Part shown: positions 1 to 50,420 of the stretch, in pieces | How the letters are laid out: each line of letters begins with the position of its first letter | Numbering within the stretch: the first letter of the stretch is position 1 | From: a virus | DNA length: 50,420 bases | Direction: 5' to 3' (one strand) | Virus record (IMG/VR): IMGVR_UViG_3300037502_002849 | Coordinates: 1 to 50,420 of that record | Notes under the pieces: generated by a model | Database searches by the model: none | What the model was told of the DNA's origin: nothing | What the model saw: only the letters and a program-made list of their open reading frames with translations | Position numbers and translations under genes: made by a program

Positions 1-34
1 CGCTGTGAAAGTTCGACTCTTTCCATTACCACCA
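1..34 (+). tRNA. tRNA 3' fragment, cut by window edge
   Basis: Only the 3' part is visible: a 5-bp T-stem (GAAAG/CTTTC) around the loop TTCGACT, then a 7-nt acceptor strand CATTACC, discriminator A and an encoded CCA. The anticodon lies outside the window, so the amino acid is unknown. Confidence 0.75.
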
Positions 35-43
35 AGATTAAAT

Positions 44-292
44 ATGTGTATGAAAGAGTTACTGAAAAATCTGCCGCAGTTATTAGCTGCGCTACCAGAA
101 ATAGTCAAGTACTTGAAATACATTCCTATCCTTATGATTCTTGCGGGCCTAGGCTACGGCATAGTTTACTTTGTACAAAACCGCAAAGATCCTTATAAAT
201 GTGTTAATAACCATGTTTTTGAACAGCTAAGAATAGATTCAGATGTCTATGTGTTCAAAGGCGGAACTTGCATAGATTCTAAAGATCTCTAA
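44..292 (+). CDS. Small single-pass membrane protein, hypothetical
   Basis: I do not recognise this protein. It has about 82 residues, a hydrophobic helix near residues 23-44 (containing IPILMILAGLGYGIVYFV) followed by a polar, charged tail with two cysteines. The reading frame stays open upstream into the preceding tRNA, so the in-frame ATG at 44 (or 50) just past the tRNA is the better start. The ribosome binding site is weak. It sits between two tRNA genes, as do many tiny genes in phage tRNA arrays. An inner-membrane role is inferred from the helix only. Confidence 0.55.
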   Translation: MCMKELLKNLPQLLAALPEIVKYLKYIPILMILAGLGYGIVYFVQNRKDPYKCVNNHVFEQLRIDSDVYVFKGGTCIDSKDL

Positions 293-304
293 AAGAACAC
301 GCAA

Positions 305-378
305 GCTCTTGTAGTTAAATGGTATAACACAATCTTGGTAAGATTGAATAGATGGTTCGATTCCATCCTTGAGCACCA
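305..378 (+). tRNA. tRNA-Thr(GGT)
   Basis: The D-stem is GTTA/TAAC, the anticodon stem CAATC/GATTG with loop TTGGTAA (anticodon GGT), and the T-arm GATGG/CCATC around TTCGATT; CCA is encoded. The acceptor strands GCTCTTG and CTTGAGC leave two adjacent U-U mismatches at positions 5-6, which is unusual (compare the perfect acceptor of tRNA-Thr(TGT) at 5247). Confidence 0.85.
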
Positions 379-382
379 AAAT

Positions 383-458
383 GCCAACTTAGCTGATGTG
401 GTCATAGCGGCGGTCTGAAGAACCGTTGAAAGTCGTTCGATTCGACTAGTTGGCACCA
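383..458 (+). tRNA. tRNA-Phe(GAA)
   Basis: Perfect acceptor GCCAACT/AGTTGGC, anticodon stem GCGGT/ACCGT with loop CTGAAGA (anticodon GAA), T-loop TTCGATT, discriminator A and encoded CCA. It lies four bases after tRNA-Thr, so the two are probably cotranscribed. Confidence 0.93.
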
Positions 459-466
459 TAAACATA

Positions 467-495
467 TTGACATATTTTGCGTGTGATTATATAAT
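467..495 (+). promoter_or_regulatory. Consensus sigma70-type promoter
   Basis: A perfect -35 TTGACA (467-472) and a perfect -10 TATAAT (490-495) are separated by exactly 17 bp. It sits about 20 bp before tRNA-Leu(TAA) and would drive the tRNA and small-gene array. It belongs to a repeated promoter class in the window (1176, 6835, 8818, 11624, 13723, 18061, 21953). Confidence 0.88.
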
Positions 496-515
496 AGAAA
501 CAAGTAAAAGATTTT

Positions 516-600
516 GCCCGGGTGGTGGAATGGTAGACACAGCAGACTTAAAATCTGCCGCCGAATAGGCGTACCGGTTCGAGTCCGGTCTCGGGTACCA
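516..600 (+). tRNA. tRNA-Leu(TAA)
   Basis: Class II tRNA with a normal long variable arm. The anticodon stem GCAGA/TCTGC encloses CTTAAAA (anticodon TAA). Acceptor GCCCGGG/CTCGGGT pairs with two wobble pairs; CCA is encoded. Contrast with tRNA-Leu(TAG) at 1482, which has lost its long variable arm. Confidence 0.94.
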
Positions 601-616
601 AATATAGGAGAGTTTT

Positions 617-769
617 ATGCCAATGTATGAAACAACTGTGCGTACATCACAAGGTGAAGAAAAGAAACGTGTGTATGCAGACAATGTGCAGGAAGCAAAA
701 AAACTATTCGAACAACTGTACGGCGGTCCTAGGGCAGTGCCTTACATACCCAAAGTAGTACCAAGCTAG
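617..769 (+). CDS. Small hypothetical protein, 50 aa
   Basis: An unrecognised 50-residue protein beginning MPMYETTVRTSQGEE and ending in a proline-containing tail (VPYIPKVVPS). A good ribosome binding site (TAGGAGAG) lies about 6 bp before the ATG at 617. The middle is charged and likely helical (about residues 12-34), with no membrane segment. It is wedged between tRNA-Leu(TAA) and a structured non-coding stretch and probably shares the promoter at 467. Function unknown; the start is supported by the Shine-Dalgarno sequence. Confidence 0.65.
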   Translation: MPMYETTVRTSQGEEKKRVYADNVQEAKKLFEQLYGGPRAVPYIPKVVPS

Positions 770-777
770 TAGTAAGA

Positions 778-1003
778 TTAAGGAACTAAGGTTCAATAAA
801 CAACCGAAAGGGCCAAATGTTTGCCGGAAGTGAACATAAGGCGAAATTATAGATTTCTTGTTTGGTGTCAAAGAAGCCCCAACAGTACAGTGGTAAAGGT
901 GAGATACCGATGAACTCCATGTTAGGCGAGACTAATAGAGCAGGTGCTGTAACACTTGGGTCGCCACAGGTGAAAACTAAACCAAAACTCTGTGGTTCCT
1001 TAA
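778..1003 (+). ncRNA. Candidate structured RNA in tRNA array
   Basis: A 9-bp perfect inverted repeat closes a 226-nt domain: TTAAGGAAC (778-786) with GTTCCTTAA (995-1003). Inside are CCACAG...CTGTGG, GGTA...TACC, a CCGAAAGG GNRA-type hairpin, and GTTCA...TGAAC. There is no T-arm, so it is not a tRNA. An open frame across it (862-1056) runs into the next tRNA and has no ribosome binding site, so I read the stretch as RNA. I do not recognise the family; large phage RNAs such as GOLLD or ROOL also occur beside tRNAs, but I cannot assign it. Confidence 0.5.
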
Positions 1004-1011
1004 TCGTGCTA

Positions 1012-1086
1012 CTCGCTGTAGTTCAATGGATAGAACAAGACACTCCTAAGGTTTAGATCTCAGTTCGATTCTGGGCAGCGAGGCCA
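1012..1086 (+). tRNA. tRNA-Arg(CCT)
   Basis: Perfect acceptor CTCGCTG/CAGCGAG, D-stem GTTC/GAAC, T-arm CTCAG/CTGGG around TTCGATT, discriminator G and encoded CCA. The anticodon loop CTCCTAA gives CCT. The anticodon stem AGACA/GGTTT has an A-G mismatch next to the loop. Confidence 0.85.
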
Positions 1087-1090
1087 ATAT

Positions 1091-1166
1091 CGGGCTTTGG
1101 TGAAATGGATAATCATGTCAGTCTTCGAAACTGATGTTAGGGGTTCGAATCCTCTAAGCCCGGCCA
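1091..1166 (+). tRNA. tRNA-Arg(TCG)
   Basis: Acceptor CGGGCTT/AAGCCCG is perfect. The anticodon stem TCAGT/ACTGA encloses CTTCGAA (anticodon TCG, reading CGA). T-arm AGGGG/CCTCT around TTCGAAT, discriminator G and encoded CCA. Confidence 0.9.
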
Positions 1167-1175
1167 AAAAATATG

Positions 1176-1204
1176 TTGACAAAGATTTAAATTTCAAATA
1201 CAAT
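1176..1204 (+). promoter_or_regulatory. Sigma70-type promoter before tRNA-Glu
   Basis: TTGACA (1176-1181) and TACAAT (1199-1204) with exactly 17 bp between them. It lies just after tRNA-Arg(TCG). The leader 1205-1251 up to tRNA-Glu contains no gene that I can see. Confidence 0.85.
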
Positions 1205-1251
1205 TTGATCTGTTGTTAAAAAAGTTCTTTAAAAATTAAAAGTTAGTCAGT

Positions 1252-1327
1252 GCACCATTCGTCTATCGGTTTAGGACAACGCCCTTTCACGGCGTAAAGA
1301 GGGGTTCGATTCCCCTATGGTGTACCA
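1252..1327 (+). tRNA. tRNA-Glu(TTC)
   Basis: Acceptor GCACCAT/ATGGTGT, anticodon stem ACGCC/GGCGT with loop CTTTCAC (anticodon TTC), T-loop TTCGATT, encoded CCA. First gene downstream of the promoter at 1176. Confidence 0.93.
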
Positions 1328-1330
1328 TTT

Positions 1331-1462
1331 AGTAGTAGCATAGCTCGTGGGGCTCGATCAAGCCTAACCTTGTTCAAAGCGGGAAGCCTGTGATACTAGT
1401 AAAGTGTCTGTTCTAAACAGCACACATCAGGTAGCAAGAGAATAGTAAACTGTGCTACTACT
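1331..1462 (+). ncRNA. Candidate structured RNA closed by 13-bp stem
   Basis: AGTAGTAGCATAG (1331-1343) pairs with CTGTGCTACTACT (1450-1462), 13 bp with one G-U. Inside are hairpins GGCT...AGCC and CTGTT-CTA-AACAG flanked by GTG/CAC. There is no T-arm and no anticodon arm, so this is not a tRNA with an intron. It starts three bases after tRNA-Glu and ends about 20 bp before tRNA-Leu, so it could be liberated by tRNA processing at both ends. Family unknown. Confidence 0.55.
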
Positions 1463-1481
1463 AAATGGTAAGTATAATATT

Positions 1482-1558
1482 GCCCCGGTGACGGAATTGG
1501 TATACGTGTCGGTCTTAGAAGCCGAATTTTAGGAGTTCGACTCTCCTCTGGGGCACCA
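1482..1558 (+). tRNA. tRNA-Leu(TAG) with short variable loop
   Basis: Acceptor GCCCCGG/CTGGGGC, a Leu-like D-arm (ACGGAATTGGTATACGT), anticodon stem TCGGT/GCCGA with loop CTTAGAA (anticodon TAG, reading CUA), T-arm AGGAG/CTCCT and encoded CCA. The variable region is only ATTTT (5 nt), whereas bacterial tRNA-Leu normally has a long variable arm. The anticodon would read Leu codons and is not an amber suppressor (that would be CTA). Its charging identity is therefore less certain than its anticodon. Confidence 0.85.
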
Positions 1559-1564
1559 AACAAT

Positions 1565-1640
1565 GCGGGTGTAGCTCAGCTGGTAGAGCGCCACGTTGCC
1601 AACGTGATTGTCGTCGGTTCGACTCCGATCACCCGCTCCA
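1565..1640 (+). tRNA. tRNA-Gly(GCC)
   Basis: Acceptor GCGGGTG/CACCCGC, anticodon stem CCACG/CGTGA (four pairs plus a C-A end) with loop TTGCCAA (anticodon GCC), T-arm GTCGG/CCGAT around TTCGACT, discriminator T and encoded CCA. Confidence 0.94.
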
Positions 1641-1644
1641 ATTA

Positions 1645-1749
1645 AGGCAGACCTGTAACCATATTCTGCCTCCGCTGACGCGAAAACAGGATGGGCTGCG
1701 CTCACGGGGTTCGTTAGGTTCCCGACACAACAATACCTATCAAAATTTA
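1645..1749 (+). ncRNA. Candidate pseudoknotted RNA between tRNAs
   Basis: Stem AGGCAGA/TCTGCCT (1645-1651 with 1665-1671) has a loop starting CCTGT (1652-1656), which can pair with ACAGG at 1686-1690. That makes an H-type pseudoknot. A further hairpin CGGG/CCCG follows near 1700-1725. The stretch lies between tRNA-Gly and tRNA-Ser and has no open frame of note. The order P1-P2-P1'-P2' recalls nested-pseudoknot ribozymes, but the extra stem an HDV-like fold needs is not apparent. Confidence 0.42.
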
Positions 1750-1750
1750 T

Positions 1751-1840
1751 GGAAGTGTGGCAGAGTCCGGTTTATTGCACCTGTCTTGAAAACAGACGAT
1801 CCGAAAGGGTCCGTGAGTTCGAATCTCACCGCTTCCACCA
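1751..1840 (+). tRNA. tRNA-Ser(TGA)
   Basis: Class II tRNA. Acceptor GGAAGTG with CGCTTCC (six pairs and a G-C end), anticodon loop CTTGAAA (anticodon TGA), long variable arm, T-loop TTCGAAT, encoded CCA. It ends 3 bp from the stop of the convergent nitroreductase gene. Confidence 0.94.
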
Positions 1841-1842
1841 AG

Positions 1843-2445
1843 TTATTTTATAAAAGTGACTTGTATAGGTTCTTTAGGTATTGTTGGGAAAACAAAAGTT
1901 GAATCTGTATGGTGTATTCTTCTATTTCTATTTGAATCACTATACCCGATACCCATCATCAAAACAACATTTGAATCTATATCTAGTATTTGTTTGATAG
2001 GTTCGTTGGCAAAACATGCGCAACATCCGGTACCGTAGCCCATCATAGAGGCTAATAAATTGAGATATCCGGCAGCGATACCTACAGCCATATGACGATC
2101 TCTTTCTAAAGTAGATGATTCGTCACCATGTACTGCTTGCTTGTACCATTGTCCATAACCATTATTTTCAGTGAATACAAATAATGTATTAGCAAGTGTT
2201 TGACTATTTGTAATAGTTTTTCCGTCGTAACTAAACCCACTAGTTTGCTCATGCACTTTTTCAATAATTTCCCTATTAGTAATTACATGTAATTTATAGA
2301 AGGAAACATTCTGTTTACTTGGGCAGTTAGTTGCCGCAAATATCAGTGCGTCCAAGTCCTCTGTGGGCATGGATTTAGAAAGATCCCAGTTTCTTTGACA
2401 ATGCTGACTTTTAATAACAGCTTTTTTAATTTGATCTAGTTGCAT
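1843..2445 (-). CDS. Nitroreductase-family protein
   Basis: A 200-residue protein with the look of the FMN-dependent nitroreductase fold, which reduces nitro groups, quinones or flavins with NAD(P)H. Supporting parts are the N-terminal RNWDLSKSMPTEDLDALIFAA (residues about 18-38), the central segment with MAVGIAAGYLNLLASMMGYGTG, and the late glycine-rich MMGIGYSD that normally contacts FMN. Length is normal for the family. It is one of the few minus-strand genes, convergent with tRNA-Ser and divergent from the radical SAM gene. The intergenic gap has an AATAAATA late-promoter-like box on its strand. Substrate is unknown; in a phage, a role in redox or cofactor metabolism is inference. Confidence 0.8.
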   Translation of the reverse strand: MQLDQIKKAVIKSQHCQRNWDLSKSMPTEDLDALIFAATNCPSKQNVSFYKLHVITNREIIEKVHEQTSGFSYDGKTITNSQTLANTLFVFTENNGYGQWYKQAVHGDESSTLERDRHMAVGIAAGYLNLLASMMGYGTGCCACFANEPIKQILDIDSNVVLMMGIGYSDSNRNRRIHHTDSTFVFPTIPKEPIQVTFIK

Positions 2446-2467
2446 GGCAATGTCCTATTTAAAACTA

Positions 2468-2475
2468 TATTTATT
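2468..2475 (-). promoter_or_regulatory. T4-like late promoter box
   Basis: On the minus strand this reads AATAAATA, 22 bp before the nitroreductase ATG. It fits the TATAAATA-type late box of T4-like phages. Similar boxes precede 17489, 23331, 42258 and 44406. Confidence 0.5.
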
Positions 2476-2506
2476 AGAAAGTATCGATGTAAAAAATAAG
2501 TAAGTG

Positions 2507-3613
2507 ATGGAAAATAAATCACTGTGTGTTTTGCCGTTTTATCATATGGATATACAACCAAACGGAGTTGTAAAACCCTGTTGTGAATTTTCTCTAGATG
2601 AAATGCCAAGATCAGTTAATGTAAATGACCCCGCTGTTTTTGAATCCGTATTTTTTGAAGATCTACGAAAAAAGATGGCCACTGGTATTCCGATCAAAGG
2701 TTGCAAAAAATGTTATTTTAATGAAACATACTCAAAGAATAGTTTAAGGTTGGAGCATTTAGATAATTTTAAAAAACTATCCGGTAAAGATTTTACAGTG
2801 CCTCTAAAAAACGAATTGGTTTATGTAAATCTTGCACTTAGTAACGTATGCAATAATAAGTGTAGAATGTGTAATAGTCGATTTAGTACCAGTTGGTATG
2901 ATGATGAAAAAAAATTAGGTATAGATATTCCTAAAGGTGTAGTTAATCAAACAACATTTTTTAATTTATTAGATACATCAAAAATAAAATTTGTAAATTT
3001 AACTGGCGGAGAGCCATTATTAGAACAAAAAAAAATAATTGATTTTTTGAATAACTGTAATTTAAAAGAACTAACATTAATCATTACTACAAACGTTACA
3101 GTCATTCCAAATGATGATCTTATTAGTTTATTAAAAGAATGCAAAAAAGTAGAGTGGACTTTGAGTATTGATGCTTACGAATCCTTAAATGATTTTCTTA
3201 GAAAGGGAAGTAATTGGGACGATACTACAAAAAATCTAAGTTGGTACTATAACAATTTTGAACATATCAAAATCAATACAGTAATAAGCATTTATAATTG
3301 TAACTGTTACGATTTACTTTTAGGATTTATAAAAAATAATTTTCCTAAAATAACACACATTCATAGATTGGCTGATGGAGCAGAATGGCTTAGCGTGAAA
3401 AATTTACCCAACTATGCCAAACAAATAATAAAAGAAAAAAATGATTTTATCAAAAATGTTTACAAACTAAATTTTTCTAGTATAATAGAAGCTGAAATAG
3501 ATAAAGAAGGTAACTTGGAATTTTTTAAAGATATGGATCAAAAACTTAACAAGATAAGAAATGAATCTTGGAAAGATCATAATCCAGAACTCTACAAATT
3601 GATTTATGACTAA
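2507..3613 (+). CDS. Radical SAM protein with extra Cys clusters
   Basis: About 368 residues. The CxxxCxxC motif (C115, C119, C122) binds the 4Fe-4S cluster that cleaves S-adenosylmethionine, and TGGEPLL further on is the SAM-binding GGE motif. The N-terminus has additional cysteines (C7, C25-C26, C66, C69) in a QPNGVVKPCC context, as in twitch/SPASM-like auxiliary-cluster domains that usually come after the core; here they precede it. The annotated frame can start at a GTG (2504), but the adjacent ATG at 2507 is preferred. It ends one base before tRNA-Ser(GCT). Such proteins modify peptides, RNA or small molecules; the target here is unknown. Locally this gene is notably AT-rich. Confidence 0.85.
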   Translation: MENKSLCVLPFYHMDIQPNGVVKPCCEFSLDEMPRSVNVNDPAVFESVFFEDLRKKMATGIPIKGCKKCYFNETYSKNSLRLEHLDNFKKLSGKDFTVPLKNELVYVNLALSNVCNNKCRMCNSRFSTSWYDDEKKLGIDIPKGVVNQTTFFNLLDTSKIKFVNLTGGEPLLEQKKIIDFLNNCNLKELTLIITTNVTVIPNDDLISLLKECKKVEWTLSIDAYESLNDFLRKGSNWDDTTKNLSWYYNNFEHIKINTVISIYNCNCYDLLLGFIKNNFPKITHIHRLADGAEWLSVKNLPNYAKQIIKEKNDFIKNVYKLNFSSIIEAEIDKEGNLEFFKDMDQKLNKIRNESWKDHNPELYKLIYD

Positions 3614-3614
3614 A

Positions 3615-3707
3615 GGAAGGATGGCTGAGAGGCTGAAGGCAGCGGTTTGCTAAACCGTCGATCATCTTAAAAGTGGTCCGAGGGTTCGAATCCCTCTCCT
3701 TCCACCA
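3615..3707 (+). tRNA. tRNA-Ser(GCT)
   Basis: Class II tRNA with acceptor GGAAGGA/TCCTTCC, anticodon stem GCGGT/ACCGT around TTGCTAA (anticodon GCT), long variable arm, T-loop TTCGAAT and encoded CCA. Confidence 0.94.
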
Positions 3708-3723
3708 AACAAAAAGGAACTAT

Positions 3724-3909
3724 ATGTTAAGACCCACAGCAAGTTATAGAATGAGTAAAACAACTAAAGCTAGTTTAGCTCTTGGTAAGTTTAAAGATGA
3801 ACATCAAAAAGGTGCTTGGAAGCGTTCAATGATCCAAGCAGAGTTGAGTGCGGCAATCCAACCAAAACGTGAGAAGCCACAGCGGGGTCGTACTGCACCA
3901 ACAGAGTAA
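3724..3909 (+). CDS. Small basic protein, hypothetical
   Basis: 61 residues, strongly basic (many Lys and Arg; tail QPKREKPQRGRTAPTE), no membrane segment. The ATG at 3724 has an AAAAAGGA ribosome binding site about 8 bp before it. The frame is open further upstream into the tRNA, which is not coding. Basic charge and a disordered tail suggest nucleic acid binding, but that is only an inference. I do not recognise the family. Confidence 0.65.
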   Translation: MLRPTASYRMSKTTKASLALGKFKDEHQKGAWKRSMIQAELSAAIQPKREKPQRGRTAPTE

Positions 3910-3916
3910 AGAATAT

Positions 3917-3991
3917 TCCAGTGTAGCACAGCGGTAGTGCAGTTGACTGTTAATCAATTGGTCGTTGGTTCGATCCCAGCCACTGGAGCCA
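3917..3991 (+). tRNA. tRNA-Asn(GTT)
   Basis: Acceptor TCCAGTG/CACTGGA, anticodon stem GTTGA/TCAAT with loop CTGTTAA (anticodon GTT), T-arm GTTGG/CCAGC around TTCGATC, discriminator G and encoded CCA. The CCA end overlaps an 8-bp hairpin (CAGTAAAC/GTTTACTG) that begins the next structured stretch. Confidence 0.93.
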
Positions 3992-4196
3992 GTAAACCCG
4001 GTTTACTGTTTTACGTTATAAAACAGCGTCCCTGAAACGAGAGAACAGGGGGTACACCAGGACTCGACCTTACGGTCCCGCTAACATGGGATACCGAAAA
4101 CAACCTGGGGTGAGGTCTAACGCCTATCCAGAAGAATAAATGTTACGGACAGAGCAACAGCTCAGTCTAGGGCCTATGTGGTGTAGGTAGCTAGAC
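3992..4196 (+). ncRNA. Candidate structured RNA, 5' part of a larger RNA
   Basis: No gene is visible in this stretch. It carries successive hairpins: CTGTTTTA/TAAAACAG (4006-4026), CCCTG/CAGGG, GGAC/GTCC nested within CCAGG/CCTGG, GAGC-AACA-GCTC, and GTCTAG/CTAGAC with CCTA/TAGG nested inside (ending at about 4196). It runs directly into the tRNA-shaped element at 4197-4333, so both may be one RNA of about 340 nt. I do not recognise the family. Confidence 0.5.
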
Positions 4197-4333
4197 ACTT
4201 TATAAATGCTCTTTGAAGTTTAACTACACTGGAGAACGCGAGTTAGGTACTAAGTCGACTAACTACCGAAAGCGCCAGGAAGATACGGAGTTAAACAGTT
4301 TGGTTCGATTCCAACAGAGAGCACCTATAAAGT
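4197..4333 (+). ncRNA. tRNA-like RNA element without anticodon arm
   Basis: GCTCTTT (4208-4214) pairs with AGAGAGC (4316-4322) like an acceptor stem, followed by ACC then T instead of CCA. A T-arm-like hairpin carries TTCGATT (about 4298-4315). In place of D and anticodon arms is one long arm: GTTTAACT/AGTTAAAC (4218-4225 with 4289-4296), then CTGG/CCAG, CGC/GCG and GTTAG/CTAAC. An outer 8-bp stem, ACTTTATA/TATAAAGT (4197-4204 with 4326-4333), brackets it. No 7-nt anticodon loop exists, so it is a tRNA mimic, not a decoding tRNA. Confidence 0.6.
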
Positions 4334-4337
4334 TTAT

Positions 4338-4411
4338 GGCGGGATAGAGTAACGGTAATTCAGGAGTCTCATAAGCTCCAGATCTTGGTTCGATTCCAGG
4401 TCCCGCAACCA
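4338..4411 (+). tRNA. tRNA with CAT anticodon (Met or Ile2)
   Basis: Anticodon stem GGAGT/GCTCC with loop CTCATAA (anticodon CAT), T-arm CTTGG/CCAGG, encoded CCA. The acceptor GGCGGGA/TCCCGCA has an unpaired G1-A72 end. An unpaired 1-72 end is an initiator trait, but the three consecutive G-C pairs of initiator anticodon stems are missing. It could be elongator Met or a lysidine-modified Ile tRNA; the sequence alone does not decide. Confidence 0.85.
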
Positions 4412-4432
4412 ATTACAACGAGGAAAAGTGCT

Positions 4433-4594
4433 ATGGGTGAAAAAGGTGATCCAATGAAAACTAAGACAGGTAAAACACGTCTTGGTCCGCTTAATATTGA
4501 ACAACTAAACAAAATTTTAGAAACTTCTAGTCGTCCCAAGGATAAAGCTAAAATCCTTAATCGAATTAGATTGCTAGAATCTAGGAACAAGTGA
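4433..4594 (+). CDS. Small basic hypothetical protein, 53 aa
   Basis: 53 residues beginning MGEKGDPMKTKTGK, lysine-rich and apparently helical in its second half (NIEQLNKILETSSRPKDKAK). A GAGGAAAAG ribosome binding site precedes the ATG at 4433; an internal ATG at 4454 is an alternative. It lies between the CAT tRNA and the 2OG oxygenase gene, with a 3-bp gap to the latter. Function unknown. Confidence 0.6.
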   Translation: MGEKGDPMKTKTGKTRLGPLNIEQLNKILETSSRPKDKAKILNRIRLLESRNK

Positions 4595-4597
4595 TCT

Positions 4598-5227
4598 ATG
4601 AGATACGCTTGTTTTAATCCTACTATGGTCGCTGTAGAGGATATTCCAGAAGACATTTTTGATAAACTTAAAAATCTAGTTCGAGAAGCACATACTCATG
4701 ACGATCTTAATGATGCAGGAAATCCATCAATAAGCGTCAGAGGCGGTCAGCAGATTCAATTATTGCCCAACATTTTTGATTTAGACGTGACTGATTTAAA
4801 AAAGTATGTTGAAGATTGTTGTAATGAATATTTAGAAAAAATTGTACAGGTCACTGGTCTTAATGAACTTTACAAATACAAGCCTGTGCTGAACAGTGCT
4901 TGGACTATAAAACAATCTAAAGGACACTATCAAGCTCTACATGCACACGAAGCGCACATTAGTGGCAACATTTATATTGATGTGCCTGATTTAGATTCTG
5001 ATAGTGAAGATTCAGACAGTTGTCTAGAGTTTAGATTACCCACAGTTAAAAATGTTTCTAGATTCATCTTTACTGATAGTTGGAGAGTTAAACCTGAAGT
5101 AGCTAAAATGGTAGTATTCCCCAGTCACTTACCACATACTGTTTATCCGTGGAAAGGCAAAGGCAGTAGAACTGTTCTAGCATGGGACGTTGTTTTAGTT
5201 GACAAGACGTTGGTGACGGATATATAA
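4598..5227 (+). CDS. Putative 2-oxoglutarate/Fe(II) oxygenase
   Basis: 209 residues resembling the phage/bacterial 2OG-Fe(II) oxygenase-like family (TIGR02466 type). Such enzymes use Fe(II), oxygen and 2-oxoglutarate to hydroxylate a substrate. Visible parts are a HAHEAHISGNIYI segment near residues 114-127 carrying the first iron histidine, the distal PSHLPHTVYPW segment near residue 176 carrying the second, and an arginine in GSRTVLAWD for 2-oxoglutarate. The double-stranded beta-helix layout and length fit. An acidic insert (DLDSDSEDSDS) lies between the motifs. Substrate unknown; roles in DNA base, tRNA or protein hydroxylation are possible. Confidence 0.7.
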   Translation: MRYACFNPTMVAVEDIPEDIFDKLKNLVREAHTHDDLNDAGNPSISVRGGQQIQLLPNIFDLDVTDLKKYVEDCCNEYLEKIVQVTGLNELYKYKPVLNSAWTIKQSKGHYQALHAHEAHISGNIYIDVPDLDSDSEDSDSCLEFRLPTVKNVSRFIFTDSWRVKPEVAKMVVFPSHLPHTVYPWKGKGSRTVLAWDVVLVDKTLVTDI

Positions 5228-5246
5228 TATAAGATTAATAGTTTTA

Positions 5247-5320
5247 GCCCTTTTAGTTAAATGGTATAACAGTTGATTTGTAATCATCTATTGGCAGTTC
5301 GATTCTGTCAAAGGGCACCA
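5247..5320 (+). tRNA. tRNA-Thr(TGT)
   Basis: Perfect acceptor GCCCTTT/AAAGGGC, anticodon loop TTTGTAA (anticodon TGT), T-arm GGCAG/CTGTC around TTCGATT, encoded CCA. Its D-arm is identical to that of tRNA-Thr(GGT) at 305, suggesting duplication. Confidence 0.94.
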
Positions 5321-5328
5321 AAGTTTTT

Positions 5329-5407
5329 CCGAGTGTAGGATAGCCTGGTTCATTCCGCCTGCTTTGGGAGCAGGATGTCGCAAGTTCGAATCTTGCCACT
5401 CGGACCA
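5329..5407 (+). tRNA. tRNA-Pro(TGG)
   Basis: Acceptor CCGAGTG/CACTCGG, anticodon stem CCTGC/GCAGG around TTTGGGA (anticodon TGG), T-arm GCAAG/CTTGC with TTCGAAT, encoded CCA. Confidence 0.93.
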
Positions 5408-5418
5408 AAAAATTTAAT

Positions 5419-5492
5419 GGGGGATTAGTTAAATGGGATAACATCGGCTTTGCAAGCCGAGATTAACAGTTCGATTCTGTTATCCTCCACCA
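5419..5492 (+). tRNA. tRNA-Ala(TGC)
   Basis: Acceptor GGGGGAT/ATCCTCC (one G-U), anticodon stem TCGGC/GCCGA with loop TTTGCAA (anticodon TGC), T-arm AACAG/CTGTT, encoded CCA. It ends 6 bp before the next ATG. Confidence 0.94.
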
Positions 5493-5498
5493 TATATT

Positions 5499-5999
5499 AT
5501 GAAAAGAATTTGGATTGACGTTAAGGGTCGCAACTGCGACGGATGTACTAAATGCTGTGAAGGATATCTAGTTACCACTATCGCTGGTCACGAAGTTGGT
5601 CCAGGTAAACCTTGTAAATTTATGAGGAAGACCACAGGATGCCAAGTATACTTGGCTAGGCCTTATGATCCTTGTAAAACATTTCAATGCCATTGGAAGG
5701 AAAATACACGAATACCGGATTGGATGAAACCTGACAAGGCCAACGTTATTCTTTTGCTAAAACGAGTTAGCGATTTTAATTATATAAGAATAGTTCGAGC
5801 AGGCATAAGAATTGATCCAAGAATGAATGAGTGGATTCAAGAACAAGTAAAATTGGGTCTGCATTTTGTCGACTACGATGACAACGATGAACTTGTAATT
5901 TACACAGAGAAAGAAGAATTTAAAGAAGCTGTCAGAAAGTCTTTAAAAAATTATGCGGATAAGGTGGGACAGAAAACGTCCAACACCCATCCAAAATGA
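5499..5999 (+). CDS. YkgJ-like Cys-rich Zn/Fe-binding protein
   Basis: 166 residues. The N-terminal half carries cysteines in the arrangement GRNCDGCTKCCEGY, GKPCKFM, TGCQVY and DPCKTFQCHW. This matches the YkgJ-type zinc- or iron-chelating domain, which probably binds an Fe-S or metal centre. The C-terminal third is charged and helical. The ATG lies 6 bp after tRNA-Ala, leaving little room for a ribosome binding site. Many bacterial members are of unknown function. Neighbouring redox and Fe-S genes in the phage (erpA-like, ferredoxin) make a metal-related role plausible. Confidence 0.75.
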   Translation: MKRIWIDVKGRNCDGCTKCCEGYLVTTIAGHEVGPGKPCKFMRKTTGCQVYLARPYDPCKTFQCHWKENTRIPDWMKPDKANVILLLKRVSDFNYIRIVRAGIRIDPRMNEWIQEQVKLGLHFVDYDDNDELVIYTEKEEFKEAVRKSLKNYADKVGQKTSNTHPK

Positions 6000-6016
6000 T
6001 ATAAGCGAGATTATAC

Positions 6017-6151
6017 ATGATATTTGAAATAATGATGTGGGGATTTTTTTCCGCTTGGGGTTGGTTTGGTGCTAGTTATATTAAAGATAAAGTTTGGCCA
6101 CCTGAACCTGTTCCGATAGTAAAAACAGAGAATAAAGTAAAAAATGATTGA
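6017..6151 (+). CDS. Short membrane protein, 44 aa
   Basis: Starts MIFEIMMWGFFSAWGWFG and ends in a Pro/Lys-rich tail. A single N-terminal hydrophobic, aromatic segment (about residues 1-22) suggests membrane insertion. Its TGA overlaps the next ATG by eight bases (6144), implying translational coupling with the membrane protein downstream. No recognised family. Confidence 0.6.
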   Translation: MIFEIMMWGFFSAWGWFGASYIKDKVWPPEPVPIVKTENKVKND

Positions 6152-6389
6152 ATACGTAGTAACTTTTTTTGCTTTATTTTTTACCGATATATTTTACATT
6201 TACTATCTTCGATCAGTGCAGTATGGCAAAGCAGTCTATGCCAGTTGTTGGGCAGTAGTTGTATTTTTAATGGCATGTGTGGCAGTTATAAACTACACCA
6301 CCAATCATTGGTTGTTGATCCCAGCAGGTCTTGGGGCCTTTTGTGGAACCTATGTTGGTATGAAATTAAGAAAAAAGTACGGGGTTTAA
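6144..6389 (+). CDS. Small polytopic membrane protein
   Basis: 81 residues with three likely transmembrane helices (about 5-25, 31-51, 55-72) and a basic end (KLRKKYGV). Translation is probably coupled to the preceding 44-residue membrane protein through an 8-nt overlap, so the two may form a complex. No conserved motif is recognised; the function is unknown. It is followed within 10 bp by tRNA-Gly(TCC). Confidence 0.65.
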   Translation: MIEYVVTFFALFFTDIFYIYYLRSVQYGKAVYASCWAVVVFLMACVAVINYTTNHWLLIPAGLGAFCGTYVGMKLRKKYGV

Positions 6390-6398
6390 AAATAATAT

Positions 6399-6476
6399 GC
6401 GGGTAGACAGGACAAGGGGCGTCCAGCAGCCTTCCAAGCTGAAGATCGCGGAGTTCGACTCTCCCTACCCGCTCCA
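6399..6476 (+). tRNA. tRNA-Gly(TCC)
   Basis: Acceptor GCGGGTA/TACCCGC, anticodon stem GCAGC/GCTGA (ending in a C-A... four pairs) with loop CTTCCAA (anticodon TCC), T-loop TTCGACT, discriminator T, encoded CCA. The T-stem CGGAG/CTCCC has one C-C mismatch. Confidence 0.88.
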
Positions 6477-6493
6477 AACAAAAAGGAAAAATA

Positions 6494-6724
6494 ATGTCTA
6501 AAATTAGCAGCCGTGGCCCTGACGTTGACACAGATAAATGTGTTGAACAAGCAGGTGGTAATAGATTTAATCTAGTTTTAATCGCCGCACAAAGAGCCAG
6601 AGAAATTAGACGTAGACAACAAGATAGTAATCCTGAAGTACACAGTTTACCCTGCGTCAGTGCATTACTTGAAATACAAGAAGGAAAATTGGATAACAAA
6701 CGTTATCTTATGAAAGTAAAATAG
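6494..6724 (+). CDS. rpoZ: RNA polymerase omega subunit homologue
   Basis: 76 residues. The segment GGNRFNLVLIAAQRAREIRR (residues about 21-40) closely follows the bacterial omega signature (GNRFDLVLVAARRARQM in E. coli), and ALLEIQEGKL near residue 57 matches the omega ALREIEEGLI segment. Omega binds the beta' subunit and helps assemble and stabilise host RNA polymerase. A phage copy could replace or compete with the host subunit to alter promoter choice; that is inference. Ribosome binding site AAAAGGAAAA precedes the ATG. It sits between tRNA-Gly and tRNA-Val, and its stop lies in a perfect palindrome. The extra N-terminal SSRGPDVDTDKCVEQ segment replaces the usual short start. Confidence 0.85.
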   Translation: MSKISSRGPDVDTDKCVEQAGGNRFNLVLIAAQRAREIRRRQQDSNPEVHSLPCVSALLEIQEGKLDNKRYLMKVK

Positions 6725-6738
6725 ATTTGCAAATCTAT
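6721..6738. repeat. 18-bp perfect palindrome after rpoZ
   Basis: ATAGATTTGCAAATCTAT is a perfect palindrome overlapping the rpoZ stop codon and ending two bases before tRNA-Val. It lacks a T-tract, so it is more likely an RNA processing hairpin or a protein-binding site than a terminator. Confidence 0.5.
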
Positions 6739-6740
6739 AA

Positions 6741-6815
6741 GCATCCTTAGCTCAGTGGTAGAGCATCTCGTTTACACCGAGAGGGTCGGAGGTTCGAAAC
6801 CTTCAGGATGCACCA
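6741..6815 (+). tRNA. tRNA-Val(TAC)
   Basis: Acceptor GCATCCT/AGGATGC, anticodon stem TCTCG/CGAGA with loop TTTACAC (anticodon TAC), T-arm GGAGG/CCTTC around TTCGAAA, encoded CCA. Last tRNA of the array. Confidence 0.94.
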
Positions 6816-6834
6816 CCAATTTTACCAAAATCAT

Positions 6835-6863
6835 TTGACAGACACACCGACTGAACATACAAT
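6835..6863 (+). promoter_or_regulatory. Sigma70-type promoter for RNA/Ro module
   Basis: TTGACA (6835-6840) and TACAAT (6858-6863) separated by exactly 17 bp. The start site would fall near 6870, a few bases before the first RNA element. The start region AGTATTGTAA (6867-6876) recurs just after the -10 boxes at 13746 and 18084. Confidence 0.87.
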
Positions 6864-6882
6864 AGAAGTATTGTAAGTTTTT

Positions 6883-7006
6883 AGGCTAGGTACAGCAAAT
6901 TCCAGACTATGGAACGGCCTAGGGAAGGTAAGGACATCAAACTCCTTACTCTTGGGCGAGGTGAGTTTCGAATTCTCACTTGAAACAAAAAGTAGACAAC
7001 TAGCCT
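6883..7006 (+). ncRNA. Candidate Y-like RNA 1, tRNA-resembling
   Basis: AGGCTAG (6883-6889) pairs with CTAGCCT (7000-7006). Just inside the 5' strand is GTACAGCAAAT, shared with the next two elements. Inside are hairpins TTCCA/TGGAA, GTAAGGA/TCCTTAC (7 bp) and a T-arm-like GTGAG/CTCAC around TTCGAA (near 6961-6979), then an A-rich stretch before the closing strand. Bacterial Y RNAs bind Ro proteins through a closing stem and carry a tRNA-like domain (established for other bacteria). The Ro gene lies about 350 bp downstream. No open frame of note is present. Confidence 0.6.
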
Positions 7007-7017
7007 GTTAAGTTTTT

Positions 7018-7276
7018 AGGATGATTACAGCAATCTCATACTATAACTGAAGCCCATTAATGCAGTAGACGGCGGCTTGGGAAGGCAGGAAATACTGGAG
7101 CCGAAAGGCTTTGAAGGTACTCCAATTCTAGTAGCAATACTAGACGCTAACGGAACTGACGACTAGGGAAAGACCTATATGTGCATATACAGAACTTATA
7201 TGCTAGGCTTGGGGGACTTGAACCGATATACTGGGGATAGGGCCAAGCAGAAAATAAAAACCGTCCCGCTCATCCT
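7018..7276 (+). ncRNA. Candidate Y-like RNA 2, large structured
   Basis: AGGATGA (7018-7024) pairs with TCATCCT (7270-7276). A TTACAGCAATCTC box follows the 5' strand, and AAAATAAAAACC lies before the 3' strand, as in element 1. Inside are many clean hairpins: AAGCC/GGCTT, AGCC-GAAA-GGCT, TCTAGTA-GCAA-TACTAGA (7 bp with a GNRA loop), GCATATA/TATATGC, and GCTTGG/CCAAGC. The element begins 11 bases after the end of element 1 with the repeated leader GTTAAGTTTTTAGG. No coding potential is seen across 259 nt. Confidence 0.58.
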
Positions 7277-7287
7277 GTTAGTTTTAT

Positions 7288-7340
7288 AGAATGCTAACAG
7301 CAATCACTAACTTTACTGCAAATAAAGAAAAACGCATTCT
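7288..7340 (+). promoter_or_regulatory. Third copy of RNA motif in Ro gene leader
   Basis: AGAATGC (7288-7294) pairs with GCATTCT (7334-7340). It is preceded by GTTAGTTTTATAG and followed by TAACAGCAATCAC, and A-rich sequence precedes the 3' strand, exactly as in the two RNAs upstream. The hairpin ends immediately before the ribosome binding site (GAAAGG, 7341-7346) of the Ro gene at 7354. A protein that binds this motif could block its own translation; that is inference. Confidence 0.55.
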
Positions 7341-7353
7341 GAAAGGAAACATC

Positions 7354-8763
7354 ATGAACACATTCGTTCAAGCAATCGCAAATCAAGAAGCCCGTACTGC
7401 CAATGGCATGAAGGCTCGTAAGTCAACTGCTAAGGCAACTGTTGACTTGTTCTACAAAATCGGTGCAAGTCGTGGTAAGGACATTACTGCTGACTTTGTG
7501 GCTGCTTATGTAGAAAATTCTGACCTTGCACTACGTATCGCACAATGGGCACGTGATGTCCGTGGCGGTGCAGGCGAGCGTCAACTTTTCCGTGACATCC
7601 TTGTTCATTTGGAAAAGCGCGATCCAGATGCCGCATTGGCTCTGCTTCGTAAGATTCCAGAAGTAGGTCGTTGGGATGACATCTTTGTTTTCTCTACACC
7701 AGTTCTGAAGTCAGCCGCTTACACAATGTTGGGCGATGCCCTACGTGCTAAGAATGGCCTTGCCGCTAAGTGGACACCACGTAAAGGTAAGGTTGCGGCT
7801 GAAGTGCGAGCATTCTTCGGAATGACTCCTAAGCAATACCGTAAGAGTCTTGTGACTCTTACCAAAGTTGTTGAAACACAAATGTGTGCCAACGACTGGG
7901 ATAACATTAACTTTAGCCATGTGCCTTCTGTGGCAGCTCGTCTGTACAAGAAAGCATTCAACCGTCATACTCCAGCTTTTGCTGAGTATGTGGCTAAGTT
8001 GGTAAGTGGTGATAAGACTGTTAAGGTTAACGCCGATGCAATCTTCCCACATGATGTTATCAAAGGTATCGCACACTCATATGTGAAGCATGACAAGACT
8101 GAAACAGATCATGTCATCGCACAATGGGAAGCTCTGCCAAACTACGTTGGTGATGCCAGCATCATGCCAATCGTTGACGTTAGTGGATCTATGACTTGTC
8201 CAGCAGGTAAGAACACAAACGTTCGTTGTTTGGATGTGGCACTTGGTCTAGGCCTGTACTTGGCTGACAAGAACAAGGGCGTGTTCAAAGACACATTCTT
8301 GACTTTCTCAGACAAGCCAGAATTGGTTACTCTAAAGGGTAACATTGTTCAAAAGCTAGAACAAATGTCTAAGAGCGATTGGGAAATGAGTACTAACCTA
8401 AATGCGGCTATGAAGAAAATTCTAGACGTTGCGGTTAAAGGCAATGTCCCACAAAGCGACATGCCAAAGATGTTGCTGATTTTGTCAGACATGCAGTTCA
8501 ACCAGTGTGCTCGTTTCGACGACAGCGCAATGGAAATGATCGAACGCAAGTTTGCGGATGCAGGTTATACTGCGCCTCAAATTGTGTTCTGGAACCTAAA
8601 CGCAAGTGATAACGTTCCAGTCAAGGCTGACAAGTCGGGTGCGGCTTTGGTCAGTGGATTTAGTCCTAGCATAATGACAGCCCTGCTGTCAGCTGACTTG
8701 GATCAGTTCACTCCAGAAGGTATTATGCTTAAGACTGTAATGGTCCCACGCTACGACCTTTAA
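7354..8763 (+). CDS. rsr: Ro60-like TROVE/vWA RNA-binding protein
   Basis: 469 residues. The N-terminal half (about 1-265) is a TROVE domain with characteristic segments VDLFYKIGASRGK, ALRIAQWARDVRGGAGER and IPEVGRWDDI. The C-terminal half is a von Willebrand A domain with a MIDAS motif DVSGS at about 275-279, and LILSDMQFN further on. In bacteria such Ro (Rsr) proteins form a ring that binds misfolded RNAs and Y RNAs and works with nucleases in RNA quality control. The frame is open to 7291, but the ATG at 7354 has a GAAAGG ribosome binding site, and the extra segment is the RNA hairpin element. Two structured RNAs lie directly upstream. Codon choice looks more GC-rich and regular than neighbours, suggesting high expression. 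A terminator follows. Confidence 0.9.
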   Translation: MNTFVQAIANQEARTANGMKARKSTAKATVDLFYKIGASRGKDITADFVAAYVENSDLALRIAQWARDVRGGAGERQLFRDILVHLEKRDPDAALALLRKIPEVGRWDDIFVFSTPVLKSAAYTMLGDALRAKNGLAAKWTPRKGKVAAEVRAFFGMTPKQYRKSLVTLTKVVETQMCANDWDNINFSHVPSVAARLYKKAFNRHTPAFAEYVAKLVSGDKTVKVNADAIFPHDVIKGIAHSYVKHDKTETDHVIAQWEALPNYVGDASIMPIVDVSGSMTCPAGKNTNVRCLDVALGLGLYLADKNKGVFKDTFLTFSDKPELVTLKGNIVQKLEQMSKSDWEMSTNLNAAMKKILDVAVKGNVPQSDMPKMLLILSDMQFNQCARFDDSAMEMIERKFADAGYTAPQIVFWNLNASDNVPVKADKSGAALVSGFSPSIMTALLSADLDQFTPEGIMLKTVMVPRYDL

Positions 8764-8789
8764 ACGTTGTAATAATACAACAGTTTGAA

Positions 8790-8814
8790 TAGGGCCTTAG
8801 GGCCCTATTTTTTT
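8790..8814 (+). terminator. Rho-independent terminator after Ro gene
   Basis: TAGGGCC and GGCCCTA form a 7-bp stem with loop TTAG, followed by seven or more T. Almost the same hairpin recurs at 48691. Confidence 0.9.
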
Positions 8815-8817
8815 AAC

Positions 8818-8846
8818 TTGACAAAATCAAAATATTATCGTATAAT
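8818..8846 (+). promoter_or_regulatory. Consensus sigma70-type promoter
   Basis: TTGACA (8818-8823) and TATAAT (8841-8846) with a 17-bp spacer, immediately after the terminator. It drives the phosphatase-metallophosphoesterase run starting at 8868. Confidence 0.9.
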
Positions 8847-8867
8847 TAACAATTGAAGGAGAGCGAT

Positions 8868-9368
8868 ATGTTAAACCCGTGGATTCAAAATGTATCGTTG
8901 GCAGATGTTAAAAAAGGCCATCATATTGATGCGGGCATTAACAGTATGCTGATACAAATTGTAGATCCTGCTCTAGGTTTCCCTGAACCCAAATTTAACT
9001 TTAAAGAAATTCATCAATTTGAATTTTTGGATTTGGAGAAGGATGATTTCGCCCTAGAAGAGGAAATGAAGATTACTGATGCACAGGCAGACCAATTGGT
9101 AAAACTTTTGCAACACGCATTGGAAAATAAAATGAATGTTGTGGTTCATTGCGTGGCAGGTGTATGCAGATCGGGTGCAGTCTGCGAAGTGGGAGTTATG
9201 ATGGGATTCCGTGATGCTGAAGCATACCGTAGTCCCAATCTGCTAGTCAAGCACAAAATGATGAAAGTTTTGGGTTGGACTTATGATGAAAACGAGCCAC
9301 ACACTATTAATGGTCTAGTATTGGATTCTGGAATTATTGTTCCAAAAAATTATGGAGGTGATGTGTAA
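8868..9368 (+). CDS. Dual-specificity/tyrosine phosphatase-like protein
   Basis: 166 residues with the cysteine-phosphatase signature HCVAGVCRSG (nucleophile C95, phosphate-binding R101). These enzymes remove phosphate from Tyr/Ser/Thr or from nucleotides or RNA 5' ends through a phosphocysteine. The start at 8868 has a strong AAGGAGAG site and lies about 20 bp from the -10 box; an earlier in-frame ATG at 8853 is inside the leader. It overlaps the next gene by one base (TAATG). Length fits the compact phage DSP-like family. The substrate is not evident. Confidence 0.82.
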   Translation: MLNPWIQNVSLADVKKGHHIDAGINSMLIQIVDPALGFPEPKFNFKEIHQFEFLDLEKDDFALEEEMKITDAQADQLVKLLQHALENKMNVVVHCVAGVCRSGAVCEVGVMMGFRDAEAYRSPNLLVKHKMMKVLGWTYDENEPHTINGLVLDSGIIVPKNYGGDV

Positions 9369-9559
9369 TGTTTTTACATCGTGATGACGTAGAAAAGATT
9401 TTGGAGATAATGAACAAATTTCCAAATGTAGAAATAGCAGAACTAAAACAAGACAACAGTTCAGGAATTGGTAGCCATACTACTATGGTCATTCGTACCG
9501 AAGTTAATGGTATTGAAGGTGATTTTGAAATTGTGGTCTCTAGTGTAGAGAATTGGTAA
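9368..9559 (+). CDS. Small hypothetical protein, 63 aa
   Basis: 63 residues, no membrane segment or metal motif. Two predicted strands in HTTMVIRTEVNGIEGDFEIVV suggest a small alpha-beta fold. The ATG overlaps the phosphatase stop by one base, so the two are probably translationally coupled. A partner or modulator role for the phosphatase is possible but only inferred from position. Confidence 0.65.
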   Translation: MFLHRDDVEKILEIMNKFPNVEIAELKQDNSSGIGSHTTMVIRTEVNGIEGDFEIVVSSVENW

Positions 9560-9572
9560 AAGAAAGGAGGGC

Positions 9573-10181
9573 ATGATGCCTAGTGTATTTTTGGTAAGCG
9601 ACACGCACTTTGGTCACACTGGCGTGTGCCGCTTCACACGTAACGATGGTGTTACAAAACTTCGTCCCTGGGATGATCCCAACGAAATGGACGAGGCTAT
9701 GATCAAGGCTTGGAACGAACGTGTTAAACCCACAGACAAAGTCTATCATTTAGGTGATGTTGTTATTAATCGTAAGGCATTACCTACGTTAGCTCGTTTA
9801 AATGGTGACAAGGTTTTGATCCGCGGTAATCACGACATATTCCGTGACGACGAGTATAGACAGTACTTTAGAGAATTACGTGCATATCATGTTATGAACG
9901 GAATGATCTTGAGTCATATTCCTGTACATAGTGATAGCTTAGGTCGTTTTGGTGTTAACATTCATGGACACACCCACGCAAATCGTGTAAAGAAACCTAG
10001 AGGTGTTGATGCACGTACTGGTGAAATTTTATACAGTGATGAAAACGATGTTCGTTATCATTGCGTCTGCGTAGAACAAACACCTGACTTTGCACCTATC
10101 TTATTTGAAGATGTTATTCGTAACATTGAAGCAGAAGGTGGCACTGTTGGGTTTAAGAACGGCAACGGTCCTACAATGTAA
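9573..10181 (+). CDS. Calcineurin-like metallophosphoesterase
   Basis: 202 residues with all signature blocks of the family: DTHFGH near residue 10, GDVV near 62, RGNHD near 87, SHIPVH, and HGHTH near 132. These bind two metals and hydrolyse phosphoester bonds. AAAGGAGG precedes a double ATG at 9573/9576. It resembles small stand-alone phage and bacterial phosphoesterases; the substrate (nucleotide, nucleic acid or phosphoprotein) is unknown. A second, unrelated-looking member is at 14921. Confidence 0.87.
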   Translation: MMPSVFLVSDTHFGHTGVCRFTRNDGVTKLRPWDDPNEMDEAMIKAWNERVKPTDKVYHLGDVVINRKALPTLARLNGDKVLIRGNHDIFRDDEYRQYFRELRAYHVMNGMILSHIPVHSDSLGRFGVNIHGHTHANRVKKPRGVDARTGEILYSDENDVRYHCVCVEQTPDFAPILFEDVIRNIEAEGGTVGFKNGNGPTM

Positions 10182-10192
10182 GGAGTCAAACA

Positions 10193-10348
10193 TTGAAGTC
10201 AAAAACTATGGATGATTTGCCTATGAGCACTTATATATGTGTGGTCTGTGGTACAAAATATTTCGATACTAACCTTTACTTCTACGGTAAGGAGAGTACC
10301 AAGTGTCTTTGGTGTACTAAATTTCCTAAACAGAAAGAAAGACGATGA
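10193..10348 (+). CDS. Small zinc-ribbon-like protein, TTG start
   Basis: 51 residues with two CxxC pairs (CVVCG and CLWC) about 20 residues apart, typical of a small zinc ribbon. I chose TTG at 10193 because AAGGAG ends 7 bases before it; an internal ATG at 10208 would lose that site. The TGA overlaps the ATG of the next gene in ATGA fashion. Function unknown; nucleic acid or protein binding is likely for a fold of this kind. Confidence 0.6.
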   Translation: MKSKTMDDLPMSTYICVVCGTKYFDTNLYFYGKESTKCLWCTKFPKQKERR

Positions 10349-10554
10349 ACAAAAGAATTCAACTGCTTGCTCAACAGGCTACTACTATTGAATACGGGAT
10401 TGATAACGGCTTTGACCGAGTAACTTTTGATAAGGAAAAGTTCGCCGAGTTGATTGTGCGAGAATGTGTTGACGTTGTAAAGTGGACACCGTCTATATTT
10501 CCTAATGATACAATTATAAAAAATATTAAAGAACATTTCGGAGTTGAAGAATGA
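10345..10554 (+). CDS. Small phage protein, KFAELIVREC family
   Basis: 69 residues with the core FDKEKFAELIVRECVDVV and the C-terminal IKEHFGVEE. The same layout (an E-K-[FL]-A-E-L helix followed by a short tail ending in an aromatic-Gly) is seen in the genes at 10551 and 10870, so this is a small tandem paralogous set. Similar short proteins are common in T4-like phages without a known role. It overlaps both neighbours in ATGA fashion. Confidence 0.65.
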   Translation: MNKRIQLLAQQATTIEYGIDNGFDRVTFDKEKFAELIVRECVDVVKWTPSIFPNDTIIKNIKEHFGVEE

Positions 10555-10733
10555 AAGAACGAATTCGAGAACTTGAAGCAAAACTGCAAGACCTATATGA
10601 AGGTCGAAAGGTAGTAATGCCTCATGACATTGATCACGCACATAATATGCTGATGGTAGCAGGTGCTTATATTCATCATGACAAACGGAATGTGTGGAAC
10701 ATACTTAAAAAAGATTTCGGAGTTGAAGAATGA
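10551..10733 (+). CDS. Small paralogue, FGVEE-tail protein
   Basis: 60 residues: an N-terminal coiled-coil-like helix (MKERIRELEAKLQDLYEGRK) and the C-terminal KKDFGVEE, nearly identical to the end of the preceding protein (KEHFGVEE). The middle differs, suggesting duplication followed by divergence or domain shuffling. ATGA overlaps at both ends imply coupled translation. Function unknown. Confidence 0.62.
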   Translation: MKERIRELEAKLQDLYEGRKVVMPHDIDHAHNMLMVAGAYIHHDKRNVWNILKKDFGVEE

Positions 10734-10873
10734 AAATTAGATACTGTTTTATTTTGTTACTTGTTGGATGTACTACTCCGACACATCAACTTAGAGTAAT
10801 ATCAGTATCTGATCAATCAAACAATCACTGTATACAAAACAATCGTATTATTTGCGAGTATAAAACAAAATGA
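10730..10873 (+). CDS. Small lipoprotein, 47 aa
   Basis: Starts MKIRYCFILLLVGCTTPTHQ. A short positive start, a hydrophobic stretch and the lipobox LLVG-C (Cys14) mark it as a lipoprotein processed by signal peptidase II, so mature protein would be about 34 residues anchored in a Gram-negative envelope. Two further cysteines could form a disulphide. It overlaps both neighbours by four bases. Small phage lipoproteins can be outer-membrane spanins or superinfection factors; no adjacent lysis gene is visible, so neither is claimed. Confidence 0.7.
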   Translation: MKIRYCFILLLVGCTTPTHQLRVISVSDQSNNHCIQNNRIICEYKTK

Positions 10874-11136
10874 ACGAACGATTAAAACAAATAATGTTAG
10901 ATCACGGTCTTCACAAGCATATCACAGCCGACTGTCAACATCGTATGGAAAAGTTAGCTGAATTAGTAGCAGAGGAGTGTGCGCAGATCTGTGGTAGCCA
11001 AGCAGACAAGAAGAACATTCGTCGTGCGTTTGGACTTCCTGTTGACAGTAGTGTTAAATACCCTAGTCCAGAACCGCATTGGAGCATAACTTCACAGTAT
11101 GAAAGACCTTTTAATTTACCAGGCACAGGGAAGTAA
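10870..11136 (+). CDS. Small phage protein, third paralogue
   Basis: 88 residues with MEKLAELVAEECAQICGSQADKKN followed by IRRAFGL, the same helix-plus-FG pattern as the proteins at 10345 and 10551, then a proline-rich C-terminal extension of about 35 residues not present in the others. Function unknown. The run of four overlapping small genes ends here, two bases before the kinase gene. Confidence 0.62.
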   Translation: MNERLKQIMLDHGLHKHITADCQHRMEKLAELVAEECAQICGSQADKKNIRRAFGLPVDSSVKYPSPEPHWSITSQYERPFNLPGTGK

Positions 11137-11138
11137 AA

Positions 11139-11600
11139 ATGCCTAAATGTTATCAACTAGTCGGAATCCCAGGTAGTGGAAAGTCTACCTGGGTTGCCAA
11201 TCAAGATTGGCTTGATGGAACACACTATGTTTCTACAGATAGTTATGTAGAAGCCTATGCCAAAAGTCAAGGTAAAACTTACTCTGAAGTATTTGTTGAA
11301 TACATGCCCACAGCAGTTGATTTAATGGTGGAGGATGTTATTAGGGCAAGAGAAGCCGGATTGGATATTATTTGGGATCAAACATCAACCACTGTCAAAA
11401 GTCGGTTGAAGAAGTTCAATATGTTGCCCGATTATTATCATATTGCTATAGTATTTGGAACACCTGAACAACAGGAATTATATCGTCGATTGATGAGCCG
11501 TCCAGGCAAAGACATTCCGGATCATGTTATTGCCAGCATGATTGCCGATTTCGAAATGCCTACAGAAGAAGAAGGTTTCAAAGAAATTTGGAGAACTTAA
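11139..11600 (+). CDS. P-loop kinase, polynucleotide kinase-like
   Basis: 153 residues with Walker A GIPGSGKST (residues about 9-17), a DTDSY-type acceptor region (STDSYVEAYA), and DQTSTTVKSR near residue 87, where T4 PseT-like kinases place their substrate-contact residues. This is the fold of the polynucleotide 5'-kinase and zeta-like kinases: it transfers phosphate from ATP to a nucleic acid end or small molecule. No phosphatase domain is attached, but separate phosphatases are encoded upstream (8868, 9573). A terminator overlaps its stop. RNA end healing is a reasonable but unproven role. Confidence 0.75.
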   Translation: MPKCYQLVGIPGSGKSTWVANQDWLDGTHYVSTDSYVEAYAKSQGKTYSEVFVEYMPTAVDLMVEDVIRAREAGLDIIWDQTSTTVKSRLKKFNMLPDYYHIAIVFGTPEQQELYRRLMSRPGKDIPDHVIASMIADFEMPTEEEGFKEIWRT

Positions 11601-11625
11601 GGAGCTTTTTGGCTCCTTTCTTTTT
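11599..11625 (+). terminator. Rho-independent terminator
   Basis: AAGGAGC (11599-11605) pairs with GCTCCTT (11612-11618), followed by TTCTTTTT. Its T-run merges into the -35 box of the next promoter. Confidence 0.88.
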
Positions 11626-11652
11626 GACAAAACTGTCAAGTTATCATATAAT
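11624..11652 (+). promoter_or_regulatory. Consensus sigma70-type promoter
   Basis: TTGACA (11624-11629) and TATAAT (11647-11652), spacer 17 bp. The start would be at about 11659, the first base of the tRNA-like element. Confidence 0.9.
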
Positions 11653-11658
11653 TACAAT

Positions 11659-11769
11659 GCAGACGTGAGTGGAATATGGTAGACCTCCTCCGAAGCTCTT
11701 CGGAGCCTAGGAGGGAAGGGCAGGTGACATTGTCATGCCTTGTAGGTTCGACTCCTACCGTCTGTACCA
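11659..11769 (+). ncRNA. tRNA-like RNA without anticodon loop
   Basis: GCAGACG (11659-11665) pairs with CGTCTGT (11759-11765), then A and an encoded CCA. The T-arm is GTAGG/CCTAC around TTCGACT. The D-arm region (AGTGGAATATGGTAGAC) resembles class II tRNAs. Where the anticodon arm should be is CCTCC + TCCGAA with a 4-nt GCTC loop, pairing to TTCGGA + GGAGG with a GCCTA bulge, so no 7-nt anticodon loop exists. A long variable arm (GGCA...TGCC with TGACA/TGTCA) follows. It therefore looks like an expressed tRNA mimic, processed and aminoacylatable in principle but unable to decode. An unusual intron is the main alternative. Confidence 0.68.
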
Positions 11770-11795
11770 TTAACTTAGGCTAAGAAAGGCACACT

Positions 11796-12125
11796 ATGAA
11801 AAAGGCACTAATTGCATTTTTGATCATTCCCTTTACTGCGTATGCACAACAGTGGGACTTTGATAACAGTGGTAGTAGAATTTTTGACATGCGCAAAAAT
11901 GAACAAAAGAAAATTACGATTACTATCGAAAGTGTAGAACCCAAAGACATGCAACGAGCCTGCGATAAGAAAAGCCGTCAACTAGGAAACGGCGGATTTA
12001 AAACTCCTATGTTGGCTTGTAGTTTCTGGGAAGGTAAAACCTGTCATATTATTATGCCTCACAAAGTAGACATGCGAACTGTGGGTCATGAAGTTATGCA
12101 CTGTTTCCAAGGTAGTTGGCACTAA
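11796..12125 (+). CDS. Secreted HExxH metalloprotease-like protein
   Basis: 109 residues with a Sec signal peptide (MKKALIAFLIIPFTAYAQ, likely cleaved after Ala17). The mature part ends with TVGHEVMHCFQGSWH, where HEVMH at 98-102 is a zinc-binding HExxH motif. Three Cys-containing segments could form disulphides in the periplasm. Third zinc ligand is not obvious, and the protein is short for a full metalloprotease, so activity is uncertain. AAGAAAGG precedes the ATG. It shares the promoter at 11624 with the tRNA-like RNA. Confidence 0.7.
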   Translation: MKKALIAFLIIPFTAYAQQWDFDNSGSRIFDMRKNEQKKITITIESVEPKDMQRACDKKSRQLGNGGFKTPMLACSFWEGKTCHIIMPHKVDMRTVGHEVMHCFQGSWH

Positions 12126-12126
12126 A

Positions 12127-12681
12127 ATGAAAAAAGTTTCAAAAAGTCCTGAACGACACACCTTTCAAAAAGAAGGATACGTCAAACGTCAGGAAGAAAA
12201 AGGCGAGCCAGTCAACGAAGACTATCTTGATTGGTTCGAAAAGGTTCTCGACGAACATCAGCACAAGTTTGACGATCCAGAGAGTCGTCAAAATAATATG
12301 GAGTACGATCTACTAACCACAGATTGGATTTTGGAGAAAGTTAGGGCCAGTGATGCCTATGCTCAAAATTTGTATGCGGCCATGTGTAATATGCAATGGC
12401 GTAAACGTGAAATGTGGCCCGAACTCAAAGAAGAAAATTGGAGTTGCAGTTGGCGTTATGCTGGTGGTATAGTTGCAGACATGCGACAAGAAGGAGACTA
12501 CATTGATTGGTATTGCTCAGGTATGGGTGGTCTTAATCAAGAGTATGATGGCGAAGAAACCAACGAGCAGTGGCAGGCTAGAACTGGCTATGTTCCAGAA
12601 AGTGTTGTTACTGAAGAAATTGAACGGGATCTAAATCAATTAGGTTGGGCTCCTATTCCTTGGAAAGACGACGAGCTATAA
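12127..12681 (+). CDS. Hypothetical protein, 184 aa
   Basis: Starts MKKVSKSPERHTFQKEG; the open frame extends upstream to 12088 inside the previous gene, but the ATG right after that gene's stop is more likely. Rich in Trp and Glu, with segments YLDWFEKVLDEHQHKF, CNMQWRKREMWPELKEE and GDYIDWYCSGMGGLNQ. No membrane helix or recognised motif. The last third (GYVPESVVTEEIERDLNQLG) looks like a recurrent tail in phage hypothetical proteins. Function unknown. Confidence 0.7.
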   Translation: MKKVSKSPERHTFQKEGYVKRQEEKGEPVNEDYLDWFEKVLDEHQHKFDDPESRQNNMEYDLLTTDWILEKVRASDAYAQNLYAAMCNMQWRKREMWPELKEENWSCSWRYAGGIVADMRQEGDYIDWYCSGMGGLNQEYDGEETNEQWQARTGYVPESVVTEEIERDLNQLGWAPIPWKDDEL

Positions 12682-12693
12682 AGTAAATACATT

Positions 12694-12864
12694 ATGAATA
12701 CTTTTACATTTAACGCAGAAGATATTTTTGAAGACATTCCGGGAGATCCCGATAATGTTATACTAAAGTTTCCGCCTGAGATAATAGAATCCACAGGATG
12801 GAAAGAAGGCGATACATTGGACATTACTCTTGAGAACGGCAGTATTGTGATTAAAAAACTATGA
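12694..12864 (+). CDS. Small AbrB/MazE-like protein, 56 aa
   Basis: 56 residues. The second half ILKFPPEIIESTGWKEGDTLDITLENGSIVIKKL has the pattern of an AbrB/SpoVT swapped-hairpin domain (P-x-E/I-x-x-x-G-W-x-x-G-D-x-[IL]-x-[IV]), normally a small DNA-binding or antitoxin-like fold. A TAAATA box (12684-12689) lies only a few bases before the ATG. It overlaps the IF-1 gene by ATGA, so the two are probably coupled. DNA binding is inferred from the fold resemblance. Confidence 0.68.
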   Translation: MNTFTFNAEDIFEDIPGDPDNVILKFPPEIIESTGWKEGDTLDITLENGSIVIKKL

Positions 12865-13079
12865 GTAAGGGTGAACTATTAGAACTAACTGGGACTGTCT
12901 CTGAAGTTTGCCCCAATAACACTTACAGAGTAAAGATCGATAACATGGATCATGTCATGCTCTGTTATTTGGGCGGTAGACTAAAACAACATAAAATTAA
13001 AATTATTTTGGGTGACAGTGTAAAAATTGAAACCAGTGCCTATGATCTGAGCAAGGGCAGGATAACTTATAGGTTATGA
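12861..13079 (+). CDS. infA: Translation initiation factor IF-1 homologue
   Basis: 72 residues, the same length as E. coli IF-1. It aligns along the full protein: [21 protein letters not shown] corresponds to [21 protein letters not shown], and the C-terminal [22 protein letters not shown] to [21 protein letters not shown]. IF-1 is an OB-fold protein that occupies the ribosomal A site during initiation. The ribosome-facing YDLSKGRI block is intact, so it is probably functional. A phage-borne copy could bias initiation toward phage messages or replace the host factor; this is inference. It overlaps the AbrB-like gene by four bases. Confidence 0.9.
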   Translation: [72 protein letters not shown]

Positions 13080-13082
13080 TCA

Positions 13083-13748
13083 ATGAACAGTCTAATGGAA
13101 ACTGTTTATGCTATTTGTGTTTCCATATTGGATAGCACCAAGTTAGGTATTAGCTTTCCAAAATTAGTAAATCGAATACGACGAGAATTCAAAGATCATT
13201 ATCTAGAAATCAAAGTAACTACTGTAAGAGATAAAGCTCTTAATGATGAAATATTCTATGCTAATGGATACTATGATCCCACTGATGATGAAGAAGGTGA
13301 ACGCTGTATTGAACTAGTAATTACTCACAACTTTGTCAAAGATAGATTATGGTATCCTGATGCAGTAAAACAATTATTGATACAGGTATTTGATACAGTA
13401 GTACACGAGCTACGTCATCAGAGACAGTATAGAAAACGTCACTTCAAAATGGGCAAAGATCGAGGAACTGGCTATAAGGAATATTTGGCAGATCCAGAGG
13501 AAATCGATGCTTACTCAATCAGTATTGCCATAGAACTTTGTCGCAGTTTGGGCAAGACTAGGGCTTTGAGATACTTGCACAATATCGATAAATTGAGTAG
13601 ATTCAAAATCAATAATAATTTTGTAAGCACTGCCTTAGCTGCCTACAGAGCAGAGTTCCCCAATTCAGACGACCCTGTAGTAAAAGAACTTGCCAAAAAA
13701 ATCTATGTAAGATTAAAAAAGATTGACACAGACTACATATTCCAGTAA
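13083..13748 (+). CDS. Putative HExxH zinc peptidase, cytoplasmic
   Basis: 221 residues. VVHELRHQRQYRKRHF contains HELRH at about 108-112, and ADPEEIDAYS about 45 residues later offers a glutamate third ligand, the gluzincin-like pattern. No signal peptide is seen, unlike the HExxH protein at 11796. Length and layout resemble uncharacterised phage metallopeptidase-like proteins. Its 3' end contains the next promoter (13723-13751). Substrate unknown. Confidence 0.68.
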   Translation: MNSLMETVYAICVSILDSTKLGISFPKLVNRIRREFKDHYLEIKVTTVRDKALNDEIFYANGYYDPTDDEEGERCIELVITHNFVKDRLWYPDAVKQLLIQVFDTVVHELRHQRQYRKRHFKMGKDRGTGYKEYLADPEEIDAYSISIAIELCRSLGKTRALRYLHNIDKLSRFKINNNFVSTALAAYRAEFPNSDDPVVKELAKKIYVRLKKIDTDYIFQ

Positions 13749-13751
13749 AAT
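13723..13751 (+). promoter_or_regulatory. Sigma70-type promoter with ATACTAGTAT site
   Basis: TTGACA (13723-13728) and TAAAAT (13746-13751), spacer 17 bp, inside the end of the upstream gene. The palindrome ATACTAGTAT (13750-13759) overlaps the -10 box and continues into TGTAA; the same arrangement occurs at the 18061 promoter, which suggests a shared operator. Confidence 0.8.
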
Positions 13752-13779
13752 ACTAGTATTGTAAATGTCTGGAGCATAT

Positions 13780-14475
13780 ATGAGCGAACTTCACTCTGTG
13801 GTAGCAGTGCTAGAGCTGGCCTGTGCCGCACAGCGTCTTAATCAAGATTACGTCAAAGAAACTACTCCCGTTTACAGCGAGGATAATAAAATTCTCAGCT
13901 ACAAGTGGGCTAACAAAATGTTGATGTTGACCAGCCTATATCCAGAAAACTATAGGGCTGTTCACGAGGGCGATGCCCCGCCGCCCTTGCTTAAAATCAC
14001 GGATGAAGATAAAAGTCTCACTGAGGAGATTAAAAAATATTACAGGAAGTTGATGTTTAGTGCTGTAAAAGGTGATAATGAATTTCACACTGAAGTAAAT
14101 GCTCTTTTAGAGAACGGTCAAGTACCTGCAAGCAAATTTGGTTTTATTGCCTGTTTACCCATGGTGTATAAACGTGATCTTTCCAAAAAACAATTTGAAA
14201 AGCGTATTAAAGAAATTGAAGACTCTTATATGGGTATGCCAGGCGAAATTATACTTGATAAAGACTGTGAGATACTAGAGTCAATTCGCTCAAAACATTA
14301 TGATGCTTTTAATATTCTTGCTATAATTGATAACAAGATGGTGAGTTGGATGGGCAAGGTAGATCTCAAATTAGGTCCCTGCGTAGTCCAAAAAGCCAAA
14401 GTTAAAGAACACAGTCGTCACTGGAAAAATCAAAACAAAGTGACTAGACTTAATTATGTAAAGGCGTTTCAATGA
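13780..14475 (+). CDS. Hypothetical protein, 231 aa
   Basis: Starts MSELHSVVAVLELACAAQ. An ATG at 13765 is in frame, but TCTGGAG lies at the right distance from the ATG at 13780, and an equivalent TCTGGAG precedes the ligase ATG at 18121. Mixed alpha-beta composition, with GFIACLPMVYKRDLSKKQFEKRIKEI and a well-structured C-terminus (NILAIIDNKMVSWMGKVDLKLGP). No motif or membrane segment recognised. First gene of the 13723 transcription unit and ATGA-overlapping with the next. Confidence 0.72.
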   Translation: MSELHSVVAVLELACAAQRLNQDYVKETTPVYSEDNKILSYKWANKMLMLTSLYPENYRAVHEGDAPPPLLKITDEDKSLTEEIKKYYRKLMFSAVKGDNEFHTEVNALLENGQVPASKFGFIACLPMVYKRDLSKKQFEKRIKEIEDSYMGMPGEIILDKDCEILESIRSKHYDAFNILAIIDNKMVSWMGKVDLKLGPCVVQKAKVKEHSRHWKNQNKVTRLNYVKAFQ

Positions 14476-14924
14476 GACAAGAACTAGACGAAGCACTTTG
14501 TAAGAAGTATCCTAAAATTTTTAAAGATAGACATGGTGATCCTAAACAGACATTGATGTGTTTTGGATTTGAGTGTGGTGATGGATGGTATAAAATTTTA
14601 GATGCACTGTGTGGTAATATTCAACACTACACTGATTGGAACAATCAAAATCATGCTAAAGGCTATAAACAATATAAGGAAGTGCCACAGTTAGTTGCTG
14701 TACAAATCAAAGAAAAATTTGGCGGCTTGCGTTTTTATTATGAAGGTGGAGATGACCAAATATACGGAATGGTGCGTATGGCGGAAAGCTGGGCCGCAGT
14801 GACCTGTGAAGAATGTGGCGCACCTGGGGAAATGAGAAGAGGTGGATGGATTAAAACATTGTGTGACAAACATGAAGAAGAACGGCAAGAGAGATATGCC
14901 AAACGTAATGGATTAGAATTATGA
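14472..14924 (+). CDS. Hypothetical zinc-ribbon protein, 150 aa
   Basis: Contains CFGFECGDGWYKILDALC near residue 30, VQIKEKFGGLRFYYEGG near 78, and a C-terminal zinc-ribbon-like CEECGAPGEMRRGGW...TLCDKH. This combination is familiar from uncharacterised phage proteins that have an FGGLRFY segment before a Cys-rich end. Function unknown. Overlaps both neighbours by four bases. Confidence 0.75.
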   Translation: MRQELDEALCKKYPKIFKDRHGDPKQTLMCFGFECGDGWYKILDALCGNIQHYTDWNNQNHAKGYKQYKEVPQLVAVQIKEKFGGLRFYYEGGDDQIYGMVRMAESWAAVTCEECGAPGEMRRGGWIKTLCDKHEEERQERYAKRNGLEL

Positions 14925-15775
14925 AAATAACAGTTGTGTCGGATCTGCATTTAGAGTTTTCTGACTGCTACGATATTAAGAACGCAGACAATGCTGATGT
15001 ATTGATACTATCTGGCGATATTATGATTGCCGAAGACCTGCACGATCATCCGTATGTTCCTAGCATTTACGAACATGGATCATTTGCTGATCTAGGCCGC
15101 AAACAAAAGCGGGTGCAGACATTCCGTGATTTTCTGAAGCGTATGAGTAATTTGTTCCCACATGTTATCTATGTGGCAGGGAATCACGAATTCTACAATG
15201 GAAAATTTCATAAGGGTATTCAATACCTACGTGAAGAGTGTGCGCAGTATCCTAACGTCTATTTTATGGAAAACGATTTCAAATTAATTGATGACGTTAT
15301 GTTTATTGGTGCTACATTATGGACTGACATGAACAAAGGTGATCCTATTACACTTCATGCTGTTCGTGACATGATGAACGACTTCCGTATTATCAAAAAT
15401 GATGAAAAGGGCTATACTAATCTAAAGCCTGCTGACGTTGCTATTAGGCACAGAGAAACACTGAAATACTTTCAAAGTATTTTAGACGAAAATAAAGAAC
15501 GTAAGTGTGTGATCGTTGGGCATCATAGTCCCAGTTATCAAAGTATGCATCCTATGTATTCTAATGATCATATTATGAACGGTGCTTATCACAGTGATCT
15601 CAGTGAGTTCATGTTTGATAATCCTCAGATTGTTTTGTGGACGCATGGACATACACATCATTGCTTTGATTACCAAATAGGTAATTGCAGAGTTGTCTGT
15701 AACCCTAGAGGTTATCAAAACGATGGATATAGTGAAGAAACAGGTTGGAATCCTAACATAATTTTGGAGATTTAA
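14921..15775 (+). CDS. Metallophosphoesterase, 284 aa
   Basis: Calcineurin-like fold with DLHLEF (residues about 8-13), SGDIM, AGNHEFY, VGHHSPS and THGHTHHCFDY, then NPRGY. The five metal-binding blocks are present and in order. Members of this subgroup are predicted phosphohydrolases acting on nucleotides or nucleic acids. Longer than the paralogous family member at 9573 and with little similarity outside motifs. Coupled to the upstream gene by ATGA. Confidence 0.88.
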   Translation: MKITVVSDLHLEFSDCYDIKNADNADVLILSGDIMIAEDLHDHPYVPSIYEHGSFADLGRKQKRVQTFRDFLKRMSNLFPHVIYVAGNHEFYNGKFHKGIQYLREECAQYPNVYFMENDFKLIDDVMFIGATLWTDMNKGDPITLHAVRDMMNDFRIIKNDEKGYTNLKPADVAIRHRETLKYFQSILDENKERKCVIVGHHSPSYQSMHPMYSNDHIMNGAYHSDLSEFMFDNPQIVLWTHGHTHHCFDYQIGNCRVVCNPRGYQNDGYSEETGWNPNIILEI

Positions 15776-15916
15776 ATGGAACCAGATATCGCAGAAATGC
15801 TGAGAACTACAGCAAAGAATATAACTGAACTTTTCAGTATGTTGGCCACTAAAGTTGAAGCTTTGGAGAAAGAAAATGCAGAACTCAGAAGTCAGCTTTC
15901 AAACAACAATGAGTGA
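15776..15916 (+). CDS. Small coiled-coil protein, 46 aa
   Basis: MEPDIAEMLRTTAKNITE start, then a heptad-like helix (MLATKVEALEKENAELRSQL) typical of a short leucine-zipper coiled coil. The ATG directly follows the previous stop (TAA-ATG), and its stop overlaps the next gene's start. Probably an oligomeric or adaptor protein; function unknown. Confidence 0.68.
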   Translation: MEPDIAEMLRTTAKNITELFSMLATKVEALEKENAELRSQLSNNNE

Positions 15917-16184
15917 TAAAGACTTTAGACGCTTTAAAAAATGGCTTAAAAGTCATTTAGCGTTTGGTCCTACTACTGTTGTGTTTACAAAAAAGGATGG
16001 TACAGAGCGAGAAATGCTCTGCACTACTAATCCTGATATTGTGCCATACATTGAAAAAGCAGAAACTAAGATTCAAAAAAAGATCAATGAAGAAGTCTGT
16101 AACGTTTATGATGTTAAAGCCAAAGGTTGGCGTAGCTTCAGATGGGATAGTATTAAAGGTGTAAAATTTACTCTAGGGGGCTAA
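15909..16184 (+). CDS. WYL_2/Sm-like SH3-barrel phage protein
   Basis: 91 residues from the ATG at 15909 (the open frame reaches 15855, but that segment overlaps the coiled-coil gene). The body FGPTTVVFTKKDGTEREMLCTT and C-terminal YDVKAKGWRSFRWDSIKGVKF resemble the small phage WYL_2 (DUF2693) barrel domain often found in T4-like phages. WYL-like barrels bind ligands or nucleic acids in regulators; here the role is unknown. Confidence 0.68.
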   Translation: MSDKDFRRFKKWLKSHLAFGPTTVVFTKKDGTEREMLCTTNPDIVPYIEKAETKIQKKINEEVCNVYDVKAKGWRSFRWDSIKGVKFTLGG

Positions 16185-16185
16185 C

Positions 16186-16416
16186 ATGCCACGTTATGTA
16201 GATGACAAGTGTGAAGTTCGATGCGAGGACAATGACAAAGTTGTAACTGCTGATATTCTTAGTTTTCAAGAAGGTAAAAGTCTAAGTGTCAGCCTTAATA
16301 AATCTTTGAAATTGGTAATGCCCTGGAATGGTAAAGTTTATGAAGCTAGAATGTCCTGTTTGACTTTTGTCAGCAAAGGTCCTAAAATTACTGAAACTAA
16401 AGAAAGCACAAGATGA
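16186..16416 (+). CDS. Small hypothetical beta-rich protein
   Basis: 76 residues starting MPRYVDDKCEVRCEDND, with alternating strands (KVVTADILSF, KSLSVSLNKSLKLVMPW, KVYEARMSCLTFVS) and a charged tail. GGGGGC-type ribosome binding site (TAGGGGGCTAAC) precedes the ATG by 5-6 bp. It overlaps the next gene by ATGA. Size and pattern suggest a small beta barrel, such as an SH3- or PilZ-like fold, but no specific family can be claimed. Confidence 0.62.
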   Translation: MPRYVDDKCEVRCEDNDKVVTADILSFQEGKSLSVSLNKSLKLVMPWNGKVYEARMSCLTFVSKGPKITETKESTR

Positions 16417-16865
16417 AAATTGGTCTTAGTTATAGTCGTTGTGTTCGCGACATTGTTGAAGGTACTGTAGATATTAATGATGTACTTGTCATCATTGCTC
16501 GAACAGATTTCGATCCGCGTGACGACAAACAGTGGGAAGGTATTTGGCAAGGATATGGTGCCGGCAGCGACGGTAACATGATGCGTGGGTTCTTTGGAGG
16601 CAGTCATCCTGAATGGGCTGGCTACACTGACGCAGATGAAGATCGTTTTCGTAGCGTTAGTATTGAACTTTGGGAGTCTGGAAAATTTCATCAGCCACGT
16701 AAGTTTGATGCTTACCCACATCGAATGCCTTACTATTGGCTTGAAACATTTTTACCAGACAACGAGCTAGATAAAAATCCAGCCGCTAAAAAAGCATTTG
16801 AAAAATTTAAAATGATTGCAGGTCTAGTAAGTCCTGCCACAGACAAACTTAACGATAATTTTTAA
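16413..16865 (+). CDS. Conserved phage hypothetical, 150 aa
   Basis: [38 protein letters not shown] start, then GIWQGYGAG and [34 protein letters not shown]. This resembles an uncharacterised protein of T4-like phages with the same N-terminal [12 protein letters not shown] motif. Soluble, no membrane segment. Lies directly before the clpP genes. Function unknown. Confidence 0.75.
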
Positions 16866-16873
16866 GGATAAAC

Positions 16874-17461
16874 ATGCCACATCTAGTACCTATTGTAGTT
16901 GAACAAGAAAGCAGGGGCGAGCGCAGTTATGACATTTATAGTAGACTGCTTAAAGATCGTATTGTGATGTTAGACACTGATGTTAATGAACACAGTGCCA
17001 GTTTGATTGTAGCACAACTATTATTTTTAGAAAGTCAAGGAAAAGAGGACATTACATTTTTTATTAACAGTCCTGGTGGTGTTGTTACTGCTGGCATGGC
17101 AATTTATGATACAATGCAGTTTATTCGTCCCGATGTTGCTACGGTAGTTATGGGACAGGCTTGTAGTATGGGTAGCTTGTTAGCACAAGCTGGCGCTCCT
17201 GGAAAACGTAAGATGTTGCCCAATGCTCGCCATATGATTCACCAGCCTAGTGGTGGTGCTCGTGGGCAGGCTACAGACATGCAGATTCAAGTTGAAGAAA
17301 TCTTGAAGATGAAAAAGTCACTGACTGAAATCTATGTTAAGCACAATTCAAAAGGTAAGACTTTTGATCAACTTAGTGCAGATATGGAGAGAGACAAATT
17401 TATGAGTGCTGAGGAGGCACTGGCTTACGGATTGATCGATGAAATTGTAACTAGCCGATAA
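16874..17461 (+). CDS. clpP: ClpP protease subunit 1
   Basis: 195 residues, full-length ClpP. Catalytic triad visible: Ser98 in GQACSMGSL, His123 in [10 protein letters not shown], Asp174 in [11 protein letters not shown]. The oxyanion-region [16 protein letters not shown] is present. ClpP forms a barrel-shaped peptidase that degrades proteins unfolded by ClpX/ClpA; with a host ATPase it could remove host or phage proteins. AAGGATAAAC precedes the ATG. A second, divergent clpP gene follows after 27 bp. Confidence 0.95.
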
Positions 17462-17464
17462 ATA
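17457..17464 (+). promoter_or_regulatory. T4-like late promoter box
   Basis: GATAAATA overlaps the stop codon of the first clpP gene, about 25 bp before the GTG start of the second. It fits the late box of T4-like phages and would allow the second ClpP to be expressed separately. Confidence 0.45.
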
Positions 17465-17488
17465 CGCAGTTAATTTAAAAGGCCCGTT

Positions 17489-18064
17489 GTGAGAAAACTT
17501 GAAGAATTCAACGCCCAAGAGCGTATGGAAATCGCCTTGCTGGATCAGCATGTGCATTTTCTTGTAGGTGAGATTGACACTGACAGTATCTACGAATGTA
17601 TTCGTTGGATAACTTATGAAAATTTAGACGCCAAAACTGATAAAACTCTAACACTCTATATCAATAGCACTGGTGGGGATTTGTACGAAGCCTTTGCCTT
17701 AATTGATGTGATGCAGAGCAGTAAACATCCAATTAGAGTGATTGGTATAGGCGCTGTAATGAGTGCGGCATTTTTGATATTTGCCAGCGGTACTAAAGGT
17801 GAACGATATGCTGCCAAAAATACCAGTTTCATGTGTCATCAATTCAGTGAAAGTATGAGTGACAAATATCATGATCTCAAAGCCACAATGAAAGAAAATG
17901 ATTTGTGTAATCAAAAAATGGTAGACATCTTGAGATCAGCCACAGAATTGACCCCATCCAAAATCAAAACCAAACTGCTTCCTGCTTCAGATGTGTATCT
18001 AACAGCACAGGAACTATTGGAATTTGGTGTTGCAGATTATATTTTAAATCAAGAAGAAGATTGA
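17489..18064 (+). CDS. ClpP-like protease subunit 2
   Basis: 191 residues, start GTG with AAAAGG about 8 bp before. It keeps the crotonase-type ClpP fold with a plausible triad: Ser92 in GAVMSAAFL, His117 in FMCHQFS, Asp168 in ASDVYLTAQEL, and INSTGGDLYEAFALID near 58-73. It is well diverged from the first copy, so the two could form separate or mixed heptamers, as in organisms with ClpP1/ClpP2. The N-terminal region, which docks the ATPase, differs most. The TGA overlaps the -35 box of the ligase promoter. Confidence 0.85.
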   Translation: MRKLEEFNAQERMEIALLDQHVHFLVGEIDTDSIYECIRWITYENLDAKTDKTLTLYINSTGGDLYEAFALIDVMQSSKHPIRVIGIGAVMSAAFLIFASGTKGERYAAKNTSFMCHQFSESMSDKYHDLKATMKENDLCNQKMVDILRSATELTPSKIKTKLLPASDVYLTAQELLEFGVADYILNQEED

Positions 18065-18089
18065 CAAACTACAGAAGTTGTCTTATAAT
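18061..18089 (+). promoter_or_regulatory. Consensus promoter with ATACTAGTAT site
   Basis: TTGACA (18061-18066) and TATAAT (18084-18089), spacer 17 bp. ATACTAGTAT (18088-18097) then TGTAAAT follows, the same as at 13750. Drives the ligase gene. Confidence 0.88.
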
Positions 18090-18120
18090 ACTAGTATTGT
18101 AAATTACTTCTGGAGCCAAA

Positions 18121-19428
18121 ATGCATCAAATTATTGCCAAACTAGAAAGCGATAACAGCCGCCTTTTCAAAGAGAGTGTTATTGCTGAAGAAATGGCTAA
18201 TAACAATACGGAGTTTTTTGAAGGCATTAAACTGTGTCTTAGTCCGTTTGTGACGTTTGGTGTTAAAAAAGTTCCCACTCACGGTGGTCCAGATGGTCAA
18301 GGCTTACCTTGGGGTGTATTTGCCAAACTAGCAGATCAACTGGCCAAGCGTGAACTCACAGGTCATGATGCACGTGATGCTATTGAGTTGTGTCTTAAGA
18401 CTGCTAAACAGGACGAATGGAATTTTTGGTACCGTCGAATACTGATCAAAGATCTGCGTTGCGGTGTTAGTGAAAAAACTATCAACAATGTAGCAAAAAA
18501 ACAAAAACGTAAAGAATTTGAAGTGCCATTATTTACTTGTCAACTGGCTCATGGATTTGAAGATCATGAGTCCAAAGCCACAGGTAAACGGTATGTAGAA
18601 GTCAAGTTAGATGGTGTTCGTGTATTAACTATTGTTTACCCAGATGGCAGGGTCGATCAATACAGTCGTAACGGTAAAGAGCTAGTAAATTTCGAACATA
18701 TCAAAGAACAAATTAGTAAAACTGCAAGTCAGTTTGGTGAAGCTGTAGTACTTGATGGTGAAGTGATGAGTGCCAGTTTTCAGGATCTTATGAAACAGGT
18801 TCATCGTAAAGACAATGTATCTGCAGGTGATGCCGTTTTGCATTTGTTCGATATTGTTAGTCTTAAAGATTTTCAATCAGGAAAAAGCAAAGTTCGACAA
18901 GAAGAACGTAGCGAGCGTGTATATAAGTGGCATAAAGCCAACAAAGATGCACTGCCAAATGTTGCAGTAGTAGGGCATGAACTTGTTGACCTTAGCACTA
19001 GCGAGGGGAAAAAACGTTTTAAAGTGATTAATCAGTCCGCCATTGAAGGTGGGTATGAAGGCATTATGATTAAGGATCCAGATGCCGCGTACGAATGTAA
19101 ACGTACTACTAGTTGGTTAAAATTAAAACCATTTATTGAAGTATCATTAGGTATTCAAACTGTAGAAGAAGGAACTGGAAGAAATGAAGGAAGACTTGGA
19201 GCCTTTGTTTGTGAAGGTGAGGACGACGGAAAAAACATCCGTGTTAATGTTGGCAGTGGTTTTTCTGACAGTGACCGTGATGTATTCTGGACTTCACGTC
19301 CTAAACTCATTGGGCAAATCGTTGAAGTGCGAGCAGATGCAATTACACAAAACCAAGACGGATCATACAGTCTCCGGTTTCCACGCTTTTTGCGTTTCCG
19401 AGGATTCGAAGTTGGAGAAAAACTTTAA
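18121..19428 (+). CDS. ATP-dependent DNA ligase
   Basis: 435 residues. The nucleotidyltransferase core has motif I EVKLDGVR (adenylated Lys about 162), motif III-like VLDGEVM, motif IV EGIMIKD, and motif V WLKLKP, followed by an OB-fold C-terminal domain. The N-terminal DNA-binding domain contains DLRCGVSEKTINNV. It seals nicks during replication and repair, the role of T4 gp30. TCTGGAG precedes the ATG. Length and motifs match the phage ATP-ligase group. Confidence 0.94.
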   Translation: MHQIIAKLESDNSRLFKESVIAEEMANNNTEFFEGIKLCLSPFVTFGVKKVPTHGGPDGQGLPWGVFAKLADQLAKRELTGHDARDAIELCLKTAKQDEWNFWYRRILIKDLRCGVSEKTINNVAKKQKRKEFEVPLFTCQLAHGFEDHESKATGKRYVEVKLDGVRVLTIVYPDGRVDQYSRNGKELVNFEHIKEQISKTASQFGEAVVLDGEVMSASFQDLMKQVHRKDNVSAGDAVLHLFDIVSLKDFQSGKSKVRQEERSERVYKWHKANKDALPNVAVVGHELVDLSTSEGKKRFKVINQSAIEGGYEGIMIKDPDAAYECKRTTSWLKLKPFIEVSLGIQTVEEGTGRNEGRLGAFVCEGEDDGKNIRVNVGSGFSDSDRDVFWTSRPKLIGQIVEVRADAITQNQDGSYSLRFPRFLRFRGFEVGEKL

Positions 19429-19437
19429 GGACGAACA

Positions 19438-19809
19438 ATGACTAACCCGTTTAGAGATCAAGAAAAATTCATGCGAGCCTGCGATCAAACAGTCGAAGGC
19501 TTTAATCAAGAACAATTTAAACTTTATGTTAAACTTATCGATGAAGAATTTAATGATGAACTAAAAACAGCGATAAGTAATAACGATCCAGTGGAAACAT
19601 TGGACGCACTTCTAGATATTCTAGTTGTAACTATTGGTGCTATACACAGTATGGGCGCAGATGGTGAAGGAGGATGGAAAGAAGTCATGCGTACTAACTT
19701 TGCTAAGATTGATAAAGATACTGGCAAAGTTCGTAAGCGAGAAGATGGTAAGGTCTTGAAGCCCATTGGATGGTCTCCACCAGATCTTAAACCATTTGTA
19801 ACAAAGTAA
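19438..19809 (+). CDS. MazG-like nucleotide pyrophosphohydrolase
   Basis: 123 residues of the all-alpha NTP pyrophosphohydrolase superfamily. The metal-binding acidic helices are visible: DEEFNDEL around residues 36-43 and ETLDALLDILVV around 56-67, corresponding to ExxE and ExxD. It would hydrolyse a nucleoside triphosphate or a related nucleotide such as phosphoribosyl-ATP. Phage MazG-like proteins are suggested to modulate host nucleotide or alarmone pools. Ribosome binding AAGGACG lies before the ATG, 9 bp after the ligase stop. Confidence 0.78.
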   Translation: MTNPFRDQEKFMRACDQTVEGFNQEQFKLYVKLIDEEFNDELKTAISNNDPVETLDALLDILVVTIGAIHSMGADGEGGWKEVMRTNFAKIDKDTGKVRKREDGKVLKPIGWSPPDLKPFVTK

Positions 19810-19829
19810 ACTTAAAAGGAAATAAAATT

Positions 19830-20504
19830 ATGAACTACAGTATGTCAGCCGCAGAAAGTCTCAATGTCGCCGTAGCAGGTGTATTAGGCAGGATGGGAGT
19901 TGGTGTATTGGCGACCCTTGTTATGGCCGCAGTCATCCAAAGCCTAGGTCTAGTACCTGTGCTATTCGGTGGCATATTGGGTTATGTTATTATCTTTGCT
20001 CCCCTTGCTATGAGTCTTTTCCTAGCTTGGAAAGGATCTGAAATGAGCGAGTCAACCATTAAAGCATGGTACTTTGCTTTTGCTGGAGCTATGGGTTTGA
20101 GCCTTAGTATGATTTTTCAAATTTACACTGGTGCTAGTATTGCTATGGCACTTATTGGTACTACAGTAAGTTTTGGTGCCTTGGCATTTTGGGGATACTT
20201 TACTAAGAAAGATATTTCAGGTTGGGGGCCATTTTTGTTTGCAGGTGTTATTGGCCTAATTGTTGCAGGTATTGCTAATATTTTTATCGCTAGCACAGCA
20301 CTACAAATGACCTTGAACGTCATTACTATTCTTGTGTTTCTTGGTCTTACAGCATATGATATGAACAGAATTCGAGATATGTTTTGGAGTGCTGATCAAG
20401 GTGAGATTGCTCGTATGCAATGGTTCGCGGCATTGAGCTTGTATATCAATTTTATCAATATTTTTGTAAGTCTCCTGCAACTTTTTGGAAGTAAAAACGA
20501 ATGA
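19830..20504 (+). CDS. Bax inhibitor-1/YccA-like membrane protein
   Basis: 224 residues with about seven hydrophobic helices. The pattern, including GFVTLG-type small residues, ITILVFLGLTAYDMNRIRDMFW near 165-190 and the C-terminal FAALSLYINFINIFVSLLQLFG, is characteristic of the BI-1/YccA/TMBIM family (conserved TAYD-[MT]-xxI). E. coli YccA modulates the membrane protease FtsH; other members form pH-sensitive Ca2+ leaks. A phage copy might protect phage membrane proteins or alter lysis timing; this is inference. AAAAGGAAATAAA precedes the ATG. ATGA overlap with the next gene. Confidence 0.88.
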   Translation: MNYSMSAAESLNVAVAGVLGRMGVGVLATLVMAAVIQSLGLVPVLFGGILGYVIIFAPLAMSLFLAWKGSEMSESTIKAWYFAFAGAMGLSLSMIFQIYTGASIAMALIGTTVSFGALAFWGYFTKKDISGWGPFLFAGVIGLIVAGIANIFIASTALQMTLNVITILVFLGLTAYDMNRIRDMFWSADQGEIARMQWFAALSLYINFINIFVSLLQLFGSKNE

Positions 20505-21325
20505 GAAATTATTGGACTTGTTCTAAATTTGCTGATTGGATCCGCGGTACTACCAAGTTAAAATGTGGTACTGGAAAAGAATGGCGAGAGTGGGAAGAGG
20601 CTGCTAAGGCTCAATATCCTATCCGTTGGTGGATCGCTGAAGAAGGTTTGGACAAAATCCAAGACGTTTGGTGTTGGATTCCAGAAAGGTTAAATGACGT
20701 TAGGTATTATATTAATAATCGCTGGGTTACTCGCAGCCATGCCCTTACTGCCCATCCCCGAGATATTGCACCAGGTGCTTGGTGTGATGTGGGCAATCGC
20801 TTTTTGCCTTGTCTTTTCAACGAGCTTGTGGATTTTGTTGAAGTAGAACAGGCTTGGCATACGTGTCTTTGGGATGATGCTGCTCGTAAAAAGTATCAAG
20901 TTCCTTGGTGGCGCAGTGGTTGGCTGCGCTGGAGAACTTGGCGTTGTCCTGAAGCAGGTATTGAACATCTAAAATGGGCAATGACTTTGACCAATGAGGA
21001 ATTTTTAGATGAAGATCAAAAGCATCTAGCAGAGCCCACTTATCAAGCCAAAGCCGCTAAAGAAATCTTAGAGCTTTATACTTGGTGGAAGGAAGTTTAT
21101 CCAAATCGTCCTGATGTACACGATGCTAGTGGGTGGACTGCTTACTGTGATATGCGTCGTGAAAAGGGATACCATCTTCTAGACATGGAGGACAAAACTC
21201 CGGAGGAAGCAGAACAGTGCCGTTCAGCTCTTGATAAGTCTCGAGAGATTGAAAAAGCCTATAATGATGAAGATGAAGTCATGATGATTCGTCTTATCAA
21301 GGTTCGTGAAAGTCTTTGGACATAA
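20501..21325 (+). CDS. Trp-rich conserved phage protein, 274 aa
   Basis: Unusually rich in Trp (more than 20) and Arg, with blocks YWTCSKFADWIRGTTKL, WVTRSHALTAHPRDIAPGAW and YQVPWWRSGWLRWRTWRCPEAG. The pattern is known from uncharacterised proteins of T4-like and jumbo phages. Soluble, no clear catalytic motif. The start overlaps the BI-1 gene's stop by four bases, the end overlaps the next small gene. Function unknown. Confidence 0.78.
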   Translation: MRNYWTCSKFADWIRGTTKLKCGTGKEWREWEEAAKAQYPIRWWIAEEGLDKIQDVWCWIPERLNDVRYYINNRWVTRSHALTAHPRDIAPGAWCDVGNRFLPCLFNELVDFVEVEQAWHTCLWDDAARKKYQVPWWRSGWLRWRTWRCPEAGIEHLKWAMTLTNEEFLDEDQKHLAEPTYQAKAAKEILELYTWWKEVYPNRPDVHDASGWTAYCDMRREKGYHLLDMEDKTPEEAEQCRSALDKSREIEKAYNDEDEVMMIRLIKVRESLWT

Positions 21326-21543
21326 AATACCGGCGAGACAATAGACGATGGATCGTGGAAGTTTGGCAAGAACCTTCCTATCCTAGTCAAATAGATGAAG
21401 ATGTAACTTACGACGAAGAAACTTATGTTTCTATTAACGATTGGTGTAAACAGACTTTTGGTTATCATGCTCGTACAGCCTATCATATATTTGAACTAAA
21501 GAAAAAACAGCACTTAGATTGGTTTTTGCTCCGATGGAGTTAA
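21316..21543 (+). CDS. Small hypothetical protein, TTG start
   Basis: 75 residues, MDIKYRRDNRRWIVEVWQEP start. The only sensible in-frame start is TTG at 21316, overlapping the end of the upstream gene by ten bases. Rich in Tyr and Trp like its neighbour, with a polar body. Its stop coincides with a TAAATA box. No family recognised; a real gene seems more likely than not because the gap would otherwise be empty. Confidence 0.55.
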   Translation: MDIKYRRDNRRWIVEVWQEPSYPSQIDEDVTYDEETYVSINDWCKQTFGYHARTAYHIFELKKKQHLDWFLLRWS

Positions 21544-21568
21544 ATACATAGTCTTTAAGGAGCATCCT

Positions 21569-21895
21569 ATGAAACATATGATTTTTGTAGCAGGACTTGC
21601 ATTTGTGCTTTCAGCGCCAGTTCATGCACAGGAAAAGAAAGAAGCAAGCCCACCAGTGGCTGTAGATACTAAGAAAATCAAAATTGAGCGTCCAGACGCT
21701 GCCAAGGCAAGAGAAGCTGAGAAAGAAGCCAATAAAAAACCAGCTCCTCCCAAAAAAGGTGATCCAAAAGCGCCACCTCCAAAACCAGTGGAGCACGTAC
21801 ATTGTGATGTTAAAAAGGATCCAAAATGCCAAAACGTGATTCGTAAGCCAAAAACCAAAGAAGAGCGTGAGGCAGAAAAAGCAGCCAAAAAGTAA
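21569..21895 (+). CDS. Secreted Pro/Lys-rich periplasmic protein
   Basis: 108 residues with a Sec signal peptide (MKHMIFVAGLAFVLSAPVHA, cleavage after Ala20). The mature part is low-complexity and Lys/Pro/Ala-rich (KKPAPPKKGDPKAPPPKPVE), with two cysteines (CDVKKDPKCQNV), then a charged KTKEEREAEKAAKK tail. It looks extended or disordered, able to span the periplasm or bind acidic polymers. AAGGAG precedes the ATG. A terminator follows. No recognised family. Confidence 0.7.
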   Translation: MKHMIFVAGLAFVLSAPVHAQEKKEASPPVAVDTKKIKIERPDAAKAREAEKEANKKPAPPKKGDPKAPPPKPVEHVHCDVKKDPKCQNVIRKPKTKEEREAEKAAKK

Positions 21896-21903
21896 TAACA
21901 CAG

Positions 21904-21945
21904 CCCACTCCTCTTGTAGCCTAGCTCAACGAGTGGGTTTTCTTT
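21904..21945 (+). terminator. Rho-independent terminator
   Basis: CCCACTC (21904-21910) pairs with GAGTGGG (21931-21937), followed by TTTTCTTTT. The loop of 20 nt is long for a terminator, but the T-tract and position fit. Confidence 0.78.
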
Positions 21946-21952
21946 TGACTAG

Positions 21953-21981
21953 TTGACAAAGTTTTGAAGTGAACGTATAAT
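21953..21981 (+). promoter_or_regulatory. Consensus sigma70-type promoter
   Basis: TTGACA (21953-21958) and TATAAT (21976-21981), spacer 17 bp. Drives the gene at 22017. Confidence 0.9.
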
Positions 21982-22016
21982 TATAAACATAGTAAAACAC
22001 TGACAGGAGATACAAA

Positions 22017-23207
22017 TTGGCTAGAACAAGTGCAAAGAAAACCCGTGTTACTCGAAAGCAAGTTGCTGAACATCGGTCTAGGTCACAAAAGGATCACAGC
22101 CCTAGTTGGGAAGGCTGCGAGAACTTTAGCACTGAGGAATTCTATAGACACTGGCAAGGGGCTATGGCCTATTACAGAACTGAATTCAAAGCCAGCGATC
22201 TCAAACCTGCAGTGATTAAATGGATGACCAGTAATGATTATCCAAAAAATATCATCGAAGCTTTTAAGAAAAGTAAAGATTTCCGTTGCAATGGAACAAT
22301 GGGTGGCATAGCTAGTTGCTTGCTTCGTGGTATGCCTGCTGTCCGTGCAGATTTTAATCATGGTCGTAACAGCGCCTTATGGCTTGGTGATCAAATTGCA
22401 GACATTGTTGAAAATAGCAAAATGGACGTTGAGGACGAAGAAACAGAAATCAAAAATGTCGTACCACAAATCTCAATTCAGGAACGTGTACGCGAAGCTA
22501 CTTTTGGTATGACTGAAGAAATTGAAGACGCTATTCAACGTTGGCAAACTGATCCGGATAACTTCAATCCCAAAGAGTTTAAAGTATTGAATTTGCTCAA
22601 AGGCAAGCAGGCCAAGGCTGCTCATGCTCGTATTATTCGTGATTTCTATGCTCGAGATCTTGCTGAACTAGAAGAATTAGCCAGTGGAAATGCTGATGAA
22701 CAACTTCGAGAAGGTTACAGTCATCGTAGCAAAAAACAAATTCGTACCTTTATTGAATTCCTACGTGAAGTCAACGAGGCCTGTACCATGCTGATGCAAG
22801 AAGCCAAAGTTACTCGCAAACCACGTGCTAAGAAAGCAGTACCTGCTGACAAAGTTGTTGCTAAGATGAAGTACCTAAAAACCTTCGAACCTCTAAAACT
22901 TGTTTCGATTAATCCAACTGATATCTTAGGTGCTAAAGAACTTTGGGTTTATAATACCAAATATCGAAAACTAGGCAGATATACGGCTGCTGAATATCAA
23001 GAACTCAATGTTAAAGGAACTAGTATTACTGGGTTTGACGAAGTTCGAAGCATCTGTAAAACACTTCGAAAGCCCGAAGAAAAGCTCAAAGAGTTTAAGG
23101 CTGCTGGCAAGGTGCAGTTGCGTAAGTTCTTGGAAGATATTAACGCTACTGATGCACGTATGAACGGTAGAATCAATGAAGAAACTATTCTGCTTAAAAT
23201 AGCATAA
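22017..23207 (+). CDS. Conserved phage protein, 396 aa, TTG start
   Basis: Start TTG at 22017 with CAGGAGA 7 bp before, right after a consensus promoter and with no nearby in-frame ATG. The basic N-terminus (MARTSAKKTRVTRKQVAEHRSRSQ) looks DNA- or RNA-binding. The body has helical, charged segments, NFSTEEFYRHWQGAMAYYRTEFK, and a late RKPRAKKAVPADKVVAKMKYLKTFE linker joining a C-terminal domain (about 275-396). Similar proteins occur in T4-like cyanophages without known function. A monocistronic unit bracketed by terminators implies separate control. Confidence 0.82.
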   Translation: MARTSAKKTRVTRKQVAEHRSRSQKDHSPSWEGCENFSTEEFYRHWQGAMAYYRTEFKASDLKPAVIKWMTSNDYPKNIIEAFKKSKDFRCNGTMGGIASCLLRGMPAVRADFNHGRNSALWLGDQIADIVENSKMDVEDEETEIKNVVPQISIQERVREATFGMTEEIEDAIQRWQTDPDNFNPKEFKVLNLLKGKQAKAAHARIIRDFYARDLAELEELASGNADEQLREGYSHRSKKQIRTFIEFLREVNEACTMLMQEAKVTRKPRAKKAVPADKVVAKMKYLKTFEPLKLVSINPTDILGAKELWVYNTKYRKLGRYTAAEYQELNVKGTSITGFDEVRSICKTLRKPEEKLKEFKAAGKVQLRKFLEDINATDARMNGRINEETILLKIA

Positions 23208-23221
23208 CTTAACTGAGTCCA

Positions 23222-23263
23222 GGCACAATAACCCGCTAATTGAGGTTATTGTGCCTTTTTTTT
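23222..23263 (+). terminator. Strong Rho-independent terminator
   Basis: GGCACAATAACC (23222-23233) and GGTTATTGTGCC (23244-23255) form a perfect 12-bp stem followed by eight T. Confidence 0.95.
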
Positions 23264-23304
23264 GATTCTGGGCTGAATAGAAAAACGATAATTGACTTTT
23301 CTAG

Positions 23305-23312
23305 CTAAATAT
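23305..23312 (+). promoter_or_regulatory. T4-like late promoter box
   Basis: CTAAATAT about 19 bp before the ATG at 23331 (structural gene). CTAAATA is the variant late box reported for T4-like cyanophages. Confidence 0.55.
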
Positions 23313-23330
23313 AGAAAAGGATATGTTATT

Positions 23331-24866
23331 ATGAATCAACTGCTTCAGATTGTGGATAATAAACTTGTAGTAGATCGACTACGAGTTAAAAACACCGAAG
23401 GCGATATCACTCATTCAGATAGAATCACAGTGATGGGATCTGCTATATTTGCTGATAATGTTAAACTGGGCAAAAACTTAGAAGTTTTAGGCACGTTAAC
23501 TGTTGATACTATCAATGCAAAAAATATTATTACTGATATAAAAACTGATTCAGACGGCCAGTTAGATTTCGTAGAGCAGAGCAAAGAAGAGCTAGATGGT
23601 AAGGGAATTAATTTTATTGCTGGCGATGTAGTTGATCAGTTAGTTTACAAAGCTGATGGTAGGATTTATTCAACACTCAATATAGATCTAGCAAAAGATC
23701 ATGCATATCATATTAATAAATTACCAGTTATATCCTTTGACACACTGGGCCAATCTGTTGTAAACAGTAATCTACGAAAAGTAGGTACATTAAAAACACT
23801 GAATGTAGCGGGTGCGGTAAACTTCGGTGATTGGATGTTTTTTAACCCCAATCATCAAAGAATAGGCATTAATACTGAAAACCCTAGCGGTGCATTAACT
23901 ATTGCAGAAAATAATGTAGAGTTAGTATTAAGCAGTTATAAAGTCAATGTTGGATATATTGGTACATATAACAATGCCGATTTAGATATAGGCACAGATA
24001 ACACTACAAGAATTAGTATTAAAAATACTGGTGACATTGATGTAGGTAACAGCAAATACAAAAATGCAGTAGTAAGAATACACGGAAGACTAGAAGTTGA
24101 CGAAATCGTCAATACCAAAGGCATTGACAACACCAACTCCTTTATTATTCAAAGTAAAAATGATAATGCTGTATATGGTAAGGGAATCATTTGGTTTCAC
24201 AACAATACCAATAGAGAGTTGATTTACACTGCAAATCCTGACAAAATTTATTCTAGCGAAATAATTGACCTGGCAGATGGCAAATATTTTTCTATTAATA
24301 ACAGTATGGTGCTTTCTAGAAGTAGATTAGGAGCCACTGTTACTGAAAGTAGTTTAAACTCTGTTGGAACATTACACTCATTAGAAGTTATTGGTGAAAC
24401 AAAATTAAAGTCTACAGTTGTATTTGGTACAAATAGAGATGTCACTGTTACCGATAAAATTACATTAGGTGGTGAAAACTCTTTATCAATTACCAAAGAT
24501 GGAGTAGATGTAAGCAAATCATTCACAGTGACTTGCGATCAAGAACAAGAGTTCAAAGTAGATAGTTATGGGTCTATTGAGATTGGTAATAGAAATAATA
24601 CCAATAGACGTGTAACAGTATATGGGCAAATGAGTATCGGGGTCAACAATCCAACTTCAGATGTAAGTTTTACTGTTAACGGTGCTGTAAGTTTTGACAA
24701 CAAAAAATTTGTTACCGGTGTTTCTAAACCCACAGCTGGTAACTTTAGAAAGGGCGATGTTTGCTGGAACACTGATCCAAAAGCAACAGACTATGTTGGT
24801 TGGATATGTGTAAGAGAAGGATCTCCAGGTGAATGGCTCCCATTTGGATCAATCGCAACAGAATGA
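23331..24866 (+). CDS. Tail-fibre-like structural protein
   Basis: 511 residues from the ATG at 23331 (AAAAGGA upstream); the frame is open to 23292 but lacks a start signal. Rich in Asn/Asp/Thr/Ser and strand-forming repeats such as LRKVGTLKTLNVAGAVNFGDW and SSLNSVGTLHSLEVIGETKLKS, a duplicated motif typical of beta-helical fibre shafts. The C-terminus (PTAGNFRKGDVCWNTDPKATDYVGWICVREGSPGEWLPFG) is the common phage tail-fibre ending. Likely part of the virion's host-contact apparatus. It is separated from the main tail block (30747 on) by a metabolic region. Confidence 0.8.
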   Translation: MNQLLQIVDNKLVVDRLRVKNTEGDITHSDRITVMGSAIFADNVKLGKNLEVLGTLTVDTINAKNIITDIKTDSDGQLDFVEQSKEELDGKGINFIAGDVVDQLVYKADGRIYSTLNIDLAKDHAYHINKLPVISFDTLGQSVVNSNLRKVGTLKTLNVAGAVNFGDWMFFNPNHQRIGINTENPSGALTIAENNVELVLSSYKVNVGYIGTYNNADLDIGTDNTTRISIKNTGDIDVGNSKYKNAVVRIHGRLEVDEIVNTKGIDNTNSFIIQSKNDNAVYGKGIIWFHNNTNRELIYTANPDKIYSSEIIDLADGKYFSINNSMVLSRSRLGATVTESSLNSVGTLHSLEVIGETKLKSTVVFGTNRDVTVTDKITLGGENSLSITKDGVDVSKSFTVTCDQEQEFKVDSYGSIEIGNRNNTNRRVTVYGQMSIGVNNPTSDVSFTVNGAVSFDNKKFVTGVSKPTAGNFRKGDVCWNTDPKATDYVGWICVREGSPGEWLPFGSIATE

Positions 24867-25440
24867 AATATGGGTTTTAGGTAATGGCGAAAGTCGTACC
24901 TCAATAGATGTATCTAAACTACCTAGACCCATAATCGGTTGTAATGCTATACATCGAGATTTAATCTGCGATTTTATTGTTGCAGTAGACAAACGGATGG
25001 TAGATGAAATTATTTCTAATCCATCCTATCGATCAATACCAATATTCACTAAACCAAATTGGTTATCATATTACAAACACAATCAAGTTAGGTCAGTTCC
25101 ATCTTTGCCTTACAAGGGATCTAGCAAAGCAGATGATCCTTGGCATTGGACTACGGGGCCATATGCTGTGTTATTGGCGTCAAATTTAAATTTTAAAAAA
25201 ATCAATCTAGTCGGTTTTGATTTATTTGGAAAAAATCATAGAATCAATAATGTATACAAAGATACAAAAAATTATTCTAGTAGCACAAAACTTCCAGTAG
25301 ATCATAGTCATTGGATATACCAACTTCCTAAAATATTTGAATGCTTTCCAGAAAAAGAATATATACAATGGAATACAAAAGATTGGTATATTCCAGATAC
25401 CTGGAAGAACATAAAAAACTTGACTTTTTCTTTTTTCTAA
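24829..25440 (+). CDS. Glycosyltransferase/DUF115-like protein
   Basis: 203 residues. The start IWVLGNGESRTSIDVSKL resembles the nucleotide-sugar-binding first strand of MptE-like/DUF115 and sialyltransferase-like proteins (W-[VI]-x-G-[NG]-G-x-S), and TGPYAVLLASNLNFKKINLVGFDLFG is a typical later segment (x-G-x-D). The ATG at 24829 overlaps the fibre gene by 38 bp; a TTG at 24844 is an alternative. It may decorate virion proteins or cell-surface sugars. Directly follows the fibre gene, which favours a fibre-glycosylation role by inference. Confidence 0.65.
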   Translation: MNGSHLDQSQQNEIWVLGNGESRTSIDVSKLPRPIIGCNAIHRDLICDFIVAVDKRMVDEIISNPSYRSIPIFTKPNWLSYYKHNQVRSVPSLPYKGSSKADDPWHWTTGPYAVLLASNLNFKKINLVGFDLFGKNHRINNVYKDTKNYSSSTKLPVDHSHWIYQLPKIFECFPEKEYIQWNTKDWYIPDTWKNIKNLTFSFF

Positions 25441-25447
25441 GTATAAT
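25420..25447 (+). promoter_or_regulatory. Sigma70-type promoter for queD pair
   Basis: TTGACT (25420-25425) and TATAAT (25442-25447) with a 16-bp spacer, inside the end of the upstream gene. Slightly weaker than the other members of the class. Confidence 0.75.
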
Positions 25448-25455
25448 TATACAAT

Positions 25456-25495
25456 AGAGGACTTGGCATTCATCCCTCTTTAAAAATTCTGCATG
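25456..25495 (+). promoter_or_regulatory. Candidate preQ1-like leader element
   Basis: AGAGG (25456-25460) pairs with CCTCT (25475-25479), followed by TTAAAAATTCTGC. A 5-bp GAGG/CCTC stem then an A-rich tail before a queuosine-pathway gene is the outline of preQ1-I riboswitches. The loop is 14 nt and the second pseudoknot stem is weak (GCA with TGC), so this is only a suggestion. The rest of the leader (to 25529) contains AAGGAG for queD. Confidence 0.3.
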
Positions 25496-25529
25496 TCATC
25501 AAACTTGCTACTTTTAAAGGAGACTAGAG

Positions 25530-25961
25530 ATGGCAAAACTCACAGCTGAAAGATATTACGATTTTTCATCAGGACATCGTGTCCATGGACACGAATCAAA
25601 ATGCGCTCACTTACATGGGCACAACTATCGAATTACATTTACTATAGAATCAGACGAATATGAATTAAATTCGGTAGGACATGTAATGGATTTTGGCGCA
25701 ATTAAAAGTTTACTTTGCGATTGGATTGAAGAAAACTGGGATCACAAATTTTTAATTTGGTCCAACGATCCTTGTGCGGAGACACTAAAACAATTAGATC
25801 CAGAAGGTGTAGTAACTGTTGCATTCAATCCCACAGCAGAAAACATGGGAAAATACTTAATAGAGGTTGTCGCACCAGTTCAATTAGATAGCACAGGGTT
25901 TCAACTCGTTAAAGTTAGAGTAGAAGAAACTCGTAATTGCAGTGTTGAGGTACTAAAATGA
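25530..25961 (+). CDS. queD: 6-carboxytetrahydropterin synthase (QueD)
   Basis: 143 residues of the 6-pyruvoyl-tetrahydropterin synthase/QueD family. The catalytic Cys25 and Zn-binding His are in CAHLHGHNY, with the earlier His16 (SSGHRV) and later DHKFL, and PTAENMGKYL for the pterin site. QueD converts dihydroneopterin triphosphate to 6-carboxytetrahydropterin, the first committed step to 7-deazaguanines (preQ0). Phages use these for queuosine or for DNA base modification. No queE or queC is in the window. Strong AAAGGAG site before the ATG; ATGA overlap with the next gene. Confidence 0.9.
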   Translation: MAKLTAERYYDFSSGHRVHGHESKCAHLHGHNYRITFTIESDEYELNSVGHVMDFGAIKSLLCDWIEENWDHKFLIWSNDPCAETLKQLDPEGVVTVAFNPTAENMGKYLIEVVAPVQLDSTGFQLVKVRVEETRNCSVEVLK

Positions 25962-26458
25962 CTGTAAAATACTATTCAACAAAAACTTATGGGACTGACC
26001 GAGGTCTTAGTTGCTGTTTTAGACAATGGAGAGCAACACACAGTCATTGTTCGTTGTTACATGGGTACAGTATTGGTATCAAACTAATTTTCGAAAGTGA
26101 AACTTTAGATCCTATGAATTGGGTCATGGACTTTGGTGGATTAAAGAAATTTAAAGATTGGGCTGATCACATGTTTGATCATACCCTAGTCGTGGCCGAA
26201 GACGATCCACAATTAGATTTATTCAAACAAATGGCTAGTTTAGGTCTACAAGATAAGAGTGGTATCTGTGATTTGAGAATAGTTCCAGCAGTCGGTTGTG
26301 AAAAATTCGCAGAGTTGGTATATAATAAAATGACAGAAATACTAGATCAACTTAAGGAATTTCCAGATTCTGGAAGGTATCCAGTTAATCCGATGGTGCG
26401 TCTTAAGAGTGCCGAAGTGTTCGAACATGCTGGTAATTCTGCTATCTACGAAGGATAA
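25958..26458 (+). CDS. QueD/PTPS-family paralogue
   Basis: 166 residues. Shares the PTPS plan: RATHSHCSLLHGYSIGIKLIFE (Zn His and Cys), VMDFGGLKKFKDWADHMFDHTLVV, then CEKFAELVYNKM and an E in LKSAEVFEHAGNSAIY. Compared with the first copy, CAHLHGH is replaced by CSLLHGY, so one zinc-site His differs. Divergent substrates or a scaffold role are possible. Tandem genes of this family are unusual and may point to two pterin reactions or a heteromeric enzyme. Coupled by overlap with queD. Confidence 0.8.
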   Translation: MTVKYYSTKTYGTDRGLSCCFRQWRATHSHCSLLHGYSIGIKLIFESETLDPMNWVMDFGGLKKFKDWADHMFDHTLVVAEDDPQLDLFKQMASLGLQDKSGICDLRIVPAVGCEKFAELVYNKMTEILDQLKEFPDSGRYPVNPMVRLKSAEVFEHAGNSAIYEG

Positions 26459-27163
26459 ATGATTTCTAAGAATGTCATTTGTCTCAAGCATGGGGCAAAG
26501 TACAATTTTGACTATGTCAATAGACTTTACTCCATGGTGAGGCGACACAGTACTTACGAAATAAATTTCTATTGCATTACAGAAAATCCTTACAATTTAC
26601 ATCCTGATATTAAAATTTTGCCGTTGCCGTCAAATATATCGTTACAGGGTTGGTGGTACAAACCCTATGTGTTTAGTAAAAACTTTCCAGTAATTGGTGA
26701 TTTACTATTCATCGATCTTGACGTTGTGATTATAAAAAACATTGATTGTTTTTGGGATTACGAACCAGATAAATTTTGTATAATAAGAGATTTCACACGT
26801 TCACAAATATCGGATTGGAAAAGATTTAACAGCAGTATTTTTAAACTAAAGTCCGGATCCTTTCCAAATGTTTGGGAAAACTTAGTTAATGATCTAAATC
26901 AATCCAAGAGAATGCACGGTGATCAAGATTGGATCTATAGTCAAATAAAACACAATTACGCTTATTGGCCAGATGACTGGTGCCAAAGTTACAAATGGGA
27001 AATAAGAGATCGTAAAGAAATTATAGGATCTGGACAAAAAAGAACATTTGCATCAATACTTCATGAACCTAAAATCAAATTAGAAACCAAAATACTAGTA
27101 TTTCATGGTGATCCAAAACCTGATCAGGTAAAGGATCCAATAGTCATTGACAACTGGCAATAA
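26459..27163 (+). CDS. Glycosyltransferase-like protein, DxD
   Basis: 234 residues. The order of features fits a GT-A fold nucleotide-sugar transferase: N-terminal ICLKHGAKYNFDYVNRLYSMVRRH, FIDLDVVIIKNIDCFWDY with D86-L-D88, and the acceptor-side DQDWIYSQI and LEPKIKL...HGDPKPDQV. Similar proteins of about 230-240 residues are known in cyanophages as predicted glycosyltransferases. Starts directly after the PTPS gene. Acceptor unknown: virion protein, modified base or surface sugar. Confidence 0.75.
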   Translation: MISKNVICLKHGAKYNFDYVNRLYSMVRRHSTYEINFYCITENPYNLHPDIKILPLPSNISLQGWWYKPYVFSKNFPVIGDLLFIDLDVVIIKNIDCFWDYEPDKFCIIRDFTRSQISDWKRFNSSIFKLKSGSFPNVWENLVNDLNQSKRMHGDQDWIYSQIKHNYAYWPDDWCQSYKWEIRDRKEIIGSGQKRTFASILHEPKIKLETKILVFHGDPKPDQVKDPIVIDNWQ

Positions 27164-27181
27164 CTAAAGTAAAATATACTT

Positions 27182-28213
27182 ATGATTAAACGTATCGGTT
27201 TTGCCTGCAAATGGATTGATTTCCCCCACCAAGTTGATGGGATTGGTCCCAAAGACGACTGTAAAAAATACAATACTGGTGGCACTACAGTAGCTTGGTT
27301 AAATAGACAGAGTCGACAAGTTGCAGAAGAAAAACTATGGAATCTTATGAAAGATAACATAGAAAGTATTCGTAAACTTGTTGAACGTGTCGGAGGGTTA
27401 GATGATGAACTACGTATGGTTCGTATTAGCAGTGACGTCTTGCCTGTTTATACTGAGCCTACTTGGTCTTACTTTTGGCGTGATCCTGGAGCTATTCGGT
27501 ATGCAGAGCAAGCATTTGGACAGGTCGGAGATTTGGCTAGAAAAAACAACGTTAGGTTGTCTTTTCATCCTGGCCAGTTCACCGTTCTTGCTAGCGATAA
27601 TCCAGATATCGTTAAACGCTCAATAGAGGAGTTCGAATATCATGCAGATATGGCCCGTTGGATGGGATACGGTAAACAATTTCAAGACTTCAAGATCAAT
27701 GTCCACATCTCGGGTAGACAAGGTCCAGCCGGTATCAAAAGCGCACTTGGGCGTCTCTCACCAGAAGCGCGAAACTGTATTACTATCGAAAACGACGAAA
27801 TGTCCTGGGGAATCGACGCTAGCCTCGAACTATGTAACGATCTCGCTTTGGTGTTAGATATACATCACCATTGGGTTAAGACTGGAGAATATATTAGTGC
27901 CAAAGACGACCGTGTTAAAAAAGTTATTGACAGTTGGCGTGGTGTGCGTCCTGTTATTCATTACAGCGTTAGCCGTGAAGATGTACTCGTCGGTCATGAT
28001 GCTACCAATCGCCCAATCCTGGAGTCTCTGTTAGAAACAGGACACAAAAAAGCCAAACTTAGGGCGCACAGCAACTTTTACTGGAACAAGGAAGTCAATG
28101 ACTGGGCTCTAACATTCCGCGATAATTTTGATATTATGTGCGAATCAAAAGCTAAAAATCTAGCCAGTTTCAAACTATACGAATATGCCAATGGACAGTC
28201 TAGGCTGGTCTAA
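27182..28213 (+). CDS. uvsE: UV-damage endonuclease UvdE
   Basis: 343 residues of the UvdE/UvsE family, a TIM-barrel endonuclease that nicks DNA 5' of UV photoproducts. Recognisable parts: IGFACKWIDFP start, RLSFHPGQFTVLAS near residue 120, NVHISG, TIENDEMSW and VLDIHHHWV with metal ligands, and LRAHSNFYW near the end. Length is normal. Located after the glycosyltransferase with a 18-bp gap; overlaps the next small ORF. Light-exposed aquatic hosts make this gene useful. Confidence 0.92.
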   Translation: MIKRIGFACKWIDFPHQVDGIGPKDDCKKYNTGGTTVAWLNRQSRQVAEEKLWNLMKDNIESIRKLVERVGGLDDELRMVRISSDVLPVYTEPTWSYFWRDPGAIRYAEQAFGQVGDLARKNNVRLSFHPGQFTVLASDNPDIVKRSIEEFEYHADMARWMGYGKQFQDFKINVHISGRQGPAGIKSALGRLSPEARNCITIENDEMSWGIDASLELCNDLALVLDIHHHWVKTGEYISAKDDRVKKVIDSWRGVRPVIHYSVSREDVLVGHDATNRPILESLLETGHKKAKLRAHSNFYWNKEVNDWALTFRDNFDIMCESKAKNLASFKLYEYANGQSRLV

Positions 28214-28418
28214 TGAGGTGTTTAATCGCCGATGTATAGGCTGGGAACTTAAATTTTCACTAATACCAAGACGTTGTTTTTACACCGGTAAACAGTTATG
28301 GTTTAAAATGGCCTATGTAGGTGTTGGTATGATTACAGGTCCAGGCGAGCCCGTGTTTGAATATCGATGGTGTGAAAGAAAAGAATACTTACTTTTAAAA
28401 TTAAAAGGAACAATATAA
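28191..28418 (+). CDS. Small hypothetical protein, about 75 aa
   Basis: MDSLGWSNEVFNRRCIGWELKF start; an earlier ATG at 28185 is also in frame. The start overlaps the uvsE end by about 20 bp without an obvious ribosome binding site, so expression may depend on coupling. Contains GMITGPGEPVFEYRWCERKEYL. No recognised family. The stop lies in a strong hairpin terminator. Confidence 0.55.
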   Translation: MDSLGWSNEVFNRRCIGWELKFSLIPRRCFYTGKQLWFKMAYVGVGMITGPGEPVFEYRWCERKEYLLLKLKGTI

Positions 28419-28446
28419 GGGGCAAAGGCCCCTTATATTATTTTGC
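28413..28446. terminator. Bidirectional terminator
   Basis: ATATAAGGGGC (28413-28423) pairs perfectly with GCCCCTTATAT (28428-28438) around AAAG, then TATTATTTT. It lies between convergent genes and would stop transcription from both sides. Confidence 0.85.
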
Positions 28447-28737
28447 CTTAGGTTTACGGCCTCTCTGACCTGTGGCAGCTTTGACTTTGGCTGTGGTTTT
28501 TTTGACCCCAGCCTTAGCCTTTTCTTTTACTACCTTTACGTCAGCAGAGTCAACCTTACCATCCTTATTAACGTCAGCGGTGGCTTTGACCCCCTCTACT
28601 ACGTTTTGGACAGCAGCTTTTGCGTCAGCAGCATCAACTTTTCCATCATTGTTTACATCAAAGCTCTTTGCAGAGCGATTGTAATAGATAAATCCGCCAA
28701 TGACCACTACTGCGATTGCTACGAGTACGATTTCCAT
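28438..28737 (-). CDS. Membrane-anchored dockerin/EF-hand-like protein
   Basis: 99 residues. Residues 2-20 form a membrane helix (MEIVLVAIAVVVIGGF), followed by two Ca-binding loops DVNNDGKVDAAD (27-38) and DVNKDGKVDSAD (55-66), the DxNxDGxxxxxD pattern of dockerin and EF-hand repeats, then a Lys/Ala-rich basic tail (KKTTAKVKAATGQRGRKPKAK). The start with AAGGAG before it was chosen over a longer open frame reaching 28887. It is a minus-strand gene between two plus-strand genes, with a shared divergent region with the SOD gene. Cell-surface or intracellular Ca2+ sensing is an inference. Confidence 0.75.
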   Translation of the reverse strand: MEIVLVAIAVVVIGGFIYYNRSAKSFDVNNDGKVDAADAKAAVQNVVEGVKATADVNKDGKVDSADVKVVKEKAKAGVKKTTAKVKAATGQRGRKPKAK

Positions 28738-28756
28738 GGTTAAATCTCCTTGTGGA

Positions 28757-28770
28757 TTATTTATAAGTAA
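28757..28770 (+). promoter_or_regulatory. Late-type box upstream of SOD gene
   Basis: TTATAAGTAAATATATG: a TAAATA box ends only a few bases before the SOD ATG, so a transcript from it would be nearly leaderless, and no ribosome binding site is visible. Function inferred from the similar box at 30381. Confidence 0.35.
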
Positions 28771-28777
28771 ATATATG

Positions 28778-29344
28778 ATGAGCCAAGAAATCAAACAATA
28801 TCTTTCAATTCTAGAGGGAAAACGAGAAAAATTAGAGCTTAACAAGCTCTTGTACTCTAGAGAAGAACTAGCCCCGTCTATTAGCAAAGAAACACTGGAC
28901 TATCATTACGGTAAACTTGCACAAAGCTATGTTGATAGATTTAATAAAGGTGAGGGCGATGATAAGTTCAATAAAGCTGGTGCATTTTTACACAATATTT
29001 TATTTGCTCAATATCAAAAACCCAATAATAAAAACGAACCATCTGGCGCTATCAGCGAATTCATAACTAAGCACTATAAAAGTTTTGACAAATTCAAAGA
29101 AGAATTTAACAAAGTCGCCATGGGAATACAAGGCAGCGGTTGGGTCTATTTGGCCAGAGACGGCAAAATCAAAACTATCACAAATCACGAAATCAAAAAC
29201 GATATCGTTCTGTTAATAGATTGGTGGGAACACGCCTGGGCATTAGATTATCAAAGTGACAAGAAAAAATACTTAGAAAACCAGTGGAAAATTATTAATT
29301 GGAACGCTGTCAGTTCCGCCCTAGGTCTAGCAACTAAAATTTAA
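28778..29344 (+). CDS. Iron/manganese superoxide dismutase
   Basis: 188 residues. The metal ligands fit: His43 (DYHYGKL), His72 (FLHNILF), Asp148 and His152 (LIDWWEHAWALDYQ), followed by YLENQWKIINW, the diagnostic SOD C-terminus. It would dismutate superoxide to peroxide and oxygen. There are two ATGs in tandem (28775 and 28778). The helical N-terminal domain is a little long compared with bacterial SODs, starting MSQEIKQYLSILEGKREK. Whether Fe or Mn is bound cannot be told. A phage-borne copy would be unusual. Confidence 0.88.
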   Translation: MSQEIKQYLSILEGKREKLELNKLLYSREELAPSISKETLDYHYGKLAQSYVDRFNKGEGDDKFNKAGAFLHNILFAQYQKPNNKNEPSGAISEFITKHYKSFDKFKEEFNKVAMGIQGSGWVYLARDGKIKTITNHEIKNDIVLLIDWWEHAWALDYQSDKKKYLENQWKIINWNAVSSALGLATKI

Positions 29345-29354
29345 ATAGTTGACT

Positions 29355-30071
29355 ATGACTTCAACACAGCAACTAAAGGTTGTTACATTCCTTTTTACTC
29401 TATCCTGCTTTTATTATTTTGATCTTACTTTATTTGTTGCAGGTATACTTTTAGGTTGGATTTTATCTGGTATCGCTGTTAGCGCACTGTATCATAGAAA
29501 AATAAGTCATAGAGCGTTTGAATACAGAAACAAGTTAACTGAATATTTCTGTTATCTGCTTATGATAATGAGCGGACAGGGAACACCATTGGGTTGGGCT
29601 ATTATACATCGAACACATCATGCCAAAACTGACACCATCGAAGATCCACAGAGTCCACACAGTGTTGGAAAATTTAGGACTTTGATTAGCTGGTATAACA
29701 TTGATAATGTAAATTCAAAACTTGTTATAGATGTACTACGTGATAAAAAACTAATGTTTTTACATAATCACTATAACAAAGTTTTTTCAGTATATGCTTT
29801 GATTTTATTTTTAATCAATCCCTTATGGGTTTTGTATTTTGCAGGTGTAAGTGTCACAGTATGTGCTTTTTTTCTAGGTATTGTTAACACATGGGGACAT
29901 AGCGATGTCAATAAAAATTCAGGAACTTATGCAAAAAATATCAGCTTCTTGGGATTGCTCTGGGGTGAGGAAACGCACAAGGATCATCATATCAGTCCTA
30001 GCAATTCTAGGTTTCATGATTCAGATTACTGTTATTGGTTTATCAAGCTCGTAGGAAAATCTAAAGTTTAG
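29355..30071 (+). CDS. Membrane fatty acid desaturase
   Basis: 238 residues with the three histidine boxes of acyl-CoA or acyl-lipid desaturases: HRKISH (47-52), HRTHH (85-89) and HKDHH (208-212, in GEETHKDHH). Hydrophobic helices flank them (about 8-45, 65-85, 143-180). It would put a double bond into fatty acyl chains using a di-iron centre and electrons from a ferredoxin-type donor. A TTG 6 bp upstream could be an earlier start. Codes for altered membrane fluidity of the infected cell, by inference. The 3' end overlaps the convergent gene by 11 bp. Confidence 0.88.
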   Translation: MTSTQQLKVVTFLFTLSCFYYFDLTLFVAGILLGWILSGIAVSALYHRKISHRAFEYRNKLTEYFCYLLMIMSGQGTPLGWAIIHRTHHAKTDTIEDPQSPHSVGKFRTLISWYNIDNVNSKLVIDVLRDKKLMFLHNHYNKVFSVYALILFLINPLWVLYFAGVSVTVCAFFLGIVNTWGHSDVNKNSGTYAKNISFLGLLWGEETHKDHHISPSNSRFHDSDYCYWFIKLVGKSKV

Positions 30072-30348
30072 AAATATCATCTAAACTACTGGCTTTCATA
30101 TCCCAGATTTTTTTGTGTTCTACACCTTTACGTTGAGCGAATCGTTTGGCGTCACAATTGGCGCAGACATGAAAATAATTGTTATTCAATCTCTTAGGGC
30201 TCATTTTGGCCCTTTCTCTTTTAAAAACTTCTGAACAACTGTCACAGCGAAACACAGCCACAGTTTTTTCTCTAACATAACTGTGTTCTGCACCTAGCTT
30301 ACTAATACGCTTGTATAAGTGTTTTTCTATTTCTTCATGTAAGAACAT
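30061..30348 (-). CDS. Small zinc-finger protein, minus strand
   Basis: 96 residues with a four-Cys zinc site: CDSC at about 36-39 and CANC at about 63-66. The sequence TVAVFRCDSCSEVFKRERAKM...NNNYFHVCANCDAKRF resembles HNH-type or transcription-related zinc ribbons in phages. An HNH catalytic histidine pair is not evident, so it is more likely a DNA- or RNA-binding ribbon. Convergent with the desaturase gene, divergent from the Fe-S carrier gene. Confidence 0.6.
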   Translation of the reverse strand: MFLHEEIEKHLYKRISKLGAEHSYVREKTVAVFRCDSCSEVFKRERAKMSPKRLNNNYFHVCANCDAKRFAQRKGVEHKKIWDMKASSLDDISKL

Positions 30349-30380
30349 CAAATATTTACATTAAGGTTATAAAACCGTTT

Positions 30381-30388
30381 GATAAATA
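30381..30388 (+). promoter_or_regulatory. T4-like late promoter box
   Basis: GATAAATA lies 5 bp before the ATG at 30394, so the transcript would start near or at the ATG. A TAAATATT box also exists on the opposite strand (about 30347-30358) facing the minus-strand gene. Confidence 0.4.
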
Positions 30389-30393
30389 TCAAT

Positions 30394-30744
30394 ATGATTA
30401 CAATAACTGACTCTGCTAAAGAAAAAATTCTAGATCTCCTTAACGAGGAAAACAACCCTAATTTGTCCCTTAGAACATTCGTTCAAGGTGGTGGGTGCAG
30501 TGGCATGCAATACGGATTCACTTTTGACGAAGAACAAAATGATGACGATTTTGAAATACCTTTGGAAAAATACAAAGTGTTAATTGATGCCATGAGTATG
30601 CAATACTTACAGGGATCAGAAATCGATTACAAAGAAGACGTTATGGGTGCCAGTTTTAACATAAAAAATCCTAACGCCCAAACCACGTGTGGCTGCGGAT
30701 CCAGCTTTGCAACAGCAGATAATTTTAATGATGGGATGAACTAA
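30394..30744 (+). CDS. IscA/ErpA-type Fe-S carrier protein
   Basis: 116 residues from the ATG at 30394. It has the three conserved cysteines of A-type Fe-S carriers: Cys35 ([13 protein letters not shown]), Cys99 and Cys101 ([14 protein letters not shown]). These hold a 2Fe-2S or 4Fe-4S cluster and deliver it to target proteins. An extended acidic loop [10 protein letters not shown] is family-typical. Candidate clients in the same genome are the radical SAM protein, ferredoxin and desaturase electron chain. Ends 2 bp before the giant tail gene. Confidence 0.92.
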
Positions 30745-30746
30745 CA

Positions 30747-33700
30747 ATGGCCAAGCAAACAATTGACATCGGCATACAGGGCAATGACGGCACTGGCGAT
30801 AGCATTCGAGAATCTTTTAGAAAAGTTAACGATAACTTCAACGAACTATATGCTGTTTTTAGTAATGAAGGAAGGATTAGTTTTGAAGATTTGGATAATA
30901 CCCCAAATTCATTAGGTTCAAATCAAATACTAACTTCTAATGATGCCGGAACTGAAATACTGGCAAGAAACCTAGTAAACGGTACAGGTATATCCATTGA
31001 CACTTCGGACCCAACAAGAGTTACTATTTCCTCTAGCGGTGGTCAAGTTAGTGCTGACACAAGTCCAAGACTTTCTGGACCTTTGAACGGAAATACTTTC
31101 CCCATAGGAAATATTTCCGATCCAACAGCAATTGCTGTAGCACAATTTAACGCTATACACGGAACTACAATTACTGCTGATAACCTAGCCATTACCAAAG
31201 GTTATGCAGATAGAAGGTACATTCAACAAACTGGTGGATCTGGGTCTTCGGGACAAATTAGATTACGTGAAGAGCCATTAAATGCTAGTGAATACACTAT
31301 TGTTATCACATTTGCTGATGGTAATGTCAGCAAGACAGATCATGGATTTGACAGCGGTGCTGATGGTATTAGTTTTACCTACAATACTACTGGTATCAGT
31401 GCAACTAATCTAAGTGCTCAAACTTCAGCCGGTTCATTTGTTCCTGGAAGAACTTATGTAATTAACAACGTAGGTAATACCAATTTCGTTGCCATCGGAG
31501 CTAGAGAAAATAGAGTTGGTAGAAGATTTGTTGCGACCGGAGTTGGTTCTGGAACGGGTACAGCTAAACCCGTATATTTTTTAAAATATGTAAACGCCAG
31601 CCAGTTAAGTGTTCATTTAACTTTCGACGATGCTAAAGAAGGAACCAATAGGATTACTGTATCTGGTGGCACTGGTACACAGTCATTAACTGATTCGTTC
31701 TATGATCCTTCTCTACAAGGATTCTGGGTCAGTAACGAAGCACTGCCAAGAACCAGTGTTGTAAGAAGACAGGGCGATACTATGACTGGGTCTTTGACAC
31801 TGTCAGATCATCCAGGAACTTTAGCTGGTTCAGGAACACCTAATGGTGCAGACGATCTTCAGGCTGCTACAAAATATTATGTAGATAATAGTAGTTTTGC
31901 CAGCACAGTGAATTTATATGTGTCGACTTCTGGAGACGATGCACAAACAAATACCCCGCCAGGAAAAGAGGGAAGAGCACTGGCATACTCTTTTGGCAGT
32001 GTTGCAGCGGCTTGTGATCATGCTGACTATTTGATTAAAAGTGCAGATCCAGAGCCAGGTCCTTATAATCAAAAAATCACGTATGCCAGTAGCGAAGTCA
32101 CATCAACTGTAACTAAACTTGAAACTGCACCTTCAGGCTATAGTAGATTATTCTTTAGAAACAATAGCGGTAGTCCAGTAGATCAAGGAAACCCTTTAAA
32201 CATAGATCTAATACCTGGAAAATTAATTGTAGGTAATACTAGCGGAGCCAAAGGTTATATTGTGTACTATTACGGTGCCGATGGTAGCTCTATAATTGGT
32301 GAAGACTATTTGGATTTGGATCCAGTATCAGGCACGTTCCAGTTAGGTGAGGAGCTAACTTATGGCGAGGCTGTAAAAGAACTCAACATAACAATTTTCA
32401 TTGAGAGTGGCATCTACTACGAAGATTTTCCGATCAAAGTTCCGCCCAACGTTGCTATCGTCGGTGAAGAAATGCGTAGAACTATTATTAGACCTAGAGA
32501 TAGAGTAAGTCAGAGTAAATGGGCACAAATCGCATTTTATAGAGATAAAACGTTTGATGGTTTAAGAACCACAGGATTTGTTGGTGCAAATTTGGCCACC
32601 AGTACAACAGTTACTCCATCGCAACTAGATGGCGACATCACTGTTACATTGGGGTCTGGAACAACTAACTCTAGTTGGGTAGGTGCATTTTTTAGAGCTT
32701 CACAAGGCGGAAATCTTCCACCAGCCGAAGGCGTTATTACAGCAGTGAGTGGTAGCACAACATTTTCAGTCACACTACACGATGCATTCTCGGCACTGAC
32801 CCCAGTAACATCAGGTAATTGGAGCATTTATCAAACAGTTACTTATGGTTATCATTATCTAACTGATCCATCAAACAGACAAAGTACACCAAAAAATAAT
32901 AAGGATATGGACGTGTTCTTAATGAACGACAGCAATATCCTTAGACAGATGGCTGTTCAAGGTCACGGTGGATTTATGATGGTGTTAGATCCTGCTGGAC
33001 AAATATTAAGTAAGTCCCCTTATTGTCAACAGAGTTCGAGCTTTAGTCAAAGTATTAATAAACAAGCATTTAGAGGTGGACAATTTGTAGATGGTTTCGT
33101 TGGTAATTTAACTGCAACTGTTACAAACAAAGTAAACAGCACTGCAATAAAAATCACCAATGTTGATAGGAAACCACAAGTTCCATCATTTTTCCAAATA
33201 GGACTTAACAGATATAGAGTCGATGCTGTACACGGAGATGGAACTGGGAATGTTAAGGCAGCAGCATTATTAGAAAGAAACAGACAGTTCATGATCGCTC
33301 AAGTTGCTGCTAAGATACAACTAGATTATCCAACCTATAGAGGGAAACTTTACAAAACAAAAAGAGACATTGACTATGTTATCCAAGCATTGATTCATGA
33401 TTTAAATTACAACGGCAATAGCGAAATAATAGAAACAGCACTCCAATATTATATTAATGGTGTGCGTCAATTGTCATCAACATCATTGCCAGTGTGTCTA
33501 GCAATGTTTGAATATGTAAGAACAATGTCTAGAGATATTGTAACTAACGCCACAGTCACAAGTCTACAGTCAGAATATACTCAGGTTAAAAACTTTATAG
33601 ATCCAGGTGAAGGTGCATCTTTAGGTACAATCAACACGCTGATAACAGACACATTAGTGGAAATAATCGATAATGGACCAGCAGCAGCACCATCACGAGT

Positions 33701-36700
33701 TTACCCGATATATCAATTATTACTAGGCACGCAAAGCCCTCTAGGCACCAATGTGCTTATTTCGCTTCCTCAACAAATAACAATTATCGGTGCTGGTAAC
33801 ACTAGTATGTTATCCAACGACTATACACAAATTAATGATTTAGGTTATGGTCTAGTCTGTACCAATAAAGGCTTAATTGAAACTGTTAGTGTGTTTACCT
33901 ACTATTGCTACACTGCATTTTACGCCAAAAATGGTGGACAGATTCGTTCTTTAAATGGCAGTAATGCCCACGGTATATTTGGTCTTGTAGCTGAAGGTGG
34001 AGATCCATTAGAAGTTCCAGATGAGATAACAATAGCTGACAATATGGTACAATGTGCCCAAGTTTATAAACAGACTGGTGGGACTTTTGAAAATACTGGC
34101 GAAGAGAATGATACATCATTTATTATACATAACTTCAGTTATGTTCCGTACAATATCACTGCTTTAGAAATTAATCACGGACCAGTAACTGGCATATTTA
34201 CATATGAAATCAGCCGTGTGGAAGATGTTTCATCTTTAGAAAGTCCGCCTCTTCCTGCAGGAACACTGATTAGAGTTCAATTAAGTAGCGGTAATACAAA
34301 TGCAGATGCTTCTGGACTTGCAGCTGATGTGGCACACAATCAACTTGTTACGTTGAGAGGACTACAGACATTTAGATTTTATGATGTAACAGAAACTAAC
34401 CCGATACGTCCAAGTACTGCGTTAACATTTGTAGGAGATCCAGCACCATCCAGTCCAGAAGTGTATCGTGCTATTGCCTATTCTCAAGAAGATTCCATCG
34501 GTAGAGATCTACAAACAGGTGAGTTTGTCTTTATAGACACTGTGGCTAGATCCTTAAACGTCGCAACAGTGGTAACTCAGACCCCACATAACTTGCAAAG
34601 TAATAAATTCGCCGCTATATCTTCTAGCGATCCCACATATAACAATTCATTTGCAACTGTCACTGTTGTTAATAGTACTACATTTACCTATGCAAATACT
34701 GGAACAAACGAAGGTGCAAAATCTGTTGTAGGTGAAGTAACACCAAATAAAGAGGCATTGATACAGTTGGATGCCAGCTACAGATATATTGCTATACAGG
34801 TTAAAGGTGGATCCGCAATCGCAGAAATTTCTAACGTATCTAGAAATACCGATGTAGCTCTTGTTACTACTAGTACCAATCATGGATTACTTCCAGGAGA
34901 ACGAGTAACAGTCATATGTGATGATGCCACGTACAACGTTAATTCAGTTCTAGTGATCGATACACCATCACTAACTTCATTCAGATATAGTAATACGGGC
35001 CTCAATGAATTATCAAAAGTTGCAACTGGTGATGTCAGTGTTCTTGTACCGTCAAAACTGGACACTATTCCATTGACAAGTTTAAGTAGAACAAGTGGTG
35101 TAGCAACTGCTGTCTGTGGTAGGGCACATAATTATGTAACTGGTGATGTTGTTGATGTTGATGTTAACGATGCTACTTATGATGCAACTGATGTCACAGT
35201 TACAGTGATCAACAATTTGACATTTACCTATACCAATGCAGGTTCAGATGCAGCTAGTGCTCTAGTCATAGGAAACAGTTATTACAAATTTGGTGGTGTC
35301 AGAGCAACCTTAGGTTCTAAACAAGGTGATAGATGTATATCAGTATCTAGACTTACTACTGCAGAGATAGCTAGATATGACACTGGCGAAATGTTATTCG
35401 CATGGGACGGCGCTGTCCATCAAAGTGTAAGATATTTTGATGCCGGTGTATCAGCGGGTTACGGTGTTGCATATTTCACTGATTATTCTAATATTCATCC
35501 AACTCCCACTGCTAGCGGCTTACAGTCAGGATTGACTTCTGTCACTAACGCAAATTTAAGCACTAATCCTTTAACTCTAAGAGTTGGATTAAGCAAGGAT
35601 GAGGATGCAGAAGTTTTAGTCAATATCAGTACTTGTCGTGCAACTGGACATGACTTTTTAGATATCGGTACTGGTGGATATAATGCAACCAATTATCCAA
35701 CTAAAATCTATGGTCGTGGCGGAGTACCGCAACAGTCTAATGAAGTCAAAGAACGTACACAGGGTCGTGTGTTCTGGATTTCAACAGATCAAAATGGTTT
35801 CTTCCGTGTGGGTAGATTCTTTACAGTTGACCAAGGTACTGGTCGTGTTAGCTTCTCAGCTAGTATTGCTCTTACAAACTTAGACGGACTGGGATTCAAA
35901 ACTGGTAGAGAAATTCGTGAGTTCAGTGATGACACTGAATTTATCGATATGGCTGACGATGCTGTACCGACCGAAAATGCCATCGGTGTTTATATTGACC
36001 GACGACTGGGGTTAAGTAGAGACAACGTTCCATTAGCTAGTTTAGGACTAGCACCTATAGGTCCTGGTTACTTAGATCGAGCAGGTATACTGCCAGCAAC
36101 AGGTGATCTAGATATTGGTGGATTCAGACTTAAAAACGTTTCGGCACCATTATCAAACAACGATGCTGTAAACAAACTATACACTGATTCATTGGTGGCA
36201 ACATACGATGCCTTAGACGCTATGAAGGATGTGCAGGTATTCCAACCAGAACCTGCAGATATACTGGCATTTACTGGTGCAAGTACCAGTGCTGTCAGTG
36301 CTACTATTGGAGGTGATCTAACGGCAACGTTTACAAGCTCCAATACTACAACATTGACTTTTCCAATTACAGGTACTGCACAAACCGATGTCAATGGCGG
36401 AATCGTAGTCAACAGTGTGGTTGGATTCCCAACTTCGGGATATATTAGAATCAATGACGAAGTATTTTACTATGCGTCAGTAACCACTGGCGGTGGCATT
36501 GAAAGATTCGATGGTGTCATAAGATTATCAGAATTAAATCCAGGACCCACCGGAACAAAATTTGATAGAACAATTGGTTTTGATAATGGTGTACCACATG
36601 TACCACAAACACATATTTTAGGTTCTGTTGTCGTTGGGCTTAACAATGCTGTTATCAATTATCAAATTAACCCAAATACAATTTTAGACGCTGATGTAAA

Positions 36701-37934
36701 TTCCGGTGCAGCTATAGCTCAAAGTAAATTAGCTATGCAAAAAGCTGATCTATTCGCTGAATCAGATCCAGTTACTGGCTGGGCTGGGTCTTCAACAAAA
36801 GTTCAATCAGATTTAGGATTAGCCACATTCAGTGATGAAAATTTTGAAACACTAGACGGTTATGTTAGAATAAAAAATGGCGGTGTTAAACGTATCGAAA
36901 TAGAAAATATTGCTAATAAAACATTATTAGGTAATTTTACTGGTGCCAGTACACATCCTAGAGAAATTCCAGCAAGCACCATTTTGTTGGAGGGACTAGA
37001 CAGATCATTCAGTACATTAGGCGCCGTCACAGTTAGTGCAGTCACTGGTACAGCACCTAATAATACCAATACATATGCAGTGGTGGGAATATCAACTAGT
37101 GGTTTACCTGAAACACTGGTAAAAACTGATACCAGCGGTGCCATCGATGTTCGACAGTTAAGAGTTGATGGTTTTAGAATCATTGATACTGCCAGCACCC
37201 ATGTTGAATTTTATTCGCCAGCAGCAAGTACCCCATTTGCATTCTTAACAGCACAAGGCACTGATGCTACTGGGTTAACAAACATAAAAAATAGATTAAC
37301 TGTTGATGGCGCATCTGTATTGACTGGTCCAGTAACAGCGACTAATATTACTACTGGTGGCGTAACTGGTGCTGGTAGCTTAACTGGTGCATGGACTTTG
37401 CAAGGCTCTAGTAAGATTAGTCTACAGTCCACAAGTCAAATTGACGCAAGGGCAGGAACATTATACACTACAACACTACATGCCGGTGGTACTGCAATTG
37501 GCGGTGTGATTACTGGTCAGTGGACTTTAGATACAGGAAGCTCTTTAGAAGCAACATACGCTGACTTGGCTGAATACTACGCTTCAGATAACGATTACGA
37601 ACCAGGAACTGTGGTGATATTTGGTGGTAGTGCAGAAGTTACTACCACAAGTATCAGTAGTGATAGTAGAGTAGCTGGTGTAGTTAGCACAAACCCTGCT
37701 TATATAATGAATGCTAATTGTATAGGAACAAAAGTATGTGTAGCACTTCAAGGCCGTGTTCCAGTTAAAGTTGCCGGCACTGTAAAAAAAGGTGACCTAT
37801 TAACAACCAGTGCTGTTCCTGGATATGCCTGTAAGGCAATGAATCCACAAATTGGAACTATCATTGGTAAAGCAATTGAAAATAAATTAGACCCTGGTAA
37901 GGGTATTGTTGAAGTGGCAGTGGGGAGACTATAA
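30747..37934 (+). CDS. Giant tail-fibre/adhesin protein, 2395 aa
   Basis: The N-terminal module [32 protein letters not shown] (residues about 4-36) recurs in the proteins at 37934 and 42258. Other parts: [18 protein letters not shown]-type repeats near 240-290; a long alpha-beta central region; three beta repeats of about 60 residues (about 1266-1510) with the pattern PHxL..GxxV.. DATYN..TVTVxxxTTFTYxNTG; a [28 protein letters not shown] segment (near 1790); and a C-terminal part ([34 protein letters not shown]...) similar to phage fibre endings that act as intramolecular chaperones. It probably forms the main host-contact fibre. Overlaps the next gene by one base. Confidence 0.88.
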   Translation: [2395 protein letters not shown]

Positions 37935-40243
37935 TGACACGTCAGATTATAAACATAGGTACTGCCGACAAGGGCAATGGAGATCCCATACGTACAGCTT
38001 TTGACAAAGTGAATGATAACTTTGTTGAAATCTACACTGCTTTAGGATTAGGTGACGGTGGATTAAATTTAGGATCATTTGAATTTACCGGTAGCACAAT
38101 GAGTACTACTGATAGTTCCGCCATTGTAATTGATCAAGCTACTACCGTAACTAGCAATTTAACAGTAGGCGGTGATATTCTTCCTAGTGTAGCTAACGGT
38201 GGCGATCTAGGAAGTGCTACTAAACCTTGGCGTAGTTTATATGTAAGTAATCAAACTGTATATTTAGGTGGTACCCCTTTAAGTTTAGATCCCAACACCA
38301 ACGAATTAAAAATTAACAATGTTCCTGTTAGTCAAACTATCAACTACGAAGACATTCCCAATGTTCCTACAGACGTTTCAGACTTAACTGATACTGAGGG
38401 ATTATTAGGTGGTGCCGCAGGACCAGTACAGCCATACCTAGAACTAACTGACACACCTTTTATTACACGACCCGTGATATTAGGAACACCAGTTACTGTC
38501 ACAGTACCTTTGTCAGGCATTAATGCTCAAGTTCAAGTGGATATTTTAGAAGGACCAGTATTAGGCGGAATTACAGTATCCCAAGCTGGCTCTGGTTATA
38601 TACCAGGTACGACTTATAAAATCTACAATTATCAGATCGGTGGCCCAACTGATTCTAGTAGCATAACATTTACTATAGGTACTGTAGATGGCAACGGTGG
38701 AATATTAACTGTTACCAATGTTCAATTTGTAGGCGTTCCAGAAAATAACTCAGCATCCTACACTGTTAGCATTGATTATCAACCAGAACAAATATTTGAT
38801 GAAATCAGTCCAGGATTAACACTGGCACGGGATGCCGTCCAAGGAATCTATAACAGTGCAGTAGAACTAGAATACGATAATAGCACTTATCTCAGTCCCT
38901 TAGGTACAGAATGGAACAGTGACGGATGGGGAGATTTGACAGGTATTGGCGCTAGATCATATGTAACCTGGCGTCAGGCCTTAAACAATCAAGTGGGCAA
39001 CAACATAGTAGCCAGCGAACTGGTCATGCACGACATAGCCAACGACAAGTATTACAAGTTTGATTTCGCTAGTTGGGGTGGCAACAACGGTGGTTACTCT
39101 TATACCAGAACAGAAGTAACTGATCCCAACTACTTTAAGAAAGATGACTATGCCACTGCTAACAACGTAGACGTTATTGAAGACGATTCTACACTACAAA
39201 TTGGTATAACTCGAGACGAGAACAACGGCATCTACAATCCATTCACCGAAGAAGGATGGGATGAAGATGTCAGTCCTCAAGGCACAGAATGGAACATCGA
39301 TGGATGGAATGATCTCACAGACGTGGAAACAAGAACATATACTAATCTATATGCGGCATTTGGTAATGGTGGTTTAGGAAACAAGATAGTAGGTACAGAA
39401 TGTGTAATGTATGTGCCTAGCATAGAAAAATATTATGCTGTTAAATTCCTAAGTTGGACACAGGGCAATCAGGGTGGTGGTTTTAGTTATACAAGAAAAG
39501 AAATAGACTTAACCCAACTCAACGAAGGTCTTAAATTTCCAGACGGTACTGTATTAAAATCTGCCTTAGGCGTAGGTCGTATAAAATCAACTGCTCCTGG
39601 TAATCGTAGAATAGAGGAAGTCACAGGCTACAATCAGGTCGCAGTTACTCCGCGTGTGACTAATAGTTTAACTACTGTAGCATCAAGAGCAGGTATCAAT
39701 ACTTTTGATATCTGGGTAGACGTTACCTCTACAACAATAGACGACGTCATTGATAATCCAGGAAACTATAATAACGCTTATAACTTTGAATTTTCAATAG
39801 ACAACAATAATTGGTATAGATGGCAAGGTAGTCAAGGGTTTGATGGAAATGAAAGAGCTTATAGCATATCGCCAACATTAGTTTCGTATAATCAAGGCGA
39901 CACAATCTACTTTAGATATAACACAGGTGCTGAGCCTGTAGTATGGTGGGACAAGGCAGACTTGCCTGGCAGTAGTGGCAACTTCCGCGGTGCTGTCATA
40001 GACTATCACGCTTACACAGGCGAATCTACTATTATTGGAACCATACACATCGTAGACGACGATGGGGAAGAACACATCAGTCATCAGGAAGTACAGAGTG
40101 GTAGCACCGACGGCGAGAACGATGACCTTTGGTTAGTTACCACAGAAGGGCAAATAAAATATCGTCGTATAGACGGTGAAAGCAAAACACTGAAAATACA
40201 TTGGACTGCCAAGGTATTCTACGGTTCAGAACTATACGATTAA
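37934..40243 (+). CDS. Tail-fibre/structural protein, 769 aa
   Basis: Starts with the shared module MTRQIINIGTADKGNGDPIR-TAFDKVNDNFVEIY. A duplicated block SPLGTEWNSDGWGDLTG (near 319) and SPQGTEWNIDGWNDLTD (near 446), each followed by a SYTRxE segment about 75 residues later, indicates internal duplication. The C-terminal third (SSGNFRGAVIDYHAYTGESTIIGT) is beta-rich. Probably a fibre or decoration protein of the tail complex. The stop of the 30747 gene (TAATG) overlaps this start. Confidence 0.85.
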   Translation: MTRQIINIGTADKGNGDPIRTAFDKVNDNFVEIYTALGLGDGGLNLGSFEFTGSTMSTTDSSAIVIDQATTVTSNLTVGGDILPSVANGGDLGSATKPWRSLYVSNQTVYLGGTPLSLDPNTNELKINNVPVSQTINYEDIPNVPTDVSDLTDTEGLLGGAAGPVQPYLELTDTPFITRPVILGTPVTVTVPLSGINAQVQVDILEGPVLGGITVSQAGSGYIPGTTYKIYNYQIGGPTDSSSITFTIGTVDGNGGILTVTNVQFVGVPENNSASYTVSIDYQPEQIFDEISPGLTLARDAVQGIYNSAVELEYDNSTYLSPLGTEWNSDGWGDLTGIGARSYVTWRQALNNQVGNNIVASELVMHDIANDKYYKFDFASWGGNNGGYSYTRTEVTDPNYFKKDDYATANNVDVIEDDSTLQIGITRDENNGIYNPFTEEGWDEDVSPQGTEWNIDGWNDLTDVETRTYTNLYAAFGNGGLGNKIVGTECVMYVPSIEKYYAVKFLSWTQGNQGGGFSYTRKEIDLTQLNEGLKFPDGTVLKSALGVGRIKSTAPGNRRIEEVTGYNQVAVTPRVTNSLTTVASRAGINTFDIWVDVTSTTIDDVIDNPGNYNNAYNFEFSIDNNNWYRWQGSQGFDGNERAYSISPTLVSYNQGDTIYFRYNTGAEPVVWWDKADLPGSSGNFRGAVIDYHAYTGESTIIGTIHIVDDDGEEHISHQEVQSGSTDGENDDLWLVTTEGQIKYRRIDGESKTLKIHWTAKVFYGSELYD

Positions 40244-40258
40244 TCAAGGGCAAAACAA

Positions 40259-42229
40259 ATGACAACTATTAGAAAAATTGTAACCAGTAAAGTAGACGGC
40301 AACAGTGCTGATTCCAATGACACAAACGAAATTCGCCCGTTTGGTGAAATCGCGGTGTACTTAAACACTGAGCCAAATCCAGACAAACTTACCCTAATGA
40401 TGTTTGATGGTACAAGAACACATATGAAGAGCATGGTATTGGCTCCTGGTCGTTTGTATGGTTCAGATGCTGATTCAGGTGACGGCAATGGCCTCGACAC
40501 TATCAAGCTGATCCCAGATGCCAGTCTAAGCGATTATACTGGCAACGATCAATATCTCATTATAGATCCCACAAACGGAGAACCTGGACATATTCATATA
40601 CGTGCAGGCGGTGTACAGGATCAGTCAACTGCTGATTTATATCTTGGAGCAGAACAGACACATGTAAAAGTTAGCGATACTTATGACAATGTAGTAATTA
40701 GAACCAGTACTCTCGGAGAAGGCGTTACTCCGCACACCTGGACATTTGATAACACAGGTAACTTGACACTACCCAACTCTAGTCAGATCCGTGTAGATGA
40801 GAATAGTGTGGAAATCGGCACCGCAGGTAACTTCAATGTTGAGGCTGTAGGTGTTGTCAACGTCTATACTGACGATGGTACTCATCAATGGCAGTTCGGC
40901 GATGATGGTAATCTAACCATTCCGGGTGAGTTACACGGTGCTCCGGTGATATCAGGAGGAGCGTTTCCGTCACAGGTAGGACGTACTGTCAACATAACTC
41001 CTGCCGACGATGCCAGCGATAAGAAATTTAAATTTAGGATAGATCAATACGGAGAGACATTTACCAGGGCCTATTTAGAGTTCCCTACAGCAGAAGTTGA
41101 CAAACAGGTTGCTGCTGTATTTCCTCATACTAACGGTAAAGCAGGCTATATCTTCACACAGGGCACTGACACCTTTAACGATGGGTTAAACGATGCTTTC
41201 AATGTATTTTACAATGCTGGAGATATTAAACTCACAGCAATGACACCGGTCGCAGGTACTCTTAATACCTGGAAGTTTGGCAGTAACGGTGATCTTACCC
41301 TGCCGGGCAATCTACAGAGCGAAGGCAACATCGACATTGATATCAACTTGTCAGATTCTACTCTACGCAGATGGCGATTTGGTGAGGATGGTAATTTAAA
41401 TCTCGCTGGCAATCTACAGTTTCCTAACGGAGCAGAAATCCGCGATGTCAATGGTAATCTACGACTCCGCGCTGCCCCTGGAGATGTAGCACAACTACAA
41501 GGACTGACCACTGACGGTGCCGTTGATGCTGCGGTCAAAGCGTTCCATAATATAGAGACTGGTAGTTATGTAACTATCAATACCAACATAGACGCAGGAG
41601 CTCCGGAACACGTATGGACATTTGATTACAATGGCGAATTGACATTGCCCAATGACGGTATTATTAGTGCTGGTGGGTCCGGTGGGTTGACACTGGGCGG
41701 AAATTTCGATGTTAAAATCATAACCGATTATACTGATAATAATCGCACTTGGACATTCAACGGCAGTGACGGCAGCGTAACATTCCCAGATACAACTGTA
41801 CAGAGCACAGCCTGGGCAGGAGGTCGTGTGGTCACTGCTCCTACTGCCAGTACAGGTGCTGAAGGAGACAAGCAAGGCGATCTAGCATTTACAAGCAGTC
41901 ATCTATATTATTGTATAGCAGACTACAATCAAGTGGGTCATCAGGTCACAGGATCAGACTATCTTGGAAGATCATCACTCAACACCAACGCATTCCAACT
42001 GACCAAAACCGCTGACACACTACAGATCACAGTAGGTGACATTATCTCTGACAGTGACGGCGGAGCAACCAGCACAGTGGTTACTGTGTCCAGCGACGAA
42101 AACTATACCTATGTAGGCACCGGTGGTTTTGCCTATGCTGGAGTATTTCCTTTGACTTTTACCAGCACTGATTATGTGTCTGGTGGCAATATCTGGAAGC
42201 GTGTGGCTTGGAGTGGTGACACTTGGTAA
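40259..42229 (+). CDS. Beta-helical tail protein, W-F-G-LTLP repeats
   Basis: 656 residues. Recurrent motif W-x-F-x-x-x-G-x-L-T-[LI]-P: TWTFDNTGNLTLPNSS, HQWQFGDDGNLTIPGE, TWKFGSNGDLTLPGN, RRWRFGEDGNLNLAGN, VWTFDYNGELTLPND, TWTFNGSDGSVTFPD. Such repeats form beta-prism or beta-helix tail-fibre shafts. N-terminus MTTIRKIVTSKVDGNSAD and C-terminus GGNIWKRVAWSGDTW. ACAAGGGCAAAAC precedes the ATG. Its GC-richer codon use stands out from the neighbouring fibre genes, suggesting a separate origin. Confidence 0.82.
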   Translation: MTTIRKIVTSKVDGNSADSNDTNEIRPFGEIAVYLNTEPNPDKLTLMMFDGTRTHMKSMVLAPGRLYGSDADSGDGNGLDTIKLIPDASLSDYTGNDQYLIIDPTNGEPGHIHIRAGGVQDQSTADLYLGAEQTHVKVSDTYDNVVIRTSTLGEGVTPHTWTFDNTGNLTLPNSSQIRVDENSVEIGTAGNFNVEAVGVVNVYTDDGTHQWQFGDDGNLTIPGELHGAPVISGGAFPSQVGRTVNITPADDASDKKFKFRIDQYGETFTRAYLEFPTAEVDKQVAAVFPHTNGKAGYIFTQGTDTFNDGLNDAFNVFYNAGDIKLTAMTPVAGTLNTWKFGSNGDLTLPGNLQSEGNIDIDINLSDSTLRRWRFGEDGNLNLAGNLQFPNGAEIRDVNGNLRLRAAPGDVAQLQGLTTDGAVDAAVKAFHNIETGSYVTINTNIDAGAPEHVWTFDYNGELTLPNDGIISAGGSGGLTLGGNFDVKIITDYTDNNRTWTFNGSDGSVTFPDTTVQSTAWAGGRVVTAPTASTGAEGDKQGDLAFTSSHLYYCIADYNQVGHQVTGSDYLGRSSLNTNAFQLTKTADTLQITVGDIISDSDGGATSTVVTVSSDENYTYVGTGGFAYAGVFPLTFTSTDYVSGGNIWKRVAWSGDTW

Positions 42230-42231
42230 AC

Positions 42232-42239
42232 GGTAAATA
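42232..42239 (+). promoter_or_regulatory. T4-like late promoter box
   Basis: GGTAAATA about 18 bp before the ATG at 42258. One of several TAAATA boxes preceding structural genes. Confidence 0.5.
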
Positions 42240-42257
42240 CAAGAACAGAGAAAATAT

Positions 42258-42710
42258 ATGCCCATTCAAACAATTAACTTAGGAAATTACGCAAATGACG
42301 GTACTGGAGACGATCTTCGTACGGCCTTTGAAAAAGTCAATGCTAATTTTAACTTTTTAAATGTAGAAAATACCACATCAGCTCAAAATTTAGGGTCTGG
42401 TCAGGTCATATTTGCCCAAAAATCTGGAAACACTTTACAATTCAAAAGCCTGGTTCAAGGGCAAAATATATCACTAACTTCAGATGGTAACACTGTTACC
42501 ATATCTGGATCTGGAAATTTACAAAGCGAAACATCACCCACATTAGGTGGCAATTTAAACATGAACGGGTTTAATATTGTTGGTGGCGGGAATATAGAAG
42601 CTCTAATTTATGGAATTGATGTTCGTACACTTGTTGGAGCTTCAGGGGACTTAGATTTTGGATCTTTTACGATTCCTTCAAGTTTTGATATAGATTTAGG
42701 AACATTTTAA
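42258..42710 (+). CDS. Small tail protein with shared N-module
   Basis: 150 residues. MPIQTINLGNYANDGTGDDLRT-AFEKVNANFNFLNVE is the same N-terminal module as at 30747 and 37934, then a short beta-rich remainder (LVQGQNISLTSDGNTVTISGSG, TSPTLGGNLNMNGFNIVGGGN). It may be a short fibre or connector, or a truncated relative of the giant fibre. ATGA-free start with AGAGAAAAT region; late box 18 bp upstream. Confidence 0.8.
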   Translation: MPIQTINLGNYANDGTGDDLRTAFEKVNANFNFLNVENTTSAQNLGSGQVIFAQKSGNTLQFKSLVQGQNISLTSDGNTVTISGSGNLQSETSPTLGGNLNMNGFNIVGGGNIEALIYGIDVRTLVGASGDLDFGSFTIPSSFDIDLGTF

Positions 42711-42725
42711 GGATTAGGAGACATC

Positions 42726-44369
42726 ATGGCATTACAAATTAGACGAGGCACAAACGCACAAAGATTAGCACTTTCTGGAGTTGATACTCCGCTAGTCGGC
42801 GAGCCTCTTTACACAACTGATACCAAAAAACTTTTTATAGGTGATGGCTCTACTGCTGGTGGCACTAGTTTAGGATACTATAGCAATGTAGCCGTAGCTG
42901 GGCAAGATACACTATCTGCGATTAACAATACAGAAACATTAACTCTTATTGCAGGAAATAATATTGTCTTAGCTACAAACGGCCCCAGTGATGCTGTTAC
43001 TATATCAGTAGCAACTACATTAAATGAACTAAACAACGGAAATATCAGAATAATAAACAACAATATTAATGGCCTAGTTGGTAACGAAAACATTAATATC
43101 GATCCTTCTGGAACAGGTAAAGTAGTTGTTAACAGTGCATTGAACTCTTTAGGTATTGAAACCAATGAACTAAAAGTTGGAGTGTACAATGATACTCCAA
43201 CTAACTACTACTTTGAAAGTGAAGGTCCAAGTATTGAACGAGTATTCAGAGCAGGCGGTCCTGGTGGACTTATAGGAGCAGAATTTTCTGCTTATTATGC
43301 ATCGCCTACAAATGGACAGAAAGGTCTCGAATTAAGATTTAGACAAAGCGTAGCAGCATCATCAAATTTACCTGTAGGAAATATTTCTACCACAGTCACT
43401 GATGTTTCTTTAGGTTCAGTAGATAGTAAATTTGATTTCGAAGTTAGATCTAACAATTCAATGATTGTTGGCGGGTCAGTGACCGGTAGTGGATTCTTAG
43501 GTAATTTGACAGGTAACGTCACAGGTGATTTGACAGGTAACGTCACAGGTAACGTCACAGGATATCATACCGGTGATGTAAAAGGTTCTGTATTTGCTGA
43601 TGACAGTACTATTTTAGTGGATGGAATTGCTGGTGTACTAAGAGGTGAATTGCAGGGAACCCTTAACACCGGTGATTTAGTAATTTCCACAAATACAATA
43701 TCAACAGCTACTACCGGCGACAATATTGAACTATCTCCAGCTAGTGGCGGTGTTGTTAACACGTCTGCAATTTTAAGAGCACAGCGATTAGAATTATTAT
43801 TTGATGTTGTTAATTCTGGTATTTCTATTGCCAATGCTGTTAATAACAACAGTTCATTAAATATTTCTACAACTCACAATACAGCATCGACGTCAGCAGA
43901 CTTACCTTTAGGCGGAGTTGGGCCTTTTGGTCCTATACAAGGATCAACAATAAACTTTATTAGAGCAAGGGGAACAAATGTCCTTGCTCCAGACCCAGTA
44001 CAAAACAATGACGAAATTGCAACAATAAACTACAGTGTACTAACTGGTATTGCTGGAGCAAAAAGCACAGCAAAATTTAGAGCAGTTGTTGATGGCACAG
44101 TTACTAATGGTGTTTCACCTGCTGGTAGATTTGAGTTTGTGACATCAGATGCGTCGGGATCTAACGCTATAAGATTAACAGCAAGTTCCAAATCAATCGC
44201 AGGAACAGTACCTTTCAAATTGCCCATATATGCGGATCCCACCGATAGAAATGCTGCTATCACAAGTCCGGAAATTGGCATGATAATTCTAGTATCAGAT
44301 AGCACCGGAAGTGGCGGTCCAACAAAATTCCAAGGATACACTAGTTCAGGATGGGTAGATTTAAACTAA
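42726..44369 (+). CDS. Tail/adhesin protein, RRGTNAQR type
   Basis: 547 residues. Start MALQIRRGTNAQRLALSGVDTPLVGEPLYTTDTKKLFIGDG is the common phage tail-tip/adhesin N-terminus. The middle contains a collagen-like short repeat GNLTGNVTGDLTGNVTGNVTG (about 257-278, matching five 12-nt DNA repeats), then HTGDVKG. The C-terminus GGPTKFQGYTSSGWVDLN is a receptor-binding fibre end. GGATTAGGAG precedes the ATG, so expression should be strong. Confidence 0.85.
   Translation: MALQIRRGTNAQRLALSGVDTPLVGEPLYTTDTKKLFIGDGSTAGGTSLGYYSNVAVAGQDTLSAINNTETLTLIAGNNIVLATNGPSDAVTISVATTLNELNNGNIRIINNNINGLVGNENINIDPSGTGKVVVNSALNSLGIETNELKVGVYNDTPTNYYFESEGPSIERVFRAGGPGGLIGAEFSAYYASPTNGQKGLELRFRQSVAASSNLPVGNISTTVTDVSLGSVDSKFDFEVRSNNSMIVGGSVTGSGFLGNLTGNVTGDLTGNVTGNVTGYHTGDVKGSVFADDSTILVDGIAGVLRGELQGTLNTGDLVISTNTISTATTGDNIELSPASGGVVNTSAILRAQRLELLFDVVNSGISIANAVNNNSSLNISTTHNTASTSADLPLGGVGPFGPIQGSTINFIRARGTNVLAPDPVQNNDEIATINYSVLTGIAGAKSTAKFRAVVDGTVTNGVSPAGRFEFVTSDASGSNAIRLTASSKSIAGTVPFKLPIYADPTDRNAAITSPEIGMIILVSDSTGSGGPTKFQGYTSSGWVDLN
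43500..43559 (+). repeat. Five 12-nt tandem repeats inside gene
   Basis: Units GGTAATTTGACA, GGTAACGTCACA, GGTGATTTGACA, GGTAACGTCACA and GGTAACGTCACA encode a G-[ND]-[LV]-T repeat. Repeat number could change by slippage or recombination, which would alter fibre length. Confidence 0.85.
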
Positions 44370-44379
44370 TTTAGTCCTC

Positions 44380-44387
44380 GATAAATA
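44380..44387 (+). promoter_or_regulatory. T4-like late promoter box with dyad
   Basis: GATAAATA 18 bp before the ATG at 44406. It sits in an inverted repeat GTCCT...AGGAC (44374-44400), so the box is in the loop of a possible hairpin. Confidence 0.55.
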
Positions 44388-44405
44388 CAGTATCAAGGAC
44401 TAATT

Positions 44406-46781
44406 ATGTTGGATATCTGGACTGTCAATAATGACCACTCTTTCGGAATCATAGAAGAAAGTAATTCAGTGATTCTGGCTTTGCCAGTTGCTAGTCCACC
44501 AGCGACAATAAAATACTCAATAATTAGTGGCAGTTTACCACCCGGTTTAAGAATATCTGGAAATAACATCGTAGGTACTCCATTTGAAGTTCCTAGACCG
44601 ACGGAATTCAAATTTGTTATACGAGCCAGTAATTTTAACACATCAACAAATGTCACAGAACTGTCTGATAGAGCATTTTCAATAACGATAGACGGCAGTG
44701 ATCAACCAGTAATATTGAATAATACTGGAGCACTGCCAATAGGTGCGAATGGACAACTTTTTATTTTAGATTCATCGTATGTTGATTTCCAAATAGATGC
44801 TATTGATAATGATACTGCTGCTGGACAAAAATTAAGATATTTCATTTCTAGCGGAGACGGGGATCTCCCGCCAGGCCTTAGTTTAACTGAAGATGGAAGA
44901 ATACAGGGGTTTATACAACCACTATTATCGATTCCCGTTGAAGAAAGGGATGGCAGTTATGGTAATGCACTGTATGATCAGTACGGATATGATTATGGCC
45001 TTCGTCCAGACAACGGATATGACAGTTTCTTATTTGATTCAGGTGCTTACGATTTATTTTTACCGTCAAAGTCTCCTAGAAAATTAAATAGAAATTACGA
45101 ATTTATTTTAAGTATAACAGATGGTGACACTGTTACAAAAAGACAATTTAAAATTTTCGTAGTAGGCGACGACTTCCTACGTGCAGATAATACAATAACA
45201 TCAGCAGGTAATGGTGTATATACTGCTGATGGCACATACCTAAGATCACCAATTTGGACCACTGATACAGATTTGGGTCTTTATAGAGCCAATAACTATG
45301 TTACTATCTTTTTAGATATTTATGAGGCTCAGGTATTAGGCCCTGTATTTTATCAGCTAGATTCTGTAAATCCAGATAGTACACCGAGCGTGATACCACC
45401 TAATTTACAATTTGATCCATTAACTTCAGAACTTTATGGAATAGTTCCTTATCAGCCTGCGGTTATAAAGAATTATAGATTCACTGTAACTGCTTCTAGG
45501 TATGGTACTGACAATGAAATCGCGTCAACGAAAAGAACATTTACAATAAAGGTTTTAGGTGAAGTTAACAGCACAATGGCCTGGGAAACCCCAAGTACAT
45601 TGCCACCAATCGATGCCAATTACATCAGTACATTAAAAGTTGAGGCAAGCTCTACTTTTCAAAATCCAGTGATAACATATAATTTAGTTGCAGGTTCGTT
45701 ACCACCAGGACTTACCCTTCAACTGAACGGAGAAATAACTGGTAAAGTAAATCAATACAGCTCTATCGGGACTGTTGGAATGACAACTTTCAGCGATGGC
45801 ATTTACGTTAATCAAACTTTTGATGGTGGTACTACCAGTATTGATCGAGAATTTAAATTTGTAATAAGAGCGCATGATCAAGCAGAATACAGTAATATTG
45901 ATCGAGAATTTAATCTAAGAGTAAACACACCAAACGATAGACTATACAGTAGTATCTATATTAGAGCATTTATGGATCAGAAAAAGAGATTTCTTTTCAA
46001 CTCCTTTGTAAATGACAATAATATATTTTCCCCAGAGTTAATTTATAGACCCAATGATTTAAATTTTGGTATACAGAGAGATATGTTATCTTTAGTATAT
46101 GCAGGTATTGAAACTAAGGATGCTGCTAGGTTCGTTAGTGCCATGGGATTAAATCACAAAAGGAAAAGTTTAATATTTGGTGACGTCAAAACAGCAAAGG
46201 CCAAATTGCCGGGGACAAACAACATAGTGTATGAAGTGATTTACGTAGAATTATTAGATCCTTTAGAACCTAATGGGTTGAAGTTAAATTCAAAAATCAC
46301 ACATCATAAAAATGCAGTTAACAAAATAACTGCTGATACCAGTAATGCAATATGGGATGGTCGTGAAAATCTATCTAGAATGAACATAGACGAACCGTAC
46401 TTACCTAGACCTAATCAAAAAATAACCGTAGATCAGACAAACATTTCTGTCAGCGATCCAAATGCCAAAAGCCAATATCCCAGCAGTATTAGTATCTGGA
46501 GGGAAAGATTAAAAGCAGTTGGACTTACTGAAAGAAACTATCTCCCATTATGGATGAGATCTGTGCAGGATGATGTCCGTCAAGAGCTTGGATTTGTGTT
46601 AGCTATGCCCATTTGCTACTGTAAACCTGGTACCAGCGATATTATCTTAACAAACATAAATTTCAACAAATTTGATTTTAAAAATTTAGATTTTACTGTA
46701 GATAGATATATAATCGATGCGGTTACCGGATATGGTAGCGATAAATATCTAGTGTTTAAAAACGATGGAGTTACAATATGA
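44406..46781 (+). CDS. Putative Ig-repeat tail protein, 791 aa
   Basis: Three copies of a He_PIG-like Ig repeat are visible: GSLPPGLRISGNNIVGTPFEVP (near 40-60), GDLPPGLSLTEDGRIQGFIQP (near 152-172) and GSLPPGLTLQLNGEITGKV (near 430-448), each with the signature PPGLxxxxxxxIxGxP. Such domains are found in surface adhesion proteins. The rest includes a YNLVAG... YDYGLRPDNGYDSFLFD segment and a long C-terminus with DIILTNINFNKFDFKNLDF. Probably tail or baseplate, by context. ATGA overlap with the next gene. Confidence 0.82.
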   Translation: MLDIWTVNNDHSFGIIEESNSVILALPVASPPATIKYSIISGSLPPGLRISGNNIVGTPFEVPRPTEFKFVIRASNFNTSTNVTELSDRAFSITIDGSDQPVILNNTGALPIGANGQLFILDSSYVDFQIDAIDNDTAAGQKLRYFISSGDGDLPPGLSLTEDGRIQGFIQPLLSIPVEERDGSYGNALYDQYGYDYGLRPDNGYDSFLFDSGAYDLFLPSKSPRKLNRNYEFILSITDGDTVTKRQFKIFVVGDDFLRADNTITSAGNGVYTADGTYLRSPIWTTDTDLGLYRANNYVTIFLDIYEAQVLGPVFYQLDSVNPDSTPSVIPPNLQFDPLTSELYGIVPYQPAVIKNYRFTVTASRYGTDNEIASTKRTFTIKVLGEVNSTMAWETPSTLPPIDANYISTLKVEASSTFQNPVITYNLVAGSLPPGLTLQLNGEITGKVNQYSSIGTVGMTTFSDGIYVNQTFDGGTTSIDREFKFVIRAHDQAEYSNIDREFNLRVNTPNDRLYSSIYIRAFMDQKKRFLFNSFVNDNNIFSPELIYRPNDLNFGIQRDMLSLVYAGIETKDAARFVSAMGLNHKRKSLIFGDVKTAKAKLPGTNNIVYEVIYVELLDPLEPNGLKLNSKITHHKNAVNKITADTSNAIWDGRENLSRMNIDEPYLPRPNQKITVDQTNISVSDPNAKSQYPSSISIWRERLKAVGLTERNYLPLWMRSVQDDVRQELGFVLAMPICYCKPGTSDIILTNINFNKFDFKNLDFTVDRYIIDAVTGYGSDKYLVFKNDGVTI

Positions 46782-47350
46782 CAAGCCAAATAAACGTTTC
46801 TAATATTGATGGAGCGTTTCCTGTTGCAGGACAGGACAATAACAGTCAAGGTTTCAGAGAAAATTTTACAAATATAAGAACAGCACTAACTGTGGCCAAA
46901 GATGAGATTTCTGATCTACAGAGCGATACTGCAAAACTAAATGAAGCAAACAACTTCAACGGACTTCTTTTAGAGAACGCCGAAGTGAACAAGTTTTATG
47001 GGTCAGTAAGAAACAATGGCACGACAACTGGCGCCACTGATGTTAATCTCGACAATGGACCATTACAAGTATTCACTTTGGGTGGTGATCATTCGTTAAC
47101 TTTTAGAAACTGGGCCGACAGTGACTTATATCATATTGTTAAAGTTCATATTATAAATCAATCTGCTTCACCAAGAACTGTCACATTTGGCACAGAAGCT
47201 GGTGGTATATTTAAACAAGTAACTGGTGAATTCACTGGCGGTGCTAGTCCACAATTATCGGTAGCTGGCAATACTGAAGTAGTTATCGAAGCTTGGAGTG
47301 TTAACCAAGGTTTAAGCGTATACTTGAAAAAGATTGGTGTATTTCAATGA
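46778..47350 (+). CDS. Tail-associated protein, shared-module variant
   Basis: 190 residues. MTSQINVSNIDGAFPVAGQDNNSQGFRENFTNIRTALTVAKDEI is a divergent version of the shared N-terminal module (the GTGD block is changed to NSQGFRENFTNIRTAL). The rest is beta-rich, with DVNLDNGPLQVFTLGGDHSLTF and a tail ending in a LSVYLKKIGVFQ. Probably a fibre or fibre-attachment protein. Overlaps both neighbours by four bases. Confidence 0.78.
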   Translation: MTSQINVSNIDGAFPVAGQDNNSQGFRENFTNIRTALTVAKDEISDLQSDTAKLNEANNFNGLLLENAEVNKFYGSVRNNGTTTGATDVNLDNGPLQVFTLGGDHSLTFRNWADSDLYHIVKVHIINQSASPRTVTFGTEAGGIFKQVTGEFTGGASPQLSVAGNTEVVIEAWSVNQGLSVYLKKIGVFQ

Positions 47351-47586
47351 CAGCTATTAATCCTTTAGTCGACGATATGAGTTCACTTAAGGATTCAGAA
47401 ATTGAATCCAAAATACAAGATTTGAGTAAAAAATACTGGACTACATCGAATCCTAATCTAAGATTTCAAATAGCACAATTCCTAGAAATTTATAAAGAAG
47501 AAATTAATACCCGAAGAGCCAAAGCATGGGAACAACAATATCAAAAAAGAAACAAAGATCTTGACAATTTAATTCAAGTAAACTAA
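47347..47586 (+). CDS. Small helical protein, 79 aa
   Basis: MTAINPLVDDMSSLKDSEIESKIQDLSKKYW, then KEEINTRRAKAWEQQYQKRNKD, all helical with a likely coiled coil. No membrane helix. ATGA overlap with the previous gene places it in the structural cluster. Similar small helical proteins in T4-like phages can be tail-assembly or scaffold factors; not recognised here. Confidence 0.65.
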   Translation: MTAINPLVDDMSSLKDSEIESKIQDLSKKYWTTSNPNLRFQIAQFLEIYKEEINTRRAKAWEQQYQKRNKDLDNLIQVN

Positions 47587-47595
47587 AATACTTGG

Positions 47596-48108
47596 ATGAC
47601 CTATGATAAATTTGGCAATGTTATATATGACGAGAAAGATCTAATTGATCTGATCTACAGAGATCAATTGGACTGTATAAGTCAAATCAATTTGTCCGAT
47701 ACTCCAGAAATACAAAAATTTAAAAAAACCACAGAAATAAACATCAATATTTTCGATCAATCAATTTTCGAAAATATTGATCAAAGCACGTTTGATCACT
47801 TACATCAAGATAACTGGTTTCTACCGGAAGAATACGAAAGTTTTGACATAGAACATTACTGTCTTAATCTTTGTTCAAATGACTGTGAAACACAACGTGT
47901 AAAAGACGAGTATAGTGAATTTCAAAGAAGAAAAATGGTGCCATTGCTAAGATGGCTTAAATATCTAGTAGACACTTGCAGAAGAAACAATATCGTCTGG
48001 GGTGTAGGTCGGGGTAGTAGTGTCAGTAGTTTTGTGTTATTCTTAATAGGTGTACACAAAATAGACCCGATTAAATACGGTCTAGATTGGAAAGACTTTT
48101 TGAGATAA
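47596..48108 (+). CDS. DnaE-like fragment, 170 aa
   Basis: The last third, WGVGRGSSVSSFVLFLIGVHKIDPIKYGLDWKDFLR (residues about 135-170), matches the highly conserved PolIII alpha segment that reads GPGRGSGAGSLVAYxLGITxxDPLxYxLLFERFL. The preceding YDEKDLIDLIYRDQL and ...RRKMVPLLRWLKYL also fit the alpha-subunit architecture upstream of that point. The protein ends where the polymerase palm begins, so it lacks catalytic aspartates and cannot polymerise. This could be a relic, a regulator, or a decoy for the host clamp or alpha partners. Uncertain. Confidence 0.72.
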   Translation: MTYDKFGNVIYDEKDLIDLIYRDQLDCISQINLSDTPEIQKFKKTTEININIFDQSIFENIDQSTFDHLHQDNWFLPEEYESFDIEHYCLNLCSNDCETQRVKDEYSEFQRRKMVPLLRWLKYLVDTCRRNNIVWGVGRGSSVSSFVLFLIGVHKIDPIKYGLDWKDFLR

Positions 48109-48125
48109 CTTAAGGAGATTTTTAA

Positions 48126-48347
48126 ATGTCAATGAAAGAAAAACAAAGAACCATTTACAGAAGTGCTCAAGGTAAAGAAGTGGATATGGAAAAATTAAGA
48201 AATCAAAATGAACTTACACCAGCGGTAGGAAATGCTCGTGTAAACGCTCGTGGAGACGAATTGGGCCCAGGGGGCAAAATTATCCGAAAGCGTGAAGATG
48301 TTTTGAAAGATTATTATAAAGGCACAGCATCAAAGGACGAACAATGA
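48126..48347 (+). CDS. Conserved T4-like phage protein, 73 aa
   Basis: 73 residues, RTIYRSAQGKEVDMEKLRNQNELTPAVGNARVNARGDELGPGGKI. This YRSAQGK-(V/I)DM...AVGN..VNARGD pattern is shared by small proteins of T4-like and jumbo phages, function unknown. TAAGGAGATTTTTAAATG start with good AAGGAG. Ends with an ATGA overlap with the co-chaperonin gene. Confidence 0.8.
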   Translation: MSMKEKQRTIYRSAQGKEVDMEKLRNQNELTPAVGNARVNARGDELGPGGKIIRKREDVLKDYYKGTASKDEQ

Positions 48348-48670
48348 ACGTTGTAAAAGGTAAATTAAAACCTATAAGAAACAATGTTTTTGTTTCTGAC
48401 ATGGAGTTTGATATGCGTGTAAGTGCTGGGGGTATTGTTTTGCCTAATGACGATGGTAAAACTGAAGGTATCAGACCTAGATGGGGTAAAGTTTTTGCTA
48501 TTGGGCATGAACAAACTGACGTAGCTGTTGGTGAGTGGATTTTGGTTGAGCACGGCCGTTGGACCAGAGGTATCACTATCGAAGATGAAAGCGGCAACGA
48601 AATCATTATTCGAAGAGTAGACACTGATTGTATTCTTGCCAAAGCCGACGAAAAACCTTTAGACGTTTAA
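48344..48670 (+). CDS. GroES-like co-chaperonin (gp31-type)
   Basis: 108 residues. The sequence runs like GroES: KPIRNNVFVSDMEFD (N-terminal barrel strand), GGIVLPNDDGKTEG (mobile-loop and lip), WGKVFAIGHEQTD and a C-terminal CILAKADE strand. T4 gp31 replaces host GroES with GroEL to fold the major capsid protein. A similar role is inferred, because the length and order match phage GroES-like proteins. It overlaps the previous gene by four bases. Confidence 0.85.
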   Translation: MNVVKGKLKPIRNNVFVSDMEFDMRVSAGGIVLPNDDGKTEGIRPRWGKVFAIGHEQTDVAVGEWILVEHGRWTRGITIEDESGNEIIIRRVDTDCILAKADEKPLDV

Positions 48671-48690
48671 AACGATAAGAAAAAATGTTA

Positions 48691-48717
48691 TAGGGCCTTG
48701 ACGGGCCCTATTTTTTT
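48691..48717 (+). terminator. Rho-independent terminator with embedded -35
   Basis: TAGGGCC (48691-48697) pairs with GGCCCTA (48704-48710), loop TTGACG, then seven T. Nearly the same stem as at 8790, but here the loop is the -35 box of the next promoter. Confidence 0.9.
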
Positions 48718-48726
48718 CTGTACAAT
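48698..48726 (+). promoter_or_regulatory. Promoter overlapping the terminator
   Basis: TTGACG (48698-48703, in the terminator loop) and TACAAT (48721-48726) with exactly 17 bp between them, the 3' arm and T-tract of the terminator making up the spacer. Drives the genes from 48753. Confidence 0.75.
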
Positions 48727-48752
48727 TAAGCTAATACCTTGGAGGCTGTAAA

Positions 48753-49004
48753 ATGAATGAACATGAAAAAAATATAGAAGCAATGAAAGAATTGCGATCA
48801 AGAATCGACAAAGTATTAGCAGGCGAACCAGAACCAGAAGTAAACTATAAACATCCTGATCCAGTCAAACACAAATACATTAGTTTTGCTAAGAGTGCCG
48901 TTAGAGTTGCAGCAGGCGTGGCATTGTGTTATAGTATGCTTTGGTATGCAGGTAGTTTATTAATACTTGCAGAAGTGTTAGGTGTCGCAGAAGAAATGGT
49001 ATGA
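48753..49004 (+). CDS. Small membrane protein, 83 aa
   Basis: MNEHEKNIEAMKELRSRIDKV cytoplasmic helix, then a hydrophobic stretch (about residues 47-77, VRVAAGVALCYSMLWYAGSLLILAEVLGV). A single or re-entrant membrane helix. CTTGGAGGCTGTAAAATG has a good GGAGG site. Ends ATGA with the cytidylyltransferase. Function unknown. Confidence 0.7.
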   Translation: MNEHEKNIEAMKELRSRIDKVLAGEPEPEVNYKHPDPVKHKYISFAKSAVRVAAGVALCYSMLWYAGSLLILAEVLGVAEEMV

Positions 49005-49441
49005 GAGTAGGGTTTACTTGTTCAACATTTGATTTGTTTCATGCCGGGCATATTATGATGCTCGAAGAAGCAAAAAAACAATGTGACTTTTTGATTGTGG
49101 GGTTACAGACCGATCCTACTATTGATCGTCCGGAAAAAAATAAACCAGTACAAACATTATTTGAAAGATTCATTCAATTGAATGCCTGTAAGTTTGTAGA
49201 TCAAATTATACCGTATGCCACAGAGAAAGAACTACGTGACATATTGCTTTCTTTTAGAATAGATATTAGAATACTGGGTGAAGAATACAAAGGCAAAGAA
49301 TTTACCGGTTGGAATATTCCAACTGAATTCTATTTTAATCAACGTAGGCACAGTTTTTCAACATCCGAACTGCGCCAACGTGTCATAGAGGCAGAACATG
49401 AAAGAACTATGGGTAGAAAAATATCGTCCGAAAACAGTTGA
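49001..49441 (+). CDS. Cytidylyltransferase-like nucleotidyltransferase
   Basis: 146 residues. Motif HAGH at about 14-17 in FDLFHAGHIMML, and the C-terminal RRHSFSTSELRQRV corresponds to the RTxGISTT block of glycerol-3-phosphate cytidylyltransferase and related enzymes, which join CTP to a phosphorylated alcohol or sugar. It would make a CDP-activated precursor for lipid, wall polymer or glycan. Similar genes in phages encode adenylyl- or cytidylyltransferases of unknown substrate. The 3' 44 bp overlap the clamp loader gene in another frame. Confidence 0.82.
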   Translation: MRVGFTCSTFDLFHAGHIMMLEEAKKQCDFLIVGLQTDPTIDRPEKNKPVQTLFERFIQLNACKFVDQIIPYATEKELRDILLSFRIDIRILGEEYKGKEFTGWNIPTEFYFNQRRHSFSTSELRQRVIEAEHERTMGRKISSENS

Positions 49442-50312
49442 TGGTTATGTATTTCGCGATGAGCATCAAAAACAACAGATAAAAAGATGGATTAAAGAAG
49501 GAACAATACCACATTTGTTATTCAGTGGAAATGCTGGTATTGGTAAAACTACTCTGGCAAAAATACTTCTAAATGAACTAGAAGTCAACGATTTAGATGT
49601 GTTAGAAATCAATGCTAGCCGTACAAATAGTGTTGAAGATGTCAGAGATAGGATCGTAAACTTTGTACAAATGATCCCTTTTGGGAACTTTAAGGTGGTG
49701 CTATTAGATGAAGCTGATTACTTATCTCCAAACGCTCAAGCAGCGTTACGTGGTGTTATGGAAGAATACCACACGACATCGAGATTTATTCTCACTTGTA
49801 ACTACCCCAATCGTATTATCCCTGCTTTACATTCACGATGCCAGGGATTTCACATTGAGCGAACGGATATTACTGAGTTTACCGCTCGTGTTGCTACTAT
49901 TCTTGTTGAAGAGAATGTTAACTTCGATCTTGACACGCTGGACACATTTGTAAAAGCAACGTATCCAGATTTACGCAAATGCATCAATATGGTGCAAATG
50001 AATAGTGTCGATGGCGAACTACACAGTCCGGAAAAAGGAGACACTGGTGATGCTGATTATAGAATTGAAATGGTAGAATTGTTTAAGGCTGGCAAAGTTA
50101 GTGATGCACGTAAACTTATCTGTAGCCAAGCACGTCCAGAAGAAATTGAGGATATATTTAGATGGCTCTACGACAATGTATCAGTATTTGGTGACGAGGG
50201 GAAACAGGAAAAAGCAATTCTAGTTATCAAACAAGGGTTGGTTGACCATACTCTTGTAATTGATCCTGAAATCAATCTTTCTGCAACATTAATTCGGCTA
50301 TCACACCTATGA
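49398..50312 (+). CDS. Sliding clamp loader subunit (gp44-like)
   Basis: 304 residues of the AAA+ clamp loader family. Start [15 protein letters not shown] is the universal RFC/gp44 opening; Walker [10 protein letters not shown] (44-52), Walker B VLLDEAD (101-107), and SRC (146-148, arginine finger). It loads the sliding clamp onto DNA for the phage polymerase, as gp44 does with gp62 in T4. Start is inside the upstream gene (44-bp overlap), unusual but the KELWVEKYR opening fixes it. ATGA overlap with the ferredoxin. Confidence 0.94.
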
Positions 50313-50420
50313 CACATCTAGTAACTGAAAATTGTATTAAATGTAAACACACTGACTGCGTTGATGTGTGTCCTGTGGATTGTTTTTATGAAGGTCCTAA
50401 TTTTTTAGTTATCAATCCAG
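50309..50420 (+). CDS. Ferredoxin FdxA-type, partial
   Basis: The visible 37 residues, [37 protein letters not shown], match the N-terminus of FdxA-type 7Fe/8Fe ferredoxins: CxxC...CxxxCPVDC. The gene runs off the right edge. It starts in ATGA overlap with the clamp loader. An electron carrier could feed the desaturase, 2OG or radical SAM enzymes. Confidence 0.9.

Follow-up and report, generated by a model that had tools for sequence, protein, structure and literature searches.

The DNA analyzed here, hereafter the window, is a 50,420-base virus fragment in which 17 tRNAs lie at positions 305-6815 and a gene coding for a Ro-like protein comes after the last of them. Upstream from this gene, a sigma-70 type promoter (TTGACA-17-TACAAT; 6835-6863, plus strand) matches 11 of the 12 consensus positions; the promoter scan is weak, with 3.6 sites expected by chance in the region, and only two sites score 11 or 12. 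Both this consensus promoter and the placement at the end of the tRNA array had been pointed out in a preliminary description of the sequence, and both stand. The same strand then carries three RNA modules, RNA1 (6883-7006), RNA2 (7018-7276) and RNA3 (7288-7340), followed by a Shine-Dalgarno sequence (AAAGGAAA, 7342-7349) immediately 3' of the CUG of RNA3, a layout that is the same in relatives of the window. The Ro-like gene (7354-8763, 469 amino acids) starts at ATG 7354, where the alignments of its homologs begin, and is followed by a terminator-like hairpin of the intrinsic type (8787-8810; 10 pairs, then a T run).

Other features surround the operon. A perfect promoter (12/12 consensus positions, spacer 17) is located at 8818-8846, directly past the terminator. 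The tRNA array also harbors genes for a radical SAM protein and a 2OG-Fe(II) oxygenase (2504-3613 and 4598-5227), as well as a small gene between tRNAs (6494-6721) that matches Rpb6/omega (PF01192, 2e-9) and thus represents a phage omega-like subunit. On the 3' side of the Ro-like gene lie genes for dual-specificity phosphatase-like, metallophosphoesterase and polynucleotide-kinase-like (AAA_33) proteins (8853-9368, 9573-10181 and 11139-11600), which could possibly form an RNA end-healing set.

RNA1 and RNA2 are closed by 7-bp stems (AGGCTAG/CTAGCCT and AGGATGA/TCATCCT, respectively), with an ACAGCAA box located two bases inside the 5' strand, an A-rich 3' side and a terminal CUG. The stems and boxes are as the preliminary description had them, except that it counted two RNAs in the operon: there are three modules, the third being RNA3, a minimal clamp in the mRNA leader that was overlooked and that carries the same closing stem (AGAATGC/GCATTCT), box, A-rich side and CUG. 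RNA1 folds with an energy that beats those of shuffled sequences (z -3.4 to -3.8) and contains the T-arm-like hairpin noted earlier, TGAG-TTTCGAA-TTCTCA, whose TTTCGA loop is kept in four relatives. The clamp of RNA2 encloses a structured insert of approximately 220 nt, for which 28 orthologs show compensatory changes in the closing stem and in three internal helices; its folding energy does not differ significantly from that of shuffles (z -1.0) and was discarded as support. No tRNA features are recognizable in RNA2 or RNA3, and the T-arm-like hairpin is the only one in RNA1. Searches with RNA1 and RNA2 against known Rfam families gave nothing at E up to 10 apart from a chance miRNA match, and a group I intron core, of which some stretches of RNA2 are reminiscent, was dropped for lack of a family match.

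The 469-residue product matches DUF7788 (8e-50), DUF2828 (1e-26) and PHROG 850, 'RNA-binding protein'. The gene had been described as TROVE-vWA (Ro60), and this holds for the fold and not for the Pfam family: the TROVE profile does not match the protein at E up to 10, and besides DUF7788 and DUF2828 Pfam lists only weak VWA_2/HTH matches within the same limit. A sequence search of the PDB returned nothing real, and assignments by NCBIfam and PADLOC were dropped, having yielded no match. The AlphaFold2 model (pLDDT 85.6, pTM 0.85), however, superposes onto Xenopus Ro with a Z-score of 20.4 across 413 residues, onto the Ro60 of Thermus phage phiLo (PDB 9l5y) with 16.6 and onto Deinococcus Rsr with 14.2, while unrelated chains, including vWA proteins, score around 10 or below; the ten best-matching chains are all Ro60/TROVE. 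The protein is thus predicted to adopt the Ro60 fold over its full length, with a helical-repeat ring and a vWA domain. It shares the MIDAS residues with Ro60/Rsr proteins (D275, S277, S279, T347 and D379, in the DxSxS, T, D arrangement), which are intact and invariant in 23 phage homologs, whereas sequence identity to Ro60/Rsr proteins is only 10-18%. It belongs to a DUF2828/DUF7788 branch that the Pfam TROVE model does not recognize. Homologs of the gene are present in 681 of 50,697 phage records, including laboratory models such as Felix O1.

The three modules of the window follow a single rule, which we call the clamp: AG-N5-NN-ACAGCAA, a variable insert, an A-rich stretch, the complement of N5, and CUG, the distance from AG to ACAGCAA being nine bases. 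The resulting helix is a covarying 7-bp stem bounded by AG and CUG and adjoined by an internal loop with CAGCA on the 5' side and A-rich sequence on the 3' side; the box generalizes to [ATG]CAGCA[ACT]. When the full motif was searched for in 145 divergent loci, it was found 115 times on the strand of the gene, as opposed to 2 times on the other strand and 1.6 times in shuffles. Among 52 aligned minimal modules, both-side changes occur at 5 of the 7 pairs, but these modules were selected for pairing, as were those used to train the covariance model R1 (see below), so that these counts are partly circular. Two tests were freer in this respect. In the first, 230 distinct elements with 44 different stem 5-mers were picked by AG-N7-ACAGCAA alone, ignoring pairing; 197 of them (86%) are followed within 340 bases by their own complement and CTG, versus a mean of 5.0% and a maximum of 8.9% when the 5-mers were swapped between elements (200 shuffles). 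In the second, the 3' strand of the leader stem was defined by position, as the last CTG before the start codon, and 12 of 12 distinct pairs are fully complementary, versus a mean of 1.5 and a maximum of 8 for shuffled partners; a few of the distant leaders had originally been located by a search that requires pairing. The modules thus have closing stems that covary and are not due to chance, which, together with the RNA2 orthologs, bears out the covariation on which the preliminary description had staked its proposal.

The clamp family extends well beyond the window. In approximately 75 IMG/VR relatives the order is the same: upstream of the gene, modules are spaced at distances of around 460, 300 and 58 bases, joined in some by a fourth at 600-700 bases. 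Clamps also adjoin homologous genes in Felix O1 and in Listeria, Vibrio, Aeromonas, Campylobacter, Staphylococcus, Bacillus and Mycobacterium phages. Applied to 45 divergent loci, R1 identified 54 modules, every one on the strand of the gene and some in phages outside the training set; its matches include Bacillus PJN02, Staphylococcus CF1, Campylobacter F367, Mycobacterium Snenia and contigs binned to Roseiflexaceae. The window RNA1, which was absent from the training set, was also found by R1 (6880-7010, 26.4 bits, E 4e-4, the E-values of this model being rough). In a set of contigs binned to Roseiflexaceae or other bacteria (L130-L135), the same gene (47-57% identity) is accompanied by clamp modules; these are probably phage contigs.

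All whole records that were examined with R1 contain matches (17/17), most of them within about 15 kb of the Ro-like gene, and individual phages carry between 2 and 9 modules. Felix O1 has four, among tRNAs downstream of the gene, and phiM12, which has the gene, a single R1 match 8 kb away. In KVP40-like Vibrio phages, which also have the gene, no modules were found nearby. R1 gave no matches in T4, phiKZ and SPO1, where the gene is absent too, although three phages make a weak control; T4 rnaC and rnaD were thus rejected as family members, since T4 has no R1 match at E up to 1. A search of the open literature, which leaves the main subscription papers on Y RNAs outside its reach, returned no DUF2828 phage RNAs, no phage Ro60-RNA and no Class I RNA (see below) from organisms other than amoebae. 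The clamp RNAs appear to be an undescribed RNA family that accompanies the Ro-like gene in very different phages.

What the clamps enclose is variable, and part of it is related to tRNA. A perfect T-arm is present in 27 of 187 modules of at least 80 bases, against 0.35 in shuffled inserts, and in 11 of 20 distinct T-arm inserts it leads into a 3' acceptor strand, which a 4-10 base loop connects to the matching 5' acceptor strand, with a D-arm after that. Judging from this order, such inserts are permuted tRNAs, opened in the anticodon arm and closed at the acceptor end. A discriminator and CCA are encoded in L216 (CTTCCCC-A-CCA-TTTAC-GGGGAAG), L126 (CCACCAC-A-CCA-ACTAT-GTGGTGG) and L087. In Snenia, three clamps lie downstream of the Ro-like gene (L100:3482-3745), with UGGAC/GUCCAGU ends replacing UAG/CUGU, and by eye the middle module (L100:3542-3675) has the same permuted tRNA order. 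Clear permuted tRNAs are nevertheless a minority of inserts; minimal modules that lack a tRNA are the commonest class.

A mirror format also exists, in which tRNA genes of approximately 93-120 bases hold the clamp in their anticodon arm, where a few loop bases connect the two clamp ends (CU-GAUA-AG, CU-GUUA-AG, etc.). Examples are found at L094:1722-1836, L199:3064-3178, L091:3715-3827, L085:4012-4125 and L087:3896-4138, and further tRNA genes with a closed clamp hairpin, CAGCA box included, in or instead of the anticodon arm at L091:966-1079 and L211:3074-3166; some mirror-format genes are annotated as tRNA-Sup, tRNA-Pseudo or tRNA-Ser. Eight such hairpin clamps lie on the strand of the gene and none on the other. 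The two formats are related by circular permutation and reduce to a single architecture, in which the clamp replaces the anticodon loop of a tRNA body. This arrangement, with the clamp either outside a permuted tRNA or inside a tRNA anticodon arm, together with the CCA encoded in L216, L126 and L087, would be expected if clamps were processing or splicing devices, by which permuted genes give rise to circular or split tRNAs, and if Ro acted as a maturation chaperone instead of holding a stable RNP. We find this quite unlikely, given that the commonest modules have no tRNA to mature, that RNA2 is devoid of tRNA features, and that many clamp-bearing tRNAs lack a regular anticodon arm.

Among phages closely related to the window, module one holds, at the same place, one of three unrelated insert types, of which the window RNA1 represents the one with the conserved TTTCGA hairpin; the insert is therefore exchanged while the clamp stays. 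Such swapping is also what DNA-level cassettes would produce, the covarying hairpins being attC-like recombination sites and insert replacement a cassette exchange. This explanation is highly improbable: the modules keep a strict orientation with the gene, the CAGCA box is invariant and single-stranded, one module is placed against the Shine-Dalgarno site, and clamps are recognized by an RNA model derived from transcripts of amoebae (see below).

In Y RNAs, the paired 5' and 3' ends constitute the stem that is bound by Ro. The phage modules share with the bacterial Y RNAs (YrlA, with Rsr/Ro60) the location of small RNAs beside a Ro-fold gene and the paired ends, to which relatives of the window add a clear tRNA-like effector domain where RNA1 of the window has a T-arm-like hairpin, and differ from YrlA in that the clamp sequence is their own, a copy of the clamp is present in the leader, and the inserts are swappable and not always tRNA-like. 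None of the window RNAs matches a curated Y RNA model, including YrlA (RF02553) at E up to 10, in keeping with the earlier suggestion, now examined with Y RNA covariance models, that the likeness is one of plan and not of sequence. A single phage insert matches RF02553 (L094:1681-1755), with 26.4 bits against a threshold of 69. The preliminary description also regarded two RNAs with one Ro gene as unusual, which does not hold: two Y RNAs are encoded in the rsr-yrlBA-rtcBA operon of Salmonella (PMC7790460), and up to nine modules occur in a phage. Neither the likeness to Dictyostelium Class I RNA (see below), the strongest at the sequence level, nor the permuted tRNA inserts had been anticipated there, and the roles that it suggested, in quality control or in redirecting a nuclease, may or may not apply. 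Precedents for function exist in the same literature, since Rsr, Y RNA and PNPase form a Ro-RNA-enzyme assembly in Deinococcus, and the tRNA-like part of YrlA has been proposed to block an anticodon nuclease (PMC7790460).

Taken together, these observations lead us to favor, as the likely reading, a phage Ro ribonucleoprotein in which clamps bind Ro, inserts serve as effectors and RNA3 is a feedback operator. In this scheme, a single transcript would carry three modules built on a common clamp that is bound by the DUF2828 Ro-fold protein, and cleavage in the AU-rich linkers would release RNA1 and RNA2. Ro would hold these RNAs by the clamp and display the inserts as exchangeable effectors, in many cases tRNA bodies that lack a functional anticodon, which could dock Ro onto tRNA-binding enzymes during infection (nucleases, end-healing and ligation enzymes, maturases), thus recruiting or occupying the tRNA-handling machinery. 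RNA3, a clamp with no insert, would allow free Ro to repress its own translation until RNA1 and RNA2 suffice. The Ro-like gene thereby gains a family of candidate RNA partners that obey defined sequence rules, as well as a proposed feedback switch open to testing, and a first glimpse is obtained of what such RNAs may display, namely swappable domains with permuted tRNAs among them.

The placement of the leader element is central to this proposal. In the window, 13 bases separate the RNA3 clamp from the start codon, and the clamp abuts the Shine-Dalgarno site; of 60 loci compared, 53 keep a distance of 13-16 nt between leader clamp and start codon, and 58 have a Shine-Dalgarno site after the clamp. 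RNA3 is probably a regulator of the Ro-like gene, with a translational operator as the proposed form, and the simplest reading of its position would be negative feedback titrated by the free RNAs. A need for feedback would fit the toxicity that overexpression of the LeBron mycobacteriophage Ro-like protein causes (PMC13148394). By strict criteria, a leader module is present in only 34 of 145 divergent loci, so that any such feedback cannot be universal.

The same position against the Shine-Dalgarno site, the single promoter and the AU-rich linkers would also be compatible with modules that act exclusively in cis, as leader or spacer elements controlling the processing, stability or translation of a polycistronic transcript; repression would then be exerted by Ro or a host protein, and no free small RNAs would exist. 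We consider this unlikely, because Felix O1-like phages and Snenia have their modules on the 3' side of the gene, either interspersed with tRNAs or ahead of a terminator, others are several kb away from it, and inserts hold whole permuted tRNA bodies, some with an encoded CCA.

Class I RNAs have been linked to the origin of multicellularity in dictyostelids. Among Rfam families, the closest to the phage clamps is Dictyostelium Class I RNA (RF01414), which RNA3 matches over the full length of the model (7289-7341, 28.6 bits, E 0.0028). In 67.7 kb from 11 phage loci, RF01414 gives 13 matches (22.9-29.8 bits), all full length, all at clamps and all on the strand of the gene. The chance expectation for these, derived from the definition of the E-value, is approximately 0.002 (10/4227 families); AT-rich sequence may inflate such matches, but the opposite strand has none. 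In whole records, 9 matches were obtained in 5 phages and 0 in 14 control genomes. Since all scores (28.6 for the window and no more than 29.8 for other loci) are below the gathering threshold of 41.5, the phage RNAs are not filed as Class I members.

Class I RNAs start with AAG, end with CUGU, are 42-65 nt in length, and have a 6-bp stem conserved by pairing only and an 11-nt motif; they have been found in no organism outside the dictyostelids (Kjellin et al. 2021, PMC7919456). Phage clamps start with UAG or AAG and end with CUG, followed in most by U, so that the family consensus is UAG/AAG ... CUUACAGCAA ... A-rich ... CUGU. Both groups combine a stem conserved by pairing only with a variable middle and an A-rich 3' side, and RNA3, with 53 nt, falls within the Class I length range. 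Next to the 5' strand, the Rfam consensus of the 11-nt motif is CCUUACAGCAA, where the phage consensus has CUUACAGCAA and the window has CUAACAGCAA, GGUACAGCAA and AUUACAGCAA. The differences are that the known partner of Class I RNA is an amoebal RRM protein, Rnp1A, that Class I genes have a DUSE promoter whereas the phage operon has a bacterial-type one, and that many phage modules contain long inserts, unlike Class I RNA.

On the strength of these sequence likenesses, phage clamps and Class I RNAs might constitute one RNA family that partners DUF2828-type Ro proteins, a proposal that we put forward tentatively while leaning slightly against it. The likeness may reflect shared ancestry, horizontal transfer or independent adaptation to one and the same protein surface. 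If the family is one, Class I RNAs would be Y-RNA-like RNAs, and in phages this clamp would serve to attach permuted tRNAs that have no anticodon to a viral Ro protein. Viral RNPs would thus be tied to an orphan class of amoebal RNAs, and what Class I RNAs bind becomes a testable question.

Two structured RNAs of known families were also observed in the vicinity of Ro-like genes. A ROOL RNA (L099:467-1018; 84 bits, below threshold) precedes the Ro-like gene by approximately 1 kb in Listeria phage LMTA-94, where a tRNA-splicing ligase gene is found downstream, and a freshwater-1 RNA (L177:841-902; 72.9 bits, above threshold) lies within the tRNA array of a phage, not far from its Ro-like gene.

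Follow-up and report, generated by a model that had tools for sequence, protein, structure and literature searches.

A conserved family of tRNA-like phage RNAs with a variable hairpin in place of the anticodon arm

What could a phage gain from an RNA that has the acceptor end and T-arm of a tRNA and no anticodon loop? The question is raised by a 111-nt tRNA-like RNA encoded in the window, by which we mean the whole stretch of DNA analysed here, a virus record of 50,420 bases (Table 1). The original prediction described a tRNA mimic with a canonical acceptor stem and T-arm, an encoded CCA and a long variable arm, and every one of these elements is visible in the sequence. We confirm that the RNA is real and that its features are present as first described, with one refinement in the shape of the hairpin (below).

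Fold, family and promoter of the RNA

Table 1. Features of the tRNA-like RNA and its surroundings in the window.
Feature	Position	Strand	Evidence
Terminator-like stem plus T-run where the upstream kinase gene ends, ahead of the RNA promoter	11599..11618	+	
Sigma-70 consensus promoter, TTGACA - 17 nt - TATAAT, predicted start 11659	11624..11652	+	12-of-12 match
Whole tRNA-like RNA, 111 nt	11659..11769	+	sequence, Rfam tRNA score, R1 score
Acceptor stem 5' strand, partner 11759-11765	11659..11665	+	covariation
D-arm region GAGUGGAAUAUGGUAGACCUC; LeuRS-type A14 A15, G18 G19, A20a; D-stem weak	11667..11687	+	
Hairpin replacing the anticodon arm, UCCUCC-GAA-GCUC-UUCG-GAGC-CUA-GGAGGG; no anticodon loop	11686..11715	+	
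Variable arm, long (25 nt), two-part, last base U48	about 11717..11741	+	
T-arm, GUAGG-UUCGACU-CCUAC	11742..11758	+	
Acceptor 3' strand, discriminator A73 (11766) and encoded CCA (11767-11769)	11759..11769	+	
Small-protein gene, signal-peptide-like start, GHEVMHCFQG motif, 26 nt past the CCA	11796..12125	+	

Like a tRNA, the RNA has a 7-bp acceptor stem (GCAGACG/CGUCUGU, a G1-U72 wobble and six Watson-Crick pairs), a T-arm with a UUCRA loop and a CCA end; unlike a tRNA, it has no 5-bp anticodon stem with a 7-nt loop carrying U33. The minimum-energy structure at that position is an arm with a UUCG tetraloop on top of a 3x3 internal loop, so that the 4-nt loop of the predicted extended hairpin stands while its single bulge is replaced by the internal loop. 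With the acceptor stem and T-arm enforced, the folding energy was -40.4 kcal/mol compared to -42.8 kcal/mol for the unconstrained fold, a gap of 2.4 kcal/mol, and in the unconstrained fold the D and T arms were mispaired. ARAGORN called 17 ordinary tRNAs in the window and left this RNA uncalled. Checked against tRNA models, as the original prediction had suggested, the RNA scored 21.7 bits with the Rfam tRNA model (RF00005), below the cut-off of 29, and Rfam 15 contains no family for it beyond that sub-threshold match; support for the fold came instead from covariation and from our own covariance model, R1, which gave 100.9 bits for a sequence that was part of its training. A tRNA-Gly(UCC) called by ARAGORN at window positions 6399-6476 also fell under the Rfam cut-off, at only 27.1 bits.

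We looked for homologues in viral contigs. A D-arm pattern found 45 stretches, of which 30 yielded complete relatives and one more (L079) runs off its contig end. R1, applied to 50 virus records, produced 28 matches of at least 53.7 bits; 15 were known from the pattern and 13, from the other 35 records, were new, although one of these (L018) had already turned up by blast. Weaker R1 matches in these records (at most 39 bits) resembled ordinary class II tRNAs, and the single one inspected (L273) was a tRNA-Leu. Among the loci brought in by two further patterns, the RNA was present in 73 of a first set of 80 (scoring 42 bits or more) and in 76 of a second set of 77 (54 bits or more). Altogether we gathered 113 distinct sequences, 112 of them with complete ends and all from viral contigs, in 211 locus copies that include some contigs counted twice. 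The RNAs are 90-119 nt long. The homologues that the original prediction had looked to related phages for are plentiful in phages from environmental samples, and its description of a tRNA mimic with CCA and without an anticodon loop holds for a conserved family.

In an alignment of 16 sequences, 95.4% of paired cells could pair and 60 were changed on both sides, against a mean of 16.6 in shuffled alignments. In a 98-row alignment, which was fitted to R1 and leans towards the model, 94.5% of paired cells could pair and 477 were changed on both sides; shuffling gave 138, and none of 500 shuffles reached the observed value. Acceptor pairs changing on both sides numbered five of seven in the smaller alignment and six of seven in the larger. 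Covariation in all arms indicates that these RNAs are a conserved family, and homologues of this kind rule out a chance fold. A73 was present in all 112 complete relatives and an ACCA end in 95; in most of the other 17 the CCA would have to be added or repaired. The D-stem of the main clade is weak, with a U12-C26 mismatch, and can reach 4 bp (GAGC/GCUC) in some relatives.

Six blastn queries against cultured-phage records returned no full relative, only matches to the T-arm, the terminator or other parts, or none at all. Among the matches listed for host genome contigs, 80 loci contained no strong R1 match and three weak ones, of at most 34.6 bits. We found no account of such an RNA in the open-licence literature, and as far as databases and that literature show, the family is unreported.

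The original prediction also assigned the RNA its own consensus promoter with the start at base 1, and this was borne out. In the window the two boxes lie at 11624-11629 (TTGACA) and 11647-11652 (TATAAT), placing G1 at the seventh base past the -10 box. This is one of four 12-of-12 sigma-70 matches within the first 14 kb of the window, the others being at 467-495, 5199-5228 and 8818-8846. A -10 box matching at 5 or 6 of 6 positions lay 5-8 nt ahead of G1 in 106 of 111 relatives, and exactly 6 nt ahead in 90 of those 106; the same test was positive for 80 of 608 ordinary tRNAs of these loci. With the box so fixed, initiation alone could yield the mature 5' end in nearly all relatives. Expression of the window RNA is predicted from this promoter.

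The arm in the anticodon position

Across relatives, the arm that replaces the anticodon arm ranges from 11 to 36 nt, the shortest being UCC-GAAA-GGG in a 90-nt RNA (L271). The 112 caps comprise 15 C(UUCG)G, 4 G(CUUG)C, 16 GNRA-like loops, 19 CYCAYAG loops on an extended arm, and 58 others. A strict canonical arm, with a 5-bp stem, a 7-nt loop, U33 and an adjoining D-stem, is possible in only three relatives (L375, L416 and L422), and a laxer anticodon-arm test was passed by 15 relatives versus 573 of 596 ordinary tRNAs. ARAGORN called 21 of the 112 as tRNAs, with inconsistent anticodons that lay inside helices or tetraloops. We infer that the decoding end of the RNA is a dummy on a tRNA-like L fold.

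An intron spliced out to leave a standard anticodon, which the original prediction had named as grounds for giving up its own reading, finds no support in the inconsistent contents and lengths of the arms, many of them plain tetraloop hairpins, or in the rarity of the strict arm; Rfam gave no intron family match at the anticodon position of the window RNA.

Two features of the arm deserve separate mention. The CYCAYAG loop stays constant in its 19 relatives (L275, L374 and L309 among them) while the stem below it changes, and in these the loop itself may matter. In L375, L416 and L422 the central triplets UUA, UCA and CUA would pair with the three stop codons, and the U at position 37 is uncommon among tRNAs. 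Stop recoding was not clearly evident from the coding density of these three loci, where standard-code coverage was 0.78-0.81, compared to 0.78 in L078.

Leucine identity, neighbouring genes and possible roles

We asked which aminoacyl-tRNA synthetase might recognize the RNA. Passages of one review (PMC9976931) list the determinants of leucine identity in E. coli as A73, the A15-U48 pair, G18G19, A20a and contacts between the D- and T-loops, with the anticodon unused, and report that tRNA-Leu stripped of both its anticodon arm and its variable arm continues to accept leucine. We scored A73, A14/A15-U48, G18G19, A20a, U54:A58, U55 and C56, applying E. coli rules. The set was complete in 112 of 112 relatives, the window RNA included, a figure that is partly by construction since D-loop motifs were in the search patterns and T-loop motifs in the extraction. 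U48, which lay outside the search patterns, was present in all 112 relatives versus 8 of 42 tRNA-Ser, and all 10 relatives that R1 was the first to detect had the full set. Among ordinary tRNAs of the same phages, the set was complete in 59 of 63 Leu, 0 of 42 Ser and 3 of 9 Tyr tRNAs, and also in 15 of 46 Thr, 12 of 49 Met, 8 of 24 Ala and 6 of 19 Ile tRNAs; this simplified set is not unique to Leu. By the D-arm alone, the nearest isotype was Leu for 41 of the 112 relatives, Pro for 30, His for 27 and Thr for 13, and the T-arm, mostly nearest to Pro or Cys, was uninformative. An origin from tRNA-Tyr, suggested by a GUA-like loop in L018 and L268 and by T-arm blast matches to Aeromonas phage tRNA-Tyr, was dropped, Leu being the better match to the D-loop, U48 and A73.

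Since recognition by E. coli LeuRS depends on A73 and the D/T elbow, with no part played by the anticodon, we predict that host LeuRS charges the RNA with leucine. This lends indirect support to the earlier suggestion that the RNA could serve tRNA enzymes as a non-decoding substrate and provide aminoacyl-RNA. Counting against the main reading set out below are the sharing of the LeuRS set with other isotypes, the mixed isotypes of D- and T-arms, and the weak D-stem of the main clade.

Taken at the sequence level, the family is a conserved phage RNA gene with a tRNA-Leu-type body, a promoter fixed to the first acceptor base and a freely varying hairpin. We hypothesize, with about even confidence, that it specifies a leucine-chargeable, non-decoding tRNA mimic that works off the ribosome, most likely as a decoy; both charging and function are what we infer. 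The RNA would fold as a tRNA-like L with a dummy decoding end and be loaded with leucine by host LeuRS. Unable to decode, it would accumulate off the ribosome in charged form, perhaps bound to EF-Tu, and once abundant could lure enzymes that hold tRNA by its elbow, long variable arm or CCA tail away from the tRNAs on which the phage depends. Candidate targets are tail-cutting or acceptor-modifying defences and variable-loop nucleases. Targets of this kind do exist: Septu cleaves the variable loop of tRNA-Tyr (PMC13096335), and Cas12a3 cleaves CCA tails, recognizing tail, acceptor and T-arm, with cleavage unimpaired by loop removal (PMC12851939). We hold such a decoy role with low confidence. 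A decoy for host anticodon nucleases, as the original prediction had proposed, fits badly, because the anticodon that these enzymes cut is missing; enzymes gripping the elbow, variable arm or CCA fit better. At somewhat under even confidence, the family may represent a widespread class of phage effectors in which a tRNA-Leu has become chargeable, leaderless and promoter-driven, titrating or feeding LeuRS, EF-Tu or tRNA-attacking defences, its former decoding arm left free to vary. If so, this would be a natural phage tRNA, present in many phage contigs, that gave up decoding and kept charging; it would have been overlooked because annotation tools expect an anticodon, and it would allow a direct test of off-ribosome tRNA roles in phage-host conflict, whether as nuclease bait or as leucine donor.

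Some tRNAs supply enzymes of peptidoglycan or antibiotic synthesis, and the charged RNA might likewise feed leucine to a non-ribosomal enzyme such as an N-end-rule leucyl transferase or an acyltransferase. Retention of the full LeuRS set despite the loss of decoding is consistent with such a donor, and the ClpP-type protease encoded in the window (16874-17461) would suit N-end-rule use. We nonetheless consider it unlikely: no leucyl/phenylalanyl transferase (PF03588) was found in 26 RNA-bearing records, all fragments or of unknown completeness, although a host enzyme could serve, and no aminoacyl-using partner gene consistently adjoins the RNA.

The gene downstream bears on whether the RNA is free or acts in cis, as a tRNA-like 5' untranslated region that protects or regulates the mRNA of the next gene. 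In the window that gene encodes a small protein with a GHExxHC motif and no match in Pfam or PHROGs, whose family adjoins the RNA downstream in many relatives. Sufficient downstream sequence was available for 110 of the 112 relatives, and a downstream protein was found for 100. The HExxHC motif occurs in 42 of these 100, small proteins whose start resembles a signal peptide; Hc1-like histones account for 21 (in L260, L275 and others), and the remainder are varied. This steady closeness to a secreted-type protein or histone-like gene in many phages would suit a cis role, as would the promoter just upstream and, in the window, the lack of any terminator-like site ahead of the next gene. The gene that follows differs between relatives, however, and an ordinary tRNA begins within 44 nt of the RNA 3' end in 22 of 110 of them, an arrangement best explained by processing to a free RNA; nor would a leader need an invariant A73 or a mostly encoded CCA. 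With neighbours that vary beside an RNA that persists, and with the RNA able to take a place in tRNA arrays, we favour a processed free RNA and regard a cis-acting leader as distinctly unlikely.

Immediately upstream of the RNA in the window is a polynucleotide-kinase-like gene, and 3 kb upstream is a Ro60/TROVE homologue (phrog_850, 7291-8763); both fit tRNA damage and repair, as circumstantial evidence. The window further encodes a radical-SAM protein (2504-3613), an ATP-dependent DNA ligase (18121-19428), a Bax1-I family protein (19830-20504) and a UvdE endonuclease (27182-28213). Bacterial Y RNAs with tRNA-like parts tether or gate Ro60, and the phage RNA could be a partner of this sort for the phage Ro60, whose gene was present in 18 of 34 records searched. 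Its distribution, 15 of 26 RNA-bearing records versus 3 of 8 without a strong RNA match (one of the three weak), all of them possibly fragments, counts against this idea, and so do the ends of the RNA, which pair as an acceptor stem with CCA and not as a Ro-binding helix; we consider a Ro60 partner highly improbable. An Rfam scan at E <= 1 gave no Y RNA match.

Least probable is an unusual decoding tRNA (a long-armed Leu, a suppressor or a frameshifter) or a decaying tRNA gene, for which the CYCAYAG loops and the three stop-reading arms might speak, and against which stand the many tetraloop hairpins, the erratic ARAGORN anticodons, a coding density with no clear mark of recoding and, for decay, the strong covariation and conserved promoter.

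Comparison with known systems

The proposed non-decoding mimic can be set beside several known RNAs. The tRNA-like domain of tmRNA is likewise a tRNA mimic with CCA and without an anticodon. The family RNA differs in having neither a coding part nor the G3-U70 alanine pair: pair 3:70 is G-C in 70 of 112 relatives, A-U in 42 and never G-U, which rules out a tmRNA identity, and ARAGORN's tmRNA search found none in the window.

T4 species 1 RNA (rnaC) is also a small phage RNA in a tRNA cluster, with an acceptor-like stem, a long arm and a T-arm in its 3' part. It differs in being 139 nt long with a 5' extension and no CCA at its annotated end, and its T-loop is not conserved, being absent in Kc304. 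We rejected homology because rnaC scored only 17.3 bits with R1, lower than three ordinary tRNAs of the same locus. In the T4 copy (L444, 1409-1547, - strand) the folded 3' part contains no clear anticodon arm, and rnaC matches occurred in 720 phage records. Passages of two papers call the role of T4 small RNAs C and D unknown (PMC9697503, PMC3014915), and the present family offers a comparison for both.

Bacterial Y RNA (YrlA) is similarly a tRNA-like RNA in genomes with Ro60, whereas the family RNA has a closed acceptor stem and CCA. A tRNA-like partner is mentioned in passages of a jumbo-phage paper (PMC7824862).

Phage tRNAs form a further point of comparison, as they too may counter host attack. 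Some, reportedly described by van den Berg et al. in 2023, evade tRNA-targeting defences; these keep decoding with a changed anticodon loop, whereas the family RNA has no such loop.

The closest parallels are with leucine tRNAs. Truncated E. coli tRNA-Leu constructs likewise lack the anticodon arm, have the acceptor, D/T elbow and A73 and, in the review cited above, remain chargeable with leucine (PMC9976931); they are artificial, whereas the family RNA is natural, phage-borne and keeps its long variable arm. With class II tRNA-Leu itself, the RNA shares the acceptor with A73, A14/A15, G18G19, A20a, U48, the T-loop, a long variable arm and an encoded CCA, and it differs in its 11-36 nt variable hairpin in place of the anticodon loop, its weak D-stem and its promoter fixed to base 1. 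By score and by anticodon arm the RNA falls outside the tRNAs, yet it probably acts like tRNA-Leu up to the step of charging.
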